From Acidobacteriota bacterium (GTDB lineage Bacteria; Acidobacteriota; Terriglobia; Acidiferrales; UBA7541): 64,000 nt of DNA. This document shows positions 1-64,000 of the stretch, one piece after another. The notes beneath the pieces were generated by a model. It was given only the letters and a program-made list of their open reading frames with translations. It made no database searches and was not told the origin of the DNA. The DNA lies in assembly GCA_013289585.1 (NCBI GenBank), contig JABCZR010000014.1, positions 1 to 64,000 of the forward strand. Reading direction: 5' to 3'. The translations under genes were made by a program, and so were the position numbers. The first letter of the stretch is position 1. Each line of letters opens with the position of its first letter.

Positions 1-195
1 TTCTATTCGCTGAGGGAGGCACAGGTAGTGATCGAGAAATGGCGGGTGGTGTACAACACGCTGCGTCCGCACTCGGCGCTGGGCTACAGGCCGCCAGCGC
101 CGGCGGCGTTCGCGCCACAAATGGCGGTTCTCCGGTCGCCTACGGCTCCCTGCGACCCGCCATTTGCACCGATGCCCGATGAGGTTGTGATGTAG
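1..195 (+). pseudogene. IS3-family transposase (integrase core), 3' end only
   Basis: Frame 1 is open from the window edge to a TAG at 193-195 and encodes 64 residues. It contains the RPHSALGYRPPAP signature found at the C-terminal end of the DDE integrase core in IS3/IS407-group OrfB transposases. The family cuts and joins element ends during transposition. Only the last part lies in the window, so it cannot be said whether the gene is intact to the left. The last 25 or so codons are unlike the usual family end and include a hairpin (118-166). Confidence 0.8.
118..166. repeat. Inverted repeat near the transposase 3' end
   Basis: CAAATGGCGG at 118-127 is exactly repeated in inverted form at 157-166. 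A second inner pair, GTCGC at 135-139 and GCGAC at 152-156, extends the possible hairpin. It lies inside the transposase reading frame, so it may be a folded element captured at the gene end. Function unknown. Confidence 0.6.
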
Positions 196-240
196 ACTCT
201 CTCATTCGCCGTGGTACAAAAACTCGGGCTGGTCACGGAA

Positions 241-614
241 AGCTGTGCCGTAACACGACCGAACCTGCGCCTCGCGCAGCCCAGACGATCTGACGTTGTG
301 CCGCGCGCCCGCTTCCTCGCGGTCATTTGCCCCGTCTTTCGGCTAGCCCCGGTTAATCCCCATATCAAGGATCCCAATAGATCGGCCTGCACCGCCATGG
401 TTAGGGTACGCGCCTTCTTCTGAAGCTTCCTTGTCTCTCGACTCGTATATTCGCTTGTATCACTAAACCGCGATCACAGAGCGGTCGTGTAACATTTTCC
501 CTGCCCAACAACGTCTAATGTTTGGCGTATGGCCTGGCACGGTAGTGTGCGAGGACACTTATGATTAGCCGATTTCGAGATGAGTCCGTCCGTAAATCGA
601 GCGAGGGGAACGAG
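241..614. other. Intergenic region, no convincing gene
   Basis: This stretch separates the IS remnant from the DUF5666 gene. A 70-codon frame at 211-423 has no ribosome binding site and no recognisable domain, so I do not call it a gene. The region must hold the promoter of the downstream pair of secreted-protein genes, but no clear -35/-10 pair stands out. Confidence 0.5.
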
Positions 615-1868
615 ATGCAATTGGCAAACATCGCTATGCCGAAGAGGGTGCTCGGGATTGCTGCGCTTCTCTTCAGCCTGCTCGCGGGTATTGCCTCCAT
701 CTCCGCAGCATCACAGACTGCGACGCAGCCGCCTGCCCAAACTCCGGCCGCAGCCAAGCCCGTCGGAACGATTAAGTCCATTTCCGGGAATACCATTACG
801 TTGACTACCGATGCAGGAACCGACGTGACCGTTCAGGTCCAGGACGCAACAAAGCTCGTTCGAATCGCTCCCGGCCAGACGGACCTCAAATCTGCCACGC
901 CTATTCAATTCCAGGATCTGCAGGCAGGCGACCGCATTCTCGTACGCGGCAAACTGGCCGATGACGGAAAATCGGTTCTCGCACTTTCCGTTATCGCCAT
1001 GAAAAAATCGGACCTCACCGAAAAGCAGGCCCACGAACGCGAAGAATGGCAGAAGCACGGCATCGGCGGGCTGGTCAGCATCGTGGATGCCTCCGCCGGC
1101 ACGATCACCATCTCACTTCCTGCCATCGGCGAAAAAAAGACCGTGACCATTCATCTTTCGAAAGATACCGTTCTCCGCCGCTATGCACCGGACTCCGTAA
1201 AATTCGACGATGCCAGGCCCGCCCCGCTTGACCAAATCAAGACTGGCGATCAACTTCGCGCTCGCGGCACGCGCAATGCCGATGGCTCCGAGTTGGCCGC
1301 TGACGAAATCGTCTCTGGCAGCTTTCGAAACATTGCCGGAATCATTTCCGAGGTCGATGCCTCAGCCGGCAGCATTACTGTTCAGGATCTCGCTACTAAC
1401 AAACCTGTTTCCATAAAAATCACCACAGAGTCGCAGCTCCGCAAGCTGCCCGCCCCGATGGCACAACGTATCGCCATGCGCCTGAAGGGTGTTCCGGCCG
1501 ATGCGCCCGCTCAAGGCGCCGCAGGCCCTGCTGCAACCTCCGCCCAAGCCCCAAAGCCCGGCGGTCCGCCCGCTGGAGGCCCCGGTAGCGGTGGCCCTGG
1601 AGGTTCCGGTAGACCAGGTGGTGCGGGAGGCGGCGATCTTCAGCAAGCTATACTTCGCATGCCCGCAGCGACTTTAGCCGATTTGCAAAAGGGCGATGCC
1701 GTCATGATTGTGGCCACATCCGGCGGTCCAAACGGTATGCCTACCGCCATTACCCTGATCGGCGGCGTTGAACCCATCCTCGAAGCTTCGCCCAAGAGTA
1801 GCGCATCCACAATCCTTTCGCCCTGGAGCCTCGGCGGCGCACCCGGCGGAGAAGGGGCTACGCCGTGA
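615..1868 (+). CDS. Secreted DUF5666-repeat protein with Gly/Pro-rich segment
   Basis: Encodes 417 residues. I chose the ATG at 615 because AGGGGAA lies just upstream and the protein then begins with a clean signal peptide (hydrophobic core about residues 12-30, ending SISAAS). Three copies of a beta-rich unit of the DUF5666 type follow (about 45-110, 145-235, 240-290): a 'GxIxSI.g.tIt' strand, then 'L..GD.l.vrG' and a 'dG..laa..I' strand. Residues about 305-350 are a Pro/Ala then Gly-rich linker, followed by one more partial unit (LADLQKGDAVMIVATSG). Function unknown; such proteins are exported to the periplasm or surface. It directly precedes the outer-membrane receptor and is very probably co-transcribed with it. 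An in-frame ATG at 561 is possible but less likely. Confidence 0.8.
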   Translation: MQLANIAMPKRVLGIAALLFSLLAGIASISAASQTATQPPAQTPAAAKPVGTIKSISGNTITLTTDAGTDVTVQVQDATKLVRIAPGQTDLKSATPIQFQDLQAGDRILVRGKLADDGKSVLALSVIAMKKSDLTEKQAHEREEWQKHGIGGLVSIVDASAGTITISLPAIGEKKTVTIHLSKDTVLRRYAPDSVKFDDARPAPLDQIKTGDQLRARGTRNADGSELAADEIVSGSFRNIAGIISEVDASAGSITVQDLATNKPVSIKITTESQLRKLPAPMAQRIAMRLKGVPADAPAQGAAGPAATSAQAPKPGGPPAGGPGSGGPGGSGRPGGAGGGDLQQAILRMPAATLADLQKGDAVMIVATSGGPNGMPTAITLIGGVEPILEASPKSSASTILSPWSLGGAPGGEGATP

Positions 1869-1912
1869 CGTCCGGCAACGCCAACAAAATTGACTTTCAT
1901 CCAGGAGAAATG

Positions 1913-4894
1913 ATGAGTTTTCGGTCCGTTCGGCGTGCACTGCTCCAGTTGTTTTTTTGGCTGCTGAGTTTTTTTCTCGTCGGCGCGTCGCGCGCCCAGG
2001 TTCCCACCGGCACTCTGAACGGCACGGTCACGGACCCCTCTGGTGCGAGTATTGCCAAGGTGGCTGTCCGTCTCACCAATTCAACTGGTGCCTCACTCGA
2101 CACCACCACCAACAAAGATGGTTCTTATGAATTCAAGGGACTCGCTCCGGGAACCTACACCGTCAAAGCTGCTGTCAAAAACTTTGAGCTCTTTTCAGAA
2201 GAAGGTGTGCAGATTATCACCGGCCAGGTGCAACAGCTGAACATCAGTCTGGTCATCAAAATGGAAGAGCAAAAAGTTGAAGTCACCGACACTCCTACTA
2301 AAGTGGATGTAGACCCTGCCAACAACGCCGGCACGATCGTTATGAAGGACAAGGATCTCGATGCCTTGTCCGACGATCCCGACGAGATGCAATCCGAACT
2401 TCAAGCTCTTGCTGGACCATCCGCCGGTCCGAATGGTGGCCAGATTTATATCGACGGTTTCACTGCCGGGCAGCTTCCCCCGAAGGCCTCCATCCGCGAG
2501 ATTCGAATCAACCAGAATCCGTTCTCCTCCGAGTACGACAAACTCGGTTACGGCCGCATCGAAATTCTCACCAAGCCGGGAACCGATCAGCTCCACGGCC
2601 AACTTTCCGTAACGGGAAATACTGCCGGGTTCAACTCCGAGAATCCATTTATTGGGACAGCGGGACAACCGGGATATTATTCCACGCAGTACAGCGCCAA
2701 CGTCGGCGGTTCATTGGGCAAGAAGGCTTCTTTTTTCACCAACATCGAGCGGCGCAACCTCAACGAACTCTCTATCGTCAACACACCTATTGTGGATCCC
2801 ACCACGCTGCAAATTACCCAATTCACAGACGCTGTCCCGAACCCCCGCACGCGAACGAATTTTAGCCAGCGCTTCGATTATCAGGTGAGCGCAACGAATA
2901 CGCTTACCGCGCGATATCAATATTGGCGCAACAACGAAAGCGACGACGGCATCGGAACGTTTAGCCTCCCCTCTGTCGGCTACAACTCCCTTAATACCGA
3001 GCAGACTTTTCAGCTCAGCGACACGCAGACCATCAACGCAAGGACCATTAACGAGACGCGCTTTCAGTACGTCCACGACAACAACAATCAGGATCCGCTG
3101 AACACCACACCTACTATCCAGGTACAAGGCGCTTTCGTGGAAGGCGGCAGCACTGGGGGCTTGTACAGTGACATCCAGAACCGCTACGAACTTCAGAACA
3201 TCACCTACATGACTTTCAGCAAGCACTCTCTCAAGTTCGGCGGCCGGCTCCGCATCACCGATGAGAACAATTCCTCCAATTCAAAATTCAACGGATCCTA
3301 TTCTTTTGGCCCGCGCGTTGATCCCACCGTGGCCGGTTGTAACGTCGCCAATCCGCCCAGTACGTGTCCGCAGTTGACCGGTATTGAGGCCTATCAAATT
3401 ATGTTAACCGGTCTTTCGCAGAATTTGTCGATTCCGCAGATCATTGCAAATGGTGGTGGCGCCAGTTTTTATTCTTTGAACTTCAATCAGCAGGGAAGTG
3501 CTAACGCAGGCGTGACTTGGGTGGATGGCGCGCTCTTCATTCAGGACGACTGGCGCATCAAGCCGAATCTGACTTTGAGTTCCGGCCTTCGCTACGAAAC
3601 ACAGAATAATCTCGGCGATCATGCCGATCTCGCGCCGCGTATCGGGCTGGCCTGGGGCATTGATGCCAACGGAAAAAACAAATCACCCAAGACCGTCTTG
3701 CGCCTCGGTTACGGAATTTTCTACGATCGCTTTACCGCCGATCTCGTCTTGACCCAGGAATTGCAGAATGGCGTCACACAGCAGCAGTTTCTCGTCGCCA
3801 ATCCAACCTTCTTCAATGCCAATCAAGCGGTGTTACCGCCGTTCTCCACTACTTCGCCCCAGACCATTTATCAGGTAAATCCCAATCTGCGCACTCCGTA
3901 CACCATGCAGGCCGGAGTAACTCTCGAACGCCAGCTGACTAAGGCTGCCAATCTTTCCGTTACTTACCTCAATTCGCGCGGCAACCATCAGTACTATACA
4001 AATTTCATCAACGCCAACCAGGTTCCTCCCGGAGAAATCGCTGCGCTGCCACCTAGTGAGATCATCTACCAATATCAATCCGCAGGCACGTTCAAGCAGA
4101 ATCAACTCATTGTGAACAGCAGCGTTCGAATGGGTACGAAACTTTCTCTCTTCGGCTACTACACCTTGAATTATGCGAACAGCGACACCGCCGGCGCTTC
4201 CTACATTCCTTCGAATCCTTTCGATCTCGCGCAGGATTACGGCCGCGCCTCCTTCGACATTCGAAATCGCATTTTTTTAGGAGGCACCATCGGCTTGCGG
4301 TACGGATTCCGCCTCAGCCCATTCATGATCGCCAGTTCCGGCCCACCGTTTAACATCACTACCGGGCAAGATGTCTACGGAAACGCCGTTTACAATACTC
4401 GCGCAACGGCTGGAAATTGCACCGCTGGCGCCACCGGCGTGGTGGATACGGCGTACGGCTGCTTTAATCTGGTTACTGTGCCGGGGATGCCGGTGATCCC
4501 GATTAACGAAGCTACGGGGCCGAACCGGTTCACTTTGAATCTTCGGGTAAGTAAGACTTTTGGTTTTGGGGCCAAGAAAGAAACCGCGGCCGCGGCAGCT
4601 GGTGGTCCCGGCGGAGGCGGAACGTTTGGCCGTGGCCCTGGCGGCGGTGGAGGAGGAGCCCGCGGCGGCGGTGGAGGAGGGGGCGGGATGTTTGGCGGGA
4701 ATCCATCGAATAATCGCTACAATTTGACGTTCAGCGTTAATGCACGAAATATTTTTAACAACGTGAATGTGGCGACGCCGATTGGAAACCTCAGTTCGCC
4801 GCTGTTTGGCGAATCCAACGGGCTCGCGGGGCCGCCGTATTCTTCATCGACGGCGAACCGGCGCATCGACCTGCAATTGCAATTTAGCTTCTAG
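1913..4894 (+). CDS. Oar-like TonB-dependent outer-membrane receptor with CarboxypepD-reg domain
   Basis: Encodes 993 residues. The ATG at 1913 is favoured because AGGAG at 1903-1907 is correctly spaced; ATG 1910 or GTG 1865 (overlapping the upstream stop) are alternatives. A signal peptide (about 1-28, ending RAQ) is followed by a carboxypeptidase regulatory-like beta-sandwich (about 30-115, with GTVTDPSGASI and DGSYEFKGLAPGTY), a plug-like region, and a long beta-barrel rich in aromatic and Asn residues. The last residue is Phe (LQLQFSF), as expected for Bam-dependent insertion. About residues 890-930 form a striking Gly-rich loop near the C-terminus. This architecture is typical of the many Oar-like receptors in acidobacteria, thought to take up large ligands such as glycans or peptides. 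I cannot see a clear TonB box. Substrate unknown. Confidence 0.9.
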   Translation: MSFRSVRRALLQLFFWLLSFFLVGASRAQVPTGTLNGTVTDPSGASIAKVAVRLTNSTGASLDTTTNKDGSYEFKGLAPGTYTVKAAVKNFELFSEEGVQIITGQVQQLNISLVIKMEEQKVEVTDTPTKVDVDPANNAGTIVMKDKDLDALSDDPDEMQSELQALAGPSAGPNGGQIYIDGFTAGQLPPKASIREIRINQNPFSSEYDKLGYGRIEILTKPGTDQLHGQLSVTGNTAGFNSENPFIGTAGQPGYYSTQYSANVGGSLGKKASFFTNIERRNLNELSIVNTPIVDPTTLQITQFTDAVPNPRTRTNFSQRFDYQVSATNTLTARYQYWRNNESDDGIGTFSLPSVGYNSLNTEQTFQLSDTQTINARTINETRFQYVHDNNNQDPLNTTPTIQVQGAFVEGGSTGGLYSDIQNRYELQNITYMTFSKHSLKFGGRLRITDENNSSNSKFNGSYSFGPRVDPTVAGCNVANPPSTCPQLTGIEAYQIMLTGLSQNLSIPQIIANGGGASFYSLNFNQQGSANAGVTWVDGALFIQDDWRIKPNLTLSSGLRYETQNNLGDHADLAPRIGLAWGIDANGKNKSPKTVLRLGYGIFYDRFTADLVLTQELQNGVTQQQFLVANPTFFNANQAVLPPFSTTSPQTIYQVNPNLRTPYTMQAGVTLERQLTKAANLSVTYLNSRGNHQYYTNFINANQVPPGEIAALPPSEIIYQYQSAGTFKQNQLIVNSSVRMGTKLSLFGYYTLNYANSDTAGASYIPSNPFDLAQDYGRASFDIRNRIFLGGTIGLRYGFRLSPFMIASSGPPFNITTGQDVYGNAVYNTRATAGNCTAGATGVVDTAYGCFNLVTVPGMPVIPINEATGPNRFTLNLRVSKTFGFGAKKETAAAAAGGPGGGGTFGRGPGGGGGGARGGGGGGGGMFGGNPSNNRYNLTFSVNARNIFNNVNVATPIGNLSSPLFGESNGLAGPPYSSSTANRRIDLQLQFSF

Positions 4895-5026
4895 CTGAAC
4901 TCCTTCTGGCAAACGAAAACGCTTTTCCCGATTCAAAACTCAGCCGAGTTACTTCCAGCAGCACTAAAGGTCGGTTCCCGGAATCGGTTTCACTAACGTC
5001 CTCCGGTCATCGTAGAATCAAGCCCC

Positions 5027-5185
5027 ATGAAGCGGCGAAAAAAGAAAATCGACAAAGGCAAAGAGGCGCGCCGCGCGGCCCGGAATTCCGGGCTGACGCC
5101 GGCGGGCACGCGCGTAATCCCCGATAAACGAAAGCGACCGGCGAAACACAAGAAACAGTTGCTGGATGCCGAAGGTGAAACGTGA
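5027..5185 (+). CDS. Small, very basic 52-residue conserved-looking protein
   Basis: An ATG at 5027 opens a 52-codon frame ending TGA at 5183-5185. The product is packed with Lys and Arg (starting MKRRKKKIDKGKEARR, with a later RVIPDKRKRPAKHKK block) and has no Cys. The codons look used rather than random, and the order of basic blocks with a central TPAGTRVIPDKR segment resembles short conserved proteins I recall from several environmental phyla, but I cannot name a family. It could bind nucleic acid or the ribosome (inference from charge only). No strong ribosome binding site is visible. The terminator at 5363-5387 is the first one downstream. Confidence 0.5.
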   Translation: MKRRKKKIDKGKEARRAARNSGLTPAGTRVIPDKRKRPAKHKKQLLDAEGET

Positions 5186-5345
5186 AACTGGAAAAGTGAA
5201 GCTGGAAAATCTAAAACTAATACTCGACATCCGAAACTCGAAAGCGAAAACTCGAAATCCGAAGTGTCATTCTTAAAACCAAAAACCAGACACCAGCAAC
5301 CAGAAACTCAAAACTCTCAGCTAAAAACTTGAAACTAAAAAACTG
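5186..5345. repeat. Degenerate A-rich/purine-rich quasi-repeat array
   Basis: About 160 bp made of loosely repeated units of the type GAAACTCGAAA, GAAAACTCGAAATC and AACCAGAAACTC. The strand is very rich in A with C and G and poor in T runs. It contains no open frame of note. Similar purine-rich units recur at 5999-6045 and 6195-6350, on the other side of the TlpA-like gene. Origin may be slipped-strand expansion. Confidence 0.55.
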
Positions 5346-5362
5346 ACTACCGAAGACTCAGC

Positions 5363-5387
5363 AGGCCCGAACCGGGCCTAGTTTTTT
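5363..5387 (+). terminator. Rho-independent terminator
   Basis: AGGCCCG (5363-5369) and CGGGCCT (5373-5379) form a perfect 7-bp GC-rich stem with a 3-nt loop, followed by AG and six T residues (5382-5387). It would stop transcription arriving from the receptor gene and the small basic ORF. There is no T-run on the minus strand side, so it is not obviously bidirectional. Confidence 0.85.
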
Positions 5388-5392
5388 GAGCC

Positions 5393-5938
5393 TCATCCTG
5401 GTTTATTGGCGGGAATCACTTCGTCGGGGCGGAAGAGCGGAATCAGGGAGATTCTCTTTCGCTCTGCAAGTTCGGCGGCGATGGTCTCCAAATCCTTTTT
5501 ATCAAATCCCATGCAGCTCACTTTGATGGAGCCGTCGGTTTCGATCAGGAAGATAGTTGGGACGCTGGTGAGTCCATAGGCGTTGGAGACCAGGTAGCCG
5601 TCTGCGTCGTCGATCAGAATCGGGAAAGTTACGCCGTACTCCTTGACGAAACTGGATGTGGATTTGACGTCATCCTGGGAGACGCCAAGAAAGGATACAC
5701 CGTCGCCGCCGTAACGCTGGTAGAGACGTTCGAGGAACGGGAATGTGAATTGGCAGACGGGGCAGGAGATTTTGAAGAAGGCGGCAACGACGGGGCCGCG
5801 TTCCATTAAGGCGCCGAGCGAGTATACCTTGCCGTCGAGAGCGTTGAGAGAGAATCCGGGAGCAATATTCCCGGCAGCGAGATGCGTCATATGGTCCTGT
5901 CTTCCCATCCAGCGTGAGAGCCGCCGCAAGATACTCAT
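5393..5938 (-). CDS. TlpA/AhpC-type thioredoxin-fold protein
   Basis: Encodes 181 residues with start at 5938. The protein has the AhpC-TSA/redoxin pattern: an 'APGFSLNALDGKVYSL' opening, then VVAAFFKISCPVCQFTFPFLERL with a CPVC redox pair, a GVSQDD segment, and the cis-Pro loop SVPTIFLIETDG. This fold reduces or exchanges disulfides, or acts as a peroxidase. No signal peptide is visible, so a cytoplasmic place is likely. The frame stays open upstream to 6115, but that part is translated purine-rich repeat and is probably not coding. An ATG at 5890 (MTHLAAGN), with AGGA a few bases before it, is an alternative and perhaps better start. Confidence 0.8.
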   Translation of the reverse strand: MSILRRLSRWMGRQDHMTHLAAGNIAPGFSLNALDGKVYSLGALMERGPVVAAFFKISCPVCQFTFPFLERLYQRYGGDGVSFLGVSQDDVKSTSSFVKEYGVTFPILIDDADGYLVSNAYGLTSVPTIFLIETDGSIKVSCMGFDKKDLETIAAELAERKRISLIPLFRPDEVIPANKPG

Positions 5939-6549
5939 GGGTTGAGTGTAGCGCAGGGAAGTGGGAAGCGGCAAAACTGGGGAAGGCGTGGGAATGACGG
6001 AAAATAGAAAGAAGAAAATAGAAAGTGGAAAATCAAAACGGAGAAGCCGCGGCCGGTCCATCGGGATGGTGGCGCTCCTACTGCTTTGATCGTGGATGCG
6101 GGTGTTGAAAATCATGAGTTCTGGTCAGGGCGATTGATCGTCTTCATGTGGCGTTTGAGATGTTTGGAGATGGCCCCCACACCCCGGCATTTTTAAGAAA
6201 GAGTGTGGAAGGGATTGAATGGAAAGGAGTTGTGAAACACTCTTGGTGCCAAGAGCGAGAAGAGAGAGGAAAAGAGAGAAAGGGGACTGGTTCCAAAACG
6301 GGAAAGGAGGGAGATACAGAGAGGAAAGGGAAGATTTGGCGAGAGTGGGGTGTAAAAAGCACACTATATTATAACACGGTAATAGTCAATGTAAAGTAAT
6401 ATTATACATAAGTACTGGAACTAGGATCGGAATGAGGGCTTACAATAGCTTGTCCCGCGCGTTCCAAGAATACTCTCGTCGTTGACTTCGCGGCTACTGA
6501 AACCTAACATGAGCGGCGCACGCCAGGCACGAGGCACAGAATACAGAAT
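5939..6549. other. Gene-poor purine-rich region
   Basis: No gene is supported here. On the plus strand 5999-6045 and 6195-6350 are runs of A and G that resemble the array at 5186-5345. Frames of 72-83 codons on both strands come from this bias. A 7-bp perfect stem (CTCTTGG/CCAAGAG, 6240-6255) lies within it. From about 6355 to 6415 the DNA turns AT-rich, a likely place for the promoter of the gene at 6550. Confidence 0.5.
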
Positions 6550-7317
6550 ATGACTACTCTAGTGAAGTCTCCGTACCTGGTGTTTGCCATCTCTTTCTTC
6601 GGGATGTGGCTGTCGGTGCGGCTCGGGAGCTTCTTTCGGAAGAGGCAGTCGGAGTTGGACGAAGACGTGCGCCAGGATCTCGATCTCATAGTGGCCGCCA
6701 CGCTGACACTGCTCGGACTTATTATCGGTTTCAGCTTTTCGATGGCCCTCGGCCGATACGATCAGCGCAAGAACTATGAAGAGGCAGAAGCCAACGCGAT
6801 TGGTACGGAATACGTCCGGGCAGACCTGCTACCCAAGGCCGATGCGGCTCGAGTGCGGGCGCTGCTAGTCGGCTATCTCGATCAGCGCATTTTGTTTTAT
6901 AGAACGCGCGATGAGTCTACTCTGCAAGTGATCGACGCGCATACCGCTGAACTGCAGGCCGAGTTGTGGTCTGCGGTCCGGGCTCCATCCGGGGAGGTGC
7001 CGCCACCCATTCATTCCCTAGTCCTTTCTGGGATGAACGATGTGCTGAACTCGCAGGGATACACGCAGGCGGCATGGTGGAACCGAATCCCACTTGCGGC
7101 GTGGGGGCTGCTGGCGGCGGTTGCCGTATGCGCCAACATCCTGGTGGGGTATACAGCGAGGCGCGCTGGAGGGGGAGTGGTCCGGTTACTGGCTCTCCCA
7201 CTGGTGCTATCCATCTCGTTTTTCCTGATAGCTGACATTGACAGCCCGCGTCGAGGCATCATCCTGGTGCGTCCGCAGAACTTGATAAGCCTTGCGCAGT
7301 CCCTGCAGGGGCACTAA
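6550..7317 (+). CDS. DUF4239-like integral membrane protein (bestrophin-like)
   Basis: Encodes 255 residues. Four hydrophobic segments can be seen at about 8-29, 46-67, 180-203 and 210-230. The long soluble part between the second and third pair is helical and charged (YDQRKNYEEAEANAIGTEYVRADLL). A two-plus-two membrane layout with an EAxAxGT..R motif after helix 2 is the pattern of the DUF4239 family, distantly compared with bestrophin-type channels. The role of the family is not established. It stands alone, with an AT-rich putative promoter region upstream. The ribosome binding site is weak. Confidence 0.75.
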   Translation: MTTLVKSPYLVFAISFFGMWLSVRLGSFFRKRQSELDEDVRQDLDLIVAATLTLLGLIIGFSFSMALGRYDQRKNYEEAEANAIGTEYVRADLLPKADAARVRALLVGYLDQRILFYRTRDESTLQVIDAHTAELQAELWSAVRAPSGEVPPPIHSLVLSGMNDVLNSQGYTQAAWWNRIPLAAWGLLAAVAVCANILVGYTARRAGGGVVRLLALPLVLSISFFLIADIDSPRRGIILVRPQNLISLAQSLQGH

Positions 7318-7385
7318 ACGGAGGATGAGTTAACGCGGAGAGAGAATCAGGGCTGGCACGGACGGGCTAAGACGGGAGTAGCCAT

Positions 7386-7943
7386 ATGTTCGGAGGGGTG
7401 ACAGCGCGAAGCGGGGAAGTGCCGGTGATTGAAACAGAGCGGCTGCGGTTGCGGGGTCACAAGCAGGAGGATTTTGCGGAGAGTGTGGCGATGTGGAGTG
7501 ATGCGGCCGTCACTCGTTATATTGGCGGGAAGACGCTGTCCGAAGAAGAGGTTTGGGCAAGGTTGCTGCGGTACGTGGGACACTGGGCGTGGCTGGGATT
7601 CGGCTATTGGTTGATAGAGGAGAAAGCTACAGGTGCCTTTGTCGGAGAGATGGGATTTTCGGATTGGAAGAGAGAAATGGAGCCATCATTGAAAGGCGTG
7701 CCAGAAATTGGCTGGGTGCTTGCAACGCGAGCGCATGGAAAGGGCTATGCGACGGAGGCGGCGCGCGCGGCGATGGCGTGGGGCGATGCGAATGTTCGTT
7801 CGGCGCGGCCATCGCTGGGGAGAATGGTGTGCATTATTCATCCTGAGCATACGCGGTCGATTCGAGTAGCTGAGAAGTGCGAATTCAAAGAAGTCTTGCG
7901 AACGACGTACCATGGAGAACCTACGGTTTTGTTCGCGCGCTAA
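7386..7943 (+). CDS. GNAT-family N-acetyltransferase (RimJ/RimL-like)
   Basis: Encodes 185 residues. The start of the domain is the usual 'IETERLRLRGHKQEDF' strand-helix of the Acetyltransf_3 group. The middle has 'GYWLIEEKATGAFVGEMGF', and 'EIGWVLATRAHGKGYATEAARAAMAWG' carries the acetyl-CoA pyrophosphate loop (HGKGYA). The C-terminal 'HPEHTRSIRVAEKCEFK' is also typical. The family transfers an acetyl group from acetyl-CoA to an amine, often a protein N-terminus or a small metabolite; the substrate is not predictable. GTG codons nearer the domain could serve as alternative starts. Confidence 0.88.
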   Translation: MFGGVTARSGEVPVIETERLRLRGHKQEDFAESVAMWSDAAVTRYIGGKTLSEEEVWARLLRYVGHWAWLGFGYWLIEEKATGAFVGEMGFSDWKREMEPSLKGVPEIGWVLATRAHGKGYATEAARAAMAWGDANVRSARPSLGRMVCIIHPEHTRSIRVAEKCEFKEVLRTTYHGEPTVLFAR

Positions 7944-8025
7944 AACGCGAGCCCTGGAAGACAAGAACGGGCGAGCCGCTTCCGGGATCGCTGCGCGCAT
8001 TCCTGGGGCGGCATTGGAGAGCGGT

Positions 8026-8412
8026 ATGCGATACCTGGTGAGAGCGCGAGTAAAGGCGGGTTGCGAGCGGGCGCTGGCGCGCGCGATTGAGCGCGGGACG
8101 TTGGGCCAAGGGTCGATTGCGGGTGACGAATACCTGCGCAACATGAATGAGTCGAGAGTTTGCGCGGATGAGACGGTGCGCTGGGTGGAAGTGTGCTATT
8201 GCCCGACTCCCCTGCAGGAAGAGCGGCCGTATTGGGAAGAGTATTTTGAGCTGGTAAAGGTGCAGGATGCGCACGACCGGCGCAAATGCCGCGACCAGAA
8301 TGGAACCGAGCCGTGGGCGTGTGGAGATTGCGATTGCACGGCGCGGTTGGAAGAGAAACTGAAGAACGCAGGCAAGCCCTTCCTTGAACTTCTGCGACCG
8401 GCGCTCAAGTAA
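8026..8412 (+). CDS. Conserved hypothetical Cys-rich protein
   Basis: Encodes 128 residues. The frame is open from 7912, but the ATG at 8026 has GGAGAG upstream and begins with the conserved-looking MRYLVRARVKAGCERAL. The N-terminal half looks like a small ferredoxin-like alpha/beta unit. The second half holds a Cys pattern, CYCP, then DRRKCRDQNGTEPWACGDCDCTARLEE, which could bind a metal or cluster (inference). I recall similar proteins annotated only as hypothetical. It follows the acetyltransferase gene closely and may be co-transcribed. Confidence 0.75.
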   Translation: MRYLVRARVKAGCERALARAIERGTLGQGSIAGDEYLRNMNESRVCADETVRWVEVCYCPTPLQEERPYWEEYFELVKVQDAHDRRKCRDQNGTEPWACGDCDCTARLEEKLKNAGKPFLELLRPALK

Positions 8413-8433
8413 CTCCCAGGAAATGCGAATAAG

Positions 8434-8991
8434 CTAACGAGGCCAGAGCCAGCCAAAAGTTCCAGCGGCCAACAAGCTGTAAATCAGGCCATCAAAAGAT
8501 TCCTTGAGCACAAAGCTCCAAGGCAGGCCCTTCCAGATGCCGTTGGCCAAGGGGCCCAGGGAGTAAGCCATAAACGCGGCAGTGCCCGCGACGCGAAACA
8601 CGACCGGATAATGGGCACCGAAGGGGACGGTGCGGCCAGTCAGGTACGCGGCAAAGAGGCCGATGAGGAGGCAATAGACAAACCACAGACCAAGGAACTT
8701 CGGCATGGCCGGAGGGCCGCTGGGAAACGCGGTCAGCAACCCGACCGGCCCCTGTTTGTATTTTTCCTGGATGGCGGGCGACTTCATGTCCTTGTGGGTG
8801 CAGAAAGGGAAGACATAGAGACCTCGCTGTAGCCCAGCCGAGCGCAAGGCAGCAAGAAGCTTGTCCTCCTCCGGAAGCTGGCGGTAGTCGCTGCGGTGAA
8901 ACGGCAGCACCATGTGGAGGATGGAGCTGGCCACGAAGACGATCACAGCCGAGATAAGGATCGGGAGCATCAGAGCAGTGAGAGAAACCAT
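8434..8991 (-). CDS. Small membrane protein of unknown function
   Basis: Encodes 185 residues. The start at 8991 is fixed by an AGGAGG six bases upstream. Hydrophobic segments are at about 5-27 (LMLPILISAVIVFVASSILHMV), 98-118, 130-150 and 165-182, so a membrane protein with a cytoplasmic loop carrying 'FPFCTHKDMKSP'. No domain is recognised. It is transcribed away from the ArsR-family gene at 9164, sharing a 172-bp divergent region. It ends close to the convergent Cys-rich gene. Confidence 0.72.
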   Translation of the reverse strand: MVSLTALMLPILISAVIVFVASSILHMVLPFHRSDYRQLPEEDKLLAALRSAGLQRGLYVFPFCTHKDMKSPAIQEKYKQGPVGLLTAFPSGPPAMPKFLGLWFVYCLLIGLFAAYLTGRTVPFGAHYPVVFRVAGTAAFMAYSLGPLANGIWKGLPWSFVLKESFDGLIYSLLAAGTFGWLWPR

Positions 8992-9126
8992 GCGCGGCCT
9001 CCTTGGGAGAATGGATGAATGGTCCGAGAATTGGGTGCGAGGCTAACCGGGACTGCGGCCGCGGTCAAGGATCAAGTGGGGGAGTTGGCGCAGCCTGCGG
9101 TGGGAGGAGGGGGGGGGGGAAATGAC

Positions 9127-9154
9127 TTGACATATTCCCATATGGGTATGTAAT
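9127..9154 (+). promoter_or_regulatory. Promoter with overlapping palindromic operator for the ArsR-type gene
   Basis: TTGACA (9127-9132) and TGTAAT (9149-9154) form a -35/-10 pair with a 16-bp spacer. The spacer contains the perfect palindrome CCCATATGGG (9137-9146). The ArsR-family gene starts at 9164, so the transcript would have a very short leader. A palindrome in the spacer is where a self-repressing ArsR-type protein would bind. Confidence 0.65.
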
Positions 9155-9163
9155 GTAGGACGC

Positions 9164-9556
9164 ATGGCACGAGCCGCCACAACTTCGGATGCGTTTAATG
9201 CAGTGGCGGAGCCGCGACGGCGGGAGATTCTGAATCTCATCGCCCTGCAGGAACGGCCGGTAGGGGAGATCGTGGACTCGCTAGGGATGGAACAGCCGTC
9301 GGTATCGAAGCACTTACGGGTGCTGCTCGAGGTGGGGCTGGTCAACGTGCGGCGGGACGGGAGGCGGATGCTGTATAGGACGAATGCAGAGGCGATCCGA
9401 CCGTTGCACGAGTGGACGGAAACGTTCGCTCGATACTGGCGTCATCAATTAAGCCGAGTGAAGGAACGCGCCGAAGGGAAAATCAATCCGTCAAACGATT
9501 CAGAACCCAATTTTATTCCAAGGAGGAAAGATGATTACGGCAGCAACAAGAATTGA
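9164..9556 (+). CDS. ArsR-family winged-helix transcriptional regulator
   Basis: Encodes 130 residues. The ArsR/HTH_20 pattern is clear: 'FNAVAEPRRREILNLIALQERPVGEIVDSLGMEQPSVSKHLRVLLEVGLVNVRRDGRRMLYRTN', where SVSKHLRVL is the recognition helix. There are no paired Cys ligands of the metal-sensing subgroup. It overlaps the next gene by 26 bp, the common pairing of an ArsR-like repressor with an AHSA1/SRPBCC protein. It probably represses its own operon through CCCATATGGG at 9137-9146 (inference). The C-terminal 20 residues overlap the next gene's leader and are likely disordered. Confidence 0.9.
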   Translation: MARAATTSDAFNAVAEPRRREILNLIALQERPVGEIVDSLGMEQPSVSKHLRVLLEVGLVNVRRDGRRMLYRTNAEAIRPLHEWTETFARYWRHQLSRVKERAEGKINPSNDSEPNFIPRRKDDYGSNKN

Positions 9557-10004
9557 GGATTTGACGCTGGGCATCACGGAGGAAATTTACGTGCGAGCGT
9601 CGCTGGACGCGACATTTGTGGCGTTGCTGGAGCAGCTGGGGCCGCACAATGAGACGCGCGAGAGCGTGCCGATGCCGATGAAGCTGGAGGCGTGGCCGGG
9701 CGGGCGGTGGTACCGCGACCTGGGCGACAATAACGGCCACTTCTGGGGTGTGGTGCAAGCCATCAAGCGGCCGACGCTACTCGAGATTACAGGGCCGCTA
9801 TTCATGTCGTATCCGGCAGTGTCGAATGTGCAGTACCGCTTGAGCGAAAAAGATGGCGGAACATTGATCATGTTTCATCACACGGCTCTTGGGCTGATTT
9901 TGGAAAATCACCGAGCAGGAGTCACAGGTGGTTGGAAGTACATTCATGAAGGCGTCCGGAGGCGTGCTGAAGCGGCGCGATCGCAGTCCGTGGTGGCGCA
10001 CTGA
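9531..10004 (+). CDS. SRPBCC/AHSA1-family protein
   Basis: Encodes 157 residues with a strong AAGGAGGAAAG ribosome site before the ATG at 9531. The pattern 'TEEIYVRASLDATFVALLEQLGP' followed by 'WPGGRWYRD', 'GHFWGVVQAIKRPTLLEITGPL' and a final helix 'GVTGGWKYIHEGVRRRAEAA' fits the START/Bet-v1-like helix-grip fold. Members bind hydrophobic ligands or act with stress systems; the ligand here is unknown. It overlaps the ArsR-type gene, so both are expressed together. Confidence 0.85.
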   Translation: MITAATRIEDLTLGITEEIYVRASLDATFVALLEQLGPHNETRESVPMPMKLEAWPGGRWYRDLGDNNGHFWGVVQAIKRPTLLEITGPLFMSYPAVSNVQYRLSEKDGGTLIMFHHTALGLILENHRAGVTGGWKYIHEGVRRRAEAARSQSVVAH

Positions 10005-10129
10005 GACATTATGTGTCCAGCATGCGTAGCGAGCGCGGCGGCGATGATCTCCAGTGTACTGTCCACGGGCGGGTTGACCGCGCTCGTAATGGCAATTTTC
10101 GCGCGGAGGGAGAGAAGAAAGGAACAGCT

Positions 10130-10627
10130 ATGAAACTTGTAGATTCCATCTTGACGGAGATTGATCAGGAAGCACAAACGACGAAGCGAGTGCTGGATCG
10201 AATTCCAGAAGACAAACTCACCTGGAAACCGCACCCGAAAGCCTTTTCTCTGGGCCAATTGGCCCTGCACATTGCATCCGTTCCGGGGAGCGTCGCGGCG
10301 GCAGCGGTGCCCGACAGTATGGAAGCCCCGAATTTTTCGCAGCCGGAGGCGAAGAGCCGGCAAGAGGTACTGGACACGTTCTCCAAGAGTCTCGAGAGTG
10401 CAAAGGAGGCCCTGAAAAAAATGGATGATGCACGTCTGATGTCCATGTGGAGCTTGACGAAAAACGGGAAGGTTGTGATGTCAATCCCGCGGATCGGATT
10501 CATCCGCTCGATCCTGATGAATCATAACTACCACCACCGTGGCCAACTCTCAGTGTATCTGCGCATATTGAATGTACCAGTGCCGTCGATCTACGGTCCC
10601 AGCGCGGACGAAAACCCTTTCGCGTAG
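10130..10627 (+). CDS. DinB-superfamily protein (putative metal-dependent enzyme)
   Basis: Encodes 165 residues. The ATG at 10130 follows AAAGGA; the open frame extends upstream to 10013 without a good start. The four-helix DinB bundle is visible: 'LGQLALHIASVPG' supplies one His and 'MNHNYHHRGQLSVYLR' the C-terminal His cluster, the usual three-His metal site. DinB-like proteins include thiol transferases, but most are uncharacterised. It is in a run of four plus-strand accessory genes (9164-11149). Confidence 0.88.
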   Translation: MKLVDSILTEIDQEAQTTKRVLDRIPEDKLTWKPHPKAFSLGQLALHIASVPGSVAAAAVPDSMEAPNFSQPEAKSRQEVLDTFSKSLESAKEALKKMDDARLMSMWSLTKNGKVVMSIPRIGFIRSILMNHNYHHRGQLSVYLRILNVPVPSIYGPSADENPFA

Positions 10628-10669
10628 TTCCAATAAAAGAATCCTACAATCCAAACTGAAGGAGGAAAC

Positions 10670-11149
10670 ATGGGAGAAATAACGAATGAGCAAGTCAATT
10701 TGCTGCTGAGGCTGTATGAGGAGCGGCGTGAACCCCGATTGAGAGAAGCGCGGGACTGGTTCGGAGCAAATTTTCACGGAGTGAATACTCCGGAAGACTT
10801 GATGCGAGTCTGTCCTCCCGGCAGCCAGGGAAACTTGTATATGCGCATGGTGCTCTCGTATTGGGAAATGGTGGCGAGCATCGTGAACCGCGGGCTGATC
10901 GACGAAGACTTCTTCTTCGAAAACAGCGGAGAGCAGTGGATGGTCTGGGAGCAGGTAAAGCCGGTGATCGGCGCATGGCGCACGATGTTCAGCAGCCCGA
11001 AGTTTCTGGCCAACCTTGAGGAGCAGGTCAAGAGGCTGGAAGCCTGGCGCGAGAAGCGCAATCCCGGTTCGAATGAAGCAATCCGAAAGATGCTGGCGCA
11101 GATGCGGCAGATGATGCAGGCGCCGAAAGCGCAGGCGGCGAGCAGCTAG
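10670..11149 (+). CDS. Conserved hypothetical protein, mostly helical
   Basis: Encodes 159 residues with a strong GGAGGAAAC before the ATG. The sequence (EQVNLLLRLYEERREPRLREARDWF, then MRMVLSYWEMVASIVNRGLIDEDFFFE) is almost all helical and soluble. It resembles short proteins annotated as hypothetical or DUF4760-like in acidobacteria; this is a weak recollection, not an alignment. No catalytic motif is seen. It lies 42 bp after the DinB-type gene. Confidence 0.75.
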   Translation: MGEITNEQVNLLLRLYEERREPRLREARDWFGANFHGVNTPEDLMRVCPPGSQGNLYMRMVLSYWEMVASIVNRGLIDEDFFFENSGEQWMVWEQVKPVIGAWRTMFSSPKFLANLEEQVKRLEAWREKRNPGSNEAIRKMLAQMRQMMQAPKAQAASS

Positions 11150-11186
11150 AGCAAGGCGCGAAGCCTTGGTCTTCCGGGTAGAACCG

Positions 11187-11236
11187 GTGAGTGCGGGAGT
11201 GTGCCTGGGCTCGACCGTGGGGACTCCTGCACTCAC
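11187..11236 (+). other. Strong hairpin in the leader of the DUF899 gene
   Basis: GTGAGTGCGGGAGT (11187-11200) pairs with ACTCCTGCACTCAC (11223-11236), 13 of 14 positions, with a 22-nt loop. There is no T-run after it, so it is not a simple terminator. It is 78 bp before the ATG of the DUF899 gene. It could be an mRNA stabiliser or a small mobile repeat. Confidence 0.5.
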
Positions 11237-11313
11237 TGAACGGGCTGCTAGGGTTGAGTTTGGGGCCAGATGTAGTTGCGCCAGGATCGAAAAGCAAGGA
11301 AGGAGAATTGGTC

Positions 11314-12120
11314 ATGACGAAGAGCGTGATGGAGCATTCGAAAGTGGTGTCGCCGTCGGAATGGGTTGCGGCGCGGAAGGAGCTGTTGAAGAAGGAGAAG
11401 GAGTTCACGCGGCTGCGCGATGAGCTCAGCCGGCAGCGGCGGGAGTTGCCGTGGGAGAAAGTAGAGAAGGCTTATGTGTTCGAAGGACCGCGCGGCAAAG
11501 AGACGCTGGCGGATCTTTTCGGTGATCGAAGCCAGCTCATTGCGTATCACTTCATGTTCGGTCCGGACTGGAAGGAAGGATGTCCGAGCTGCTCGTTCAT
11601 AGCGGATCACATGGATGGTAGCGTGGTGCACCTGGCGGCACGCGACGTGAGGCTGGCAGTGGTTTCGCGGGCACCGCTGGCGCAGATTGAGTCGTTCAAG
11701 AAGCGCATGGGGTGGCGGTTCCCCTGGGTGTCCTCGAATGGCAGTGATTTCAATTACGACTACCAGGTGTCGATGGCCAAGGAAGAGCTCGAGAAAGGTG
11801 AAGTGTATTACAACTACTCGATGCAGAAATTTCCGAGCGAGGAACGGCCGGGGATGAGCGTGTTTTACAAGGATGCGGCGGGGAACATCTTCCATACGTA
11901 TTCGAGCTACGCACGCGGACTGGACATTTTCCTGGGCGCATACAACTGGCTGGATCACACGCCTAAAGGGCGTGATGAAGAGGGATTGAAGCACGGGATG
12001 GCATGGGTGCGGCACCATGACAAATATGACGCGGGGTACAAAGTGGACGCGACGGCGGAATACGTGCAGCCTGCGAAGACGACGGATGCTGCGTGTTGCG
12101 CTGGCGAACGCCGTTCGTGA
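11314..12120 (+). CDS. DUF899-family thioredoxin-like protein
   Basis: Encodes 268 residues. The ATG at 11314 follows AAGGAGAATT; the frame is open to 11191 but that part holds a hairpin and no start signal. The family pattern is clear: 'VSPSEWVAARKELLKKEKEFTRLRDEL', 'RQRRELPWEKVEKAYVFEGPRG', then 'LIAYHFMFGPDWKEGCPSCSFIADH' with a CPSC pair in the thioredoxin position, and 'RGLDIFLGAYNWLDHTPKGRDE' near the end. The C-terminal CC (AACCAGERRS) is unusual. Reaction unknown; a dithiol-disulfide role is often suggested. Confidence 0.88.
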   Translation: MTKSVMEHSKVVSPSEWVAARKELLKKEKEFTRLRDELSRQRRELPWEKVEKAYVFEGPRGKETLADLFGDRSQLIAYHFMFGPDWKEGCPSCSFIADHMDGSVVHLAARDVRLAVVSRAPLAQIESFKKRMGWRFPWVSSNGSDFNYDYQVSMAKEELEKGEVYYNYSMQKFPSEERPGMSVFYKDAAGNIFHTYSSYARGLDIFLGAYNWLDHTPKGRDEEGLKHGMAWVRHHDKYDAGYKVDATAEYVQPAKTTDAACCAGERRS

Positions 12121-12189
12121 GGGTGGCCGGGTGAACCGGAGGCTGCGTCCCCACAAGAAAGAAGAGGGGCGGAACTGCTCCATCGGCAG

Positions 12190-13575
12190 CTAATGAAGCT
12201 GTTGAGTGGCGTAGGCGAGCGAGGCCTTGGCGCGGGCGTCGTTGGGGAATTGGGCGAGCAGGTGGCGATAGGTTTGCTGGGCGGCGGCGAAGCGGCCGGC
12301 CTGGAGCTGGGCCTGGCCGAGGGCGTGCTGCGGAGTGGCTGACTTGGGATCGAGAGTAGCGGACTGGCGGAAAGCGGCGATGGCCGGGTCGTATTGTTTT
12401 TTTCCAATATAAGCAAGACCCAGGCCGAGATAGGTGTGAGCATCATTTGGATTTTGCGCGATTAATTTTTGAAAAAACGCTATGGCTTGATCGTATTCGC
12501 CCAGGTTGAGATAGGCGCCGCCGAGTTGTTGTTGATAAGAAGGGTTTGTTGGCTCCGCGCCGTAAGCCTTTTGCAACGCCGCGACACCATCCGAATAGCG
12601 GCTTTTCCCAAAATACAATGAGGCGAGCAATGCCTGTGCGGGAGCGAGATCTGGCTCGCGCGCGGTGAGTTGCTCCAATTGTGCGAGGGCCTCGTCGGTT
12701 TTGCCGGACTTGACGAGTTGCTGGATCGAGGCGAGTCCGCGGACGTCGGGGCCGGCGCGGAGGAGCTTGGCGGCGTAGGCGGAAGTGGAGAGGACGATGG
12801 CGATGAGAAGGGTGACGAGGGAGAGTCGGCTGCGGCGGTCGGTTTCGGGGGCAGAGGCGTTCGGAAGGAGTGCGCCGACGGCGAGGCCCATGACTAGGCC
12901 GCCGATGTGGGCGGCGTTGCTGATCCCGGGGAGTGCGCCGAAGGCAAGGTTGTAAGCGATAATGATGCCAAGGCTGCCGACGATTCCGCTGTTGATTTTG
13001 AGATGCGCGGGGGTTTTCTTCAAATAGACGAAGGAAACGATCACGCCGGCGATCCCAAAGATCGCGCCGGACGCGCCGGCCCCTGCGGCCTGCGGATGCC
13101 AATAGACGCTAACGATGCTACCGAAGACACCACTGGCGAAGTAGGCGAGGACATAGGAGAAGCGTCCGAGAAGTTGCTCGGAGATGCGGCCAAGATTCCA
13201 GAGACCCCACATGTTGAGGGCGAGGTGGATGAGGCCGAAATGGACGAACATGCTGGTGACGAGGCGCCACCACTGGCCGTTGAGCGTGAGCGGACCGAAA
13301 TCGGCGCCGAAGTTGATGGCTTGGTCAGGAGTGGGCAGGGTGGGGGAGACTCCGTTGAGGACCATGACGACGTAGATGAGGACGCAGGCGGCGATCAGGC
13401 CGATGGTGACGGGGAAGGAAGTTGCCGAGAGCGTGGCGCGCGGTTGCTGCACGTAGGCGGCGCGAATGGAACGGGCGCGTTGTTGAGCGCAGTCCGGGCA
13501 CTCGGGGGAAGCGGGAGAGGCGGAAAAGTTGCTATCGAATTCCTTGCCGCATGTAGCACAACGCTGGAGAGGCAT
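12190..13575 (-). CDS. Rhomboid intramembrane serine protease with zinc-ribbon and TPR domains
   Basis: Encodes 461 residues. Residues 6-29 hold two Cys pairs (CATC, CPDC), a zinc-ribbon-like knuckle. Residues about 52-250 form a six-helix rhomboid core: WWRLVTSMFVHFG, HLALNMWGLWNLG, the nucleophile Ser169 in GASGAIFG, and His223 in NAAHIGG. A seventh hydrophobic segment follows. Residues about 275-461 are at least four TPR repeats (for example YLNLGEYDQAIAFFQKLIAQNP). Rhomboids cut membrane proteins inside the bilayer; the TPR tail should dock substrates or partners on the cytoplasmic side. All catalytic residues are present, so it should be active. Likely monocistronic. Confidence 0.92.
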   Translation of the reverse strand: MPLQRCATCGKEFDSNFSASPASPECPDCAQQRARSIRAAYVQQPRATLSATSFPVTIGLIAACVLIYVVMVLNGVSPTLPTPDQAINFGADFGPLTLNGQWWRLVTSMFVHFGLIHLALNMWGLWNLGRISEQLLGRFSYVLAYFASGVFGSIVSVYWHPQAAGAGASGAIFGIAGVIVSFVYLKKTPAHLKINSGIVGSLGIIIAYNLAFGALPGISNAAHIGGLVMGLAVGALLPNASAPETDRRSRLSLVTLLIAIVLSTSAYAAKLLRAGPDVRGLASIQQLVKSGKTDEALAQLEQLTAREPDLAPAQALLASLYFGKSRYSDGVAALQKAYGAEPTNPSYQQQLGGAYLNLGEYDQAIAFFQKLIAQNPNDAHTYLGLGLAYIGKKQYDPAIAAFRQSATLDPKSATPQHALGQAQLQAGRFAAAQQTYRHLLAQFPNDARAKASLAYATQQLH

Positions 13576-13698
13576 GAGAGAGAAATGGTAACAGGTTTAT
13601 TGGGTGGGGAAGAAGGTGGGGAGTGGCGAACGGATTGACGGGCGCTGCATTGCTGCGTCTCTACAAGAGCTATGAAGGCCTACGAGCCCAGCCGGCGG

Positions 13699-13721
13699 AA
13701 AAGCGGGAGCGAAGCTCTCGC
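13699..13721 (-). terminator. Probable terminator after the VWA gene
   Basis: On the minus strand an 8-bp stem (GCGAGAGC/GCTCCCGC, one G-T pair) with a 3-nt loop is followed by four T residues. It begins about 10 bp beyond the stop codon of the VWA-domain gene. The short T-run makes this only moderately sure. Confidence 0.5.
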
Positions 13722-13730
13722 ACTCCAAGG

Positions 13731-15008
13731 TTAGTGGATTTGCTTGGTTTTGCGCTGCATGTAATCCATGAGGAGGTACTGGCCGAGCGTGTATGGAGTG
13801 GTGAAGTAGGCCTTGCCGCGGCACATGGCGGTGATTTTCTGGACGAATTGGACGAGGGAATAGTCGCTGGCGAGCATGAACGTGTTGATCATGATGCCGG
13901 CGCGTTTGCACTTGTTGACTTCTTCAAGAGTCTGACCCACGACGAAGGGGTCGAGGCCGAAGGCGTTTTTGTAGATGCGGCCGTCTTCCAGGGTGAGGGC
14001 GGAAGGCTTTCCGTCGGTGATCATGATGATCTGGCGCATGTCTTTCTTCTGGCGGAGGAGGATGCGCTGGGCCATGCGGAGGCCCTCGCGGGTGTTGGTG
14101 TAGTAGGGGCCAACCTGGACGCGGGCGAGTTCGCTGAGGGGAACTTCCTCGGCGGAGTCGTGGAAGAGGACGAGGCTGAGAGTGTCGCCGGGATATTGCG
14201 TTCGAATGAGGTGCGAGAGTGCCATGGCGACGCGCTTGGCGGGTGTGAAGCGGTCTTCACCGTAGAGAATCATGCTGTGGCTGCAATCGAGAAGAACGAC
14301 AGTGGCGCAGGAGCTGTGGTATTCGCACTGGTGGACCATGAGATCGGAGTAGTTCATCTCGATGGGAACTTTGGCGCCTTCGCGGCGGACGGCGTTGAAG
14401 AGCGTGGCACTGATGTCCATGTTGAGGGTGTCGCCGAATTCGTAGGGGCGAGAGGCGCCACCGGATTCGACGCCGGTGGAGAGGTCGCGAGTGTCGTGGC
14501 GGCCAAAGCTGCTACGGCCGAGGGAGCCGAGCAGGTCCTGGAGAGTTTTGAATCCTAGAAAATCGATGGTCTTGTCGGTGATTTCGAAGCGGGCTTCTTG
14601 CTGTCGCTCCTGGGGATTGCCTAGCTGGCCGCGCGCGGAGGTTTGTGGGGGCGGGGTGACTTGCGGGGGCTGCTGGGGATTGATGAAGCCCTCGTTGGCC
14701 ATGCGTTCCATGAGCTTCTCGAGGAGGTCTTTCACAGCTTGGCTGTTCAGGGCGTTGGGTTCCTGGAGCATTTTGCGGAGCTCGTCGGACATGGCGTCTT
14801 CGGGGAGGAGGTCACCTTCCTGGAGGGCGCGGAGGATGGCTTCGCGGAGAGCGTCCATGGAGCGTTCCTGATCCATTTGGGAGACGCCGTAGTATTGGGA
14901 TTCGAAACCGCTTTGCAGGAAGAAGTCGCCCATGCGCTTGATGAGTTCTTCAAGGTCGACGGCGTCGGCGGGTTCGCCGGTGTATTTAGCGTACTTGATA
15001 AATTTCAT
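13731..15008 (-). CDS. VWA-domain protein paired with a MoxR-type ATPase
   Basis: Encodes 425 residues from the ATG at 15008 ([17 protein letters not shown]); the frame continues upstream to 15242 but without conserved character. The N-terminal half is helical with a Gln/Pro-rich linker ([14 protein letters not shown]). A von Willebrand A domain occupies about 235-415: the metal site DCSHSM (the DxSxS form), '[16 protein letters not shown]' and '[11 protein letters not shown]'. Proteins of this type act with AAA ATPases of the MoxR/Mg-chelatase class as a metal-insertion or complex-assembly chaperone. The ATPase gene lies 100 bp upstream on the same strand. Confidence 0.85.
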
Positions 15009-15108
15009 GGGTTCGTCCCGACAGCCCGGATGACAACGGCGCTCGGAGCACGGGTGCAGCGGTGTTGCGCCCTTACAAACAGCACGGCGGAATGCGCGGC
15101 GGTATGCA

Positions 15109-16623
15109 TTAGTTGAATTGGCGGCGGGGGCCGCGATTTTGGGATTCACGCGGGTCGCGCGGTTCGGGTTGCTTAGGTTTATCGGCATAGAAGCCACGTT
15201 CTTCGCTGCGGCCGATGCGGCGGTGGGCCCACAGGCCTTCAAGAATCATTTCAGCGGCCGCGGCGGCGGGGCCGGGGTCTTTACGATCGTGCACGCCGAG
15301 TTTGCCGATGTGGTCCATGAGGCCTTGAATTTTCGAGAGCTGTTGGAAGCGATCGCCGGTCGTAGCCAATTCCGGGAGCTTCAGTTCGCCGCCTAATTCG
15401 AACCACTGGGTGACGGGTTGGAAGTTGGCTTCGGCAAAAGTTTTGCTGAAAACGCGGCCGACGGCCGTTCGAATGAGTTCGCGGGCGATGGTGTCGGCGC
15501 CTTTCAACTCGCCTTCGTATTCGAGCTCCATTTTTCCGGTGATTGCGGGGAGAGCGGCGTAGACGTCGGCAACGCGCGCGACGACGGATTTTTCTCCGGT
15601 GCGTGTGGCGCGTTGTTCGGCACTGCTGACGAGACTTTCGAGCGTGGTGATGGGCAAGCGCTGGCTGACGCCCGAGCGCCGGTCGACGCGTTTGTCTTCG
15701 CGGGCCTGAAAGGCGATTTCTTCGACAACCTGGCGAAGATATTGCGGAACGTCGATTTTTCTTCCGGAATCGCGGCCGACCCAGGCTTCCTGGGCGGTAA
15801 TGGTCATGCCTTCTTCGACGGTGGCGGGATAATGCGTGCGGATTTCGGCGCCGATGCGGTCTTTCAGTGGTGTGATGATCTTTCCGCGGGCGGTGTAGTC
15901 CTCGGGATTGGCGGTGAATACGAGGAGGACATCGAGGGGCAGGCGCAAGGGATAGCCTTTAATCTGGATGTCACCCTCCTGCATGATATTGAAGAGGCCG
16001 ACCTGAATTTTCCCCGCGAGATCGGGGAGTTCGTTGATGGCGAAAATGCCGCGATTGGCGCGAGGGAGGAGGCCATAGTGGATGGTGAGTTCGTCGGAGA
16101 GATCGCGACCGCCCCGCGCGGCGCGAATGGGATCAACGTCACCGATGATGTCGGCCATGGTCACATCGGGCGTAGCGAGCTTTTCGACAAAGCGATTTTC
16201 TCGGGGCATCCAGGCAATGGGAGTGTCGTCGCCTTCGGCGGTGATTTTTTCGCGGCAGGCGCGGCAGATGGGCTTCAGGGGATCATCGTTGATTTCGCAG
16301 CCGGCGACGACTGGCATTTCGGTGTCAAGAAGATTGATGAGACCACGCAGGATGCGGCTTTTGGCCTGGCCGCGGAGGCCGAGGAGGATGAAATTGTGAC
16401 GCGAGAGCAGGGCGTTGACAATCTGGGGAACGACGGTGTCTTCGTAGCCATGGACGCCGGGGAAAAGGGTCTCGCCCTTTTCGATGGCGCGCAGGAGATT
16501 ACGGCGAAGCTCGTCCTTCACGGAACGCGAGGCACCTCGGGGATCAAAATCAGGGATACGTTTCAGCTCGCCGAGAGTACGCGGCTTCGAATGTCCGGAA
16601 GATTGCGTTGAAATGCTTGCCAT
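15109..16623 (-). CDS. MoxR/magnesium-chelatase-like AAA+ ATPase
   Basis: Encodes 504 residues from the ATG at 16623; the frame starts at 16677 but the extension has no ribosome site. The Walker A is the altered GLRGQAKSR, in the form used by ChlI/MoxR-like proteins, and GIFAINELPDLAGKIQVGLFNIMQEGDIQIKG holds the Walker B and pre-sensor insertion region. A Cys pair at ICRACREK suggests a small zinc site in the insert. The C-terminus is Arg/Pro-rich and disordered. Together with the adjacent VWA protein it should form a chelatase-like or chaperone pair in the cytoplasm. The target is unknown. Confidence 0.85.
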   Translation of the reverse strand: MASISTQSSGHSKPRTLGELKRIPDFDPRGASRSVKDELRRNLLRAIEKGETLFPGVHGYEDTVVPQIVNALLSRHNFILLGLRGQAKSRILRGLINLLDTEMPVVAGCEINDDPLKPICRACREKITAEGDDTPIAWMPRENRFVEKLATPDVTMADIIGDVDPIRAARGGRDLSDELTIHYGLLPRANRGIFAINELPDLAGKIQVGLFNIMQEGDIQIKGYPLRLPLDVLLVFTANPEDYTARGKIITPLKDRIGAEIRTHYPATVEEGMTITAQEAWVGRDSGRKIDVPQYLRQVVEEIAFQAREDKRVDRRSGVSQRLPITTLESLVSSAEQRATRTGEKSVVARVADVYAALPAITGKMELEYEGELKGADTIARELIRTAVGRVFSKTFAEANFQPVTQWFELGGELKLPELATTGDRFQQLSKIQGLMDHIGKLGVHDRKDPGPAAAAAEMILEGLWAHRRIGRSEERGFYADKPKQPEPRDPRESQNRGPRRQFN

Positions 16624-16678
16624 TATTTGTGTGCCAATCCGCAGTCCCCGACTCGCGCGGAGACCGCAAAATACCAAA

Positions 16679-17299
16679 CTAATTCAAACCGTGTCCGTTA
16701 CCCCCGGCGCGCTGGCGCATGGCTCCTTTCTTCTGTAGATGCGGCGCCCAACCGCGAAGGTACGTGACGAGACGCTCCTGACGGTCGGGCTCGGAACGAA
16801 GTTCCAGGATTTGTTGCTTCCACAAGAGGTCCATGGGCAGCGTCCCCGCAACGAGATAGGAAAGCTCGTCGGGCGGAGAATCCTGGAGATTCTTGGGATA
16901 ATCGTCGTAAATGAGCGTGTGGCAAGCCTCGTAGAGTTCAACGAGTTCGCGTTGGACGCGCGGATTGGAGGGAACTTCGCGATCCTCGAGATAATCCACG
17001 TGGCCTTCGGCGAGCGGGTTTTCCGCAAAAATCTCCAAAATACGAAACGGGGCGCGTCCGACAGTGAGGATGTCCATGCGGCCATCGCCATAAGTGTTCA
17101 CGATATCGAGAATTTCAGCGGTGCAACCCACATGAACCAGGCCGTTGGGGAGAGACAGGAGCAGCCCAAATTCAGTTTTCTGCTTGATGCAGGTTTTTAC
17201 CATATGGCGATAACGCGGCTCGAAAATATGCAGAGGGAGTTCCGCGCCGGGAAGAAGAACGACGTTTAGGGGGAAAAGCGAAATACGTTCAGGCCGCAT
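16679..17299 (-). CDS. Lon protease N-terminal-domain protein
   Basis: Encodes 206 residues. The sequence 'ISLFPLNVVLLPGAELPLHIFEPRYRHMVKTC' and 'GLVHVGCTAEILDIVNTYGDGRMDILTVGRAPFRIL' is the substrate-recognition (LON/PUA-like) domain, with no ATPase or protease part, as in the YcbX-neighbour type of stand-alone LON proteins. The last 30 residues are basic. It is 55 bp upstream of the AAA+ gene on the same strand, so the Lon-N, AAA+ and VWA genes probably form an operon. A role in recognising unfolded or modified proteins is inferred. Confidence 0.88.
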   Translation of the reverse strand: MRPERISLFPLNVVLLPGAELPLHIFEPRYRHMVKTCIKQKTEFGLLLSLPNGLVHVGCTAEILDIVNTYGDGRMDILTVGRAPFRILEIFAENPLAEGHVDYLEDREVPSNPRVQRELVELYEACHTLIYDDYPKNLQDSPPDELSYLVAGTLPMDLLWKQQILELRSEPDRQERLVTYLRGWAPHLQKKGAMRQRAGGNGHGLN

Positions 17300-17409
17300 G
17301 GTCCCAGATCAAATCATAGCAGAGAGCAGGACGGCTGGTGATGAAACCTGCTTCATGGGAAGATGCAGCTGGTGACGTTTCGGAAATTTATCTTCCATTT
17401 ATCATGTAA

Positions 17410-17471
17410 TAGCGACAATCAGGGGCAGTCTGCGACGGGGCCCGGCCTTGATCAGCCAGAGGCTGTCGCTA
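17410..17471. repeat. Inverted repeat upstream of the ABC transporter operon
   Basis: TAGCGACA (17410-17417) is repeated exactly in inverted orientation at 17464-17471 with a 46-nt GC-rich interval. It lies about 70 bp before the permease gene at 17540. It may be part of a regulatory region or a decayed repeat; no T-run follows. Confidence 0.35.
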
Positions 17472-17539
17472 CAGAAGTCACGGCATCGAGGAATGAAGAA
17501 TTTGAGCCCGAGGAAAAACTCGCGTCCTGAGAGGCATTC

Positions 17540-18757
17540 GTGAATTACGCGGCACTATTTCAATCCGCCCTCGTGGCGCTGCTGAGGAACAAAATGCGCA
17601 GCATCCTGACGGTCCTTGGTATCACCATCGGGATAGCGGCGGTTATCTGTGTTGTGGCCATCGGAAAGGCGGGGCAGGCCCGAGTGGAGCAGCAACTCAA
17701 CAATCTTGGGGATAATTTTGTATGGATCGAAGCCGGAGGGAGGGCGCTGAATGGTGTGCGGACGGGGACACATGACACCACGACGTTGACAGTGGCTGAT
17801 GCCATGGCCATCAAGAATCAGATTTCCCTGATCAAGAGCGTGTCGCCCAATGTGGATGACCCGGTTCAGGTCATTTATGGCAACCAGAACTGGCACACTT
17901 CCTACCGGGGCGTTTCGCCGGAATACTTCGAGATCAAGCGCTGGTTTATCGACCAGGGGGCGGTGTTCTCGCAGGACGATGTGGATCGAGCGGCTGACGT
18001 CTGTGTCATCGGGCGGACCGTGCGTGACCAGCTTTTTGGTGTGGAAGATCCAATCGGGAAAGTGATGCGGGTCACCAACCTTCCTTGCAAAGTCGTGGCT
18101 ACACTTCATCCCAAGGGGCAATCCCTCTCCGGGCAGGACCAGGACGATACGATCATCATCCCTTACACGACGGCGCAGAAGAAGCTCAAGGGGATCACCT
18201 GGCTCGACGACATTCTGTGTTCGGCGGTTTCGGCGGATGCTGTCAAAGTGGCCGGCCAGGAGGCGACGGCCGTGCTCCGGGATCGCCATCATCTGCGGCC
18301 GGAAGAAGAGGATGACTTTAACATTCGGAATCCGGAGGACATTATTCAGGCGCAACTGGACGCCAGCCGGACATTGACGATTCTGTTGATAGCCATCGCT
18401 TCGATCTCCCTGCTTGTAGGAGGGATTGGGATTATGAATGTAATGCTGGTTTCCGTGACCGAGCGGACGCGCGAGATTGGTGTGCGGGTGGCCGTTGGCG
18501 CGACGGAGCAGGCGATCCAACTGCAGTTCCTTGGCGAGTCGATCATGCTCAGCCTGGTAGGAGGGGCGGCGGGCGTACTCTTTGGCGTGATTGGCTCTTA
18601 TCTTGTCGGGCAGACGTTGCATTGGCCGATACAGATGTCGCTGGAATCGGTAGTGATCGCTGCCATTTTCTCGGTGGCGGTGGGCGTGTTCTTTGGATAT
18701 TACCCGGCGCGAAAGGCGTCACTGCTCGATCCCATCGAAGCACTGCGCTATGAATGA
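17540..18757 (+). CDS. MacB-type ABC transporter permease
   Basis: Encodes 405 residues starting GTG, with GAGAGG upstream. It has the MacB/LolC topology: one helix at about 18-42 (RSILTVLGITIGIAAVICVVAIG), a large periplasmic MacB_PCD domain (about 45-275), and three helices at about 280-305, 330-355 and 365-390 (FtsX domain, ending GYYPARKASLLDPIEALRYE). MacB-type pumps do not move substrate through the membrane core but drive export from the periplasm mechanically. Here the ATPase is a separate gene, two places downstream. Operon order is permease, adaptor, ATPase. Confidence 0.93.
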   Translation: MNYAALFQSALVALLRNKMRSILTVLGITIGIAAVICVVAIGKAGQARVEQQLNNLGDNFVWIEAGGRALNGVRTGTHDTTTLTVADAMAIKNQISLIKSVSPNVDDPVQVIYGNQNWHTSYRGVSPEYFEIKRWFIDQGAVFSQDDVDRAADVCVIGRTVRDQLFGVEDPIGKVMRVTNLPCKVVATLHPKGQSLSGQDQDDTIIIPYTTAQKKLKGITWLDDILCSAVSADAVKVAGQEATAVLRDRHHLRPEEEDDFNIRNPEDIIQAQLDASRTLTILLIAIASISLLVGGIGIMNVMLVSVTERTREIGVRVAVGATEQAIQLQFLGESIMLSLVGGAAGVLFGVIGSYLVGQTLHWPIQMSLESVVIAAIFSVAVGVFFGYYPARKASLLDPIEALRYE

Positions 18758-18787
18758 ACGCGCGGAAATTGACGGTCTGGACAGGAC

Positions 18788-20116
18788 ATGAAATCGAAGA
18801 GTAAGTGGCTCGTCCTTACTGGCGTTGTGGTGCTGGCTCTGATATTCGCGGCCTTCGGGCTAAATCGCAGTGCGCAGGCGCAACACTTCACGGCGAAGGT
18901 GGAGCGCGGTGATGTTCACGATGTAGTGGACGCGACGGGGACGATCAATGCGGTGATCACGGTCCAGGTTGGATCGCAGGTTTCCGGCTCGATCGCGAAG
19001 CTGAATGTAGATTTCAATTCTCGCGTTCACAAGGGCGACATCGTCGCGCTAATTGATCCTGCACTTTTCCAGGGCGCTCTGCTGCAGGCCGCCGCTGACG
19101 TGGACAATGCCAAAGCCAACCTGATCGCCGCAAAAGCAAACCTGGAAAAGGCGAATGCCGCTTCGCAGCAGACGAAAGCCGACTTCGATCGCGCGGCGCA
19201 GCTCACGACAGAGAAGATCATGAGTCAGCAGCAACTGGATCTCGCTAAAGCAAACTATGATTCAGCGAATGCGGCTATGGGTGCGGCGGTCGCGAATGTT
19301 ACACAGGCGGAAGCGCAAGTCAGCCAGAAGGCTGCGGCGCTGACGGTTGCGCAGACAAACCTCAACTACACCGTAATTCGATCTCCAATCGATGGCACGG
19401 TAGTGGCGCGCAATGTGGATGTGGGACAGACGGTAGCCGCGTCCTTGCAGGCGCCGACAATTTTTACCATCGCGCAAGACCTGACAAAGATGCTGGTGTA
19501 CACCAAGACGGATGAGTCTGACGTAGGAAATATCAGGCCGGGGAAGCCTGTGACGTTTAAAGTGGATGCCTTTCCGAAGGATACGTTTCACGGGGTTGTG
19601 AGCCAAGTGCGGATGAACCCGACGACGGTACAGAGCGTGGTCACCTACGACACGATTATCGAGTTCGCGAATCCGGAGTTGAAGCTATTCCCTGGAATGA
19701 CGGCGTACGTGACCATTCCTGTGGATACCGTGCAAAACGTCTTGAAAGTGCCAAACACAGCGCTTCGGTACAAGCCGCCGATGGGGCCCGAGGAGATTCT
19801 GGCGATTTATAAGCAATATGGGCTCGACGGAGGGGAGAAACAACAGGTGGGTGATGATCCAGCGGCCGCAGGACGTGGCTCGCAGGCCGGGGGAGAGAAT
19901 CAAAACCTGCCGCGGGCGCCGCGTGCGGAGAATGCGGTGGTGTGGAAGCTGCGCACGGATAACTCGATGGAACCGGTGAAGATTTCGTTGGGAATAACAG
20001 ACCACGCGTACACGCAAGTGACGGCAGTCCTCAGAGGGGAATTGAAGGAAGGGGACGAACTGATTATTCGTTCCGTGATGGCAAAATCGCAGGCTCCGGG
20101 CACATTAAGGCGCTGA
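18788..20116 (+). CDS. MacA/HlyD-family periplasmic adaptor
   Basis: Encodes 442 residues. An N-terminal signal anchor (about 6-25) is followed by the biotinyl-lipoyl half 'GTINAVITVQVGSQVSGSIAKLNVDFNSRVHKGDIVALID', an alpha-helical hairpin (about 85-180), the second half 'YTVIRSPIDGTVVARNVDVGQTVAAS', and beta-barrel and membrane-proximal domains. A low-complexity insert at about 345-380 interrupts the last domain. The family links an inner-membrane MacB-type permease to an outer-membrane channel. It starts 30 bp after the permease gene. Confidence 0.93.
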   Translation: MKSKSKWLVLTGVVVLALIFAAFGLNRSAQAQHFTAKVERGDVHDVVDATGTINAVITVQVGSQVSGSIAKLNVDFNSRVHKGDIVALIDPALFQGALLQAAADVDNAKANLIAAKANLEKANAASQQTKADFDRAAQLTTEKIMSQQQLDLAKANYDSANAAMGAAVANVTQAEAQVSQKAAALTVAQTNLNYTVIRSPIDGTVVARNVDVGQTVAASLQAPTIFTIAQDLTKMLVYTKTDESDVGNIRPGKPVTFKVDAFPKDTFHGVVSQVRMNPTTVQSVVTYDTIIEFANPELKLFPGMTAYVTIPVDTVQNVLKVPNTALRYKPPMGPEEILAIYKQYGLDGGEKQQVGDDPAAAGRGSQAGGENQNLPRAPRAENAVVWKLRTDNSMEPVKISLGITDHAYTQVTAVLRGELKEGDELIIRSVMAKSQAPGTLRR

Positions 20117-20150
20117 GAAGCAATATTTTTGCGGCGATCCCGCAGAATCC

Positions 20151-20933
20151 ATGTTACCTGCCAACCAAGTCGAAGAGACGATAGTCGCGCCTGCGGCGAG
20201 TGCAGTCATACGGGTGGAAGAGGTTCATAAATATTACGATCTTGGCGAGACGCGAGTGCACGCGCTGCGGGGCGTCAGTGTTGCAGTCGGGCGTGGCGAG
20301 TTCGTGGCCATCATGGGTGCAAGTGGAAGCGGCAAATCAACGTTCATGAATATGCTGGGGTGCCTGGACCGGCCGAGTTCCGGGCGGTATCTGCTCGAAG
20401 GTATGGACGTTTCCCAGCACGACAAAAGGGCGCTGGCGTTTATCCGCAATCAGAAAATTGGATTTGTTTTCCAGGGTTTTAATTTGCTGGCGCGCACTAC
20501 GGCGCTTGAAAACACGGAACTCCCTACGTTGTACGCAAAAATTGATAAGGTTGAGCGCCAGAAACGCGCAGCGGAAGCGCTGGCGATGGTGGGTCTCGCC
20601 GACCGGGCCCACCACTTTCCGTCGCAAATGTCTGGCGGGCAACAGCAGCGAGTCGCAGTGGCGCGGGCGCTGGTAAACCGTCCTTCCATCCTGCTGGCCG
20701 ACGAACCCACGGGGAATCTCGATAGCCGCACGTCTGTCGAGATCATGGAAATCCTGCAGAACTTAAACGACAAGGGATTAACGATCGTGCTGGTTACGCA
20801 CGAGCTTGACATCGCGCAATTCGCCAAGCGCGTACTGGTGTTCCGCGACGGAAAAATTCGCAAGGACGATGTGGCCGTAAACCGGCCGATAGCCCGCGAA
20901 ATTTTGAAGACTCTGCCGACAATCGACGATTAA
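20151..20933 (+). CDS. MacB/LolD-type ABC transporter ATP-binding protein
   Basis: Encodes 260 residues. All ABC motifs are present: Walker A GASGSGKST (56-64), the Q-loop FVFQGFNLL, the signature MSGGQQQRVAVARAL, Walker B ILLADEPTGNLD and the His-switch LVTHE. It powers the permease encoded at 17540, with which it shares an operon. Likely cargo would be a peptide, macrolide-like compound or lipoprotein (family knowledge). The first 20 residues precede the canonical start of the domain. Confidence 0.95.
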   Translation: MLPANQVEETIVAPAASAVIRVEEVHKYYDLGETRVHALRGVSVAVGRGEFVAIMGASGSGKSTFMNMLGCLDRPSSGRYLLEGMDVSQHDKRALAFIRNQKIGFVFQGFNLLARTTALENTELPTLYAKIDKVERQKRAAEALAMVGLADRAHHFPSQMSGGQQQRVAVARALVNRPSILLADEPTGNLDSRTSVEIMEILQNLNDKGLTIVLVTHELDIAQFAKRVLVFRDGKIRKDDVAVNRPIAREILKTLPTIDD

Positions 20934-20963
20934 CAGCCGCAAAGTTTAGGCGCCAAGGTGTGG

Positions 20964-21287
20964 TCAGGAGAGCTCGTTGAGCAGGGCTTCCATCTCGGAG
21001 CTGGCGTGCTGGTCGCCTTTTTTCGCGGCGGCGGCAATGCCGTTGGAGAGAACCTGTTTCGCTTCAGAAGATCGGGACTCGCGGACGAGCAACTGGCCGT
21101 ACATGAGATAGGCGGGGATGTATTCGGGGGTGCTGGCCAGAAGTGCGCGAAAATGTGTGTCGGCTGCGGCGGGATCGCCGCTGTTCATGCATTCCATGGC
21201 GAGGCCGTAGCGGGAGAATGCGTCGTCGGGCTTCTTGGACACGAACTCTTCGAGCATCTGGCGGCGGGTTTTCTTTTGTTCCGTCAT
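20964..21287 (-). CDS. Short tetratricopeptide-repeat protein
   Basis: Encodes 107 residues. 'DDAFSRYGLAMECMNSGDPAAADTHFRALLASTPEYIPAYLMYGQLLVRESRSSEAKQVLSNGIAAAAKKGD' forms two to three TPR units. No signal peptide or other domain, so it is probably a small cytoplasmic binding protein. It runs opposite to the thioesterase gene at 21334. Confidence 0.82.
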   Translation of the reverse strand: MTEQKKTRRQMLEEFVSKKPDDAFSRYGLAMECMNSGDPAAADTHFRALLASTPEYIPAYLMYGQLLVRESRSSEAKQVLSNGIAAAAKKGDQHASSEMEALLNELS

Positions 21288-21333
21288 AGGCGTCTCGTAT
21301 TATACGGGTAGCGCGGGCGGGTCCAAAATCGCG

Positions 21334-21885
21334 ATGAAGCTCGGGGTGCGAATGAAGAGGAAAAACGGAAGCAGGGTAGGGACGAAGGCGGAGATGCCGG
21401 GGAAGCCGGTGAGCGCTTCGCGTTCTGAGATGACGGAAATTGTTTTGCCGGCACAGACGAATCCGCTGGGGAAATTGCTTGGCGGGCAGGTCATGCACCT
21501 TGTGGACATGGCGGGTGCGTTGGCGGCCCACCGGCATTCGAATTGTTATGTGGTGACGGCTTCGGTGGATTACATCGATTTCCGGAATCCAGTGAATCAG
21601 GGTGAGATTGTGAATTTGAAATCGCAGGTCAATCGCGTCTTTCACACGTCGATGGAAGTGGGCGTGGAAGTCTTTTCGGAGAATGCGATGACCGGGGAAC
21701 GGAAGCATACGACTACGGCATACGTAACGTTTGTGGCGATTGACGAGCATACGCGGAAGCCGAAACTCGTTCCGCCGTTGATTCTGAAGACGGCGGGAGA
21801 GAAGCACCGCTTTCGTGAGGCAGCCAAGCGGCGCAAGACAAGATTGGCGCTGAGGTACGGCACGGATTCGCACAGCGGCAAATAA
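21334..21885 (+). CDS. Acyl-CoA thioesterase, hotdog fold
   Basis: Encodes 183 residues if started at 21334; ATG codons at 21352 and 21394 are also possible, and the true start is not fixed by a ribosome site. The core 'SRSEMTEIVLPAQTNPLGKLLGGQVMHLVDMAGALAAHRHSNCYVVTASVDYIDFRNPVNQGEIVNLKSQVNRVFHTSMEVGVEVF' is the typical hotdog acyl-CoA hydrolase helix and strands. It cleaves acyl-CoA to free acid and CoA; chain length unknown. The basic C-terminal tail is a little longer than usual. It ends 4 bp before the convergent anti-sigma gene. Confidence 0.9.
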   Translation: MKLGVRMKRKNGSRVGTKAEMPGKPVSASRSEMTEIVLPAQTNPLGKLLGGQVMHLVDMAGALAAHRHSNCYVVTASVDYIDFRNPVNQGEIVNLKSQVNRVFHTSMEVGVEVFSENAMTGERKHTTTAYVTFVAIDEHTRKPKLVPPLILKTAGEKHRFREAAKRRKTRLALRYGTDSHSGK

Positions 21886-21889
21886 AATA

Positions 21890-22684
21890 TTAGCTGACGC
21901 CGCCGACCCAGAGGGGTGGGGTAGTCGGCGCGGGGCTGCCACCGGGCGGTTCTTCGGTGATCGCCAGGGCCTTAGTTGCGGCCATGAGCTCAGGGGGATT
22001 CGAAACGAGGAGGACGAATTTCCCGTCGGCGTCGGGGCGCAGGGTGAGAGACGGAATCGGTTTGCGGCCGGGCGTTTTCGGTATGAGCCACAATTGCAGA
22101 ACGCGATCTCCAGCGGGCGCGGGAACTTTTTGCCCAGATACCACGATGCCAAGTTTCGAATGCCAGATAGCTTCGAGCGGGGGAGCCTGAGGGGCCGGGG
22201 AAGCGAGCGCGATTTTGACGGACGCGGGATCAACGAGGATGGCGGCTTCACGCTTGGCATCTTCCAGTTGAGTTTCGAGTTCGTGACGGTGTTGGAGGAT
22301 AGCCGCGGCGATCTGGTCGGCACGCTGGATCTCTCGCGTCAATCTTTGGGCATTCCAAGCGGAATAGATCGTGGCGAGGAAGAGAGCGGCAACGCCCGCC
22401 CACATCCAGAAGGGAATGTTACTCTTCGGCGGCACGAAGCGTGGGGCGGACCGCGTTTCCTCGCGGACGGATTGCATGAGGCGGCCCTTGAGCATGTCTG
22501 ATGGAGTAGCCTCGGGCGCGAGGTAGTGGAGCTGGCTGACAAGCCAGCGGGCTTCTTCGATGGACTTTGCGCAGTCCGGGCAGCTGATGGCAAGATGAGC
22601 TTCGAGGGCGGCGCGTTCCGGGGCGTCGAGCGCACCCAGCGTGTAGGCTTCAAACATGTCGCGGAATTGGTCGCAGTTTTTCAC
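21890..22684 (-). CDS. Anti-sigma factor, RskA type with zinc-finger N-terminus
   Basis: Encodes 264 residues. The GTG at 22684 overlaps the sigma-factor stop codon (GTGA), which fixes the start better than the upstream ATG at 22735. The N-terminal ZAS-like part has 'LEAHLAISCPDC', a His-x3-Cys-x2-Cys zinc site. One membrane helix lies at about 92-112 (IPFWMWAGVAALFLATIYSAW). A coiled-coil stretch and a periplasmic RskA domain (GIVVSGQKVPAPAGDRVLQLWLIPKTPGRKP) follow. It should hold its partner sigma factor inactive at the membrane until a periplasmic signal triggers release. Confidence 0.9.
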   Translation of the reverse strand: MKNCDQFRDMFEAYTLGALDAPERAALEAHLAISCPDCAKSIEEARWLVSQLHYLAPEATPSDMLKGRLMQSVREETRSAPRFVPPKSNIPFWMWAGVAALFLATIYSAWNAQRLTREIQRADQIAAAILQHRHELETQLEDAKREAAILVDPASVKIALASPAPQAPPLEAIWHSKLGIVVSGQKVPAPAGDRVLQLWLIPKTPGRKPIPSLTLRPDADGKFVLLVSNPPELMAATKALAITEEPPGGSPAPTTPPLWVGGVS

Positions 22685-23343
22685 GATGCAACCTGCAATT
22701 CTTCCTTCAAGCGTAGCAAACCTTTGCGGATCCAACTTTTTACCGTCCCAAGTGGTTCCTTGAGAGCAGCGGCAATTTCAGAGTGGCTCAGCCCTTCAAA
22801 GTATGCCAGCTCGATGGCTCTCTTCTGCTGCGGATTGAGAGAACTCATCAAGGCCCGAACTTTTTGGGCGCGACGTTTTTCGTCGAGTACCTTCTCATAT
22901 TCCGGCGCAGCGGCGACCGGGGGGAGCTCGTCCACCTGGTCCTCATGGCGGCGCTGGCGCTCACTTTTCAGGCGGAGCGTGTCCAGCGCGCGATTGCGTG
23001 CGAGAGTGAAGAGCCAGGGGACAAACGGGCCGCGCGAAGCGTCATATTGCGCGGCGTTCCGCCAGAGTTGCAGGAAGACCTCCTGTACGACTTCTTCGGC
23101 GGTTCCTGCTTGCTGCAGAATGCGCAAAACGAGTCCGTAGATGGCGCGGCAATGGCGGTCATAAAGCTGTTCGAAGGCGCTCACATCCTTTTGAAGAAGC
23201 CGGCTCACGAGCGTCGCGTCGAGCGATACTTCGGGGTTCGTCGTGGGTATGAAAGCCGCGAGGAACAAGGGGCTAAGGTTCTTCGCCTCCTGTAACAATA
23301 TACGGCAGAGGTCCAGGACTGGATGAGCGCCGAGGCCTCTCAT
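22681..23343 (-). CDS. ECF-subfamily RNA polymerase sigma factor
   Basis: Encodes 220 residues. Sigma region 2 is 'AFEQLYDRHCRAIYGLVLRILQQAGTAEEVVQEVFLQLWRNAAQYDASRGPFVPWLFTLARNRALDTLR'; region 4 is 'NPQQKRAIELAYFEGLSHSEIAAALKEPLGTVKSWIRKGLLRLKEEL'. It has no region 3, as expected for ECF factors. The start codon overlaps the hemG stop codon (ATGA at 23340-23343) and its own stop overlaps the anti-sigma start (GTGA), so all three are translationally coupled. Confidence 0.93.
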   Translation of the reverse strand: MRGLGAHPVLDLCRILLQEAKNLSPLFLAAFIPTTNPEVSLDATLVSRLLQKDVSAFEQLYDRHCRAIYGLVLRILQQAGTAEEVVQEVFLQLWRNAAQYDASRGPFVPWLFTLARNRALDTLRLKSERQRRHEDQVDELPPVAAAPEYEKVLDEKRRAQKVRALMSSLNPQQKRAIELAYFEGLSHSEIAAALKEPLGTVKSWIRKGLLRLKEELQVAS

Positions 23344-24707
23344 GAGTTAAGCCCTTGGCGCACTTCCTCGGCTACTGTGACCGCTCGTTCGACGCAGGAG
23401 CCAACGGAGGGCCCGCGCAAGTAGTTGCCGGCCAACCAGATGCCAGGGAAATTCTGCAGAAGTCTGGAGACTGCAGCTAACCGGTCAGCGTGGCCCAGAT
23501 TGTACTGCGGAAGAGCGCGTAGCCAAATTTTGACGTTCGAAAATATAGGCTCGCTTTTGATGGAAAGCAGCGGAGCGGTTTCGCGATGGACAAGGGTTGC
23601 GAGTTCCTCGGGTTTGAGCATTGCGGCGCCCGGATCGGTTGTGCCGCCCACAAAACTGGTGAGCAGCGCGTGTCCTTGCGGGGCGCGGCCCGAGAAAAGG
23701 GAAGAGTTCCAGACGGTGCCAAGAACGCGGAGTCCCGCCGATCGCGGTACGAGGAAGCCAAATCCGTCTAGAGCATGTCCAAGGTCGCTCTTGCGATAGC
23801 CTAGCGAGACGACGGCGACGGATGCGTATTCCACTGTGGCCAAGGGCGGTTCGAACGCGGCATGCAGTTGGCCAAGTAGATTTCCCGTGACATCGGTAGG
23901 GGTGGCAAAGATTAGAGCTCCCGTGGAGAGAGGGTCCGAATCCCCCTCGCCATCCAAACGCACATCGAACACACCATTCTCTCGCCGTGAAATGCCAATG
24001 ACGCGCACTTTCGTACGCATTGCCGAGCCGATTTTTCTCGATAGGGCGGTGACAAAAGTCTCGTTGCCGTCGCGAAACGTTTGGAGCGTCGGGTTCTCGC
24101 GAGGACCTTTCCTGGATTTGGCGAGTCGCAACATCCCGCGGACGATGCTGCCGGACGTTTTTTCGGCCTCGTAAAGCTGAGGGAACGCACTGCGAACGCT
24201 GAGACGCTCGGGGTCGCCAGCGTAAACGCCGGAAACGAAGGGACCGACCAGGCGGTCGAGGAGTTGCACGGAAAATTTTCTTCGGACGAAGTCAGCGACG
24301 GATTCGTCCGGCTCTGGCGGCATGGTCTTGCCGAAAATATCGCGCAGCAGGGCCAATTTGGTGGCGCCGCCGATTAGTCCGCTCGTAAAGAAGGCGGGTG
24401 GAGTCAACGGCACAGGTTGAAGGCGGCCAGCAACCAGGACGTAGCGCGGGGCGCGAGAAGGAGCCTGTACTACTTGATCTGAAATGCCGAGTTCGTCGCA
24501 GAGCTGGCGAAGTGCCGCAGTGCCGCTGAAACTTTGCGGGCCGAGCTCGAGGAGGAAACCGTCGCGGGTGAAGGATTGAATGACGCCGCCTGGACGGACA
24601 GAGGCTTCTATGAGTTCCGCGTCAATGCCGGCTTTGCGGAGGGTATAAGCGCAGACTAGCCCGGAGATTCCCCCGCCGATCACCAGTGCTGGGACGTGAC
24701 GGGTCAC
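23340..24707 (-). CDS. hemG: Protoporphyrinogen oxidase, HemY type
   Basis: Encodes 455 residues. The FAD Rossmann motif 'ALVIGGGISGLVCAYTLRKAGIDAELIEASVRPGGVIQSF' opens the protein, and 'LAGNYLRGPSVGSCVERAVTVAEEV' closes it, both typical of the amine-oxidase-like PPOX family. It oxidises protoporphyrinogen IX to protoporphyrin IX with O2 as acceptor, the step before iron insertion. It is 24 bp downstream of hemN and is translationally coupled to the following ECF sigma factor, an unusual link between heme synthesis and a stress sigma factor. Confidence 0.93.
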   Translation of the reverse strand: MTRHVPALVIGGGISGLVCAYTLRKAGIDAELIEASVRPGGVIQSFTRDGFLLELGPQSFSGTAALRQLCDELGISDQVVQAPSRAPRYVLVAGRLQPVPLTPPAFFTSGLIGGATKLALLRDIFGKTMPPEPDESVADFVRRKFSVQLLDRLVGPFVSGVYAGDPERLSVRSAFPQLYEAEKTSGSIVRGMLRLAKSRKGPRENPTLQTFRDGNETFVTALSRKIGSAMRTKVRVIGISRRENGVFDVRLDGEGDSDPLSTGALIFATPTDVTGNLLGQLHAAFEPPLATVEYASVAVVSLGYRKSDLGHALDGFGFLVPRSAGLRVLGTVWNSSLFSGRAPQGHALLTSFVGGTTDPGAAMLKPEELATLVHRETAPLLSIKSEPIFSNVKIWLRALPQYNLGHADRLAAVSRLLQNFPGIWLAGNYLRGPSVGSCVERAVTVAEEVRQGLNS

Positions 24708-24731
24708 AGGCGTGTGAGCATCCTCGCGCGA

Positions 24732-26147
24732 TCAGAGAGTCTTGGAAAAGAGCGGCTTACTGCTGATTAACTGCTGTTTTTCGAGATAGGGATCGAAAAT
24801 CATGGCCAGGTTGCGGATGAAAATGCGGCCCAGCCAGGTGGCGCGGATTTCGCCGCGATCGAGGAGCACGAGATCGTCCTGACGGAAAGGTTCCAGGCGG
24901 CGGAGTTCTTCGGCGAAATACTCGTCGAAGTCGATACCGAATTCGCGGGAGATTTCTTCCTTAATGACGACGGTATGACAAAGCAGGCGGTTGATGACGG
25001 CGCGGCGCAAGCGGTCCTCGTTCGAAAGGTGATAGCCGCGCATGGTGGCGATGCCACGCTCGTTAACGGCCTTCTGCCAGGAAGGAATGTCGCGATGATT
25101 CTGCGCATAAGCGCCCTGGAAGCCGCTGATGGCGGTGATGCCCATGCCGTATAGATCGGCGCCGGCTTTGGTTGTATAGCCCTGAAAATTGCGGTGCAGC
25201 GTGCGGTTCTGCTGTGAGACGGCGAGCTCGTCGCCGGGCCTGGCGAAGTGGTCCATCCCGATGTACAGGTAGCCGGCTTCGAGGAATTTGACCAAGCCAG
25301 TGCGAAAAATCTCGAATTTCTCCATGCCTTCGGGAAGGTGCGCGGCGAAGGAGCCCTGTTGCTTCTTCAGCCAGGGCACGTGCGCATAGCTGAACAGGGC
25401 GACGCGATCGGGAGTGAGCTCGAGGATCTGGTCCACAGTGTGCGCGAAGCGGTCTGGCGTCTGGTAAGGCAGGCCATAGATTAGGTCGACGTTGATGCTG
25501 TCGAACCCCAGCTTGCGAGCGGCGAAGAGCAGGTCGCGCGTCATTTCAAACGGCTGGATTCGATGAATGGCCTTCTGCACATCGGCGTGAAAATCCTGAA
25601 TGCCCATGCTGAGGCGGTTGAAGCCGAGCTTTCGAAGGGTTTCAAGATGTTCGCGGGAGGTGACACGCGGATCGATTTCGATCCCGATCTCGGCGTCGGG
25701 GGCAAAATGAAATTGTTCGCGGGTGAAGCCGAAGAGGTCTTCAATCTGATGAGGCGTCAAATACGTCGGCGTGCCGCCACCCCAATGAAACTGAACGACG
25801 GAGCGATCTTTGGAAACACTACGACTGATGCGTTCCGTTTCGCGCTTCAGGATTCCCAGATAGGGCGGCGCAACGTTTTTGTCCTTCTCGATGATGACGT
25901 TGCAGGCGCAGAACAGGCAGAGGCTTTCGCAGAACGGGATGTGCATGTATAGGGAGACAGGCGTTTTGGCGCGATCGGCGTCTGCATGCACTTTTTCGAG
26001 GTCATCGGGGCCGAAGGCATCGTTCCAGACAGGCGCCGTCGGATAGCTTGTGTAGCGCGGACCGGGACGATTGTACTTAGCGAGGAATTCTTCGCCGACG
26101 CTGAGCTCTTCGCGCATTCGCTGCAGGCTTGGAGGCGTTGGTGTCAT
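24732..26147 (-). CDS. hemN: Oxygen-independent coproporphyrinogen III oxidase
   Basis: Encodes 471 residues. The radical-SAM motif is CESLCLFCAC, with cluster ligands Cys73, Cys77 and Cys80 and a fourth Cys82, as in true HemN rather than HemW-like proteins. 'RYTSYPTAP' near the start and 'FHWGGGTPTYL' are also HemN hallmarks. It decarboxylates two propionate side chains of coproporphyrinogen III to vinyls without O2. It is 12 bp downstream of hemE. With O2-dependent HemY type hemG, this mix suggests an organism able to make heme at low oxygen up to that step. Confidence 0.95.
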   Translation of the reverse strand: MTPTPPSLQRMREELSVGEEFLAKYNRPGPRYTSYPTAPVWNDAFGPDDLEKVHADADRAKTPVSLYMHIPFCESLCLFCACNVIIEKDKNVAPPYLGILKRETERISRSVSKDRSVVQFHWGGGTPTYLTPHQIEDLFGFTREQFHFAPDAEIGIEIDPRVTSREHLETLRKLGFNRLSMGIQDFHADVQKAIHRIQPFEMTRDLLFAARKLGFDSINVDLIYGLPYQTPDRFAHTVDQILELTPDRVALFSYAHVPWLKKQQGSFAAHLPEGMEKFEIFRTGLVKFLEAGYLYIGMDHFARPGDELAVSQQNRTLHRNFQGYTTKAGADLYGMGITAISGFQGAYAQNHRDIPSWQKAVNERGIATMRGYHLSNEDRLRRAVINRLLCHTVVIKEEISREFGIDFDEYFAEELRRLEPFRQDDLVLLDRGEIRATWLGRIFIRNLAMIFDPYLEKQQLISSKPLFSKTL

Positions 26148-26159
26148 GGCAAATTTATT

Positions 26160-27233
26160 CTACCGCTCCTGCGCTGCCGTCCTGGCATCTTCATACAGAG
26201 CTTGCTGGCCAGTATCAATGAAGAGTTTAGCGTTTTCGACAGGCGTATTCTGCAGAATCCCATGTCCCAGATTGAGAATGTGCCCTTGGCCGCCGAGAGC
26301 TCCCGCGGTATCCTGCGTCACTGCTCGAATTTTGTCGTGGGGGCCGAGAAGGACGGCTGGATCTACGTTTCCTTGCAGAGCGATTCTTGGGCCCAACGAT
26401 TTTCGAACTTCTGCCAGATCCACGCGCCAATCTACGCTCAAGACGTTAGCGCCGGAGTGCGCCACGGCGTGCAGGAGATGATGTGAAGCTTTCGTGTAGT
26501 AAATGACAGGCACGCGATTGCCAAGGCCTGAAATCACTTCTTGAACGGCCGGAAGCGCAAAGCGGTTGTAGTCATCGAGATCGAGTTCCCCGCACCAGGT
26601 ATCAAATAATTGGACAGCGGCGGCACCGGCGGCGATCTGCGCCTTGAGATATGGAATCGTTGCTTCCGCAATGCGGTGCAACAGCTCACGAAAAGTCTTT
26701 GGTTCGTGGTAGAGAAAGCTTTTGACATTTGGGAAGCCGTCTTTAGTCTTGCCTTCCACCATGTAGCACGCCAGCGTCCACGGCGCAGCTGCAAAACCCA
26801 GCACGGGGACGTCTGGTCCGACGGATTTCACGATGCGGCGGATAGCTTCGGGGAGGAAACCGGTTTCGGTCTCGGGATCGAAATTTTTCAGCCTGTCCAC
26901 GTCGGCTTTGGAGCGCACGGGATTCGGCAAATTGGGACCGGCATCGCCAAGCTCGAGCTGCAGGCCCATGGCCTCTGCGGGGATAAGGATATCCGAGAAC
27001 ACGATTACAGCATCCACGCCGAGACGGCGAAAGGGTTGAAGGGAGACTTCCACCGCCAGGTCCGGCGTCTTGCAGACCTCAAGGAAGGCGTGGTTCGAAC
27101 GGATTTCGCGATACTCAGGCAGGTAGCGCCCGGCCTGGCGCATCATCCACACCGGCAGACGGGAGGTCCGTTCGCCACGGCAGGCGCTAAGAAACAACTC
27201 TTTTCGATTTATGGAGACCTTCGGTTCGCTCAT
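26160..27233 (-). CDS. hemE: Uroporphyrinogen decarboxylase
   Basis: Encodes 357 residues. The family signatures 'SRLPVWMMRQAGRYLPEYREIR' and 'AVIVFSDILIPAEAMGLQLELGDAGPNL' are present, as is 'GFAAAPWTLACYMVEG'. It removes four carboxyl groups from uroporphyrinogen III. It is the first gene of a minus-strand run hemE-hemN-hemG-sigma-anti-sigma, divergent from the ccsA-hemA operon. Confidence 0.96.
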   Translation of the reverse strand: MSEPKVSINRKELFLSACRGERTSRLPVWMMRQAGRYLPEYREIRSNHAFLEVCKTPDLAVEVSLQPFRRLGVDAVIVFSDILIPAEAMGLQLELGDAGPNLPNPVRSKADVDRLKNFDPETETGFLPEAIRRIVKSVGPDVPVLGFAAAPWTLACYMVEGKTKDGFPNVKSFLYHEPKTFRELLHRIAEATIPYLKAQIAAGAAAVQLFDTWCGELDLDDYNRFALPAVQEVISGLGNRVPVIYYTKASHHLLHAVAHSGANVLSVDWRVDLAEVRKSLGPRIALQGNVDPAVLLGPHDKIRAVTQDTAGALGGQGHILNLGHGILQNTPVENAKLFIDTGQQALYEDARTAAQER

Positions 27234-27273
27234 GTCCCGCCCGAGATAATAACAATAGCAAATCCCGCCCCGC

Positions 27274-27320
27274 CTTGCTGATACAGCGCCTGGGCACGGG
27301 ACTGTGCGTGTACCAGCAAG
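27274..27320. promoter_or_regulatory. Long dyad in the divergent heme promoter region
   Basis: CTTGCTGATACA (27274-27285) pairs with TGTACCAGCAAG (27309-27320), 11 of 12 positions, with an inner GCAC/GTGC pair in the interval. It sits between hemE and the ccsA-hemA operon. It would overlap the -35 region of the TATACT box at 27328-27333. Candidate binding site for a heme- or redox-responsive regulator, or an RNA hairpin. Confidence 0.5.
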
Positions 27321-27327
27321 TGTGGGC

Positions 27328-27333
27328 TATACT
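27328..27333 (+). promoter_or_regulatory. Possible -10 box of the ccsA-hem operon
   Basis: TATACT matches the -10 consensus at 5 of 6 positions and lies 67 bp before the CcsA-like start codon. No good -35 is found 16-18 bp upstream; the dyad at 27274-27320 occupies that place, which would fit activation rather than a strong unaided promoter. Low certainty. Confidence 0.35.
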
Positions 27334-27399
27334 CGGAACAGGTTCACTATGATTTTTGTTGCTACGAAAGGGCAGGATTATGCCTCGCGCTAAGAAACG

Positions 27400-28212
27400 A
27401 TGAATCACCTGGCGCTATTATTGACGGTTCTCGCGTACCTGCTGAGTCTCTGCCTGTATATTCGCTTTTTGAGCACGGGCAGGGAATTGACGGGCAGACT
27501 GGGGACGCTGCTGCTCGGGCTGGGCTTGGTGGCTCATTATTTTGCGCTATTGGAGAGATCGCGCGGCTTACATACGGTTCCGTACCACGATCTCTACGGC
27601 TCGATGTCTCTCTTCGGGTGGCTCTTGGCGGTGACTTATCTAGGGCTCGAACTGTATCACCGGCAGCGGTCTGTGGGTGCTTTCGTACTGCCCTTTATCC
27701 TGGTCTTTTTTCTAGCGGCGCACCTTGCTCCGGCGGATCGCCTTCCGCCCCCAGCCTTGCATGGCGCGGTTTTTGCGTTTCATGTCACGTTGAGCATTCT
27801 TGCCTATGCCGCGTTTGCTCTCTCGTTTGTACTCAGCATTATTTTTTTGGGTGAGGAGCGTCTGCTGCGCCGCCACGAACTGGGGAATATGGTTTGGAGG
27901 TTGCCGCCGCTCGAGTTACTGGAGCGGATGAGCCGGTCGAGCGTGCTGGTGGGATTGGTAGCGATTACGATCGGGACAGCTTTAGGTTTCGTCTCGGTGG
28001 ACCGGCTCACGGGCCAATACTGGTTCTACGATCCGAAATATATCGTCACTCTGTTGGTGCTGCTGCTTTACGTCCTTTATTTCGGATTGGCGCGTACGGC
28101 GGCTTGGCGAGGCTCGCGGGCTTCGAAGCTGTGCGTTTTCAATTTTGCCGTAGTCGTTTTGAGTTTCACGGTCGTGAATTTGTACTTGTCGCATAGTCAC
28201 CGCTACTTTTAG
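27400..28212 (+). CDS. CcsA/HemX-like cytochrome assembly membrane protein
   Basis: Encodes 270 residues with about eight membrane helices. The conserved patterns 'LHTVPYHDLYGSMSLFGWLLAVTYLGLEL', 'HVTLSILAYAAFALSFVLSIIFLGEER' and 'DPKYIVTLLVLLLYVLYFGLARTAAWRG' fit the CcsA/HemX group. The tryptophan-rich WWD heme-binding motif of true CcsA is not evident, so HemX, an accessory protein that affects HemA levels, is a fair alternative. It starts the plus-strand heme operon, 18 bp before hemA. Confidence 0.85.
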   Translation: MNHLALLLTVLAYLLSLCLYIRFLSTGRELTGRLGTLLLGLGLVAHYFALLERSRGLHTVPYHDLYGSMSLFGWLLAVTYLGLELYHRQRSVGAFVLPFILVFFLAAHLAPADRLPPPALHGAVFAFHVTLSILAYAAFALSFVLSIIFLGEERLLRRHELGNMVWRLPPLELLERMSRSSVLVGLVAITIGTALGFVSVDRLTGQYWFYDPKYIVTLLVLLLYVLYFGLARTAAWRGSRASKLCVFNFAVVVLSFTVVNLYLSHSHRYF

Positions 28213-28230
28213 GAGCGATAGCACCGCCGC

Positions 28231-29508
28231 ATGGAAATCGTTCTCGTCGGTTTGAACCACCGGACGGCACCTGTGGAGGTGCGGGAGAGGGTGTCTTTTA
28301 CCGCGGAGCAGGCGCGGCGAGCGGCGAATGAGCTGCGGTCGCGCGGGATTCTGGAAGAGACCCTGGTGCTCTCGACCTGCAACCGCAGCGAAGTTTATGG
28401 CGTTCCGCCGGAATCTTCTCACGAGTGCGCACCTGGGCTGTCCTCCTTCTTAAGTGAGTTCCATGAAGTGCGCCCGGATGTCCTCGGCGTATCGCTTTAT
28501 CACCATTACGATCGGGAAGCGGTGCGGCATCTGTTCCGCGTCTCGGCAGGCCTGGATTCCATGCTGCTGGGCGAAGCTGAGATTTTGGGCCAGGTAAGGG
28601 AAGCGTACCGTTTCGCACACGAGCTTGGCGCGACGGGGCCCGTGTTGAACCGGCTCTTTCAGGGCGCGCTGGAAGTGGGGAAGCGTGTGCGCTCGGAAAC
28701 AGATTTGGGAACGCGGCCGATGTCGGTCGCATCCGCGGGAGTGAAGCTGGCAGAGCGTATTTTCGGCAAGCTGCAGGAACGCACCGCGCTGGTCCTCGGA
28801 GCCGGCGCGATCAGCGAGCAAGTAGTTTCGCAGCTCCATGATCGCGGCATCGCGAACCTGCTGGTGATGAATCGGTCGCGGGAGCGCGCGGGCGAACTTG
28901 CACGGCAGTTCAGTGGGAAAGTCGTCGGCTGGGGGGAATGGGATGCCGCGCTGCAAACACCGGACGTGGTTGTGTCGTCGGTGGCGGCGGAAGAGCCCGT
29001 TCTGCGCCGCGAAATGGTCGAACGGGCAATGTCGGCGCGGGAGAATCGCGCACTCTTTCTGATGGATCTGGGAATGCCGCGAAATATCGATGCCGGAGTC
29101 GCGAAGCTTTACAACGTTTATGTGTACAACATGGATGACCTCAGCGACATCGTCCAGCAAAACCGGCAGGCGCGCGAAAACGAAATTCCGCGGGCGGAGA
29201 ATATTGTGGACGAGCACGTCGGAAAATTTCTCTCGTGGCAGGCGAGCGTCGAGCTGGTAAGCCTGGTTGATGAACTGCGCGCAAAGCTGCGCGAAGAAAG
29301 ATCGGGATTCATCCGGGCGCGCATGGAGTCCATGAAGCACTTGAACGAGGCGGACCAAGCGCGCATGGAAGTCCTTATGGACGAATTGCTGGAAAAGCTG
29401 CTCCTGGAGCCGGCACAGCGGCTGCGCGGCGAGAAAGAGCTGCGTCGGAAGATTCAGAATGTCGAAGCCTTGCGCGACCTGTTTCTTTCGAACCGGGAGA
29501 AGCCGTGA
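28231..29508 (+). CDS. hemA: Glutamyl-tRNA reductase
   Basis: Encodes 425 residues. 'GLNHRTAPVEVRERVSF' and 'LVLSTCNRSEVYG' (nucleophile Cys50) mark the catalytic domain; 'ALVLGAGAISEQVVSQLHDRG' is the NADPH site; the C-terminal helical dimerisation domain is complete. It reduces glutamyl-tRNA to glutamate-1-semialdehyde, the first committed step of the C5 pathway. It overlaps hemC by 4 bp (GTGA). Confidence 0.97.
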   Translation: MEIVLVGLNHRTAPVEVRERVSFTAEQARRAANELRSRGILEETLVLSTCNRSEVYGVPPESSHECAPGLSSFLSEFHEVRPDVLGVSLYHHYDREAVRHLFRVSAGLDSMLLGEAEILGQVREAYRFAHELGATGPVLNRLFQGALEVGKRVRSETDLGTRPMSVASAGVKLAERIFGKLQERTALVLGAGAISEQVVSQLHDRGIANLLVMNRSRERAGELARQFSGKVVGWGEWDAALQTPDVVVSSVAAEEPVLRREMVERAMSARENRALFLMDLGMPRNIDAGVAKLYNVYVYNMDDLSDIVQQNRQARENEIPRAENIVDEHVGKFLSWQASVELVSLVDELRAKLREERSGFIRARMESMKHLNEADQARMEVLMDELLEKLLLEPAQRLRGEKELRRKIQNVEALRDLFLSNREKP

Positions 29509-30422
29509 GAATTCTGCGCATCGGCACGCGTGGCAGCATGCTTGCCAAATGGCAGGCGGAATTTATTCGCAAACGGCTGTTTGCGGCGGCGGGCGTGGAA
29601 GCTGAGATTGTCATCATCAAGACCGCAGGCGACAAACTGCAGCATATTCCGCTGACGCAAATCGGCGGGAAAGGGGTTTTTATCAAGGAGCTGGAAGAGG
29701 CTCTGCTGGAGGAAACGATCGATCTTGCCGTGCACAGCGTAAAAGACGTTCCGACGGACGTTCCTTCGCGGCTGATGTTTCCCGCGGTTTGCCGGCGCGA
29801 TGACGTGAGGGATTGCCTGGTGGGATCGACGCTGGCGAATCTGCGGAAAGGGGCGCGCGTCGGAACGGGCAGCTTGCGGCGGCAAGCGCAGCTGTTGCAC
29901 CTGCGGCCGGACCTTGATATTCGTGATCTGCGTGGAAACGTGGATACGAGATTGCGAAAAGTCGAAAGCGGGGAATACGAGGCTATCGTTTTGTCCAAGG
30001 CGGGACTGGACCGTCTCGGCCTGAGCCAGCGCATTTCGGAGATACTTTCCCCGGAGATTTGCTTGCCGGCAGTGGGACAGGGTGCGATCGCCGTGGAATG
30101 CAGGTTGAAAGATGCCGAGGCTGGGGACATTTTGGCTCATCTGGATGACGCGGAGTCGCGGACTGCGATCATTGCGGAGCGCGCGCTGCTGTCCGCGTTG
30201 CAAGGTGGGTGCCAGGTGCCGTTGGGAGCGTGGGCGCGCATCGAGCGCGGCGAACTGTTGCTGGAGGCGTGCGTTTGCTCCGTTGATGGCGTGCAGTACG
30301 TGAAGCAGCGAACGACTGCTCCGCCGGATCAGGCCGCGCAACTGGGCGAATATATGGCGCGGCTGCTGGCCGAAGCGGGGGCACAGTCCATCCTGGAAGA
30401 AGTAAGCAGGCAGCGTGGCTGA
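29505..30422 (+). CDS. hemC: Hydroxymethylbilane synthase (porphobilinogen deaminase)
   Basis: Encodes 305 residues starting GTG within the hemA stop codon. 'LRIGTRGSMLAKWQAEFI', 'IDLAVHSVKDVPTDVP' and the dipyrromethane-attachment Cys236 in 'QGGCQVPLGAWA' are all present. It joins four porphobilinogen units into a linear tetrapyrrole. It overlaps hemD by 8 bp. Confidence 0.97.
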   Translation: MRILRIGTRGSMLAKWQAEFIRKRLFAAAGVEAEIVIIKTAGDKLQHIPLTQIGGKGVFIKELEEALLEETIDLAVHSVKDVPTDVPSRLMFPAVCRRDDVRDCLVGSTLANLRKGARVGTGSLRRQAQLLHLRPDLDIRDLRGNVDTRLRKVESGEYEAIVLSKAGLDRLGLSQRISEILSPEICLPAVGQGAIAVECRLKDAEAGDILAHLDDAESRTAIIAERALLSALQGGCQVPLGAWARIERGELLLEACVCSVDGVQYVKQRTTAPPDQAAQLGEYMARLLAEAGAQSILEEVSRQRG

Positions 30423-31242
30423 AACTCTAATATCAGCGCTGAAAGGCAAGCGGATCGTCATCACGCGTGCCGCGGCACAAAGTGAAGCCCTTGCTGTGCA
30501 GCTTTCGGCACACGGGGCGATTCCGTCATTGCTTCCGCTGGTTGCCTTCGCCGAACCGGAGGATTTCGCGCCGCTCGATAAAGCGATTAGGCAGGTCGAG
30601 CATTTTGATTGGGTGATTTTTACAAGCGGGCAAGCTGTGAGGGCGGTTGTGGGACGCAGCAAACAGCTCGATGCGGCTCTAGAGCGACGCGGGAGCAAGT
30701 TGCAGATCGCGACAGTTGGTCCCGCCAGTGCTGAAGCGGTGCGCCAGGCGGGACTGCCGGTGGAGTACGTGTCAAACATTCACAATGGAGTTGCCTTGAC
30801 GCAGGAGCTTGGAGAACGGCTGCATGGGCGGACGGTGCTCCTCCCGAGGAGCGATCGTGCAAATCCGGATTTGCCGGCCGCACTGAAGGCTCACGGAGCG
30901 CTCCTTACAGAAGTGGTTGCCTACCGGACGTTGCAGCCGAGTGACGTTGACAAACTGAATTTGGGCCGAATTTCCGCGGGGGAGGCGGATGCGATTCTTT
31001 TCTTCAGTCCTTCGGCTGTCCAACATTACGCCGAATTAGCTTCCGGCGAGCAATTGCGACAATTGCACGATCGCGTGGTGATTATCGCGGTGGGACCGGT
31101 GACGGCCAGCGCTTTGCGCGAAGCAGGCGTCGAACGCATGGTTGTGGCGGCGGACACGACAGTGGCGTCAGTTATTCAAGTATTAGAACAACATTTTGCG
31201 AGCACGACCAGGCAGTCAGCAGCAGGAGTGAAACGAGGATGA
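30415..31242 (+). CDS. hemD: Uroporphyrinogen III synthase
   Basis: Encodes 275 residues starting GTG at 30415. HemD proteins vary greatly in sequence, but '[34 protein letters not shown]', '[10 protein letters not shown]', '[31 protein letters not shown]' and '[15 protein letters not shown]' give the usual two-lobed pattern. It closes the ring with inversion of the D ring. Its stop overlaps the hemB start (ATGA). Confidence 0.93.
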
Positions 31243-32213
31243 GTTTCCCCACACATCGTCCGCGGCGCTTACGGCGCAGCGAGGCGCTGCGCGACCTCGT
31301 TCGAGAGACGCGCCTGACAGCAGCAGGGCTTATTTATCCAATGTTTGTGTGCCCGGGAACGAATGTGCGGCAGGAAGTTAGCTCCATGCCCGGGATTCAC
31401 CAGCAGTCGGTGGACCAAATTGTTGAAGAGGCGCGCGAAGTGGAATCCCTGGGGATTCCGGGGATCATCCTGTTCGGGTTGCCGGAATCGAAAGATCCGC
31501 GCGGGGCGAGTTCGATTAGCGCGCAGGGTGTGGTGCAGCGAGCCATTGAGGCGATTCGAAAAGCAAAACTGAAATTGCTCGTCATTACGGATGTGTGCCT
31601 CTGCGAGTACACGGACCACGGACACTGCGGCGTTATCGAAAATGGGGAAGTGGCCAACGACGCTACCCTTTCCGTTTTGGCGCAGCAGGCGCTTTCTCAC
31701 GCGCGCGCCGGTGCGGACATTGTCGCGCCTTCCGACATGATGGATGGGCGCGTCGGGGCGATCCGCGAAGTGCTGGACGAACACAAATTCGAAAACATTG
31801 CGATTCTCTCTTACGCTGCGAAGTATTCTTCTGGATTCTATGGGCCTTTCCGGGAAGCAGCCCAGTCCACTCCACAGTTTGGTGACCGCCGCAGTTACCA
31901 GATGGATCCCGCGAATGCCCGTGAGGCTTTGAAGGAAGTGGAGTTGGATCTGGAAGAAGGTGCGGACATGGTCCTGGTCAAGCCGGCGATGCCTTACCTG
32001 GATATTATTCGCCGCGTGCGCGATGCGTTTGAAGTTCCTGTCGGCGCTTATAATGTTAGCGGCGAATATGCGATGGTGAAGGCTGCGGCGCAAAACGGAT
32101 GGTTGGATGAGAAGCGCGTCGTCCTGGAAATTCTGACGGGCATTCAGCGCGCCGGCGCTGACATTATTCTGACGTACCACGCCAAAGATGCCGCACGGTG
32201 GCTGAAGCCGTGA
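31239..32213 (+). CDS. hemB: Delta-aminolevulinic acid dehydratase (porphobilinogen synthase)
   Basis: Encodes 324 residues. '[15 protein letters not shown]' carries Cys120, Cys122 and Cys130, the zinc-type active site rather than the Asp-rich magnesium type. '[17 protein letters not shown]' and '[14 protein letters not shown]' contain the two catalytic lysines. It condenses two aminolevulinate molecules into porphobilinogen. Coupled to hemD by a 4-bp overlap. Confidence 0.97.
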
Positions 32214-32232
32214 TTCCTCGAACGAGAAAAGC

Positions 32233-33561
32233 ATGAGCGCAACGGAGCCCCGGCTGAAACGCGAGCGCAAGCGTTCGCGCGAGATTTTTGACCGCGCGGA
32301 AAAAGTGCTGGTCGGCGGGGTGAATAGCCCCGTGAGGGCTTTCGGCTCAGTGGGCGGCGAGCCGTTGATCATTGAACGCGGCAGCGGGGCACACCTTTAC
32401 GACGCGGACGGTAATGAGCTGCTGGACTACGTGTGCTCTTGGGGAGCGATGATCTTGGGACACGCGAACCATGCGATCAGTGCGGCGATTGCAGACCAGG
32501 CTCATCGTGGCACGAGTTTCGGTGTGACCACAGAGCTGGAGGTGGAACTCGCGACGCTGATCACCCGCGCAATTCCGTTTATCGAAAAGATTCGCTTCGT
32601 TTCCAGCGGAACGGAAGCAACCATGAGCGCTGTGCGGCTCGCTCGCGGGGTTACAAAGCGCGATTTTATTGTGAAGTTTGAGGGCTGCTACCACGGGCAC
32701 GCCGACAGCTTTCTCTCGCAAGCCGGTTCGGGCCTGGCGACACTAGGGATCGCGGAGTGTCCGGGCGTGCCCCAGGCGCTCGCGGCGCTGACGCTCAACG
32801 TGCCATACAACGATCTGCAGGCCGTCGAGCGCGCTTTTGCACAACACAAGGGTCAGATTGCCGCGGTGATTGTCGAGCCTATCGCCGCGAACATGGGAGT
32901 TGTTCCGCCAGCGACGGGGTTCTTGAGCGGCTTGCGCGAGATCACACGGCGAAATGGCGCCCTGCTGATCGTGGACGAGGTGATTACCGGCTTTCGGCTG
33001 CGCAACGGTTCCGTTCAGGACTTGCTGGGGATTGAGGCGGACCTTACGACGCTGGGAAAAATCATCGGTGGCGGAGTTCCAGTTGCGGCCTACGGGGGCC
33101 GGTCGGAGTTCATGAATCATGTCGCGCCGCTCGGTCCCGTCTATCAAGCAGGGACTCTGGCGGGCAACCCGTTGGCCATGCGAGCGGGTATTGCGGCGCT
33201 TAAGCAACTGACTAGACCAGACCTGTATGACGAGATGGTGCAATTGGCGCGGCGGCTGGTGTTCGGCCTTCGTGCTGAATTACAAGATGCCGGCATCGAC
33301 GCGCAGATCAACGCCATTGGCTCGCTCTCGACGATATTTTTCACGCCGGAACCGGTGAGGAATTACACGGATGCGAAGCGCTCAGACACGAAGCGTTATG
33401 CAAGATTCTTCCGGGAAATGCTCGACCGGGGAATATTTCTGGCGCCGTCGCAATTCGAAGCAACCTTTGTCTCCGCGGTCCACTCTGCGGCCGACGTGGA
33501 CCGCACGCTGGCAGCTGCGCGCGTGTCACTGCAGGCAATCGCTTCCGATTCTGGAGTTTGA
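32233..33561 (+). CDS. hemL: Glutamate-1-semialdehyde 2,1-aminomutase
   Basis: Encodes 442 residues. 'GVNSPVRAFGSVGGEPLIIERGSGAHLYDADG', 'RFVSSGTEATMSAVRLARG', 'KFEGCYHGHADSFL' and the PLP-binding Lys276 in 'TLGKIIGGGVPVAAYGG' are diagnostic. It moves the amino group to give 5-aminolevulinate. It is the last recognisable pathway gene of the plus-strand operon. The first 15 residues are unusually basic (KRERKRSR). Confidence 0.97.
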   Translation: MSATEPRLKRERKRSREIFDRAEKVLVGGVNSPVRAFGSVGGEPLIIERGSGAHLYDADGNELLDYVCSWGAMILGHANHAISAAIADQAHRGTSFGVTTELEVELATLITRAIPFIEKIRFVSSGTEATMSAVRLARGVTKRDFIVKFEGCYHGHADSFLSQAGSGLATLGIAECPGVPQALAALTLNVPYNDLQAVERAFAQHKGQIAAVIVEPIAANMGVVPPATGFLSGLREITRRNGALLIVDEVITGFRLRNGSVQDLLGIEADLTTLGKIIGGGVPVAAYGGRSEFMNHVAPLGPVYQAGTLAGNPLAMRAGIAALKQLTRPDLYDEMVQLARRLVFGLRAELQDAGIDAQINAIGSLSTIFFTPEPVRNYTDAKRSDTKRYARFFREMLDRGIFLAPSQFEATFVSAVHSAADVDRTLAAARVSLQAIASDSGV

Positions 33562-33584
33562 TCGCAAAGAGGAAGGAACGTGCA

Positions 33585-34124
33585 ATGGGTGAAGGCATAG
33601 AACTTCCCGAAGTTCATGACGAACGGGGCGAGAACCCGTTGGTGCTTCCGGTCTCGATTACGATCTCGATCATGGCGGTTCTCGTGGCTGCGGCGACGCT
33701 GCTGGGTCATAGGGCTCACACGGAAGAGCTGCTCCGCCAAAGTCAGGCGGCTGACAAATGGTCACAATATCAAGCCAAGAGCGTGCGGCTGCACGAGGCC
33801 CAAGGGTTTTCTGATGTAGTGAATGCCGTTGCTTCTCTGGATAAGGAAAAAGGGGCGGCGATTCGCGAGAAGTACGTGAAAGAAGTCGAGCACTACCAGA
33901 GCGACAAGGAAGATATCAGCGAAGAGGCCAAGGATCTGGAAGCGGAGCGCGACCTGGCTGGGCGAAAGGCGGACCGTTTTGATGGCGGTGAAGCCTTGCT
34001 GGAAATCGGCCTGGTAATCTGTTCCATCACGCTTCTCACCAGGCGCAAGATGTTCTGGTTCGGCGGCATGCTCATCGGAGCCGTAGGCGTCACGGTAGCA
34101 CTCACCGGTTTTCTTCTGCAATAG
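33585..34124 (+). CDS. DUF4337-like membrane protein
   Basis: Encodes 179 residues from the ATG at 33585, which follows GGAAGGAA; the upstream ATG at 33558 overlaps hemL and is less likely. One helix at about 24-42 (ISIMAVLVAAATLLGHRAH), a charged coiled-coil middle (EKYVKEVEHYQSDKEDISEEAKDLEAERD), and two helices at about 138-178 fit the DUF4337 layout. Function unknown. It lies 24 bp after hemL and is probably read with the heme operon. Confidence 0.8.
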   Translation: MGEGIELPEVHDERGENPLVLPVSITISIMAVLVAAATLLGHRAHTEELLRQSQAADKWSQYQAKSVRLHEAQGFSDVVNAVASLDKEKGAAIREKYVKEVEHYQSDKEDISEEAKDLEAERDLAGRKADRFDGGEALLEIGLVICSITLLTRRKMFWFGGMLIGAVGVTVALTGFLLQ

Positions 34125-34261
34125 AAGAATCACGCGCCGACGGCTAAAACCGCGCTCCATGGACCCCAATACCGTCATTAGCCAAGCGAAGGCACCTGCC
34201 AAGATGGGCACCCCTGTCCATTGGGACAGTCATTGTTTCGCATCACAAGGCAACACTTCTG

Positions 34262-36814
34262 ATGCCACGTGAGCCGGCGTTTCATATCATTAGCGCATCG
34301 GCTTTCCCTCGGATTCTAAGGCTCGTTGTAGGACGATTACGTTCAGCGGAGGATGCAGGACTCACCCTGCCCGCGGTGCTCGATGCGCCGGCAGGTGTCG
34401 CGAGCAGCGACTTTATGGCACATCGAGTTTCTTCCTTACAGAGTGCCGTCTCCGGTCCGGAGCAACTCTCTACCCTCCTCGACTCTGTGCGCGAGTTGAT
34501 CGCGATCCTCAGTCCTGACGGTACCATTCAATTCGCCAGCCCCGGGTTTACGCGTGTCCTTGGCCATCCTACGGACGCACTTGTCGGTAGACCAATCAGT
34601 TCCTTGCTTCACGCCAACGACGCCCCCAATTTTCGCGAGCGTCTCCGCGAGGCGGGGGGAAGCGGTGGCGGAACATTTGGCGGACGCTGCCGCCTTCAAA
34701 GTAAGGATGGAAGCTGGCGCTGGTTCGAGGCCATCGCAACCGATCATACAAACTTGCCGACGGTCGATGGAATTGTCGTCAGCTATCAAGATGTCACTGA
34801 TCTGCAACGCATGGAGGCCGAGCGCCAGGTTATCTCCGAGGTCGTTCACGCCCTCAACGAAACGGCAAATCTGGACGAACTGCTCGCTGGTATCCACCGC
34901 GCGCTGAAAAAAGTTTTGTATGCCGAAAACTGCTTCGTGGCGCTTCACGATCCCGAAACGGACACCTTCACCTTTCCCTTTTTCGCGGACCAGGTTGACG
35001 TGGCGCCACCCCCGCAAAAGGTAGGCCGCAGTTGCACGGCTTTCGTCTTTCGCACCGGCGCGGGAATGTTGATTCCGCAACGCGAATTCGACCGGCTTGC
35101 GTCTCAAGGCGAGGTCGAACTGGTCGGCGCACCTTCACCTGCCTGGCTTGGGGTTCCGCTGAAGACTCCCACCGCTACGATCGGCGTGCTAGTCGTCCAA
35201 CATTATGAAAACGAACATGCCTTCGACTTGCGCGATCTGGAATTTGTAAGCTCCGTCGGCGGGCACATTGCGCTGGCGATTGAACGGCGGCGCGCTGAAG
35301 ACGCCCTGCGCAAAAACGAAGAGATGTTCCGGCTGCTGTTCAGCTACAGTCCACTACCGACCTGGGTGCTGGATCGCGAGGCGCTACGTTTTGTGCAAGT
35401 GAACGATGCCGCGGTTCGCCAGTACGGGTATTCTCATGATGAATTCGAGAAGATGGGCATCCTGGACATTCGCGCCGAAGAAAACGACAAGGACCTCGAG
35501 AATTTCCGGCAATGGAGTGGCGAGGGACGCTACCACGGCAATTGGAAGCACCGCAAAAAAGACGGAAAAGTTCTGGAAGCCGAAGTCATCGCTCATGAAC
35601 TGGACTACGCGGGGCGGCGGGTCCGCCTGGTTGTCGCGCAGGACATCACCGAGCGCCACCTTCTCGAGCAACAGCTTCGCCAGGCCCAAAAGATGGAGGC
35701 CGTCGGTCGATTGGCCGGAGGCGTCGCGCACGACTTCAACAATCTCCTGATGGTGATCAAGGGCCACACGGAATTGCTCCTCAATGCTGTTCCACCCACC
35801 AACCAGATTGCGCGAAAGATCGAACAGATCGAGCGTGCTGCTGACCGTGCGTCTTCCCTCACCAGGCAACTTCTTGCGTTCAGCCGCATGCAGCTCTTGC
35901 AGCCACGCGTCATGAATCTGAATGGCGTTGTGGAAGATATGGGGAGGTTGTTGCCGCGCCTGATCGGAGAAGACATTGAACTGGTGATGCGCACAGCAGA
36001 GGACCTGGGGGCCATCCGCGCGGATGCCAGCCAGATGGAACAGGTGATTATGAATCTCGCGGTCAACGCTCGCGACGCCATGCCCGCGGGCGGCCGCCTG
36101 ATGATCGAGACTTCGAACGCGGATTTGGACAGCGCGTACAGCGCCGTTCATCCGGCGATCCGCCAGGGAAGCTACGTGCTCCTCGCGGTGTCTGACACCG
36201 GTACGGGGATGGATGCCGAGACGCAAGCTCATATTTTTGAACCCTTCTTCACCACCAAGGAACAGGGGAAGGGAACAGGGCTGGGGCTAGCAACCGTCTA
36301 TGGCGTCGTGAAACAAAGCGGCGGGTTCATCTGGGTCTACAGTGAGTTGGGCAAGGGCACCTCATTCAAGATTTATCTCCCGCGCGTTGATCAGCCCGTG
36401 GAGAAGATTGGCTCGACACAATCCACTTCAGAAGCGCCTCGAGGGACGGGAACGATTCTTTTAACCGAGGACGAACAAGACGTGCGCGAAGTGGCTCGCG
36501 AATTCCTTGAGTCCGGCGGCTACAAAGTGATCGAAGCGCGCGACGGTAAGGAAGCGCTGCAGCTTGTGGAGAAGCATCAAGGCACGATCGATCTTCTGGT
36601 CACTGACATGGTCATGCCGGGGATGACCGGCCAGGAATTAGGCGGCCTGCTGCGCCAAAAACATGGAGGCCTTCGCGTCTTGTATATGTCCGGCTATAGC
36701 GAGCGCGCCGCCGCGGAAACCGTACAGGGAAATGAATCAATCCGGCTTTTGACCAAGCCATTCAGCCGCTGGGCGCTTCTGCGAGCGGTTCACGAACTCC
36801 TACAACTAAATTAA
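34262..36814 (+). CDS. PAS/GAF hybrid sensor histidine kinase
   Basis: Encodes 850 residues. The order is a PAS domain (about 70-180), a GAF domain (about 185-340), a second PAS domain (about 350-465), HisKA with the phospho-accepting His490 in 'GGVAHDFNNLLMVI', an HATPase domain (about 590-710, DTGTGMD and GKGTGLGLATVYG), and a C-terminal receiver with Asp782 in VTDMVMPG. No membrane helix is visible, so the kinase is cytoplasmic. Signal unknown. No response-regulator gene is adjacent; the own receiver may pass phosphate to a distant partner. The ATG at 34415 is an alternative start. Confidence 0.9.
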   Translation: MPREPAFHIISASAFPRILRLVVGRLRSAEDAGLTLPAVLDAPAGVASSDFMAHRVSSLQSAVSGPEQLSTLLDSVRELIAILSPDGTIQFASPGFTRVLGHPTDALVGRPISSLLHANDAPNFRERLREAGGSGGGTFGGRCRLQSKDGSWRWFEAIATDHTNLPTVDGIVVSYQDVTDLQRMEAERQVISEVVHALNETANLDELLAGIHRALKKVLYAENCFVALHDPETDTFTFPFFADQVDVAPPPQKVGRSCTAFVFRTGAGMLIPQREFDRLASQGEVELVGAPSPAWLGVPLKTPTATIGVLVVQHYENEHAFDLRDLEFVSSVGGHIALAIERRRAEDALRKNEEMFRLLFSYSPLPTWVLDREALRFVQVNDAAVRQYGYSHDEFEKMGILDIRAEENDKDLENFRQWSGEGRYHGNWKHRKKDGKVLEAEVIAHELDYAGRRVRLVVAQDITERHLLEQQLRQAQKMEAVGRLAGGVAHDFNNLLMVIKGHTELLLNAVPPTNQIARKIEQIERAADRASSLTRQLLAFSRMQLLQPRVMNLNGVVEDMGRLLPRLIGEDIELVMRTAEDLGAIRADASQMEQVIMNLAVNARDAMPAGGRLMIETSNADLDSAYSAVHPAIRQGSYVLLAVSDTGTGMDAETQAHIFEPFFTTKEQGKGTGLGLATVYGVVKQSGGFIWVYSELGKGTSFKIYLPRVDQPVEKIGSTQSTSEAPRGTGTILLTEDEQDVREVAREFLESGGYKVIEARDGKEALQLVEKHQGTIDLLVTDMVMPGMTGQELGGLLRQKHGGLRVLYMSGYSERAAAETVQGNESIRLLTKPFSRWALLRAVHELLQLN

Positions 36815-36856
36815 GGTTGCGAGCTGTCTCGCCCCTTGGCAATCCTCCACGAATCG

Positions 36857-38266
36857 CTAATGGATTTTTGGATGCCTTTTGTGCCAGTCGGTATGCTGCT
36901 GGAAAGTTCGAGCTGCCTGGATGACCGCGATATCGTCTCCTGCCCTACCGACAAATTGCAGGCCGATGGGTAGATTCTTTTCGGTGAATCCGCAAGGAAC
37001 GGAAATCGCCGGAAGCCCGCAGAGATTCCCAATGCCACCCAGCGGATCCGCAAAGCTCAGCCCGGTTTCCAGGTTCAGGTCGAGTGGTGTCGCGGGGACG
37101 GGTTGCGAAGCCGCCACGAGCACGTCGAAGGAATCAAATATTTCTTCCATCTTTTTTTGAAGGATTCCTCTAATCTTCAGGGCTTGCAAGTAATCGGCGG
37201 CGGAATACTGCTCATTTACATAGCCGGCAATTTGTCCCAAGGGATCCGCTAATTCACTCACACGCCCGGAGCGAATCAAGCTACGGAAGGAAGCCGCGCC
37301 CTCCGCCGCGACGACGATGCCCCCCGCTTCTTCCCACGGACCGGCGGGCAGCGAGGTATTCTTTACGCTCGAAAATGTTTTCTTCAGGACTCTAGCCGCG
37401 GCGTCCACCGGCTTGGCCACGCTCGGCGGAAGTGAAGTCCAGGCGTTCGTGAGCCAGCCGATTCTCAGCGGGCGCAAACGCAACTCCATGGATGGCGAAT
37501 AAGTGAAAGCGGCGCGATCAATGGGCAGCGTGCCGCGGTCCTTCGGGTCGTGCCCCGCAATTGCGGCAAAGATGCGCGCACAATCTTCCGCCGACCGTGC
37601 CAGCGGTCCAATCTTGTCCATGGAGGGCGCCAAGGCCATGGCTCCGTAGCGGCTGACGCGGCCATACGTCGGCCGCAGACCGCTGACTCCGCAAAATGCC
37701 GATGGACAGAGGATGGAGCCCCAGGTTTCCGTACCGATAGCGAACGCAGCCAGTCCCGCTGCCACGATCGCTCCGGACCCCGACGAGGAACCACAAGTCC
37801 AGCAAGTGATGTCCCAGGGATTCTTGGTCTCGCCTTGAAGCGAGGCCGATGCGAAGCGATAACCCATGCCGCCTGCTAGTTCGATCATCGAAGCCTTGCC
37901 GATCATCACCGCCCCGACGCGGTTCAGATGCTCGATCACCGTTGCGTCGTAATCGAAGGCCTGATTTGCATATGGCTTCGCGCCCCAGGTTGTGGGAATC
38001 CCTTTGACTGCAAGTAAATCTTTCGCGGCATAGGGAATGCCATGCAGCGGTCCACGGTAATGTCCGCGTCGGATCTCTTTCTCCGCCGCTTTTGCCTGCT
38101 CCAAAGCAATCTCTGGAGTGAGCCGCGCGTAAGCATTAAATCGCGGGCCGAGCTTTTGGCTGCGGTCCAGGTAGACTTGCGTCAGTTCAATAGGTGATAG
38201 TTTTTTTGATTCGATACGTTTGGCAAGCTCTGTGACTGAAAGATAGAAGAGATCTTCGCCTGGCAT
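36857..38266 (-). CDS. Amidase-signature-family amidase
   Basis: Encodes 469 residues. The Ser-cisSer-Lys triad is recognisable: Lys82 in AAKDLL, the Ser-rich turn CGSSSGSGA (160-164) and Ser184 in GTETWGSI. In most members the last motif reads TGGSI, so Trp182 in place of Gly is unusual. The family hydrolyses amides, from tRNA-bound glutamate to small amides. This one has no GatB or GatC neighbour, so it is not GatA. The neighbouring Tat-signal gene lies 12 bp upstream on the same strand. Confidence 0.88.
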   Translation of the reverse strand: MPGEDLFYLSVTELAKRIESKKLSPIELTQVYLDRSQKLGPRFNAYARLTPEIALEQAKAAEKEIRRGHYRGPLHGIPYAAKDLLAVKGIPTTWGAKPYANQAFDYDATVIEHLNRVGAVMIGKASMIELAGGMGYRFASASLQGETKNPWDITCWTCGSSSGSGAIVAAGLAAFAIGTETWGSILCPSAFCGVSGLRPTYGRVSRYGAMALAPSMDKIGPLARSAEDCARIFAAIAGHDPKDRGTLPIDRAAFTYSPSMELRLRPLRIGWLTNAWTSLPPSVAKPVDAAARVLKKTFSSVKNTSLPAGPWEEAGGIVVAAEGAASFRSLIRSGRVSELADPLGQIAGYVNEQYSAADYLQALKIRGILQKKMEEIFDSFDVLVAASQPVPATPLDLNLETGLSFADPLGGIGNLCGLPAISVPCGFTEKNLPIGLQFVGRAGDDIAVIQAARTFQQHTDWHKRHPKIH

Positions 38267-38278
38267 TCGAAAGGCTCC

Positions 38279-38695
38279 TCAGGGTTTCACAGACGCAGCT
38301 GGTTTTGGAGTGGCGGTCATCGGCGACGGTTTCATTTCGCGTTCCATCAATGGCTTCAGGTAAAGGGCAGGATCGTCTCCGTTTTCGGTGGCATAGGCGC
38401 GCAGGCGGTCGAGTACCGGCTGCGCCTCCGTGCACAGTCTCCGCAGATCGGCCTTCTGCGTGTCGGAAAAGCGGCTGCCGTACTCGTTGAGAATGGCTTG
38501 CAGACTCGAATCTGCCTCGCTCTGGCCCTCGGGCGATAGCTTTGGCGGAGTTGGCGGCTGCTGCGCCTCGGGCGCGGCGGCAGGGAGTTCTGCGCCCAAT
38601 AATCCTGTACCGCTCAACGAGGCGCCCGCCGAAACCATTGCCGCACGACGCGCGAATTCACGGCGCGAGATCGCCAAGTGGTTCTCGTTGCCCAT
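38279..38695 (-). CDS. Small Tat-exported protein next to the amidase
   Basis: Encodes 138 residues. The N-terminus has a twin-arginine motif (SRREFARR) followed by a hydrophobic stretch (AAMVSAGASLSGTGLLGAEL), so export by the Tat pathway is likely. The mature part is Pro/Ala-rich then helical (FSDTQKADLRRLCTEAQPVLDRLRAYA), ending in a Pro/Ala tail. No cofactor site seen. It resembles short proteins found beside amidases in acidobacteria; it is 12 bp from the amidase gene and probably forms an operon with it. Confidence 0.75.
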   Translation of the reverse strand: MGNENHLAISRREFARRAAMVSAGASLSGTGLLGAELPAAAPEAQQPPTPPKLSPEGQSEADSSLQAILNEYGSRFSDTQKADLRRLCTEAQPVLDRLRAYATENGDDPALYLKPLMEREMKPSPMTATPKPAASVKP

Positions 38696-38942
38696 CAGGT
38701 GTTCCCTCGAAGCAAGAATCGGTCTGCAAGGAGCAAAGTGAGGCTACTGAATCCCCGTCTGAGCGTCAACTGGAGCTGTGCGTAAAAGTGACGCGACTCC
38801 GTCTACAATTACGTTCCGGTTGTAGTTCAGAAGATTCCATTTGCCCGACAGCGTGACCGCACACGTTTGATGCGTGCTCGCGTTTAGCGGGAGTTGTGAA
38901 CGTTAGAATTGCGCTCGCCTCCCGAATCCACAACCTGCTGGT

Positions 38943-40886
38943 TCACCGATCCGGTTCCGTTCCCTTGCCAGAATGACAAGTCAGGGCTACGTCCTCCGTC
39001 TTCGGCGCCGAGATGCGTTGATTGTCGTCCACTGAGAAGAGCAAGTAATTAGTGAACCGGTGGATGCGGTGCCCGCGGTGACCTCGCCAGTCATAATAAA
39101 ACTCCGCGGTCTGAGGCAGCCACATGGCTACTTTGTGAGCCCGGAAGTTCACCGGGCCATAGTCGACGGCTGCATGGTCGGCAACCAAGCGGATCTCCGG
39201 CAACGGCGCGACGAGGTCCGTTTCCAGCCGCACGATTTGATAACTGTCCGCAGAAATCCACGCGCGTCCTTTCAGTGCGGCCGGATAACTCGGGCCGTTC
39301 TGGCCAAGTCTGTAGACGCGTATCGTGTTTGGTCTATCGGTCCTTTGACGAAAATGTACTTGCCAGGCCAGCACTCCATTCCAATGTGCCAATCCTTCGC
39401 AAGTCATCTCGAAGTTTCCTGCGTTATATGGATGGAAAATGAGCGCCAACGTCGGCAATCCATTTCTCTCCACACCGTCGGGAAATTGAGCCAGCGAATA
39501 CGCGCGGGGCCGGAACTCTTCCACGTTCAACGATCCACGGCTGATCTCCTCGATCGAAACCAGATAGTCGAACTTGAACTTTTCCGGAGGCGATGCGACT
39601 CCCCATTTATTAATGGTTTCGTGCGTGATGGATTCGGTTGCCGTAAAACGATCCACATTGGTCACAAATTCACGTACTCGCCCCTCCGCCTTCTTCAGGA
39701 CTTCGTCGAGGAAGCATGCGGCGCCGGATTCCACAGGCGGCACTTTGTCGTCTACGTCCGGCGGCAACCAGCTTGAAGGAAGAAGTAAGGTTGAGTCCGC
39801 CCAAACAGGCGGAGTCGCTGGGGGCGGCCCCAAATTCTCGACGGAAGTTTCGCTGACGGGCATTACTTGGGGAAGGACCTGCAAATTCTCAAGTTGTCTT
39901 GCGGCCGCAGCATCCGAGGGATGGTCCTCAAGGTACGTCTGGAGGACGTGGATTGCTCGCTCCTTGTCGCCTCGGCTCGCGAGGGCCCGCGCCAGGAGCG
40001 GCTGAACAATCGCCGCCTGTGCGTGACCCAACTCTAATGCGCGTTCGGCTTGCAGGATGGACTCGTCAATCGAGCTTAAGCGCAGGCAGGCATCCGCAAG
40101 GAGGGCGTGCGCGAGCCAAGACGCGGGCTCGGCTTCGACCGCTCTCTGGAGGTACGTGGCCGCTTCGGCTGGCTTGTTTTCGCGCAGAAGAACAATGCCC
40201 AGGGAACGGAGCGCGCCGACCTGTTTTGGATAGAAGTTGAGGACGTTCTCAAGATAGGTATGGGCCTTCGCCAAGTCGTTTGTCTCCACCGAATAGATCC
40301 CGAAAACGTAATTCACCTCCGGATTCCCGGGAGCAAGATGATAAGCCGCATCCAGGTGGCCCCGTGCCTCGGGCAACTTTCCGGCGCGCATGGCTTCTAA
40401 AGCTTTTCCAAGTTCCTTTTTTGCTTTGGGTGCCAGAATCGGAGGACCTGCAGGCGCTGTGGACTGGCGTCCATCTGAAGCAGGCTTCAGTGTGACCGCG
40501 ACAACTCTTTCTCCGGGTCCGTTCAGATCCAGCCGTTCCACAGCCCGGTCGTAACCCGGAGCAACCACCTCCACGTTGTAACTACCTGCAATCACGCCAG
40601 TAAACTCCGCGTAGCCCCCGCGCGCCGTGGCTTGTTGGAGGTTCTGGCCCTCCCCGGTGGTTAGCATCACTAAAGCCAATTGGTCGACGGGCGCTCCGTC
40701 TGCCCCTTTCACGAAAACCTTCAGATTTGCAGAGCCCACGCTGGGCAACTGTCCTAAGCCGGTCTGCCCCCTGCCACCTGTAGGGGGAGTTGGACCCGGT
40801 CGTTGTGCGAGAACACTGGCGGGAAACAGCGAACAGCACAAGAGAATCAGAAGACACAGAAGGTGTTTCAAGGCACGGAAAAACAT
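38943..40886 (-). CDS. Exported TPR protein with carboxypeptidase-regulatory-like domain
   Basis: Encodes 647 residues from the ATG at 40886; the frame opens at 40937 but the signal peptide (hydrophobic about 8-25, cleaved after SVLA) starts here. A beta-sandwich resembling the CarboxypepD_reg domain follows (LKVFVKGADGAPVDQLALVMLTT to GSYNVEVVAPGY, about 50-120). Residues about 150-330 hold five or so TPR units. The C-terminal 300 residues form a domain with many strands (YLVSIEEISRGSLNVEEFRP to RIHRFTNYLLFSVDD) of unknown kind. It is likely a periplasmic or surface protein. Confidence 0.8.
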   Translation of the reverse strand: MFFRALKHLLCLLILLCCSLFPASVLAQRPGPTPPTGGRGQTGLGQLPSVGSANLKVFVKGADGAPVDQLALVMLTTGEGQNLQQATARGGYAEFTGVIAGSYNVEVVAPGYDRAVERLDLNGPGERVVAVTLKPASDGRQSTAPAGPPILAPKAKKELGKALEAMRAGKLPEARGHLDAAYHLAPGNPEVNYVFGIYSVETNDLAKAHTYLENVLNFYPKQVGALRSLGIVLLRENKPAEAATYLQRAVEAEPASWLAHALLADACLRLSSIDESILQAERALELGHAQAAIVQPLLARALASRGDKERAIHVLQTYLEDHPSDAAAARQLENLQVLPQVMPVSETSVENLGPPPATPPVWADSTLLLPSSWLPPDVDDKVPPVESGAACFLDEVLKKAEGRVREFVTNVDRFTATESITHETINKWGVASPPEKFKFDYLVSIEEISRGSLNVEEFRPRAYSLAQFPDGVERNGLPTLALIFHPYNAGNFEMTCEGLAHWNGVLAWQVHFRQRTDRPNTIRVYRLGQNGPSYPAALKGRAWISADSYQIVRLETDLVAPLPEIRLVADHAAVDYGPVNFRAHKVAMWLPQTAEFYYDWRGHRGHRIHRFTNYLLFSVDDNQRISAPKTEDVALTCHSGKGTEPDR

Positions 40887-41002
40887 CGTCGGCTCCGTCC
40901 ACTGGGAGGAGGACCTGAAATTAAGGCTATCGTACACCGTTCGCCGAATAAATGAAAACGAGCAGCGCGCGTATCTGCGCCGAGGTGCGTAGAAACTGCG
41001 GG

Positions 41003-41809
41003 TTATTCCACGTCGGTGAGCGAGCGAATTTGTGTTTCGAGAGCTTGGTTGTATTGGCGCTCGATTTGCAGTTCGGTCTGGAGTTTCTTGACGAGCAAAT
41101 CCAGGTGAGCGATCTCAATGCGCAGCTTCTGAACATCGGAAGCAGTTGGAGCGGGGCGTGGAGTGTTCGCCGCGGTTCGGGACGCGTCAGGGTGTGTGGG
41201 CGCAGGTTGTCTCGGCGTGAACGCTGCCGCGAGCGCTCGCGGCCACGCAGATTCGGTGGTGGACGGTACTGCTGCGGGCGGAGGCGTGACGCTCCGGGGC
41301 GCCACGGGAACGGGGGCGGGTGAGGGAGCAAATAGGCTGCTGAGCGCGTTGGATGGCCCAGAACGTTCGACAGCCGGCGGGGCGGCAGCTCCTTTGGGTT
41401 CAAGCAGGCTCTTTACCCGCGCGATCAATTCCTGGGGCTGGAAAGGTTTGCGAATCAGTTCATCGGCCTTTACGGAGACCGCTTTGTCTGCAACGCTCTT
41501 GTTTACCACGCCGGACATTAATACAACGGGAGTTTCGCTGAACTCCGGATTCTGTTTGATCTGGTTGCAGACGGAATAGCCATCCTGATCGGGCATGATG
41601 ACGTCGGTAATTACCACGTCGGGACGGTTCTGTTCGAATTGCGCGAGCGCCGATGCGGCGTCCGCAAACGTAATCACGTTGATGTTCTCGCGCCGGAAAG
41701 CGATCTTGATGACTTCGCGCATAGTCGCGCTGTCATCGATGAAGTAGACGGTGGGCGTGCGCTTGGCCGTCACTTCGCCAAGCGGAGGAATGGTCATGGT
41801 TTCGCTCAT
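41003..41809 (-). CDS. Response regulator with long Pro/Ala linker and C-terminal coiled coil
   Basis: Encodes 268 residues. The receiver (about 18-135) is complete: FIDDS, phospho-accepting Asp69 in VITDVIMPDQDG, and Lys in RKPFQP. A Pro/Ala-rich linker (about 140-225) leads to a short helical tail (VQKLRIEIAHLDLLVKKLQTELQIERQYNQALETQIRSL) that should dimerise. There is no DNA-binding or enzyme domain, so output is by protein contact, as in CheY- or PilG-like regulators. It is the last gene of the long chemosensory operon and overlaps the preceding gene by 4 bp (ATGA). Confidence 0.88.
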   Translation of the reverse strand: MSETMTIPPLGEVTAKRTPTVYFIDDSATMREVIKIAFRRENINVITFADAASALAQFEQNRPDVVITDVIMPDQDGYSVCNQIKQNPEFSETPVVLMSGVVNKSVADKAVSVKADELIRKPFQPQELIARVKSLLEPKGAAAPPAVERSGPSNALSSLFAPSPAPVPVAPRSVTPPPAAVPSTTESAWPRALAAAFTPRQPAPTHPDASRTAANTPRPAPTASDVQKLRIEIAHLDLLVKKLQTELQIERQYNQALETQIRSLTDVE

Positions 41810-42579
41810 AGCGCTTCCTTGTCCGCCATGTCGCGTGTGCCTTCGTCGAACTCGCGCATGGCATCGAGCATGAGATCGGTGGCCGAGCGCAGCACCGTCC
41901 GCTGTGTCGAGGTTCCACCATAGACAAATTTGTAGACGCCTTCGCCGCCGTTCACACAGCTTTTCAAGATATGGATCACGGCCTCATCGCCGAACAGATT
42001 TCCGCATTCCGCGTGACTGATCTCTCCGGCGTCAAAGAACATCACGGCATCGGTTTCGCCTGCATTGATATGCAAAGCACCTGTCTGGTGAGCATGGCCA
42101 AGCATCTGCATCACGCCGGTAAGATCGTGGTGCGTCAGGTTGCCGCTGAGGCTGGTGTCCGATTGGGCCAGCATCTGCGTGGGCTGAAAGCCCTCCGCCT
42201 TGCTGACAATGATCTGTTTCACATGCGCGGCGATCACGGGCGGCGTCTGGTGCCGGTCGATGTAATCGTCGCAACCGGCCTGGAATGCCTCCATCAGTGC
42301 ACGCTGGCTCCCGTCGCCGAGCGCGATGATGGGTAAGGCAGCGTTCTTGGTGTCAGCGCGGATGATTCTTGCGATCTCCAGGGCGCCCATCTCACGCATG
42401 TTCGTGGCGCACAAAATCGCGGTAGGCATGTCGTATTCGAGAGCGGTCAAGGCGAAGGAGGCTTGCGTGCTCGAGATGACTTCGAAACCTTCGCGTTTCA
42501 GCGCGTCACCAAGACGCTTCGCAAAATACACGTTGCTGTCGATCAGCAGAACCTTGCCTGCATGCCCGGCTGCCATCAC
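41806..42579 (-). CDS. Response-regulator-like protein with degenerate receiver and DUF4388 (PATAN) domain
   Basis: Encodes 257 residues. Residues about 8-125 have the receiver fold pattern (VLLIDSNVYFAKRLGDALKREGFEVISS), but the phospho-accepting Asp is replaced: the strand reads AILCATNMREMG, with Ala58 at that place, and the usual Lys-Pro is Arg-His. Residues about 140-240 form a DUF4388/PATAN-type domain (LSGNLTHHDLTGVMQMLGHAHQTGALHI to DAVMFFDAGEISHAECG). So it is a likely phosphorylation-independent signalling adaptor. Overlaps both neighbours by 4 bp. Confidence 0.85.
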   Translation of the reverse strand: MMAAGHAGKVLLIDSNVYFAKRLGDALKREGFEVISSTQASFALTALEYDMPTAILCATNMREMGALEIARIIRADTKNAALPIIALGDGSQRALMEAFQAGCDDYIDRHQTPPVIAAHVKQIIVSKAEGFQPTQMLAQSDTSLSGNLTHHDLTGVMQMLGHAHQTGALHINAGETDAVMFFDAGEISHAECGNLFGDEAVIHILKSCVNGGEGVYKFVYGGTSTQRTVLRSATDLMLDAMREFDEGTRDMADKEAL

Positions 42580-43055
42580 GGCCGCGCCTCCAGCACTGCG
42601 TGCGCATGGGTCTCCGCGGCGGCTTCGCCCGGACCCGGCGTGATCGCATCAATGTTCAGGACTTCGATCACGTCACCGTCATGCGACAGCCAGCCGGCCA
42701 CGTGAGGTGCATCAGACTCTCCGGCGGCGGTCATCTCCGAATTGATCAGCTCGCATTCACCCGTCACCGGCAGCGCAACCCACTCCGTTTGCGCACCGTA
42801 GTGGCGTACTGCGACCAGGTAGAGCCGGCGCGCGATCAGTGTCTTCCCAACCAGCGTCTTGGCCACATCGCACACGGGTACGATCCGACCCCGACGCAGG
42901 ATCACTCCCTCGATTCGCTCTGTGCGGTGTGGAAATTGAAAAACTCGGCTTGGGGCGACCAGCTCGGCGATCTGGTTGGCTGCAACCGCAAATCGCCGTT
43001 CGCCCAGTCGCAGCAGGACGAACGATTGCAATTCGAGTTCGGTCGCGACCGTCAT
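42576..43055 (-). CDS. cheW: CheW-like coupling protein
   Basis: Encodes 159 residues from the ATG at 43055, which overlaps the stop of the preceding gene (ATGA); the open frame to 43211 lies inside that gene. The CheW pattern is 'LQSFVLLRLGERRFAVAANQIAELV', 'RTERIEGVILRRGRIVPVCDVA' and 'AGWLSHDGDVIEVLNIDAI'. It should link receptor and CheA in the signalling array. One of three CheW-type proteins in this operon. Confidence 0.88.
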   Translation of the reverse strand: MTVATELELQSFVLLRLGERRFAVAANQIAELVAPSRVFQFPHRTERIEGVILRRGRIVPVCDVAKTLVGKTLIARRLYLVAVRHYGAQTEWVALPVTGECELINSEMTAAGESDAPHVAGWLSHDGDVIEVLNIDAITPGPGEAAAETHAHAVLEARP

Positions 43056-43585
43056 GATGCCAATTCCGTTCCTTCCGTACCTTCGATACCCAGAATATCC
43101 AGTGGCGGCATGGCCGCATCCAGCGACGCAAGTTCCTCGGGCGATAAAAATCCTTCCGGGTTTACTACCGGAATGACCGACTGGTCGATCGCGGTCAGCC
43201 CTCGGTACCACTGCCTTTCTTCATGACAGAAGGATTGAGGCAGTGCTTGCAGCCTGGTCATGGCCGTCATTTTCTCAATGCCATCGACCAGCAGAGCAGT
43301 GCGCGTTTTCCGCAACACGAAAATAAGTGTTCCCTGCGAAAGGGGAAGGTCAAAATGGAGTGACGCGTTCACGATAAAGAGAGATCTGTCCCCGCGCCGC
43401 AGGACTTGCCGAACTTTACGCAGGCCCGGCACATTAATTTCTAAGGAAGCGCCAGCCAGACTATCCTTTCCGCGGACCTCCTGCACGGAAGCCGAGGAAA
43501 CCGCAAACAGCTGGCCGCACAGACGGAAAACGATGATCTGTTCCGTACGCGCCGGACTTGGCCTTGCTGGGGCTGCTACACGCAT
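43052..43585 (-). CDS. Divergent CheW-like protein
   Basis: Encodes 177 residues. 'QIIVFRLCGQLFAVSSASVQEVRG', 'VPGLRKVRQVLRRGDRSLFIVNASLHFDLPLS' and 'TALLVDGIEKM' follow the CheW fold, but key glycines of the second subdomain (usually GxxxxRGxxxPxxDL) are altered. The C-terminal 25 residues are acidic. It may bind a different partner than the other CheW copies. Coupled to cheB by a 1-nt overlap (TGATG) and to cheW by ATGA. Confidence 0.78.
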   Translation of the reverse strand: MRVAAPARPSPARTEQIIVFRLCGQLFAVSSASVQEVRGKDSLAGASLEINVPGLRKVRQVLRRGDRSLFIVNASLHFDLPLSQGTLIFVLRKTRTALLVDGIEKMTAMTRLQALPQSFCHEERQWYRGLTAIDQSVIPVVNPEGFLSPEELASLDAAMPPLDILGIEGTEGTELAS

Positions 43586-44709
43586 CAGCGGACTCCCGCG
43601 GGAGTCTGCCGGCAGATACTGAGAACGCGTTTTTCTATGGCTGCGTAAATGTCGTCGATACCGAGAACTTGATCCACGGCGCCGGCTTTGATCGCCTCGG
43701 CGGGCATGCCGAAAATAACAGAGGTTGCTTCGTCCTGTGCCAGCACGAAACCGCCTGCGGCCTTGATCGCTTTGGCCCCGTTGGCTCCATCGCTTCCCAT
43801 GCCCGTAAGCACCCCGGCAATACTCAACGCGCCTGCGAAAGCCGCAACGGATTCCATCGTAACGTCAATATTCGGCAGGTAGCCTTCAATGCGGCCCGAC
43901 GATCCATCCAGCTGAATTCGGCCCGAGGGCGTTACGCGAAGGTGTTGTCCGCCTGGGCAGATGTAAAGTGTTCCCGGTTGCAACGTTTCATTGGCTTCGG
44001 CTTCTTTCACTCGAACCTCAGTGAATTCCGCAAGCTGCGCCGCGTACTGCGTCGTGAACGCTGCAGGCATGTGCTGCACAAGGATGACTGCGGCAGGGAA
44101 GTCCCGCGTGAAGCCGGGAGCGATGCGCATCACCGTCGCCGGTCCGCCTGTCGAAGCCGCTAAAACAACGACGGGAAATCTTTGATCGAGCCCGGAAGTC
44201 GCCGCAGGACGTGGGCTGACAGGCACTTGGACACGTGGTTTCGCACTGTTGCCGTCCTGGAGTTTGGAGGCGATTCTCGACGCCGTGCGCACGACGCGCA
44301 CTTTGCAGGCCATGCGAACTTTGCGAAGGAGTTCCTCTTTCACGCTCTGCATGTCCAGGTCGATAGCGCTGGAAGGCTTGCCCACAAATTCAATGGCGCC
44401 CAATTCCAGTGCGCGAAGCGTGCTCGCCGCGCCCTCCTTGGACTCGGAGCTGACCACCACGATCGGACGCGGGTTGGTGGTCATGATTTCAGCCGTCGCC
44501 TGCAGGCCGTCCACATGCGGCATGTTGATGTCCATGGTGATCACGTCGGGCTTCAGCGATTCGGCCAGCGACACCGCCTCACGGCCGTCCTTCGCGTGGC
44601 CAACTACCTGCAATAGGTCATCCGCGTTGAAAATGGTCTCCAACACTTTGCGCATGAAGGCGGAATCGTCCACGATCAGCACGCGAAACTTTTTGTTTGT
44701 CGTCGCCAT
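43585..44709 (-). CDS. cheB: Chemotaxis methylesterase with receiver domain
   Basis: Encodes 374 residues. The receiver has Asp60 in VITMDINMPHVDG. The catalytic domain has the Ser-His-Asp triad: Ser in VLAASTGGPATV, His in VQHMPAAFTTQYA and Asp in GMGSDGANG. It removes methyl groups from receptor glutamates when phosphorylated by CheA. It lies 7 bp after cheA. Confidence 0.96.
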   Translation of the reverse strand: MATTNKKFRVLIVDDSAFMRKVLETIFNADDLLQVVGHAKDGREAVSLAESLKPDVITMDINMPHVDGLQATAEIMTTNPRPIVVVSSESKEGAASTLRALELGAIEFVGKPSSAIDLDMQSVKEELLRKVRMACKVRVVRTASRIASKLQDGNSAKPRVQVPVSPRPAATSGLDQRFPVVVLAASTGGPATVMRIAPGFTRDFPAAVILVQHMPAAFTTQYAAQLAEFTEVRVKEAEANETLQPGTLYICPGGQHLRVTPSGRIQLDGSSGRIEGYLPNIDVTMESVAAFAGALSIAGVLTGMGSDGANGAKAIKAAGGFVLAQDEATSVIFGMPAEAIKAGAVDQVLGIDDIYAAIEKRVLSICRQTPAGVR

Positions 44710-44716
44710 CTCTCTT

Positions 44717-47695
44717 TTACGCCACCGGAACGACCGGGCGGGTCGCTTCCGTTCCTATGAGTTGTTCCACTGCTGCGATCAACTGATCTTCCTGAACTGG
44801 TTTGGTCAAGAACGACGAAGCGCCTTCCTTCATCGCGCGATCGCGATGCTTTGCGCCCGCTCTGGAAGTGACAACCATTACGGGTATCCGGCGTGTCGTC
44901 GGGCTCTGCCGCAACTGCACCATTAATTCGTACCCGGTCATCCGCGGCATCTCGAGGTCGGTGATCACCAGATGACAGCCGTGTTGCGAGACAAGCTCGG
45001 CTGCTTCCAGTCCATCGGCGGCCAGCTTCACGCGGTAACCATTCTTTTCCAGCATGCGGCCCACGAACTTGCGCACGCTGATGGAGTCGTCGGCCACCAC
45101 GATCACGCGCTCTTGCTCGACGCGATCGATGGCTTCCGACGGAATCGTTCCTTTGGCCACCGCGGTTGAGCCCGGCGCAAAAATCCGCGCCGCGCTGGAG
45201 CTCGCCTGCAACGCGCGCCGCTCGTTCGGTTCCGTTGCAACCATGCGGTTCAAATCGATCAACAGAATCAGGCTCCCGTCTGGCGCGATCGTTGTCCCAG
45301 GAAAAAGTTTCACGCGGCGCAAGTATTCACCAAGGTTCTTGATGACGATTTCGTCCTTGCCAATGACTTCTTCCACGACCAGGCCGATTTGCCGGTTTCC
45401 GGCATTGGCGACAACCATCCGAAAGTAGCCGTTGATGGGCTCCAGTGGCGGCAAGCCCAAATAGGTGTCCAAACGAATGACTTCAGTCACCACGTCGCGA
45501 ACCTTGGTGAGCAGCTTTCCACCAACATCTTCGATCTCGTCCGCACGCAAGCGTCGAATCTCCTCGACAACCGCCAGTGGCAGCGCGAAGTTCGTCGTCC
45601 CGCAACGCACAAACAGCGCCGGCGAAATGATCAGTGTGAGAGGCACTTTGAGAGTGAACTTCGTCCCTTGGCCCGTCGTGCTCTGAATATCGATTTCGCC
45701 GTTCAGCGCATTCAGATTCGCGCGCACCACGTCGAGACCTACGCCTCGCCCAGCCAGCTCCGTCTTCACCGGGGCGGTAGTAAAACCAGGGTGGAACAGC
45801 ATTTCGCGAAGGTCGCGTTCCGTCAGGCGATCCGCGGTTTCCGGTGAAACGAGTCCGCGCTCGATGGCGCTCTGCTTCACGCGCTCGTAATCGATTCCCC
45901 GGCCATCGTCTTCCACTTCGATGTAAATATGATTTCCGCGGTGGTAGGCCCGCAGCGTGATATTGCCCATTCCCGGTTTGCCGGCCGCGATGCGGTCATC
46001 GTTGTGCTCGATCCCATGCGCCACGGAATTTCGCACCAAGTGGACGAGCGGGTCGGAAATCTGCTGAATAATATTGTTATCAAGCTCGGTTTCGCTTCCG
46101 GAGAGGTCAAGATCAACCTGCTTGCCGGTGGATTTTGCCGCGTCGCGCACCGCGCGCGACAGCCGCGAATAGAGTGTCCCGATCGGCACCATTCGCGCTG
46201 CCGTGATCTCATCCTGAAGGTGATGAGCCAGCTTCGTGAATTCGTCGATGTCCCCCTCGACGCGCCCGATGAATCCTTCCAGCTGCGACAGCACCTCGTT
46301 CACGTCGGCAGAAATTTCCGCCATAGACCGCGACAAAATGTTGAAGTCGTCGTACCGGTCCATTTCCAGTTCGCTGAACTCCGACCAGATCTCGCCCGCC
46401 GCGGCGCTGGTCAGCATTTTGGGCGTCGCTGCGGGAGTCCAGGGGCCCTGATTCGAACGGCTGTTGCTGATGCGATTGAATTCGTACTTCTCTTGAAACT
46501 CAGCGACTTTTCCTTGCAGCCGCTCTTTCGAAAAACCCAGCGTATCAACCAGCTTTTCCAGCTCTGCAACGCGCCCCACCATCCGCGTTCGGTTAATCAC
46601 CAACTCGCCGACGGTATTCATCATGCGATCGAGCCGCGCGAGCGCGATTCGAACGGACTTGACCGCCGCCGCGGGTGTCGCCGCTTGTTTCCCCGTCTTT
46701 TTCGCAGGCACAATCGCGTGAGATGCGGCTTCTGCCTCGACGCCACCGTGCGAATCGGCCGTTCCGGCCGCTTCGGCCAGAATCTCCGCTTCCTCCGCAT
46801 CCATCGGGGCGAACTCTGCGATGCGCCCCAGCAGGGAATCGACGCCCGTGCGCATTTCAACTTCATCCACCCATTGCCGGTGAAGCGTCTTCTTCAGTAC
46901 GTCAACGGACTCAAGGCACAGGTCCACGACCGCCGGCGATGGTTCGATTTCTCCGTCGCGCAGCCGGCCGATCAGATCCTCGACACGATGCGCAATGCCC
47001 CCGAGACGTTTCAGCCCAACCTGCGCGGCCGAGCCTTTCACCGTATGAATGGCGCGAAAAAGTTTGTTGATCTCTTCTGGATTATTGTTTCCTTCCAGCG
47101 AAATCAAGCAATCACTGACGATTTGCAGGTGCTCTTCCGCTTCCGGCTGGAAGAATTCCAGAATTTCGTCCGGCACTTCGTCATCCGTCGGCAGCGCGTC
47201 AAAATAAGATCCCGTCGCAGCAGCGACCGCATTCTCGTTGGGAATTTCATCTGTAAATCGTCCCCGCGCTTCCGGCTGAGGATAGTTCAACGGAGGTGGT
47301 TCCGTCGGGAATGCGAAACGATACCGTTCTTTAAAAGCCGCGATATCCTCAAGATTCTCTTTGCCGGTGTCGCTAATCTCCAGCAGATCGTTTTCCAGCA
47401 ATGAGATCCCGTCGGACAGAAATTCCGTCAGCGGCCCGTGCAAGTCACTGCCTAGCGGGGCGTTCAGCGAATATTGAAAAACGTGAGCAAGCTTGCTGGC
47501 GATCTCCGAAAAACGCGGAAAACCATAGCTTGCCGAGGTCCCGCCTAGAGTGTGCGCCGCAATGTATAGATGTTCGAGATCCTCGTGCCTCGGCTCGACT
47601 TCCTGAAGCACGCTGACATACTCCCGCAGATACTGCAGGTGCTCCGAGGCTTCCTGGAGGAACATCTCGACGCCTTCGCGGTCCGCAATGCTCAC
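44717..47695 (-). CDS. cheA: Hybrid CheA histidine kinase with two Hpt domains and a receiver
   Basis: Encodes 992 residues starting GTG within the cheR stop (GTGA). Hpt1 has His48 (AAHTLGGTSASYG; the usual Lys after it is Gly) and Hpt2 has His217 (AIHTVKGSAAQVG). A dimerisation domain (about 345-500), the HATPase domain (HLVRNSVAHGIEHNDDR, DDGRGID, GRGVGLDVV), the CheW-like regulatory domain and a C-terminal receiver (VITDLEMPRMTG) follow. More than one Hpt plus a terminal receiver resembles ChpA of type IV pilus systems and not flagellar CheA. No P2-type CheY-docking domain is evident. Confidence 0.95.
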   Translation of the reverse strand: MSIADREGVEMFLQEASEHLQYLREYVSVLQEVEPRHEDLEHLYIAAHTLGGTSASYGFPRFSEIASKLAHVFQYSLNAPLGSDLHGPLTEFLSDGISLLENDLLEISDTGKENLEDIAAFKERYRFAFPTEPPPLNYPQPEARGRFTDEIPNENAVAAATGSYFDALPTDDEVPDEILEFFQPEAEEHLQIVSDCLISLEGNNNPEEINKLFRAIHTVKGSAAQVGLKRLGGIAHRVEDLIGRLRDGEIEPSPAVVDLCLESVDVLKKTLHRQWVDEVEMRTGVDSLLGRIAEFAPMDAEEAEILAEAAGTADSHGGVEAEAASHAIVPAKKTGKQAATPAAAVKSVRIALARLDRMMNTVGELVINRTRMVGRVAELEKLVDTLGFSKERLQGKVAEFQEKYEFNRISNSRSNQGPWTPAATPKMLTSAAAGEIWSEFSELEMDRYDDFNILSRSMAEISADVNEVLSQLEGFIGRVEGDIDEFTKLAHHLQDEITAARMVPIGTLYSRLSRAVRDAAKSTGKQVDLDLSGSETELDNNIIQQISDPLVHLVRNSVAHGIEHNDDRIAAGKPGMGNITLRAYHRGNHIYIEVEDDGRGIDYERVKQSAIERGLVSPETADRLTERDLREMLFHPGFTTAPVKTELAGRGVGLDVVRANLNALNGEIDIQSTTGQGTKFTLKVPLTLIISPALFVRCGTTNFALPLAVVEEIRRLRADEIEDVGGKLLTKVRDVVTEVIRLDTYLGLPPLEPINGYFRMVVANAGNRQIGLVVEEVIGKDEIVIKNLGEYLRRVKLFPGTTIAPDGSLILLIDLNRMVATEPNERRALQASSSAARIFAPGSTAVAKGTIPSEAIDRVEQERVIVVADDSISVRKFVGRMLEKNGYRVKLAADGLEAAELVSQHGCHLVITDLEMPRMTGYELMVQLRQSPTTRRIPVMVVTSRAGAKHRDRAMKEGASSFLTKPVQEDQLIAAVEQLIGTEATRPVVPVA

Positions 47696-48576
47696 GCGCG
47701 CCCCTCCGCCACGAGTTCCGGCTTCTGCAATTCTTCCGCCGTTGGCTTCCGGTAGAGAATGCAGTCATTCAACACGATGGCCTGAAACTTCACCGGCATC
47801 TTCGAGATCGATTCGGAGTGCCCCAGAAAAAGATAGCCGCCTGGCTCCAGCGTGTCGAAAAAGCGCTGCACCAGCGCGCGCCGCCGCTCTTCCGAAAAAT
47901 AGATCAGCACATTCATGCAAAAAATCATGTCCATGCGTCCCACATAAACCGCGGACGCCAAGTTCATCTGCGCAAACGAGACCATTTTCCGCAGCCGTGG
48001 CTTCACGTGATAACCGCCACTCACCTCGGCAAAGTGTGCGCTCAACTGCTTTTCGCTCACGCTCGCGATGCTCCGGCCGGAATAGACGCCTCGCTCCGCC
48101 TGCTTCAAAGCGTGCCGCCCGACGTCGGTCGCCAGAATGTCCACATTCCACGCATCCGCAAAAGAAAGCGAATCCGCGATGGTGATGGCGATCGAATAAG
48201 GCTCTTCGCCCGTCGAACAGCCCGCGCTCCAGATTCGCAAAGTCCGCGGGTTCTTCCAGAACTTCTTGGCATGCAGTTCCGGCAGCACGCGCTTTTCAAA
48301 TGCCTCGTACACCGCGGGGTACCGGAAGAAACTCGTCTCCTGCGTCAGCAGCCGTTCCAGCAGGGCTTCATATTCGATGTTCGACTTGCGAATGGCACGC
48401 AGCAGATCCGTCCCGCGCTCCATCCCTTTCACGCGCAGTTGTTCGAGCACGCGAGTGGAGAAGAATCGTTCGCGCGATTCGTCGAAGCAAATACCCGTCC
48501 GCTCTTCAATTAGCATGCGGATCTCGCTCAACTCGTGTTCGCTCAGCCCTTGCACATGTCCCTGGCGTTCGGTCAT
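47692..48576 (-). CDS. cheR: Chemotaxis receptor methyltransferase
   Basis: Encodes 294 residues. The N-terminal helical domain 'LSEIRMLIEERTGICFDESRERFFSTRVLEQLR' and the SAM domain with 'IWSAGCSTGEEPYSIAITI', 'ILATDVGRHALKQAERGVY' and 'MIFCMNVLIYFSEERRRALVQRFF' are complete. It methylates receptor glutamates. It has no TPR tail. Coupled to cheA by a 4-bp overlap. Confidence 0.96.
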   Translation of the reverse strand: MTERQGHVQGLSEHELSEIRMLIEERTGICFDESRERFFSTRVLEQLRVKGMERGTDLLRAIRKSNIEYEALLERLLTQETSFFRYPAVYEAFEKRVLPELHAKKFWKNPRTLRIWSAGCSTGEEPYSIAITIADSLSFADAWNVDILATDVGRHALKQAERGVYSGRSIASVSEKQLSAHFAEVSGGYHVKPRLRKMVSFAQMNLASAVYVGRMDMIFCMNVLIYFSEERRRALVQRFFDTLEPGGYLFLGHSESISKMPVKFQAIVLNDCILYRKPTAEELQKPELVAEGRA

Positions 48577-48639
48577 CGTTGTCCCGTTGTTTGGGTTTCC
48601 CTCTCATGCCGGCCTTCCGCCGGGGAAGAGAGTCGCTGC

Positions 48640-50076
48640 CTAGCGAGCTGCGCCTGCCGGGACGGGCCGATCGGAATCTTCGCGCGCAGCAGGCGCCGCT
48701 CCCTTGGAGGACGCGCGGAATTGCGCCAGCGCTTCGTTCAACTGATCCGACAGTTTTACGAGCTGGCTCACCGTTGCCACCGTTCCGCGTGTTCCCTGTG
48801 ACGTCTGCCGCGTAATGCTGGAAATAATCTGCATCGCGTGCGCCACGCCTTCCGTTCCGCGCACCTGCTGTTTGGAAGCCAGTGAAATTTCCTGGACGAG
48901 TTCCGCCGATTGACGCACCACGTTTGAAATGGCGTCCAGCGCGCGTCCCGCCTGATCGGCCAGCGTCGCGCCGCCTTCGACTTCCTTCGTCCCTTCTTCC
49001 ATGACCACCACGGCTTCGTTCGTCTCCGCCTGAATGGCCTTGATCAACGCTGCGATGTCTTTCGTCGCGCTGCGGCTGTGTTCCGCCAGTTTGCGGACTT
49101 CGTCGGCAACGACCGCGAAGCCACGTCCCGCTTCTCCCGCGCGCGCCGCTTCGATCGCCGCGTTCAGCGCCAGCAAGTTCGTCTGCTCCGTGATGTCGTT
49201 AATCACGTTGATGATTTCCGAGATTTCCAGTGAGCGGTCGCCCAGAGACTTGATTTTCTTGGCGGTCGCCTGCACCGATGCCCGGATGCGCTGCATGCCT
49301 TCCAGCGTGTCGCGTACGGCGCGGTTGCCCTGTTCCGCCGCATCCAGCGCGCGTCGTGCAGCCTCCGCGCTGGCCTCTGCGTTGTTCGAAACCTGTTTCA
49401 TTGATACCGTCAACTCTTCGACGGCGCTTGACGTGTTGGTGATTTCCTGATCCTGTTGCGTCGCGCCCGCCTGCATTTCGTCGGCAGCCACAAGAATATT
49501 GTTCGAGCAGGCCGTCACTTCCATGGCCGCCTTTCGAACGCGCTCGAGAACCTTCGTGAAATTGTCCAGCATGTAATTGATGGAGTCCGTGACGTTGCCC
49601 AGCGCGTCGTTGGTCACTTTGCCGCGCTGCGCCAGGTCACCGCGTGCCACCTGGTTGATGACGCTGAGTAGCTCGGTGATGCTGCGCTGCAATGCGTCGT
49701 TCGCATCCTGGTTGCTCGTAGCCTTGGAGACGCGCGCCACCGCGCGATTCAAATTGTCGGAAATGTAGCCAAGCTCATCGCTTGACGTCACTTCGATGCG
49801 CGCGCGTGGATCACCTGCGGCGAGCCGTTCAGAGAATTCCGCGAGCGCCTGTACCGGTCCCAGCAGGCCACCGAGCCGCCAAGCCATGACCGCCCAAGTC
49901 GCCAGCGCGATAATGAGGGCGAACAATATCGTTCCCCCCGCGGGCGAGCTGAAGTCAAAAAATGATGCTTCGCCAGCCTTCTTCCCGGCGCTGAAGGCGA
50001 GCCCGAGAACGACGCAGCCGGCCGCTGCGTTCAGCAGGACCAGCAGCCAAATTGTGGAACTCAATCGCGATTTCAT
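48640..50076 (-). CDS. Methyl-accepting chemotaxis protein with minimal periplasmic part
   Basis: Encodes 478 residues from the ATG at 50076, preceded by GGAGGAAGTT. Two membrane helices (about 7-30 and 47-66) are separated by only about 17 residues, so there is no periplasmic sensor domain. A HAMP domain (about 67-120) and a second HAMP-like repeat precede a complete signalling hairpin with '[43 protein letters not shown]'. Signals must come from the membrane, from the cytoplasm or from a partner protein. No C-terminal CheR-docking pentapeptide. Confidence 0.93.
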
Positions 50077-50137
50077 AACTTCCTCCAAATCTCTTCCACG
50101 GAGCCCGCGCCATCAAAGGCCGGCGTCTCCACTAAAT

Positions 50138-50665
50138 TCAAATGCTCGGCCCCGGAAAAACTTCGAGCAGCCGGCGCAGATCGATCACCAGCGCCAGCCG
50201 GTCGTCGTGCCGCAACATTCCGATGCAATGCGGCACATTCTCCGGCGCCTGCTCGAGCAAATCCTCGGTGTTCACCGAATACGTTCCAATGACCTCGTCG
50301 GCCGCAATGCCAATTCGCAGGTCATCGTGGTGGTTCTCGATGCGCAGGGAAGCGACCACTACGTGCTTGGGAAGCAACCCAGGCCGCCTGCCTTCCGTAA
50401 TGGCGATGTCAATCAGGGGCACGATCGCACCGCGCAAATTGAAAATTCCTACCAAGTACGCCGGTCCAAGAGGCAGCTTCGTCAGCAGTGGCCAGTCCAG
50501 CACTTCCTCAACATCCAAAACCGGCAGGCAGAATCGTTCGCGCCCGCTGCGGAAGACGCAGTACTGCGATTCCGGCTGGCGTTCTTCCACGGGGCCCAGG
50601 GCTTCGAGCAAATCCCCCGTATCCGCATCCGCCGGTAGCGGCACCAGATGAAAGTCTTCGCTCAT
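50138..50665 (-). CDS. cheW: CheW-type coupling protein
   Basis: Encodes 175 residues from the ATG at 50665. An acidic 40-residue lead precedes the CheW domain: 'QYCVFRSGRERFCLPVLDVEEVLDWPLLTKLPLGPAYLVGIFNLRGAIVPLIDIAI' and 'IGIAADEVIGTYSVN'. It is the best-conserved CheW of this operon and lies just upstream of the receptor gene, so it probably couples that receptor to CheA. Confidence 0.92.
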   Translation of the reverse strand: MSEDFHLVPLPADADTGDLLEALGPVEERQPESQYCVFRSGRERFCLPVLDVEEVLDWPLLTKLPLGPAYLVGIFNLRGAIVPLIDIAITEGRRPGLLPKHVVVASLRIENHHDDLRIGIAADEVIGTYSVNTEDLLEQAPENVPHCIGMLRHDDRLALVIDLRRLLEVFPGPSI

Positions 50666-50690
50666 CGCCCGTTCATGCTCCCTGCAAGAA

Positions 50691-51053
50691 TCATGCGAAC
50701 CGCCGCACCGCGCGAAGCAGTTCTTCACGCGTAAAAGGCTTCGTCACGTAACCGTCCGCGCCCTGTTGCTGTCCCCAATACTTGTCGCTTGCCGTGTCCT
50801 TCGATGTCACCAGGATCACTGGAATAGTTTTGAAATCGTCGCTGCCCTTCAAATCGCGGCAAACTTGAAATCCATTGCGATTCGGCATCACCACATCCAG
50901 CAGGATCACATTCGGGTGTTCGATGGCGATCGTTTCCTCAACCCTTGTGGGGTCGTTCAGCCCCACCGGCCAGTAGCCTTCTCGTTCCAGCAGGCCAAGC
51001 ATCAACTTGACCTCCGCCGGTGAGTCATCAACGATTAAGACCTTTTTGTGCAC
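50691..51053 (-). CDS. Single-domain response regulator (CheY/PilH-like)
   Basis: Encodes 120 residues from a GTG at 51053 with GGGGAGAG seven bases before it. This gives a standard receiver length. LIVDDSPAEV, phospho-acceptor Asp53 (VILLDVVMPNRNG), LVTSKD and the Lys in TKPFTR are all present. An alternative GTG at 51107 would put the first 18 codons exactly on the sigma-54-like promoter at 51091-51106, so it is rejected. It is the likely diffusible output or phosphate sink of the neighbouring CheA. Confidence 0.88.
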   Translation of the reverse strand: MHKKVLIVDDSPAEVKLMLGLLEREGYWPVGLNDPTRVEETIAIEHPNVILLDVVMPNRNGFQVCRDLKGSDDFKTIPVILVTSKDTASDKYWGQQQGADGYVTKPFTREELLRAVRRFA

Positions 51054-51090
51054 AGCCGTGCTCTCCCCGTACTTGTCCACAGAGCAGAGG

Positions 51091-51106
51091 TGCACGTCAG
51101 CAGCCA
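51091..51106 (-). promoter_or_regulatory. Sigma-54-type promoter before the receiver gene (internal to the operon)
   Basis: Minus strand TGGCTGCTGACGTGCA. It has TGGC-N8-TGCA and the strict GG-N10-GC spacing of sigma-54 promoters (-24 GG at 51105-51104, -12 GC at 51093-51092). The predicted start of transcription is near 51080, 27 nt before the receiver start codon. A GTCTCA-type dyad is upstream at 51224-51238. Confidence 0.55.
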
Positions 51107-51186
51107 CCTTCAGGCTTCTGGAAGCCCTTGTGTCGTTTTAGAATAAACGCTTATTTATGAGTGTGTTGCAGGGATTCAGCGACGAT

Positions 51187-51870
51187 TTAGCGCCGCCTCG
51201 AGGACGTCCCCGTGGTCTCTTCCGTCTCACGTTGAGAAGCATTCTCAGCCTCTTGCATCTCGCTCGCAAGCGATGAGAAACGCTGGATGACTTCGTTGAT
51301 ACGCAGGGCCATGCTGTGGATTGTCTTGATCTGCGCCAGCGATTGTGTGGAGAGCTGTCCGGGTTCCAGAAGCAGCAGTTCGGCGTTCCCCAGCATGGAA
51401 GTCAGCGCGTTATTCACGTTGTGCTTCATGTCCAGCATGTACCGGCCGAGCGTTGCGTGATTTTCGTTCTTGGCGGCGTTTCGTTCTGCCTGGCGCGCCA
51501 GCCTGACGGCTTCCGCTCTGCGCAGCGATTCTCCGGCCACGAGCAAGAGCGTCTGCGCCCAGTCCTCGCGCAAAGGGATATGCACCAATCTCGGATATTT
51601 CGTGCGCAGTTGTCCGTACTCGCGCGTGTCTGCCGGTACGCACAGAATGACCGCGGTCGCGGGATCGAGAGAACGCAAGACGTTCGTCAGCTTCCCCTCG
51701 CTCACGGGTCCTACCACAACGAGATCGCGCGCAGGTGAATCCTGTTCGCGCCAGAGTTCGCTGGTGATAACCGTAATGGCGGGAGCGTTTCGCTCTGTCT
51801 GCCAGCACGCCGTCAGCAGCCGCGCAAATTCCGTGTCATCGGTCAGGATCAGTACGTTTGCGTGTCGCAA
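51187..51870 (-). CDS. Kinase-like protein with DHp helix but no ATPase domain
   Basis: Encodes 227 residues. The N-terminal 120 residues resemble a receiver fold (VLILTDDTEFARLL, ARDLVVVGPVSEG) without the phospho-accepting Asp. The C-terminal part has a His-box helix pair (LGRYMLDMKHNVNNALTSMLGNAELLLLEPGQ) like the HisKA dimerisation/phosphotransfer domain of histidine kinases, but no HATPase domain follows; the protein ends in a charged tail. So it may be a phosphotransfer protein or a decoy partner. It lies between the 494-residue orphan and the CheY-like gene in the same operon. Confidence 0.75.
   Translation of the reverse strand: MRHANVLILTDDTEFARLLTACWQTERNAPAITVITSELWREQDSPARDLVVVGPVSEGKLTNVLRSLDPATAVILCVPADTREYGQLRTKYPRLVHIPLREDWAQTLLLVAGESLRRAEAVRLARQAERNAAKNENHATLGRYMLDMKHNVNNALTSMLGNAELLLLEPGQLSTQSLAQIKTIHSMALRINEVIQRFSSLASEMQEAENASQRETEETTGTSSRRR
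51224..51238. promoter_or_regulatory. GTCTCA-N3-TGAGAA dyad, candidate activator site
   Basis: GTCTCACGTTGAGAA matches the 6-3-6 dyad of the perfect site at 58344-58358 at 11 of 12 arm positions. It lies inside the 3' end of the kinase-like gene, about 150 bp upstream of the transcription start predicted from the sigma-54-like promoter at 51091-51106. Confidence 0.5.
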
Positions 51871-51926
51871 TGAAGAGCCACTCCCCTGAAATGCCCGGCT
51901 GGTTTAAACCGCTCCCAGCGAAATCG

Positions 51927-53411
51927 TTACAGTTTTTCAGCTTCGACCAGCGCCGACAGCAGACGCTTCGTACTGATCCCCAGATTCACCGCCGCTTCCG
52001 TGTCCTTCGTCTGTTTCGCTACGTCCACGCGCTCCTGCAATCGTGTTACTTCCACGCGCGCCACGTTCATTGCTTTTTCAAGCGAGGTGGCGTTCCCCGT
52101 TTCCTTGGCGGATTCCATCGCGGCCGTTACCAGCACGCGCGCGACAACCGCGCGCCGCAGATCTTCGGCCGATGGCCCGTCGGAGCTCACGAATGCCGTC
52201 ACTTCCCACGAGGACAGTAGGATGCGCGCACCGCCTATCTTCACCGTGGTCATCGACCTTCCGCGTGCCGGAGGTGTGGCGATCAATTGCTCCCAGATCT
52301 GTTCCATGCAGGATTCAAAATCAAGCGCCACGGCGCCTTCTGCGCCCGCAGTCGCGGGCGGCGGGGTCCGTTCGTTGGATTTAGAACTGGCGCTGGGTGC
52401 AGCAGCTTCGACACTTGGTTTTCTCGCCGCCGCGAGAGTCTTGGGAGCGCTCCCCATAATCCCGAGCGGTGCGTTCTCCGATGGTTTGCCAAACGCCTTT
52501 TCGACCGCCTGCTCCACATCTGTTCGCAGTCCCAGTAGCTTGTCGAACGCTTGGCTCACCGTGCGTTCCGTATATTCCTTCTGGAAAGGCTGCTTCCACT
52601 CATCGGCCAGCTCACGAATCTTGTTGAGCGGTTCGGCGGCCGAAAGTCCAAAGTGGTGGCAATCCAGAATGCGCACGCCTCCGGCTTCCAATTGGCCCAA
52701 GCCGCTGCGGATGGCAATCAGGTCCGCGTGCATAAGTTCAATGAGCGTGCGCCTCAGCAAGAAGTTGAAGCGAATGAAGGCGATCAAGGCGGAAGGATCG
52801 TAAAACATGCCGCCTGCCGTCTCTTTAACTTTGCGGCCCTGTTCGATGAAGTTCGTCTTTAGGATCTCCCGCAAGCTGCGGAAGCCTCGCAAGGATTCAA
52901 TCATTTTCTCAAGCGGTGAGCACCAAGCTAGCGGATCCGGATCCACTTCTCCCAGCACCGGTTTCATGACTTGCACGACATCGACGGGCTCAATCTGTTT
53001 GTGATAAATCTTTGCCGGCGAGCATAGCGCAAAGTATTGCACTAGCAGGAAGTCGATCTTGTCCCGATCGGTATTGCTCTTCCTCGACTTCCGCAGGTGC
53101 CGGCTGATCAACGCCCGTAAACCGTTCTCGCTGGCGTTTAGCGTCGTCATCTGCAAGAGATGGCGCAGCTGATGCACCATGACCCGTTCATCCATCGAAT
53201 CCAGCCACTCGTGAACCTGGCTGAACAGTTCCAGATCCGGCTTTTCCGCAAGATTCCGGTGGCCGGCTGGAAAGGGGATTTCGAGTTCCAGTTGCTTGGC
53301 AAGCGCCAGGTAGATCGGAAACACCTCGCGCGCTTCCTTCCATTGCAGTTGACGCGGGCTTTCTCCTCGCGATGGAGCGGAGAGATTCAAGGTTGTCATC
53401 GTTTTATTCAC
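51927..53411 (-). CDS. Large orphan protein of the chemosensory operon
   Basis: Encodes 494 residues starting GTG, overlapping the preceding PilZ-like gene by 4 bp (GTGA); an ATG at 53399 is a fair alternative. I recognise no domain. The first 280 residues are mostly helical (EWLDSMDERVMVHQLRHLLQMTTLNASENGLRALISRHLRKSRKS; FIRFNFLLRRTLIELMHADLIAIRSGLGQLEAGG). A Pro/Ser/Ala-rich linker spans about 320-365. The last part has a 'MTTVKIGGARILLSSWEVTAFVS' strand set then a helix. Soluble, no signal peptide. Operon position suggests a scaffold or an output partner of the chemosensory system. Confidence 0.75.
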   Translation of the reverse strand: MNKTMTTLNLSAPSRGESPRQLQWKEAREVFPIYLALAKQLELEIPFPAGHRNLAEKPDLELFSQVHEWLDSMDERVMVHQLRHLLQMTTLNASENGLRALISRHLRKSRKSNTDRDKIDFLLVQYFALCSPAKIYHKQIEPVDVVQVMKPVLGEVDPDPLAWCSPLEKMIESLRGFRSLREILKTNFIEQGRKVKETAGGMFYDPSALIAFIRFNFLLRRTLIELMHADLIAIRSGLGQLEAGGVRILDCHHFGLSAAEPLNKIRELADEWKQPFQKEYTERTVSQAFDKLLGLRTDVEQAVEKAFGKPSENAPLGIMGSAPKTLAAARKPSVEAAAPSASSKSNERTPPPATAGAEGAVALDFESCMEQIWEQLIATPPARGRSMTTVKIGGARILLSSWEVTAFVSSDGPSAEDLRRAVVARVLVTAAMESAKETGNATSLEKAMNVARVEVTRLQERVDVAKQTKDTEAAVNLGISTKRLLSALVEAEKL

Positions 53412-53758
53412 GTCTGTGTCACCCAGTCGCAGCGGCCTTGCGAGAATCGTACGGCCACCGCTTTGCGCCCTTCGTGGTATTGCACGGCCACCACGGTTCC
53501 TTCCGCCGTGCGCCCCTCCGGAACCGATTCCAACCGCACGTGTTCGTCAAACTCCAGCGGCAAGGTGGATAAAAAAATCGCGTACTCCTCTTCGCCAAAC
53601 TCCACCATTGTCGCTTCGCGTAACCGCGTACCCGCGGCCCGCAATGACGTCACTTGCACGGGGATTCGAACCGCTTTGGCTCGAGGGAAAAAACGGCCGA
53701 GCTGCTCCGCGCAGTTCTGTTCGATTGCAGTAAGTGTCGAACTGCTCGAATTTCCCAC
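53408..53758 (-). CDS. PilZ-like protein, first gene of the chemosensory operon
   Basis: Encodes 116 residues starting GTG at 53758. The strand pattern 'VRIPVQVTSLRAAGTRLREATMVEFGEEEYAIFLSTLPLEFDEHVRLESVP..TAEGTVVAVQYHEGRKAVAVRFSQG' matches PilZ proteins, but the RxxxR and DxSxxG cyclic-di-GMP contacts are missing, so ligand binding is doubtful. Many pilus and chemosensory operons contain such proteins. The gene is preceded by a sigma-54-type promoter at 53855-53870. Confidence 0.7.
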   Translation of the reverse strand: MGNSSSSTLTAIEQNCAEQLGRFFPRAKAVRIPVQVTSLRAAGTRLREATMVEFGEEEYAIFLSTLPLEFDEHVRLESVPEGRTAEGTVVAVQYHEGRKAVAVRFSQGRCDWVTQT

Positions 53759-53854
53759 GTCGCCTCGCGCCCTGCCCCGGCCACAGCTCCGCGCACTTCT
53801 CTGCGGCCAGACACACCACGCGCCGCAAAAGGCACAGACTTCCGCTGACAGAGA

Positions 53855-53870
53855 TGCACGCCGTGCGCCA
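53855..53870 (-). promoter_or_regulatory. Sigma-54-type promoter of the long chemosensory operon
   Basis: Minus strand TGGCGCACGGCGTGCA, with TGGC-N8-TGCA and GG-N10-GC spacing (-24 GG at 53869-53868, -12 GC at 53857-53856). Predicted transcription start near 53844, giving an 86-nt leader before the PilZ-like gene. A GTCTCA-type dyad lies upstream at 53953-53967. Confidence 0.6.
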
Positions 53871-53952
53871 AAGAGTCGGAATCGTTTTGTTCGTGGAAAG
53901 TACGGAAACGGAAGGGCTTAGCTTTTTCCTTGGACCTCGTGATGGCTCAACC

Positions 53953-53967
53953 GTCTCAGCGTGAAAC
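53953..53967. promoter_or_regulatory. GTCTCA-N3-TGAAAC dyad, candidate activator site
   Basis: GTCTCAGCGTGAAAC is a 6-3-6 dyad differing at one position from the perfect site at 58344-58358. It is centred about 116 bp upstream of the start predicted from the promoter at 53855-53870. Further half-sites are near: a TTTGTG/CACAAA dyad containing GTCTCA (53969-53983) and GAGACGTCTC (54019-54028). Confidence 0.55.
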
Positions 53968-54033
53968 GTTTGTGTCTCACAAATCCGTGTCGTCCGCTGG
54001 CCTCGCCAGGCGTTCCGTGAGACGTCTCGCTTA

Positions 54034-55452
54034 TCAATGGGCCGGCTCTTGCGGGTCCAAAACGCCCCCCAGGCTGCCCGGTCGCGAGTGAATGTTATAG
54101 CGCTTCAGCTTGCGATACAGCGTCGCCCTGCTGATCCCCAGCATCTTTCCCGCAAGTGCCTTATCGCCATTCGCTTGTTCGAACACGCGCAGAATCGTCA
54201 TCCGCTCCATCTCTGCCAGCGCCGTGGTCGAGAGAGACCCCGACTCTGGAGATGCCGAAATCGCGGAATCGCTCTGTTCGCTGCGGATCGCGGGAGGAAG
54301 ATCAATCACATCGATCGTCTTGCCGTCGCCCAGCGTCACCGCCCGAGCAATGCAATTCTCCAGTTCGCGGATGTTCCCCGGCCAGTCATAGTGCAAAAAG
54401 CTTTTCATCGCGCCCGCGGTCACCTGAATTTGCGAGCCCTTGGCATAACGGTCCAGAAAATGATGTACCAAAACCGGAATGTCCGACCGCCGCTCCCGCA
54501 GGGGAGGGAGGTGCACCGTCACGACGTTTAGCCGGAAATAAAGGTCCTTTCGAAAGGTCCCCGCCCGGTAGGCAGCTTCCAGGTCGCGATTCGTCGCGGC
54601 GATCACCCGCACATCCACGCTTACATTCGAATTGCTTCCCACGGGCCTGACCTCTTTTTCCTGCAGCACGCGCAGCAGCTTGGCTTGCATTTCCAGAGGC
54701 AGCTCTCCGATTTCGTCCAGGAAAATCGTCCCGCCATTCGCCGCCTGAAACAGCCCCGCCTTCGTTTTGGTCGCTCCCGTGAACGCGCCCTTCTCATAGC
54801 CGAAGAGCTCACTCTCCATCAGCGTGGGAACCAGCGAGCCGCAGTCCACCGCCACAAACGGCGTCTGCGCCATCGAGCCGCGAAAGTGGATCGCCCGTGC
54901 CGCCAGCTCTTTTCCCGTGCCGCTTTCTCCGGAGATCAGCACCGGCGTTCGCGTATCTTTCAGGCGCGAAATCATCCGCAATACATCCTGAATATTCGCC
55001 GACGTCCCGATCATCCCATCGAGGTTCTCTTCCGTCGTCACGCGTTCGCGCAAAAACTCGTTTTCCGTGACCAGCCGCACCTTTTCCGCCATCCGTTGCA
55101 GCAGCAGCCTCATCTTCTCCACGCGAAACGGTTTCTCGATATAGTCGTACGCGCCCAGTTTCATCGCGTCCACCGCTGACTCGATGGACCCGTGTCCCGT
55201 CATGATCGCCACTTCCGTGTGCGGCAAAAGTTGCTTCGATTGCTTCAGCAATTCCACGCCGGACATTGTTGGCAGTTTCAGGTCCGTCAAAATAAGATCC
55301 GGCGCGTCGGATTCCACTCGCGCCAGCGCCGCCTCCGCGCTCTCCGCTTCCGCGCAGACGTATCCTAGCGTCGTGCCGATCGTCATGCACAGCCGGCGAA
55401 TGCTCTGCTCGTCATCCACCACCAGTAAACGTGTCTTGTTTGCTTCGCTCAT
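54034..55452 (-). CDS. NtrC-family sigma-54-dependent response regulator
   Basis: Encodes 472 residues from the ATG at 55452, overlapping the previous stop (ATGA). Receiver: Asp57 in [16 protein letters not shown]+ domain: Walker A GESGTGKE (175-182), the sigma-54-contacting GAFTGA (222-227), Walker [14 protein letters not shown], and '[38 protein letters not shown]'. C-terminal Fis-type HTH: '[22 protein letters not shown]'. All parts are intact, so it should remodel sigma-54 RNA polymerase when phosphorylated, probably by the kinase two genes upstream. The GTCTCA-N3-TGAGAC dyads near the three sigma-54-like promoters are its likely targets (inference). Confidence 0.95.
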
Positions 55453-55847
55453 GGTTTCCCGAAGGTTTTCTCCACAATCGAAATCAATTGCTGCACCCGA
55501 AATGGCTTTTCGATGCACGGCGTCCCGCATTGCGCCAGAAACGCCTGCGTATCGCTGTTCGCCGTGTCCCCGCTGATCAGAATGATGCGCGTCTTCAGCT
55601 CTGGCCGATTCTTCTGAATCCATGCGTGAACTTCCGCTCCGTTCACCGCCCCCGGCATTCGAATGTCGGAAATCACGCCCGCATACCTCCCATCCGAAAG
55701 CCGCTCCAGTCCTTCCGCGCCCGAGGCCGCGTTTACAACCGCGTATCCCTTTCGCTCCAGGGCTGCATGAAGAAACGCAATCACCGAAGGTTCATCTTCG
55801 ATCAGCAGAATCGGCCCGCCGGTCCACATCGCGGTCTGGGCCTTCAT
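55449..55847 (-). CDS. Single-domain response regulator
   Basis: Encodes 132 residues. The receiver is complete: LLIEDEPSVI, phospho-acceptor Asp in GVISDIRMPGAVNG, LISGD and the Lys in EKPFRV. No output domain. It is coupled by 4-bp overlaps to both the histidine kinase and the NtrC-family gene, so the three form one unit. It may be a phosphate sink or a relay between the kinase and the activator. Confidence 0.92.
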   Translation of the reverse strand: MKAQTAMWTGGPILLIEDEPSVIAFLHAALERKGYAVVNAASGAEGLERLSDGRYAGVISDIRMPGAVNGAEVHAWIQKNRPELKTRIILISGDTANSDTQAFLAQCGTPCIEKPFRVQQLISIVEKTFGKP

Positions 55848-58204
55848 CGCCCGGCTTCTTTCGCCGCTGCCGCCGCAAGGGACGTTTCCGTCGCCACTGG
55901 TATCCGCACCACAAACGTGCTCCCCGGCTCTTCTTCATTGCTCCAGCACTGAATCTCTCCGCCGTGTGCGCGCACGATTCCGTAGCAAATGCTCAATCCC
56001 AGCCCGGTCCCCTTGCCCACCTGTTTGGTCGTATAGAACGGATCAAAAATCCGCTGCGTATCCGCAATCCCCGTTCCATTGTCGCTGATCGCCACTTCAA
56101 TCATGTCAATGCGTCGGCGCGTATGAATCTTGATGCGCCCCCGCTGCCCCGCTTCCTGCACCGCATCGTAAGCATTATTCAGTATGTTGAGAAACACCTG
56201 CTGCAGCTGCTGCGAATCGCCCAACGCTGGCGCCAGTGCTTCCTCGAAATCCTCCAGCACCTCGACTCCATGGCTCGCAAAATCGTAGCTCCTCAGTTTG
56301 ATCGTCTGCCGCAGAACGTTATTCACCTGCACAAGTTCGCGCTGCACCGGCCGCTGCCGCGCAAAGCTCAGCAAATCCTGCACGATATCCTTCGTCCTCT
56401 GCGTCTCTTGCAAAATAATCTGCAAATCGTCCCGCGCCGAAACCGGCACCTCCGGATTCTCCAACAGCAGGTCCGTGAATCCCAGAATCGCCGCCAGCGG
56501 ATTGTTCACCTCGTGCGCCACTCCGGAGACCAGCCGCCCGATTGTCGCCATCTTCTCGCTATGCGCCAGTTTCGCCTGTAGCAGCGCCGCGTCCGTAATG
56601 TCTGTCATCACCACCACCACGCTGTTCACCGCTTTTTGCTCATCTCTCATCGGGCTCAGGCTGATCGAAAAATGCCCCATCGACCCATCGCTCCGCCGCA
56701 CCCGCAGTTCCAGGTTTTCCACCTGCTGCCCGTTCGCCGTCGTTCCCAGCGCCGCATCGAAATCCTCGCGGTGTGATGCCTCCACCCAATCCACTAGCCG
56801 GTGCCCGATCAATTCGTCTTCCTGATAGCCCGCCTCGTAGCATCGCCGGTTCGCGTAACTGATCAGCCCCGCCGTATCCAGCACCAGGATCATGCTCTGC
56901 GTCGTATTCAGAATCTTCTGGTTAAAATCGCGTTCCCGCTGCAGTTGCGATTGAAAGGTCTTCTGCTCCGTGACATCCAGCATCAACCCGCGGATTTGCG
57001 CAATCCGCCCGCGTGGATCGCGTACCGCCGTTATGTTCTGCAGCGTGTGCAGCAGCGTCCCATCCTTCCGCCGCAGCGTCTCTTCGTAATTGCGCAGCAC
57101 TCCGCGCTCCGCCAGCGCCTGCAAAAATCTCTCTCGCACGTCCGGCGCCGGGTAGAGGTGTGGCCCCACATCCGCCCGCAGCAATTCCTCTCGCGAAGCG
57201 TACCCCAGCATCCGCACCATCGCATCATTGACGTCCAGGAATCTTCCGTCCGGAGTCGCGAAAAACAATCCTTCCTGAATGCTGTCAAACAGCTCGCGAT
57301 ATTTTCGTTCCGCCTCCCGGCGGTCCGTAATATCTTTCAACACGTGAATCGTGCGCGTGTCGTCGTCGGAAACGCTTGGCGTTCGCGAAGTCGAAACGAG
57401 AAAAATCCGCTCCGACGACGCTGCTACATACTCTTCCCGCGTTCTCTTGGTATCCCTGCAGAACGGGCAGGGCAGATCGCTCCCCGTCTCCGCAATCTGT
57501 CGCAAGCTGCTCATCGCTTCGCCAACCAGCGCCACCGGCGGCACGCCTAAATGTGATGCCAGTGACCGGTTCGTTCGAACGATATGCCACGCGCGATCGT
57601 GCACCACGATGTAATCGCTGATCGCATCAATATCTTCCACCCACTGCCGCTTCGAACGCTCTAGTTGCGAAAATCGCCTGAAGTTTTCTAGCGACAACGC
57701 CGCGTGGCTCGCCAGCGCATGCAGCAGCCTTTTCTCATCCCCATCGAGGCTCTTCCCCTCGCGCAACAGGCACAGTGTTCCCAGTTTTTCGTTGTCGCTT
57801 CCCGCAATCCTCACGAATACCGCCGCAGTCGGCGTCATCTGCCCCGAAAATCTTTCGGCTATCTCCTTGGGCAGGTCTTGGACATCCACCTCGCTGCGGC
57901 TTTCGCGCGCGCGTTCCATCAGCCACTTCTCGAAACCGTCGGCAATCGCGCGCTCCGTTCCAGACGCGGGGTGCAATTCCGACTCTCTCCCGCGGTAAAC
58001 CGCTACGCCTCCCCACATCGCATTCAGCATCCTCGCGCACCGCCGCGCAAACTCTTCCAGAAACGCCGGCAGATTCTTCGACTGCGCCGCTTCTACCGCC
58101 AGTTCCATCAACTCTTCCGCGTGTTTCGACATGGGCGCCGGTGCCAATACTTTCTCCCTCCGGCGCGTGGTGCTCTGGGTCGTCTTTGCTTTCGGTACAC
58201 GCAT
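55844..58204 (-). CDS. PAS-domain sensor histidine kinase
   Basis: Encodes 786 residues if started at the ATG 58204; the frame is open to a GTG at 58243, and 58132 is another ATG. The order is a GAF-like domain (about 25-190), three PAS domains (about 200-310, 315-425, 440-545; the first has a DLPCPFC Cys pair), HisKA with His564 in 'SGVAHEVNNPLAAILGF', and a C-terminal HATPase domain (DNGTGIADTQRIFDPFYTTKQVGKGTGLGLSI). No membrane helices, so it senses a cytoplasmic signal. It is the first gene of the control module ending in the NtrC-family activator. Confidence 0.9.
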   Translation of the reverse strand: MRVPKAKTTQSTTRRREKVLAPAPMSKHAEELMELAVEAAQSKNLPAFLEEFARRCARMLNAMWGGVAVYRGRESELHPASGTERAIADGFEKWLMERARESRSEVDVQDLPKEIAERFSGQMTPTAAVFVRIAGSDNEKLGTLCLLREGKSLDGDEKRLLHALASHAALSLENFRRFSQLERSKRQWVEDIDAISDYIVVHDRAWHIVRTNRSLASHLGVPPVALVGEAMSSLRQIAETGSDLPCPFCRDTKRTREEYVAASSERIFLVSTSRTPSVSDDDTRTIHVLKDITDRREAERKYRELFDSIQEGLFFATPDGRFLDVNDAMVRMLGYASREELLRADVGPHLYPAPDVRERFLQALAERGVLRNYEETLRRKDGTLLHTLQNITAVRDPRGRIAQIRGLMLDVTEQKTFQSQLQRERDFNQKILNTTQSMILVLDTAGLISYANRRCYEAGYQEDELIGHRLVDWVEASHREDFDAALGTTANGQQVENLELRVRRSDGSMGHFSISLSPMRDEQKAVNSVVVVMTDITDAALLQAKLAHSEKMATIGRLVSGVAHEVNNPLAAILGFTDLLLENPEVPVSARDDLQIILQETQRTKDIVQDLLSFARQRPVQRELVQVNNVLRQTIKLRSYDFASHGVEVLEDFEEALAPALGDSQQLQQVFLNILNNAYDAVQEAGQRGRIKIHTRRRIDMIEVAISDNGTGIADTQRIFDPFYTTKQVGKGTGLGLSICYGIVRAHGGEIQCWSNEEEPGSTFVVRIPVATETSLAAAAAKEAGR

Positions 58205-58266
58205 CGTTCTTACGCTGCTCCTGCGTCTCAACTTGCGAGACACACGATTTTACACCCTAACGGGCA

Positions 58267-58281
58267 GTCTCATTCTGAGTC
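58267..58281. promoter_or_regulatory. GTCTCA-N3-TGAGTC dyad, candidate activator site
   Basis: GTCTCATTCTGAGTC differs from the perfect 6-3-6 dyad at one arm position. It is 77 bp upstream of the perfect copy, and about 260 bp from the predicted start of the plus-strand operon. Confidence 0.5.
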
Positions 58282-58343
58282 AATTCCCTTCCGTGCCGTG
58301 TATCCAAACCATCTACAACTCCCCCTTGCCCAGTTCGCATTAA

Positions 58344-58358
58344 GTCTCAGGCTGAGAC
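58344..58358. promoter_or_regulatory. Perfect GTCTCA-N3-TGAGAC dyad, candidate activator site
   Basis: GTCTCAGGCTGAGAC is a perfect inverted repeat with 6-bp arms and a 3-bp centre. Its centre is about 184 bp upstream of the start predicted from the sigma-54-like promoter at 58509-58524, a usual distance for an enhancer site of an NtrC-family protein. Confidence 0.6.
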
Positions 58359-58508
58359 CTCATCACGCCAGACGCGCCTCGGCTGAGACAATTTCCCCCC
58401 ACTCGCTTGCACTCACCCGACCTCGAAGTTCACTCTAAACCTTTGCAAGTTTTAGACTTAAGGTGTTTTCTCACCTCCAGCAGGAACACCCTACTGACGT
58501 GCTGACCT

Positions 58509-58524
58509 TGGCCCCAGACGTGCC
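58509..58524 (+). promoter_or_regulatory. Sigma-54-type promoter of the second chemosensory operon
   Basis: TGGCCCCAGACGTGCC, with -24 GG at 58510-58511 and -12 GC at 58522-58523, exactly ten bases apart. It matches TGGC-N8-TGCA at 7 of 8 positions. Predicted start near 58535, 29 nt before the GTG start codon at 58564. Confidence 0.55.
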
Positions 58525-58563
58525 TTCTCTCCTGCGGGGCTTCTCCCATTCGTAGGAGGGGTA

Positions 58564-58914
58564 GTGTCGATGAGAATCGGTAGGTGGACGAAGTTTGCTA
58601 CGACTGCGACGATTGCAGTCCTTCTTCTGGGGGCATCTGCGTTTCCTCAAACCGGGACAACGGACGAGTCCAAGCGTAAGGTCAAATCGAAGACCCTGCC
58701 CGTTTATCCCGAGCTCGCTCGCCGCATGAACGTTAGCGGCAAAGTCAAAATTGAGATCGTCGTCGCGCCGGACGGCCATGTGAAGAGCACACGCGTCGTC
58801 GGTGGCCATCCCTTGCTCGTACAAACATGCCAGGACGCGGTGAAGGAATGGAAATTCATGCCGGCGTCGGAAGAAACCACGCAAGTCGTTGAATTCGAGT
58901 TTCACGGAAACTAG
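58564..58914 (+). CDS. Exported protein with TonB C-terminal-like domain
   Basis: Encodes 116 residues starting at GTG 58564, or ATG 58570; AGGAGG at 58554-58559 fits either. An N-terminal signal peptide (about 10-27, ending ASAFPQ) is followed by the TonB-C pattern: 'LPVYPELARRMNVSGKVKIEIVVAPDGHVKSTRVVGGHPLLVQTCQDAVKEWKFMPA'. There is no long Pro-rich spacer and no N-terminal ExbB/D contact helix, so it is a free TonB-C domain in the periplasm and not a full energy transducer. It opens the second chemosensory operon and is preceded by a sigma-54-like promoter. Confidence 0.88.
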   Translation: MSMRIGRWTKFATTATIAVLLLGASAFPQTGTTDESKRKVKSKTLPVYPELARRMNVSGKVKIEIVVAPDGHVKSTRVVGGHPLLVQTCQDAVKEWKFMPASEETTQVVEFEFHGN

Positions 58915-58994
58915 GGCTTGGGCGGAGAAAAATTGTTACAGCACAAGCGGACCGATTCAGGTAGCTGCGCTGCGGGGAGTGGAGGCATCTTGCA

Positions 58995-61007
58995 ATGACC
59001 ATCGGTAAAAAACTTTATGCCGGATTTGGCCTGATCCTGGGCATTCTCCTGGCGCTGTTCGTTGTCAATATCTTCGCGGGACTGAAGGAACGCTCCGCTC
59101 GCGCCGACGCCACCAAGGCTGTTGATAGCCTGCGCATTGTCGAATTGGTGCGCTACCAGATCATGCTAAACCGCCTCAACATCAACAATTTTCTTTTGAG
59201 CGGCGACCCCCGAGATGAAGACAAGGTCAACAAAGGCCTCTCGGATATTACCGACCTCATCAAGCGCGGTGAAGCTCAGGAAAGCAGCGAAGCGGTACAC
59301 ACCGCGCTTATCCAGGTCGAAAGCACTGAAGCCACCTGGGCCGACAATTTTGCCAAGCCTCTAATTGCCAAGCGCCATCAAGTCGATTCGGGCGACGCTA
59401 CCGTCTCCGACCTTCAGATTTTCTACCTCCAGAAGGATCCTTCCTCCTGGCTGACCAAGTCTTCCGTCGTTCTCGATCAAAGCAATGCGGATATCAGCAG
59501 GTTTCAGAAGGAAACCACGGACTCCGCAAATCGCATGACTAATTTTAGCATCTGGGTTACGGCCGGCGGCACGTTTTTCGCTCTCCTTGCGGGCAGTTTC
59601 ATCGCTGTCCTCACTGCCAAGTCCATTACCGAACCCTTAACCCACCTCATCACTGTCGCGCGCGAAATTGGCGACTCTGGCGATCTGGATCAAAACATCG
59701 ACATTCACCGCAACGATGAAATCGGCGCGCTCGCGACCACTTTTAACAATATGGTCGCCTACCTCAAGGAAATGGCCAGTGTCTCCATGGCCGTTGCCGA
59801 AGGCGACCTGGCTGTGGAAATCGTGCCGCGCTCCAAGCGCGACACCTTGGGCAACGCTTTCATTCGCATGTCGCATGGATTGCAGGAACTCGTTCGTACC
59901 ACTCGCGATTCCGCTAGCCAGGTTTCCGCTGGCTCTAATCAAGTTGCCGGCGCCGCTGATGAATCGGCCAAAGTCAGCGTCCAGGCTTCCTCCGCCATTG
60001 AAGAAGTCACCAGCACTATGCACGAGATGAGCATTAACGTGCAGAACGTCGTCAAGAACACTCAGGTGCAAGCTTCCAGCGTCGCCGAAACTTCTGCCTC
60101 CATCGATCAGATGGTCACCTCGATTCAGCGCGTGGCCGACACCGCAAAAGTTCTTCTGGACATCGCCAATCGCTCTCGCGAAGAAGTCGTCACCGGCATT
60201 CAGACCATGGAAAAGACCACCGACGGCCTCAATCGCACCAACCAGGCCATTCAATCATCCGCGGAAATTATCAACATCCTCGGTCATCGCGCCGATGACA
60301 TCGGAAAAATTATTGAAGTCATCGACGACCTGGCCGAACAAACCAACCTGCTGGCGCTCAACGCTGCCATCGAAGCCGCACGCGCCGGTGAACATGGTTT
60401 GGGATTTGCCGTGGTTGCCGATGAAGTCCGCAAGCTGGCGGAAAAGTCCACGCAATCCACAAAGGAAATCGCCGACCTCATCCAGAGCATCCAGCGCGAA
60501 GCGCGTCAGGCCGTCGAGAACATGGAGCGCAGCACGCGCATCGTCGAAGAAGGCTTGAGCCTCGGCAACGACCTCGGTTCCGCGTTGCACAAGATTTCCA
60601 ACGTCGTCACCGAAGTTTACAAATTCTCCCAGGAAATCGGCGCGGCCACCAACGAACAGTCCGTTGGTTCCTCGCAGATTGCCAAGGCCACCAGCCGCCT
60701 CACCGAAATCACTCAGGAGATTAACTCCGCTGTCGAAGAACAGGCTTCCGGCGCCCAAGCCGTTGTTCGCGCCATGGACAAAATGCGTGAACTCGTCCAG
60801 CAGTCCGCTTCCAGTTCTACAGAACTCTCCGCGGCTGCCGAACAGATGTTGAAACTCTCTCGCAACCTGCTCGACAGCATGGACCGTTTTGTTTTGGATC
60901 GTAATGCGCCTGCTCGCTCGCACCGCGGCGATTCGCAAAGGCAGCGCCGCGGTGGCGATTCGCACCGCGAGCAGGAACTCGAATACGCCGAATTGGCGCG
61001 TTCCTAA
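58995..61007 (+). CDS. Methyl-accepting chemotaxis protein with periplasmic helical sensor
   Basis: Encodes 670 residues. Helix 1 is at about 10-30 and helix 2 at about 188-210; between them lies a roughly 160-residue helical periplasmic domain of the four-helix-bundle type. A HAMP domain (about 212-265, KSITEPLTHLITVAREIGDSGDLDQ) and a second HAMP-like segment precede the signalling hairpin ([43 protein letters not shown]). A basic C-terminal tail (SHRGDSQRQRRGGDSHRE) replaces the usual docking peptide. Ligand unknown. Confidence 0.95.
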   Translation: MTIGKKLYAGFGLILGILLALFVVNIFAGLKERSARADATKAVDSLRIVELVRYQIMLNRLNINNFLLSGDPRDEDKVNKGLSDITDLIKRGEAQESSEAVHTALIQVESTEATWADNFAKPLIAKRHQVDSGDATVSDLQIFYLQKDPSSWLTKSSVVLDQSNADISRFQKETTDSANRMTNFSIWVTAGGTFFALLAGSFIAVLTAKSITEPLTHLITVAREIGDSGDLDQNIDIHRNDEIGALATTFNNMVAYLKEMASVSMAVAEGDLAVEIVPRSKRDTLGNAFIRMSHGLQELVRTTRDSASQVSAGSNQVAGAADESAKVSVQASSAIEEVTSTMHEMSINVQNVVKNTQVQASSVAETSASIDQMVTSIQRVADTAKVLLDIANRSREEVVTGIQTMEKTTDGLNRTNQAIQSSAEIINILGHRADDIGKIIEVIDDLAEQTNLLALNAAIEAARAGEHGLGFAVVADEVRKLAEKSTQSTKEIADLIQSIQREARQAVENMERSTRIVEEGLSLGNDLGSALHKISNVVTEVYKFSQEIGAATNEQSVGSSQIAKATSRLTEITQEINSAVEEQASGAQAVVRAMDKMRELVQQSASSSTELSAAAEQMLKLSRNLLDSMDRFVLDRNAPARSHRGDSQRQRRGGDSHREQELEYAELARS

Positions 61008-61025
61008 AGGGCTGGAGTCCTTTCG

Positions 61026-61502
61026 ATGGAAAAGGATTTGCAAGTTGTAGGCTTTCGAATCGGAAATGAGACGTACGGCGTTCGCATTGCTGCCGTGCGC
61101 GAAATTGTCCGTGTTCCGGAAATTACCGCCGTCCCTAGCGCGCCGGACTTGATCGAGGGTGTCATCAATCTGCGCGGGAAAATCATTCCGGTCATGGACC
61201 TTCGTAAGCGCTTCGGCCAGACCGAAATCATCTCCGACAAAAGGAATCGCATTCTCGTCGTGGAACTGGACAACAAATTACTCGGGCTCATTGTCAACGC
61301 CGCATCGGAAGTCCTGAAGATTCCGCCCGCTGACATTGAAGCTCCCGGAACAGTCTTTGCCGAGGGCGAATCCGGTTACGTTACGGGCGTTGGTAAGCTC
61401 AAGGGCCGTCTCATCATCCTGCTGGACATTACCAAGCTGTTGCACCGCCCGGAGTACAAACGACTCGAGGAGGCCGCGGAACCCGTCGCCACCGCAAAGT
61501 AG
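61026..61502 (+). CDS. cheW: CheW coupling protein
   Basis: Encodes 158 residues. A typical CheW: 'LQVVGFRIGNETYGVRIAAVREIVRVPEITAVPSAPDLIEGVINLRGKIIPVMDLRKRFGQTE' and 'SGYVTGVGKLKGRLIILLDITKLL'. It lies 18 bp after the receptor gene and should link it to the CheA at 62461. Followed by an intergenic hairpin (61507-61527). Confidence 0.96.
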   Translation: MEKDLQVVGFRIGNETYGVRIAAVREIVRVPEITAVPSAPDLIEGVINLRGKIIPVMDLRKRFGQTEIISDKRNRILVVELDNKLLGLIVNAASEVLKIPPADIEAPGTVFAEGESGYVTGVGKLKGRLIILLDITKLLHRPEYKRLEEAAEPVATAK

Positions 61503-61506
61503 CTCT

Positions 61507-61527
61507 GCTTTCGTGTCATTCGAAAGC
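61507..61527 (+). other. Intergenic hairpin between cheW and cheR
   Basis: GCTTTCG (61507-61513) and CGAAAGC (61521-61527) form a perfect 7-bp stem with a 7-nt loop. There is no T-run, so it is unlikely to stop transcription. It could adjust the ratio of cheR to upstream mRNA. Confidence 0.4.
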
Positions 61528-61558
61528 GGGTCGAAATGCCGGTCCCCGCACTCAATTC

Positions 61559-62464
61559 ATGGGAACGATCACCGCCCAGATTCAACTCACCGAAGCGGAG
61601 CTGAAACTCCTGCAGACCCTCGTCTACCAGGAATGCGGAATGTTTTTCGATGAGCGCCGCTCCCATTTCCTCAAAGATCGCTTGCAGCGTCGCCTCAAGG
61701 CCTGTCAGCTCGATTCTTTCTACGCCTACTACCGCCTGCTCACCAGCAGGGAAGGCCGCGCCGAACTTGCACTTCTCCTCGAGAATCTTACCGTCAACGA
61801 GACAAGTTTCTTTCGCAATCGCCCGCAACTTGACCTGCTCCAAAAAACCGTTCTCGAGGAAATTCTGCGCCGCAAGCAGGAACGCCGCGATTTCACTCTT
61901 CGCGTCTGGAGCGCAGGTTGTTCCGCCGGGCAGGAGCCTTATACCGTTGCGATTTTGATTTGTGATGCGCTCGCGTATTACTACCTGCGGAATCCGCTCC
62001 CGTTCGAAATGCCGTCACCCAAGCCCCTCATTCCGCCGCCCTGGAAAGTGGAAATCGTCGCTTCGGACATCAGCTATGCTAGCCTCCGAGTCGGCCAGGA
62101 AGGCGTCTACACCGACCAGCAGATGGAGCCTGTGGATTACACCTGCCGGCTGCGCTATTTCGAAAAGTCCGGTGACAAGTACGCGATCAAACCGCAGTTG
62201 AAGCAGCTTGTCCAATTCGACTTCCACAATCTCAAAACCGAATTTTTGCCCCGCCGTAACGACATCATCCTCTGCCGCAACGTCATGATCTATTTTGACG
62301 AAGCCGAGCAGAAGCGCCTCATCGAAAAGTTTTGGCACTGCTTGAACCCGGGCGGGTACCTCTTCGTCGGTCACGCGGAAAGTCTCTTCGGACTTACCCA
62401 GAAATTCCGCATGGTCCACGAGAACAATGGCACCGCCTATCAGCGCAACGAGGCCACTACGTGA
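61559..62464 (+). CDS. cheR: Chemotaxis receptor methyltransferase
   Basis: Encodes 301 residues. It has 'LKLLQTLVYQECGMFFDERRSHFLKDRLQRRL', 'LTVNETSFFRNRPQLDLLQKTVL', the SAM loop 'VWSAGCSAGQEPYTVAILI', 'IVASDISYASLRVGQEGVY' and 'DIILCRNVMIYFDEAEQKRLIEKFW'. An insertion at about 145-165 (NPLPFEMPSPKPLIPPPWKV) is Pro-rich and unlike the CheR of the other operon, so the two are not recent duplicates. Overlaps the next cheA by 4 bp (GTGA). Confidence 0.95.
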   Translation: MGTITAQIQLTEAELKLLQTLVYQECGMFFDERRSHFLKDRLQRRLKACQLDSFYAYYRLLTSREGRAELALLLENLTVNETSFFRNRPQLDLLQKTVLEEILRRKQERRDFTLRVWSAGCSAGQEPYTVAILICDALAYYYLRNPLPFEMPSPKPLIPPPWKVEIVASDISYASLRVGQEGVYTDQQMEPVDYTCRLRYFEKSGDKYAIKPQLKQLVQFDFHNLKTEFLPRRNDIILCRNVMIYFDEAEQKRLIEKFWHCLNPGGYLFVGHAESLFGLTQKFRMVHENNGTAYQRNEATT

Positions 62465-64000
62465 GTCGGCAGCCCGAGGATCGCGGCAGCGAGTTGCGCG
62501 CTCTCTTCTTTGAGAGCGCCGCCGAACTGCTTCAGTCGCTCAACGAGGCGGGTCTTGAACTCGAGGCTCATCCCGCGGATGAGGATGTGATTCGCCGTGT
62601 GCGCCGCGCCGTCCACACCTTAAAAGGGGATTCCGCCGCTTGCGGCTTCCACAAGCTGAGCGAACTCGCGCACGAGCTCGAAGATGTTCTCACGCCTCAA
62701 ATCGCTCACGCTCGCGGGGCGGAACTGGCCGAACTCGTTCTTGCTGCCGCTGATAGTTTCGGCGCTATGCTTACCGCCTATCAGCGAAGAGTGGATCCGC
62801 CGTCCGTGGCCGCTCTCCACGCCTTGATTCAGCGCCTCTTGGAGGCTCCCCCCACCGCCGGAGTGTCTGCTGGTGAGCCGAGCCCGGGCCATCTGCCCGC
62901 CCGATTCGAATGGACCGAATACGAGCAGCTCATGATCTCGGAAGCTGTTCACCGCGGCGAGTCCGTTTACAACATTGCCTTGCGCATCGATCCCAACAGC
63001 TTGATGCGCGCCGCAGCTTTCCAGCTCATTCGAAACGTTCTTCACGGAAGTGGCACCGTCATTGCCCTCCGGCCAGAAGACAACGCTGCGGCTGCTTCGG
63101 TGGAAATCGTCGAAGCTGCTCTGGCCAGCTCCCAGCCGGAGCAAAAACTGGCGCAGCGCTGCAAAATTCCTTCGATTGTTTCCGATGTGCGCATCGAACG
63201 CGCGGCTACCGCGGAAACTCCCGAGCATGAGTTGCTCGGCGATCTGCTCGAAGCCCAGGCAGCGCAAGTTGGGGCCGCTGCCTCAGAGCAGGGCGAAAAC
63301 CCGGGCCAGCCCGCAACGGCCGGAGCCACTTCGGCAGCAACTACCGTGGCTGAAAGCACTCTCCGCGTTGATGCCACGCGCATCGATGCCGTCATGAATC
63401 TTGTCGGTGAGCTGATTATCGGAAAGTCTATGTTGAATCGCACGCTCACGGAGTTTGACCAGAAGCACGCGCGCGATCCGCTCCGCGCAAAACTTGCCGA
63501 CGCTATGGCTTTTCAGGCGCGCATTCTTGATGAACTTCACAAATGCGTTCTGAAGATTCGAATGGTGCCCGTCGAACAGCTTTTCCGCCGCTTCCCGCGC
63601 GTCGTTCGCGACGTCGCCAAGCAATGCGGCAAGGATGTGGCGCTGGAAGTCTCCGGGCAGAACACCGATCTCGACAAAAGCATTCTCGATGCGCTTGCCG
63701 AACCCCTTATGCATCTCGTTCGAAACTCCGTGGACCACGGAATCGAACCGGCCGACGAGCGCCTGACCGTGGGCAAACCCGCTCGCGGAACGATTTATCT
63801 GAACGCTTATCACCAAGGCACGCAGGTGGTCATCGAAGTCCGTGACGATGGGCGCGGGATTGACCTTGTCGCGCTTCGCGCGCGCGCCGTCGAAAAAGGC
63901 ATTCTAAAACCAGAAGAAGCGCAGCGTCTTTCGGAATCCGAAACTCTCAATCTTATTTTCGAATCGGGGTTGAGCACCGCCGCGGAAGTTACCGAAGTGT
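62461..64000 (+). CDS. cheA: CheA histidine kinase, 5' part (runs off the window)
   Basis: The frame starts GTG within the cheR stop and stays open to the window edge: 513 codons, no stop. One Hpt domain has His52 (RRAVHTLKGDSAACGFHKL). A second part (about 175-245, LRIDPNSLMRAAAFQLIRNVL) may be a P2-like docking domain. The dimerisation helices (ATRIDAVMNLVGELIIGKSML) and the start of the ATPase domain (HLVRNSVDHGIEPADER, DDGRGID) follow. With a single Hpt it differs from the CheA at 44717. Its CheB and other partners should lie to the right. Confidence 0.95.
   Translation, partial: MSRQPEDRGSELRALFFESAAELLQSLNEAGLELEAHPADEDVIRRVRRAVHTLKGDSAACGFHKLSELAHELEDVLTPQIAHARGAELAELVLAAADSFGAMLTAYQRRVDPPSVAALHALIQRLLEAPPTAGVSAGEPSPGHLPARFEWTEYEQLMISEAVHRGESVYNIALRIDPNSLMRAAAFQLIRNVLHGSGTVIALRPEDNAAAASVEIVEAALASSQPEQKLAQRCKIPSIVSDVRIERAATAETPEHELLGDLLEAQAAQVGAAASEQGENPGQPATAGATSAATTVAESTLRVDATRIDAVMNLVGELIIGKSMLNRTLTEFDQKHARDPLRAKLADAMAFQARILDELHKCVLKIRMVPVEQLFRRFPRVVRDVAKQCGKDVALEVSGQNTDLDKSILDALAEPLMHLVRNSVDHGIEPADERLTVGKPARGTIYLNAYHQGTQVVIEVRDDGRGIDLVALRARAVEKGILKPEEAQRLSESETLNLIFESGLSTAAEVTEV

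Follow-up and report, generated by a model that had tools for sequence, protein, structure and literature searches.

A conserved, probable sigma-54 promoter before the receiver gene of an acidobacterial chemosensory cluster, with its predicted activator site in the coding end of the preceding gene

Introduction

Do the chemosensory (che) genes of an acidobacterial cluster have a sigma-54 promoter of their own, away from the head of the operon? The question is raised by a 64,000-nucleotide stretch of DNA from an Acidobacteriota bacterium (contig JABCZR010000014.1), called the window here, in which an original prediction placed a promoter (P2) ahead of the CheY-like receiver gene in addition to that at 53855 (P1). 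Sigma-54 promoters off operon heads are already known in Escherichia coli, Salmonella and Myxococcus. In the parts of the papers drawn on here, intragenic sigma-54 promoters are reported for E. coli (PMC4591121) and Salmonella (PMC3844500), while Nla28 of Myxococcus xanthus is reported to have dozens of targets and to use tandem 8-bp repeats as binding sites (PMC9765219). Among open-licence PubMed Central articles, titles and abstract starts gave no publication on sigma-54 control of che genes in Acidobacteria.

The cluster and its genes

The genes that matter here all lie on the minus strand.

43585 to 44709, minus strand: cheB
44717 to 47695, minus strand: cheA, with Hpt domains and a C-terminal receiver
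47692 to 48576, minus strand: cheR
48640 to 50088, minus strand: methyl-accepting receptor gene
50138 to 50728, minus strand: cheW
50691 to 51053, minus strand: CheY-like receiver gene, with its corrected start at GTG 51053
51187 to 51870, minus strand: gene for a 227-aa protein, lying before P2, with a weak HisKA match just below the Pfam cut-off
51927 to 53411, minus strand: gene for a 494-aa protein, without Pfam or NCBIfam family
53408 to 53758, minus strand: gene for a 116-aa protein of predicted PilZ-like fold, without Pfam family
54034 to 55452, minus strand: NtrC-family activator gene
55449 to 55847, minus strand: single-domain receiver gene
55844 to 58243, minus strand: GAF/PAS histidine kinase gene

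A Pfam search found no ATPase domain in the 227-aa protein. The 494-aa protein has matches in 36/36 genomes of the genus, and in 25 other relatives its matches are weak in 6 (best E 1e-17) and absent from 19. The 116-aa protein is predicted to be all-beta and gave four weak PilZ-domain fold matches (E up to 1e-3, best 5.7e-4, TM about 0.55). The activator has the architecture of the NtrC family, namely a receiver, a sigma-54 AAA+ domain with GAFTGA and a Fis-type helix-turn-helix; its start as given is our choice, the longest reading frame beginning at 55623. Its top NCBIfam model is AtoC, below cut-off, and of the 25 models listed no equivalog scores as high as its cut-off. Sigma-54 itself is encoded in the genome (one Sigma54_DBD match, E 8.9e-57).

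The cluster also occurs in 21 named records, mostly metagenome genomes called Acidobacteria, nine of which carry the label gp2. One record titled Betaproteobacteria (L070) holds the acidobacterial cluster, with 77% identity over the 227-aa protein, and is probably a mislabelled genome bin.

A conserved core and dyad before the receiver gene

Four elements make up the P2 region.

51106 to 51091, minus strand: P2 −24/−12 core TGGCTGCTGACGTGCA, of the form TGGC-N8-TGCA, recognised by pattern and by conservation over 35 loci
51224 to 51237, plus strand: dyad GTCTCACGTTGAGA, within the last codons of the 51187–51870 gene
51224 to 51247, minus strand: predicted P2 activator site TGAGAATGCTTCTCAACGTGAGAC with three half-sites
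51274 to 51280, minus strand: possible extra half-site TTTCTCA, in codons 197–199 of the 227-aa gene

From 36 loci of the same genus, the 35 with a receiver match enter the P2 counts; they represent one genus and are not independent of each other. The remaining locus (L083) has no receiver match on its contig piece, but its core and dyad nevertheless fit the composite pattern described below (genome G002). GG and GC stand ten bases apart, as a sigma-54 core has them, in 35/35 loci, where the core reads TGG-N9-TGC[A/T] and lies 3' of a TC[T/G]CA-N3-TGAGA dyad. The exact TGGC-N8-TGCA is found in 31 of the 35, and the fourth base is C in 32, T in two and A in one. With the search for the core confined to 120–140 bases past the dyad, the distance between the two is 130 (5 loci), 131 (26) or 132 (4), so that a putative upstream activator site sits at a fixed place in every locus. 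The distance from core to receiver gene varies from 69 to 83. Since the latter varies and the former hardly does, indels that shift the gene seem to leave the promoter geometry almost untouched. Conservation, proposed with the original prediction as a check, is decisive for the observation: none of the 35 loci lacks the core, the dyad or their spacing, and one genome of a sister genus shows them again.

A composite P2 pattern (core, 105–130 bases, GTCTCA-N3-TGA) has one match per genome in 28/36, every one at P2, and the same pattern with 75–104 bases has one match per genome in 23/36, at P1. The reversed pattern gave no match in the 36 genomes at either spacing. In the eight genomes without a composite P2 match, the region is present and one or two letters off the strict pattern.

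An operator shared by four places

If P2 is a sigma-54 promoter, which protein would activate it? The dyad has counterparts at three further places, two of them in the window.

53855 to 53870, minus strand: P1 −24/−12 core TGGCGCACGGCGTGCA
53953 to 53988, minus strand: predicted P1 activator site TGAGACACAAACGTTTCACGCTGAGAC with flanks
58344 to 58358, minus strand: P3 operator GTCTCAGCCTGAGAC, before the kinase/receiver/activator operon

The unit common to P1 and P2 is TYTCA-N3-TGAGAC, with TTCTCA-N3-TGAGAC as the P2 form. A TGAGA-N5-TCTCA operator was dropped; its single occurrence in the genome is P2 itself, which leaves the N3 dyad as the shared unit. Among the matches listed, GTYTCA-N3-TGAGAC stands at three places in the window's genome, namely P1, P3 and P4 (a site on another contig). 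It is present in 36/36 genomes of the genus and in 21/75 sampled genomes of the class outside it; 14 of these 21 have it at a single place, and so isolated chance operator sites exist. C11:153907 and C18:65529, which fail this pattern, were rejected as operator sites, having been checked only for nearby core-like matches.

At P1, the core and an operator half-site are found in 34/35 loci, the remaining contig beginning downstream of P1. Between this operator and the core (53880–53950), TAAG and TTTC blocks are also conserved and unexplained.

At P3, TTGACT occurs in 18/18 loci, running on as TTGACTCA-N3-TGAGA in most and as TTGACTGA in two; past it comes a −10-like hexamer that contains TA, in the window TAGGGT at a distance of 18 bases. 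To the eye, P3 looks like a sigma-70 promoter covered by operators, and on that basis the kinase/receiver/activator operon may repress itself. The region 58220–58400 holds several TGAGA/TCTCA operators, one overlapping the TTGACT −35-like element.

P4 lies before a GGDEF (diguanylate cyclase) gene of the window's genome (C16:118650 onwards; L038 1501–3013), behind GTCTCAGGCTGAGAC and a conserved GG-N10-GC. From 20 operator places that we chose among the matches listed, 51 loci were compared, and the same GGDEF gene stands beside the operator in 24 of them, in 24 of 36 genomes. Conservation of the operator itself is built into this comparison because the loci were fetched via the operator match. 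GG-N10-GC is kept in the 23 loci aligned (21 by pattern, two by reading), preceded by A, C or G and not T; the twenty-fourth (L100), without a gene start, was left out. This core lies about 208 bases past the operator in the window's genome. Between the two, conserved TAAC, AACA and GTCTC (L036–L039; about 1540–1640 in L038) have no explained role.

The cluster's own NtrC-type activator, assigned by position, is the likely binder of the TGAGA/TCTCA operators. Position is all that ties it to the dyad, and P2 could instead be a sigma-54 promoter whose dyad serves a different enhancer-binding protein of the genome. We consider this improbable, because a like operator precedes the activator's own operon in 18/18 aligned loci (17 exact) and both promoters of the activator's cluster, and because the sister genus has the operators along with the activator gene.

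The nature of the core

The conserved element could also be regulatory without being a sigma-54 promoter, for instance another factor's site or a leader structure. The P2 core is off consensus, with GTGC in place of TTGC and departures at the two bases after TGGC, and conservation reaches into the spacer and leader. With the loci anchored on the core, the eight motif positions average 1.87 bits of information, the spacer 1.46, the 34 bases past the core 1.08 and the 68 upstream bases 0.59. Selection may thus reach beyond the core, the spacer and the downstream bases being more conserved than the upstream ones; an invariant GGA lies past the core at about +3 to +5. However, the invariant positions are those of a −24/−12 element (TGG and CGTGC), P1 and P4 have GG-N10-GC behind the same type of operator, and the gene of an NtrC-type activator adjoins. 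An element of another kind is accordingly very improbable.

The receiver start and the apparent extension

The core had been described as coinciding with the codons of a GTG-started extension of the receiver gene, whose true start was placed at 51053 behind a good ribosome site. Both points hold.

51054 to 51107, minus strand: apparent N-terminal extension of the receiver, judged non-coding

The longest receiver reading frame opens with GTG at 51107 and runs through the P2 core. At 51068–51063 stands GGGGAG, with GTG 51053 following nine bases on. The short receiver has 120 aa, of which residues 5–117 cover the whole Pfam receiver model.

A coding reading, in which translation of the receiver begins further upstream and the motif follows from a conserved N-terminus, can point to a frame open in 26/35 loci and to alignment of the extension in most tblastn matches. 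Against it, the frame is broken in nine of the 35 (a stop in seven, a frameshift in two) with core and dyad intact, which largely contradicts the extension as the true N-terminus, and it was rejected. The GTG of 51107 occurs in five loci only, two of them with a broken frame, and the short start is GTG in 31/35, with ATG three bases upstream in three of the others and TTG six bases upstream in one. Comparison of homologs, the check suggested for the start, therefore gives a conserved short start and no general sharing of the longer N-terminus, and we give the coding reading even less credence than an element of another kind. A P2 transcript, moreover, could not encode the extension, because it would start about 27 bases past GTG 51107.

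Chance matches to TGGC-N8-TGCA do occur, and a single one is weak evidence, since the window holds 10 against a shuffle mean of 2.93 (none of 100 shuffles reached 10). Three others in the cluster, at 44597, 48830 and 53161, were dismissed as poorly conserved (kept in 1/17, 7/19 and 3/19 loci), whereas P2 was kept in 18/18 of the same control set and P1 in 9/10, the tenth having TGCT; these controls were the 21 named loci, partly the same assemblies as the 36, with loci that do not cover a site excluded from each n. A chance origin of P2, kept in 35/35 loci (31 exact) where the control matches are not, is rejected as next to impossible.

A predicted activator site written into a coding sequence

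P2 was predicted as a promoter internal to the operon, with its dyad in the coding end of the preceding gene. The dyad does fall in the last codons of the 51187–51870 gene. The core, by comparison, is intergenic once the receiver start is corrected (133 bases, 51054–51186), and so only the activator site is coding.

In a codon alignment of 35 sequences, counting at each codon only sequences with the commonest residue, the codons under the dyad are GCT 29/29, GAG 35/35, AAT 23/23, TCT 33/35, CAA 30/33, GCT 25/25 and GAG 35/35. In the body of the gene, 6.2% of 162 scored columns reach 90%. The dyad is the best 8-codon window for synonymous conservation (0.919; body mean 0.591, sd 0.077). The best body window (0.895, codon 144) comes close, and the window mean is therefore not unique to the dyad. 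The stronger sign of constraint is that codons seldom used elsewhere in the gene are fixed here: GCT is used 54/54 times under the dyad and in 10.9% of the alanine codons of the gene body. Over the first 190 codons, TCT makes up 8.4% of serine and GAG 32.9% of glutamate codons. Judged from these codons, the dyad freezes synonymous choices at the end of the 227-aa gene.

The TTTCTCA at 51274–51280, with TTC 35/35 and TCA 35/35, is possibly a further activator half-site. The second region of high synonymous conservation, codons 144–151 (about 51417–51441), is unexplained; its codons are mostly two-fold, among them GAC 22/22, AGC 29/29 and CAC 32/34.

The same arrangement in a sister genus

One genome of another genus in the same family (G061) has the che cluster, and at E 1e-5 neither the 227-aa nor the PilZ-like protein has a match in it. 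Its dyad TGAGACAGAGTCGCACAGTGAGAC is intergenic, between the 494-aa and receiver genes. A core TGGATGCCCAGTTGCA lies 130 bases past TCGCA and is followed by GGAGG and a GTG receiver start; it was found by reading, the stricter pattern having missed it with A as the fourth base. P1 is present as well, and 96 bases separate its core from its operator, the same distance as in the window. From this one genome, the simplest history would be that the 227-aa gene was inserted later, its end overwriting an activator site that already existed; the alternative is that the gene was lost in the sister genus.

Proposed mechanism

Taken jointly, these observations make P2 very probably a genuine sigma-54 promoter apart from P1, bound by the NtrC-family activator of the cluster. 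The histidine kinase of the activator's operon would probably phosphorylate the activator which, on half-sites 130–132 bp upstream, would loop to a sigma-54 polymerase waiting at P2. Transcripts are predicted to begin near 51080, which would make the leader up to GTG 51053 about 27 bases long. The same activator would turn on P1 and the distant diguanylate cyclase gene at P4, and would restrain its own operon at P3, whose operators overlap the sigma-70-like promoter.

P1 would drive the PilZ-like, 494-aa and 227-aa genes, and P2 those from cheY to cheB. With a separate start at P2, cheY, cheW, the receptor gene, cheR, cheA and cheB could be made independently of the three genes before them. 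Between the 227-aa gene and the receiver, a search for terminator-like sites on the minus strand came up empty (50600–54200 holds four such sites, against 4.3 in shuffles), and so read-through from P1 may add to P2.

Comparison with known systems

Within the parts of the sources used here, P2 resembles the E. coli and Salmonella cases in lying away from the operon head, in being conserved between species and in its predicted driving of a downstream gene. Unlike in these cases, its core is intergenic and only its activator site is coding, and its leader is predicted at about 27 bases, compared with 360–760 nt in the E. coli cases (PMC4591121). The limitation of the coding overlap to the activator site is what is unusual in P2. 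Repeated short half-sites, sites in coding sequence and operon-internal promoters are shared with Nla28, as far as the excerpted account goes (PMC9765219), but here the repeat is inverted, four places are seen and the phylum is another.

The activator matches the NtrC family in its domains and stands apart in its predicted targets, a chemosensory cluster and a diguanylate cyclase gene. FleQ of Pseudomonas, an activator of the sigma-54 type, has links to motility and c-di-GMP functions. The setting here differs in that flagellin has no match in the window's genome. Three matches to the PilT family are over cut-off, and in the light of both results the che system may act on type IV pili or have some output other than flagella.

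Significance

For genome reading, the locus holds two traps: an over-long gene call can hide a sigma-54 promoter, and regulatory DNA can fix the codons at the end of a protein. The analysis yields an operator with a probable binder, seen at four places, in a group whose genomes used here are metagenome-derived. More tentatively, and with rather more doubt than confidence, the whole may be a small dedicated regulon of one activator, comprising the chemosensory array with two independent sigma-54 starts, a PilZ-like protein and a diguanylate cyclase, in which a later gene was printed over the P2 site, so that regulatory DNA and not protein function would dictate the C-terminal tail of the 227-aa protein. 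Such a regulon would tie the chemosensory system of a genome without a flagellin match to c-di-GMP synthesis under a single regulator.
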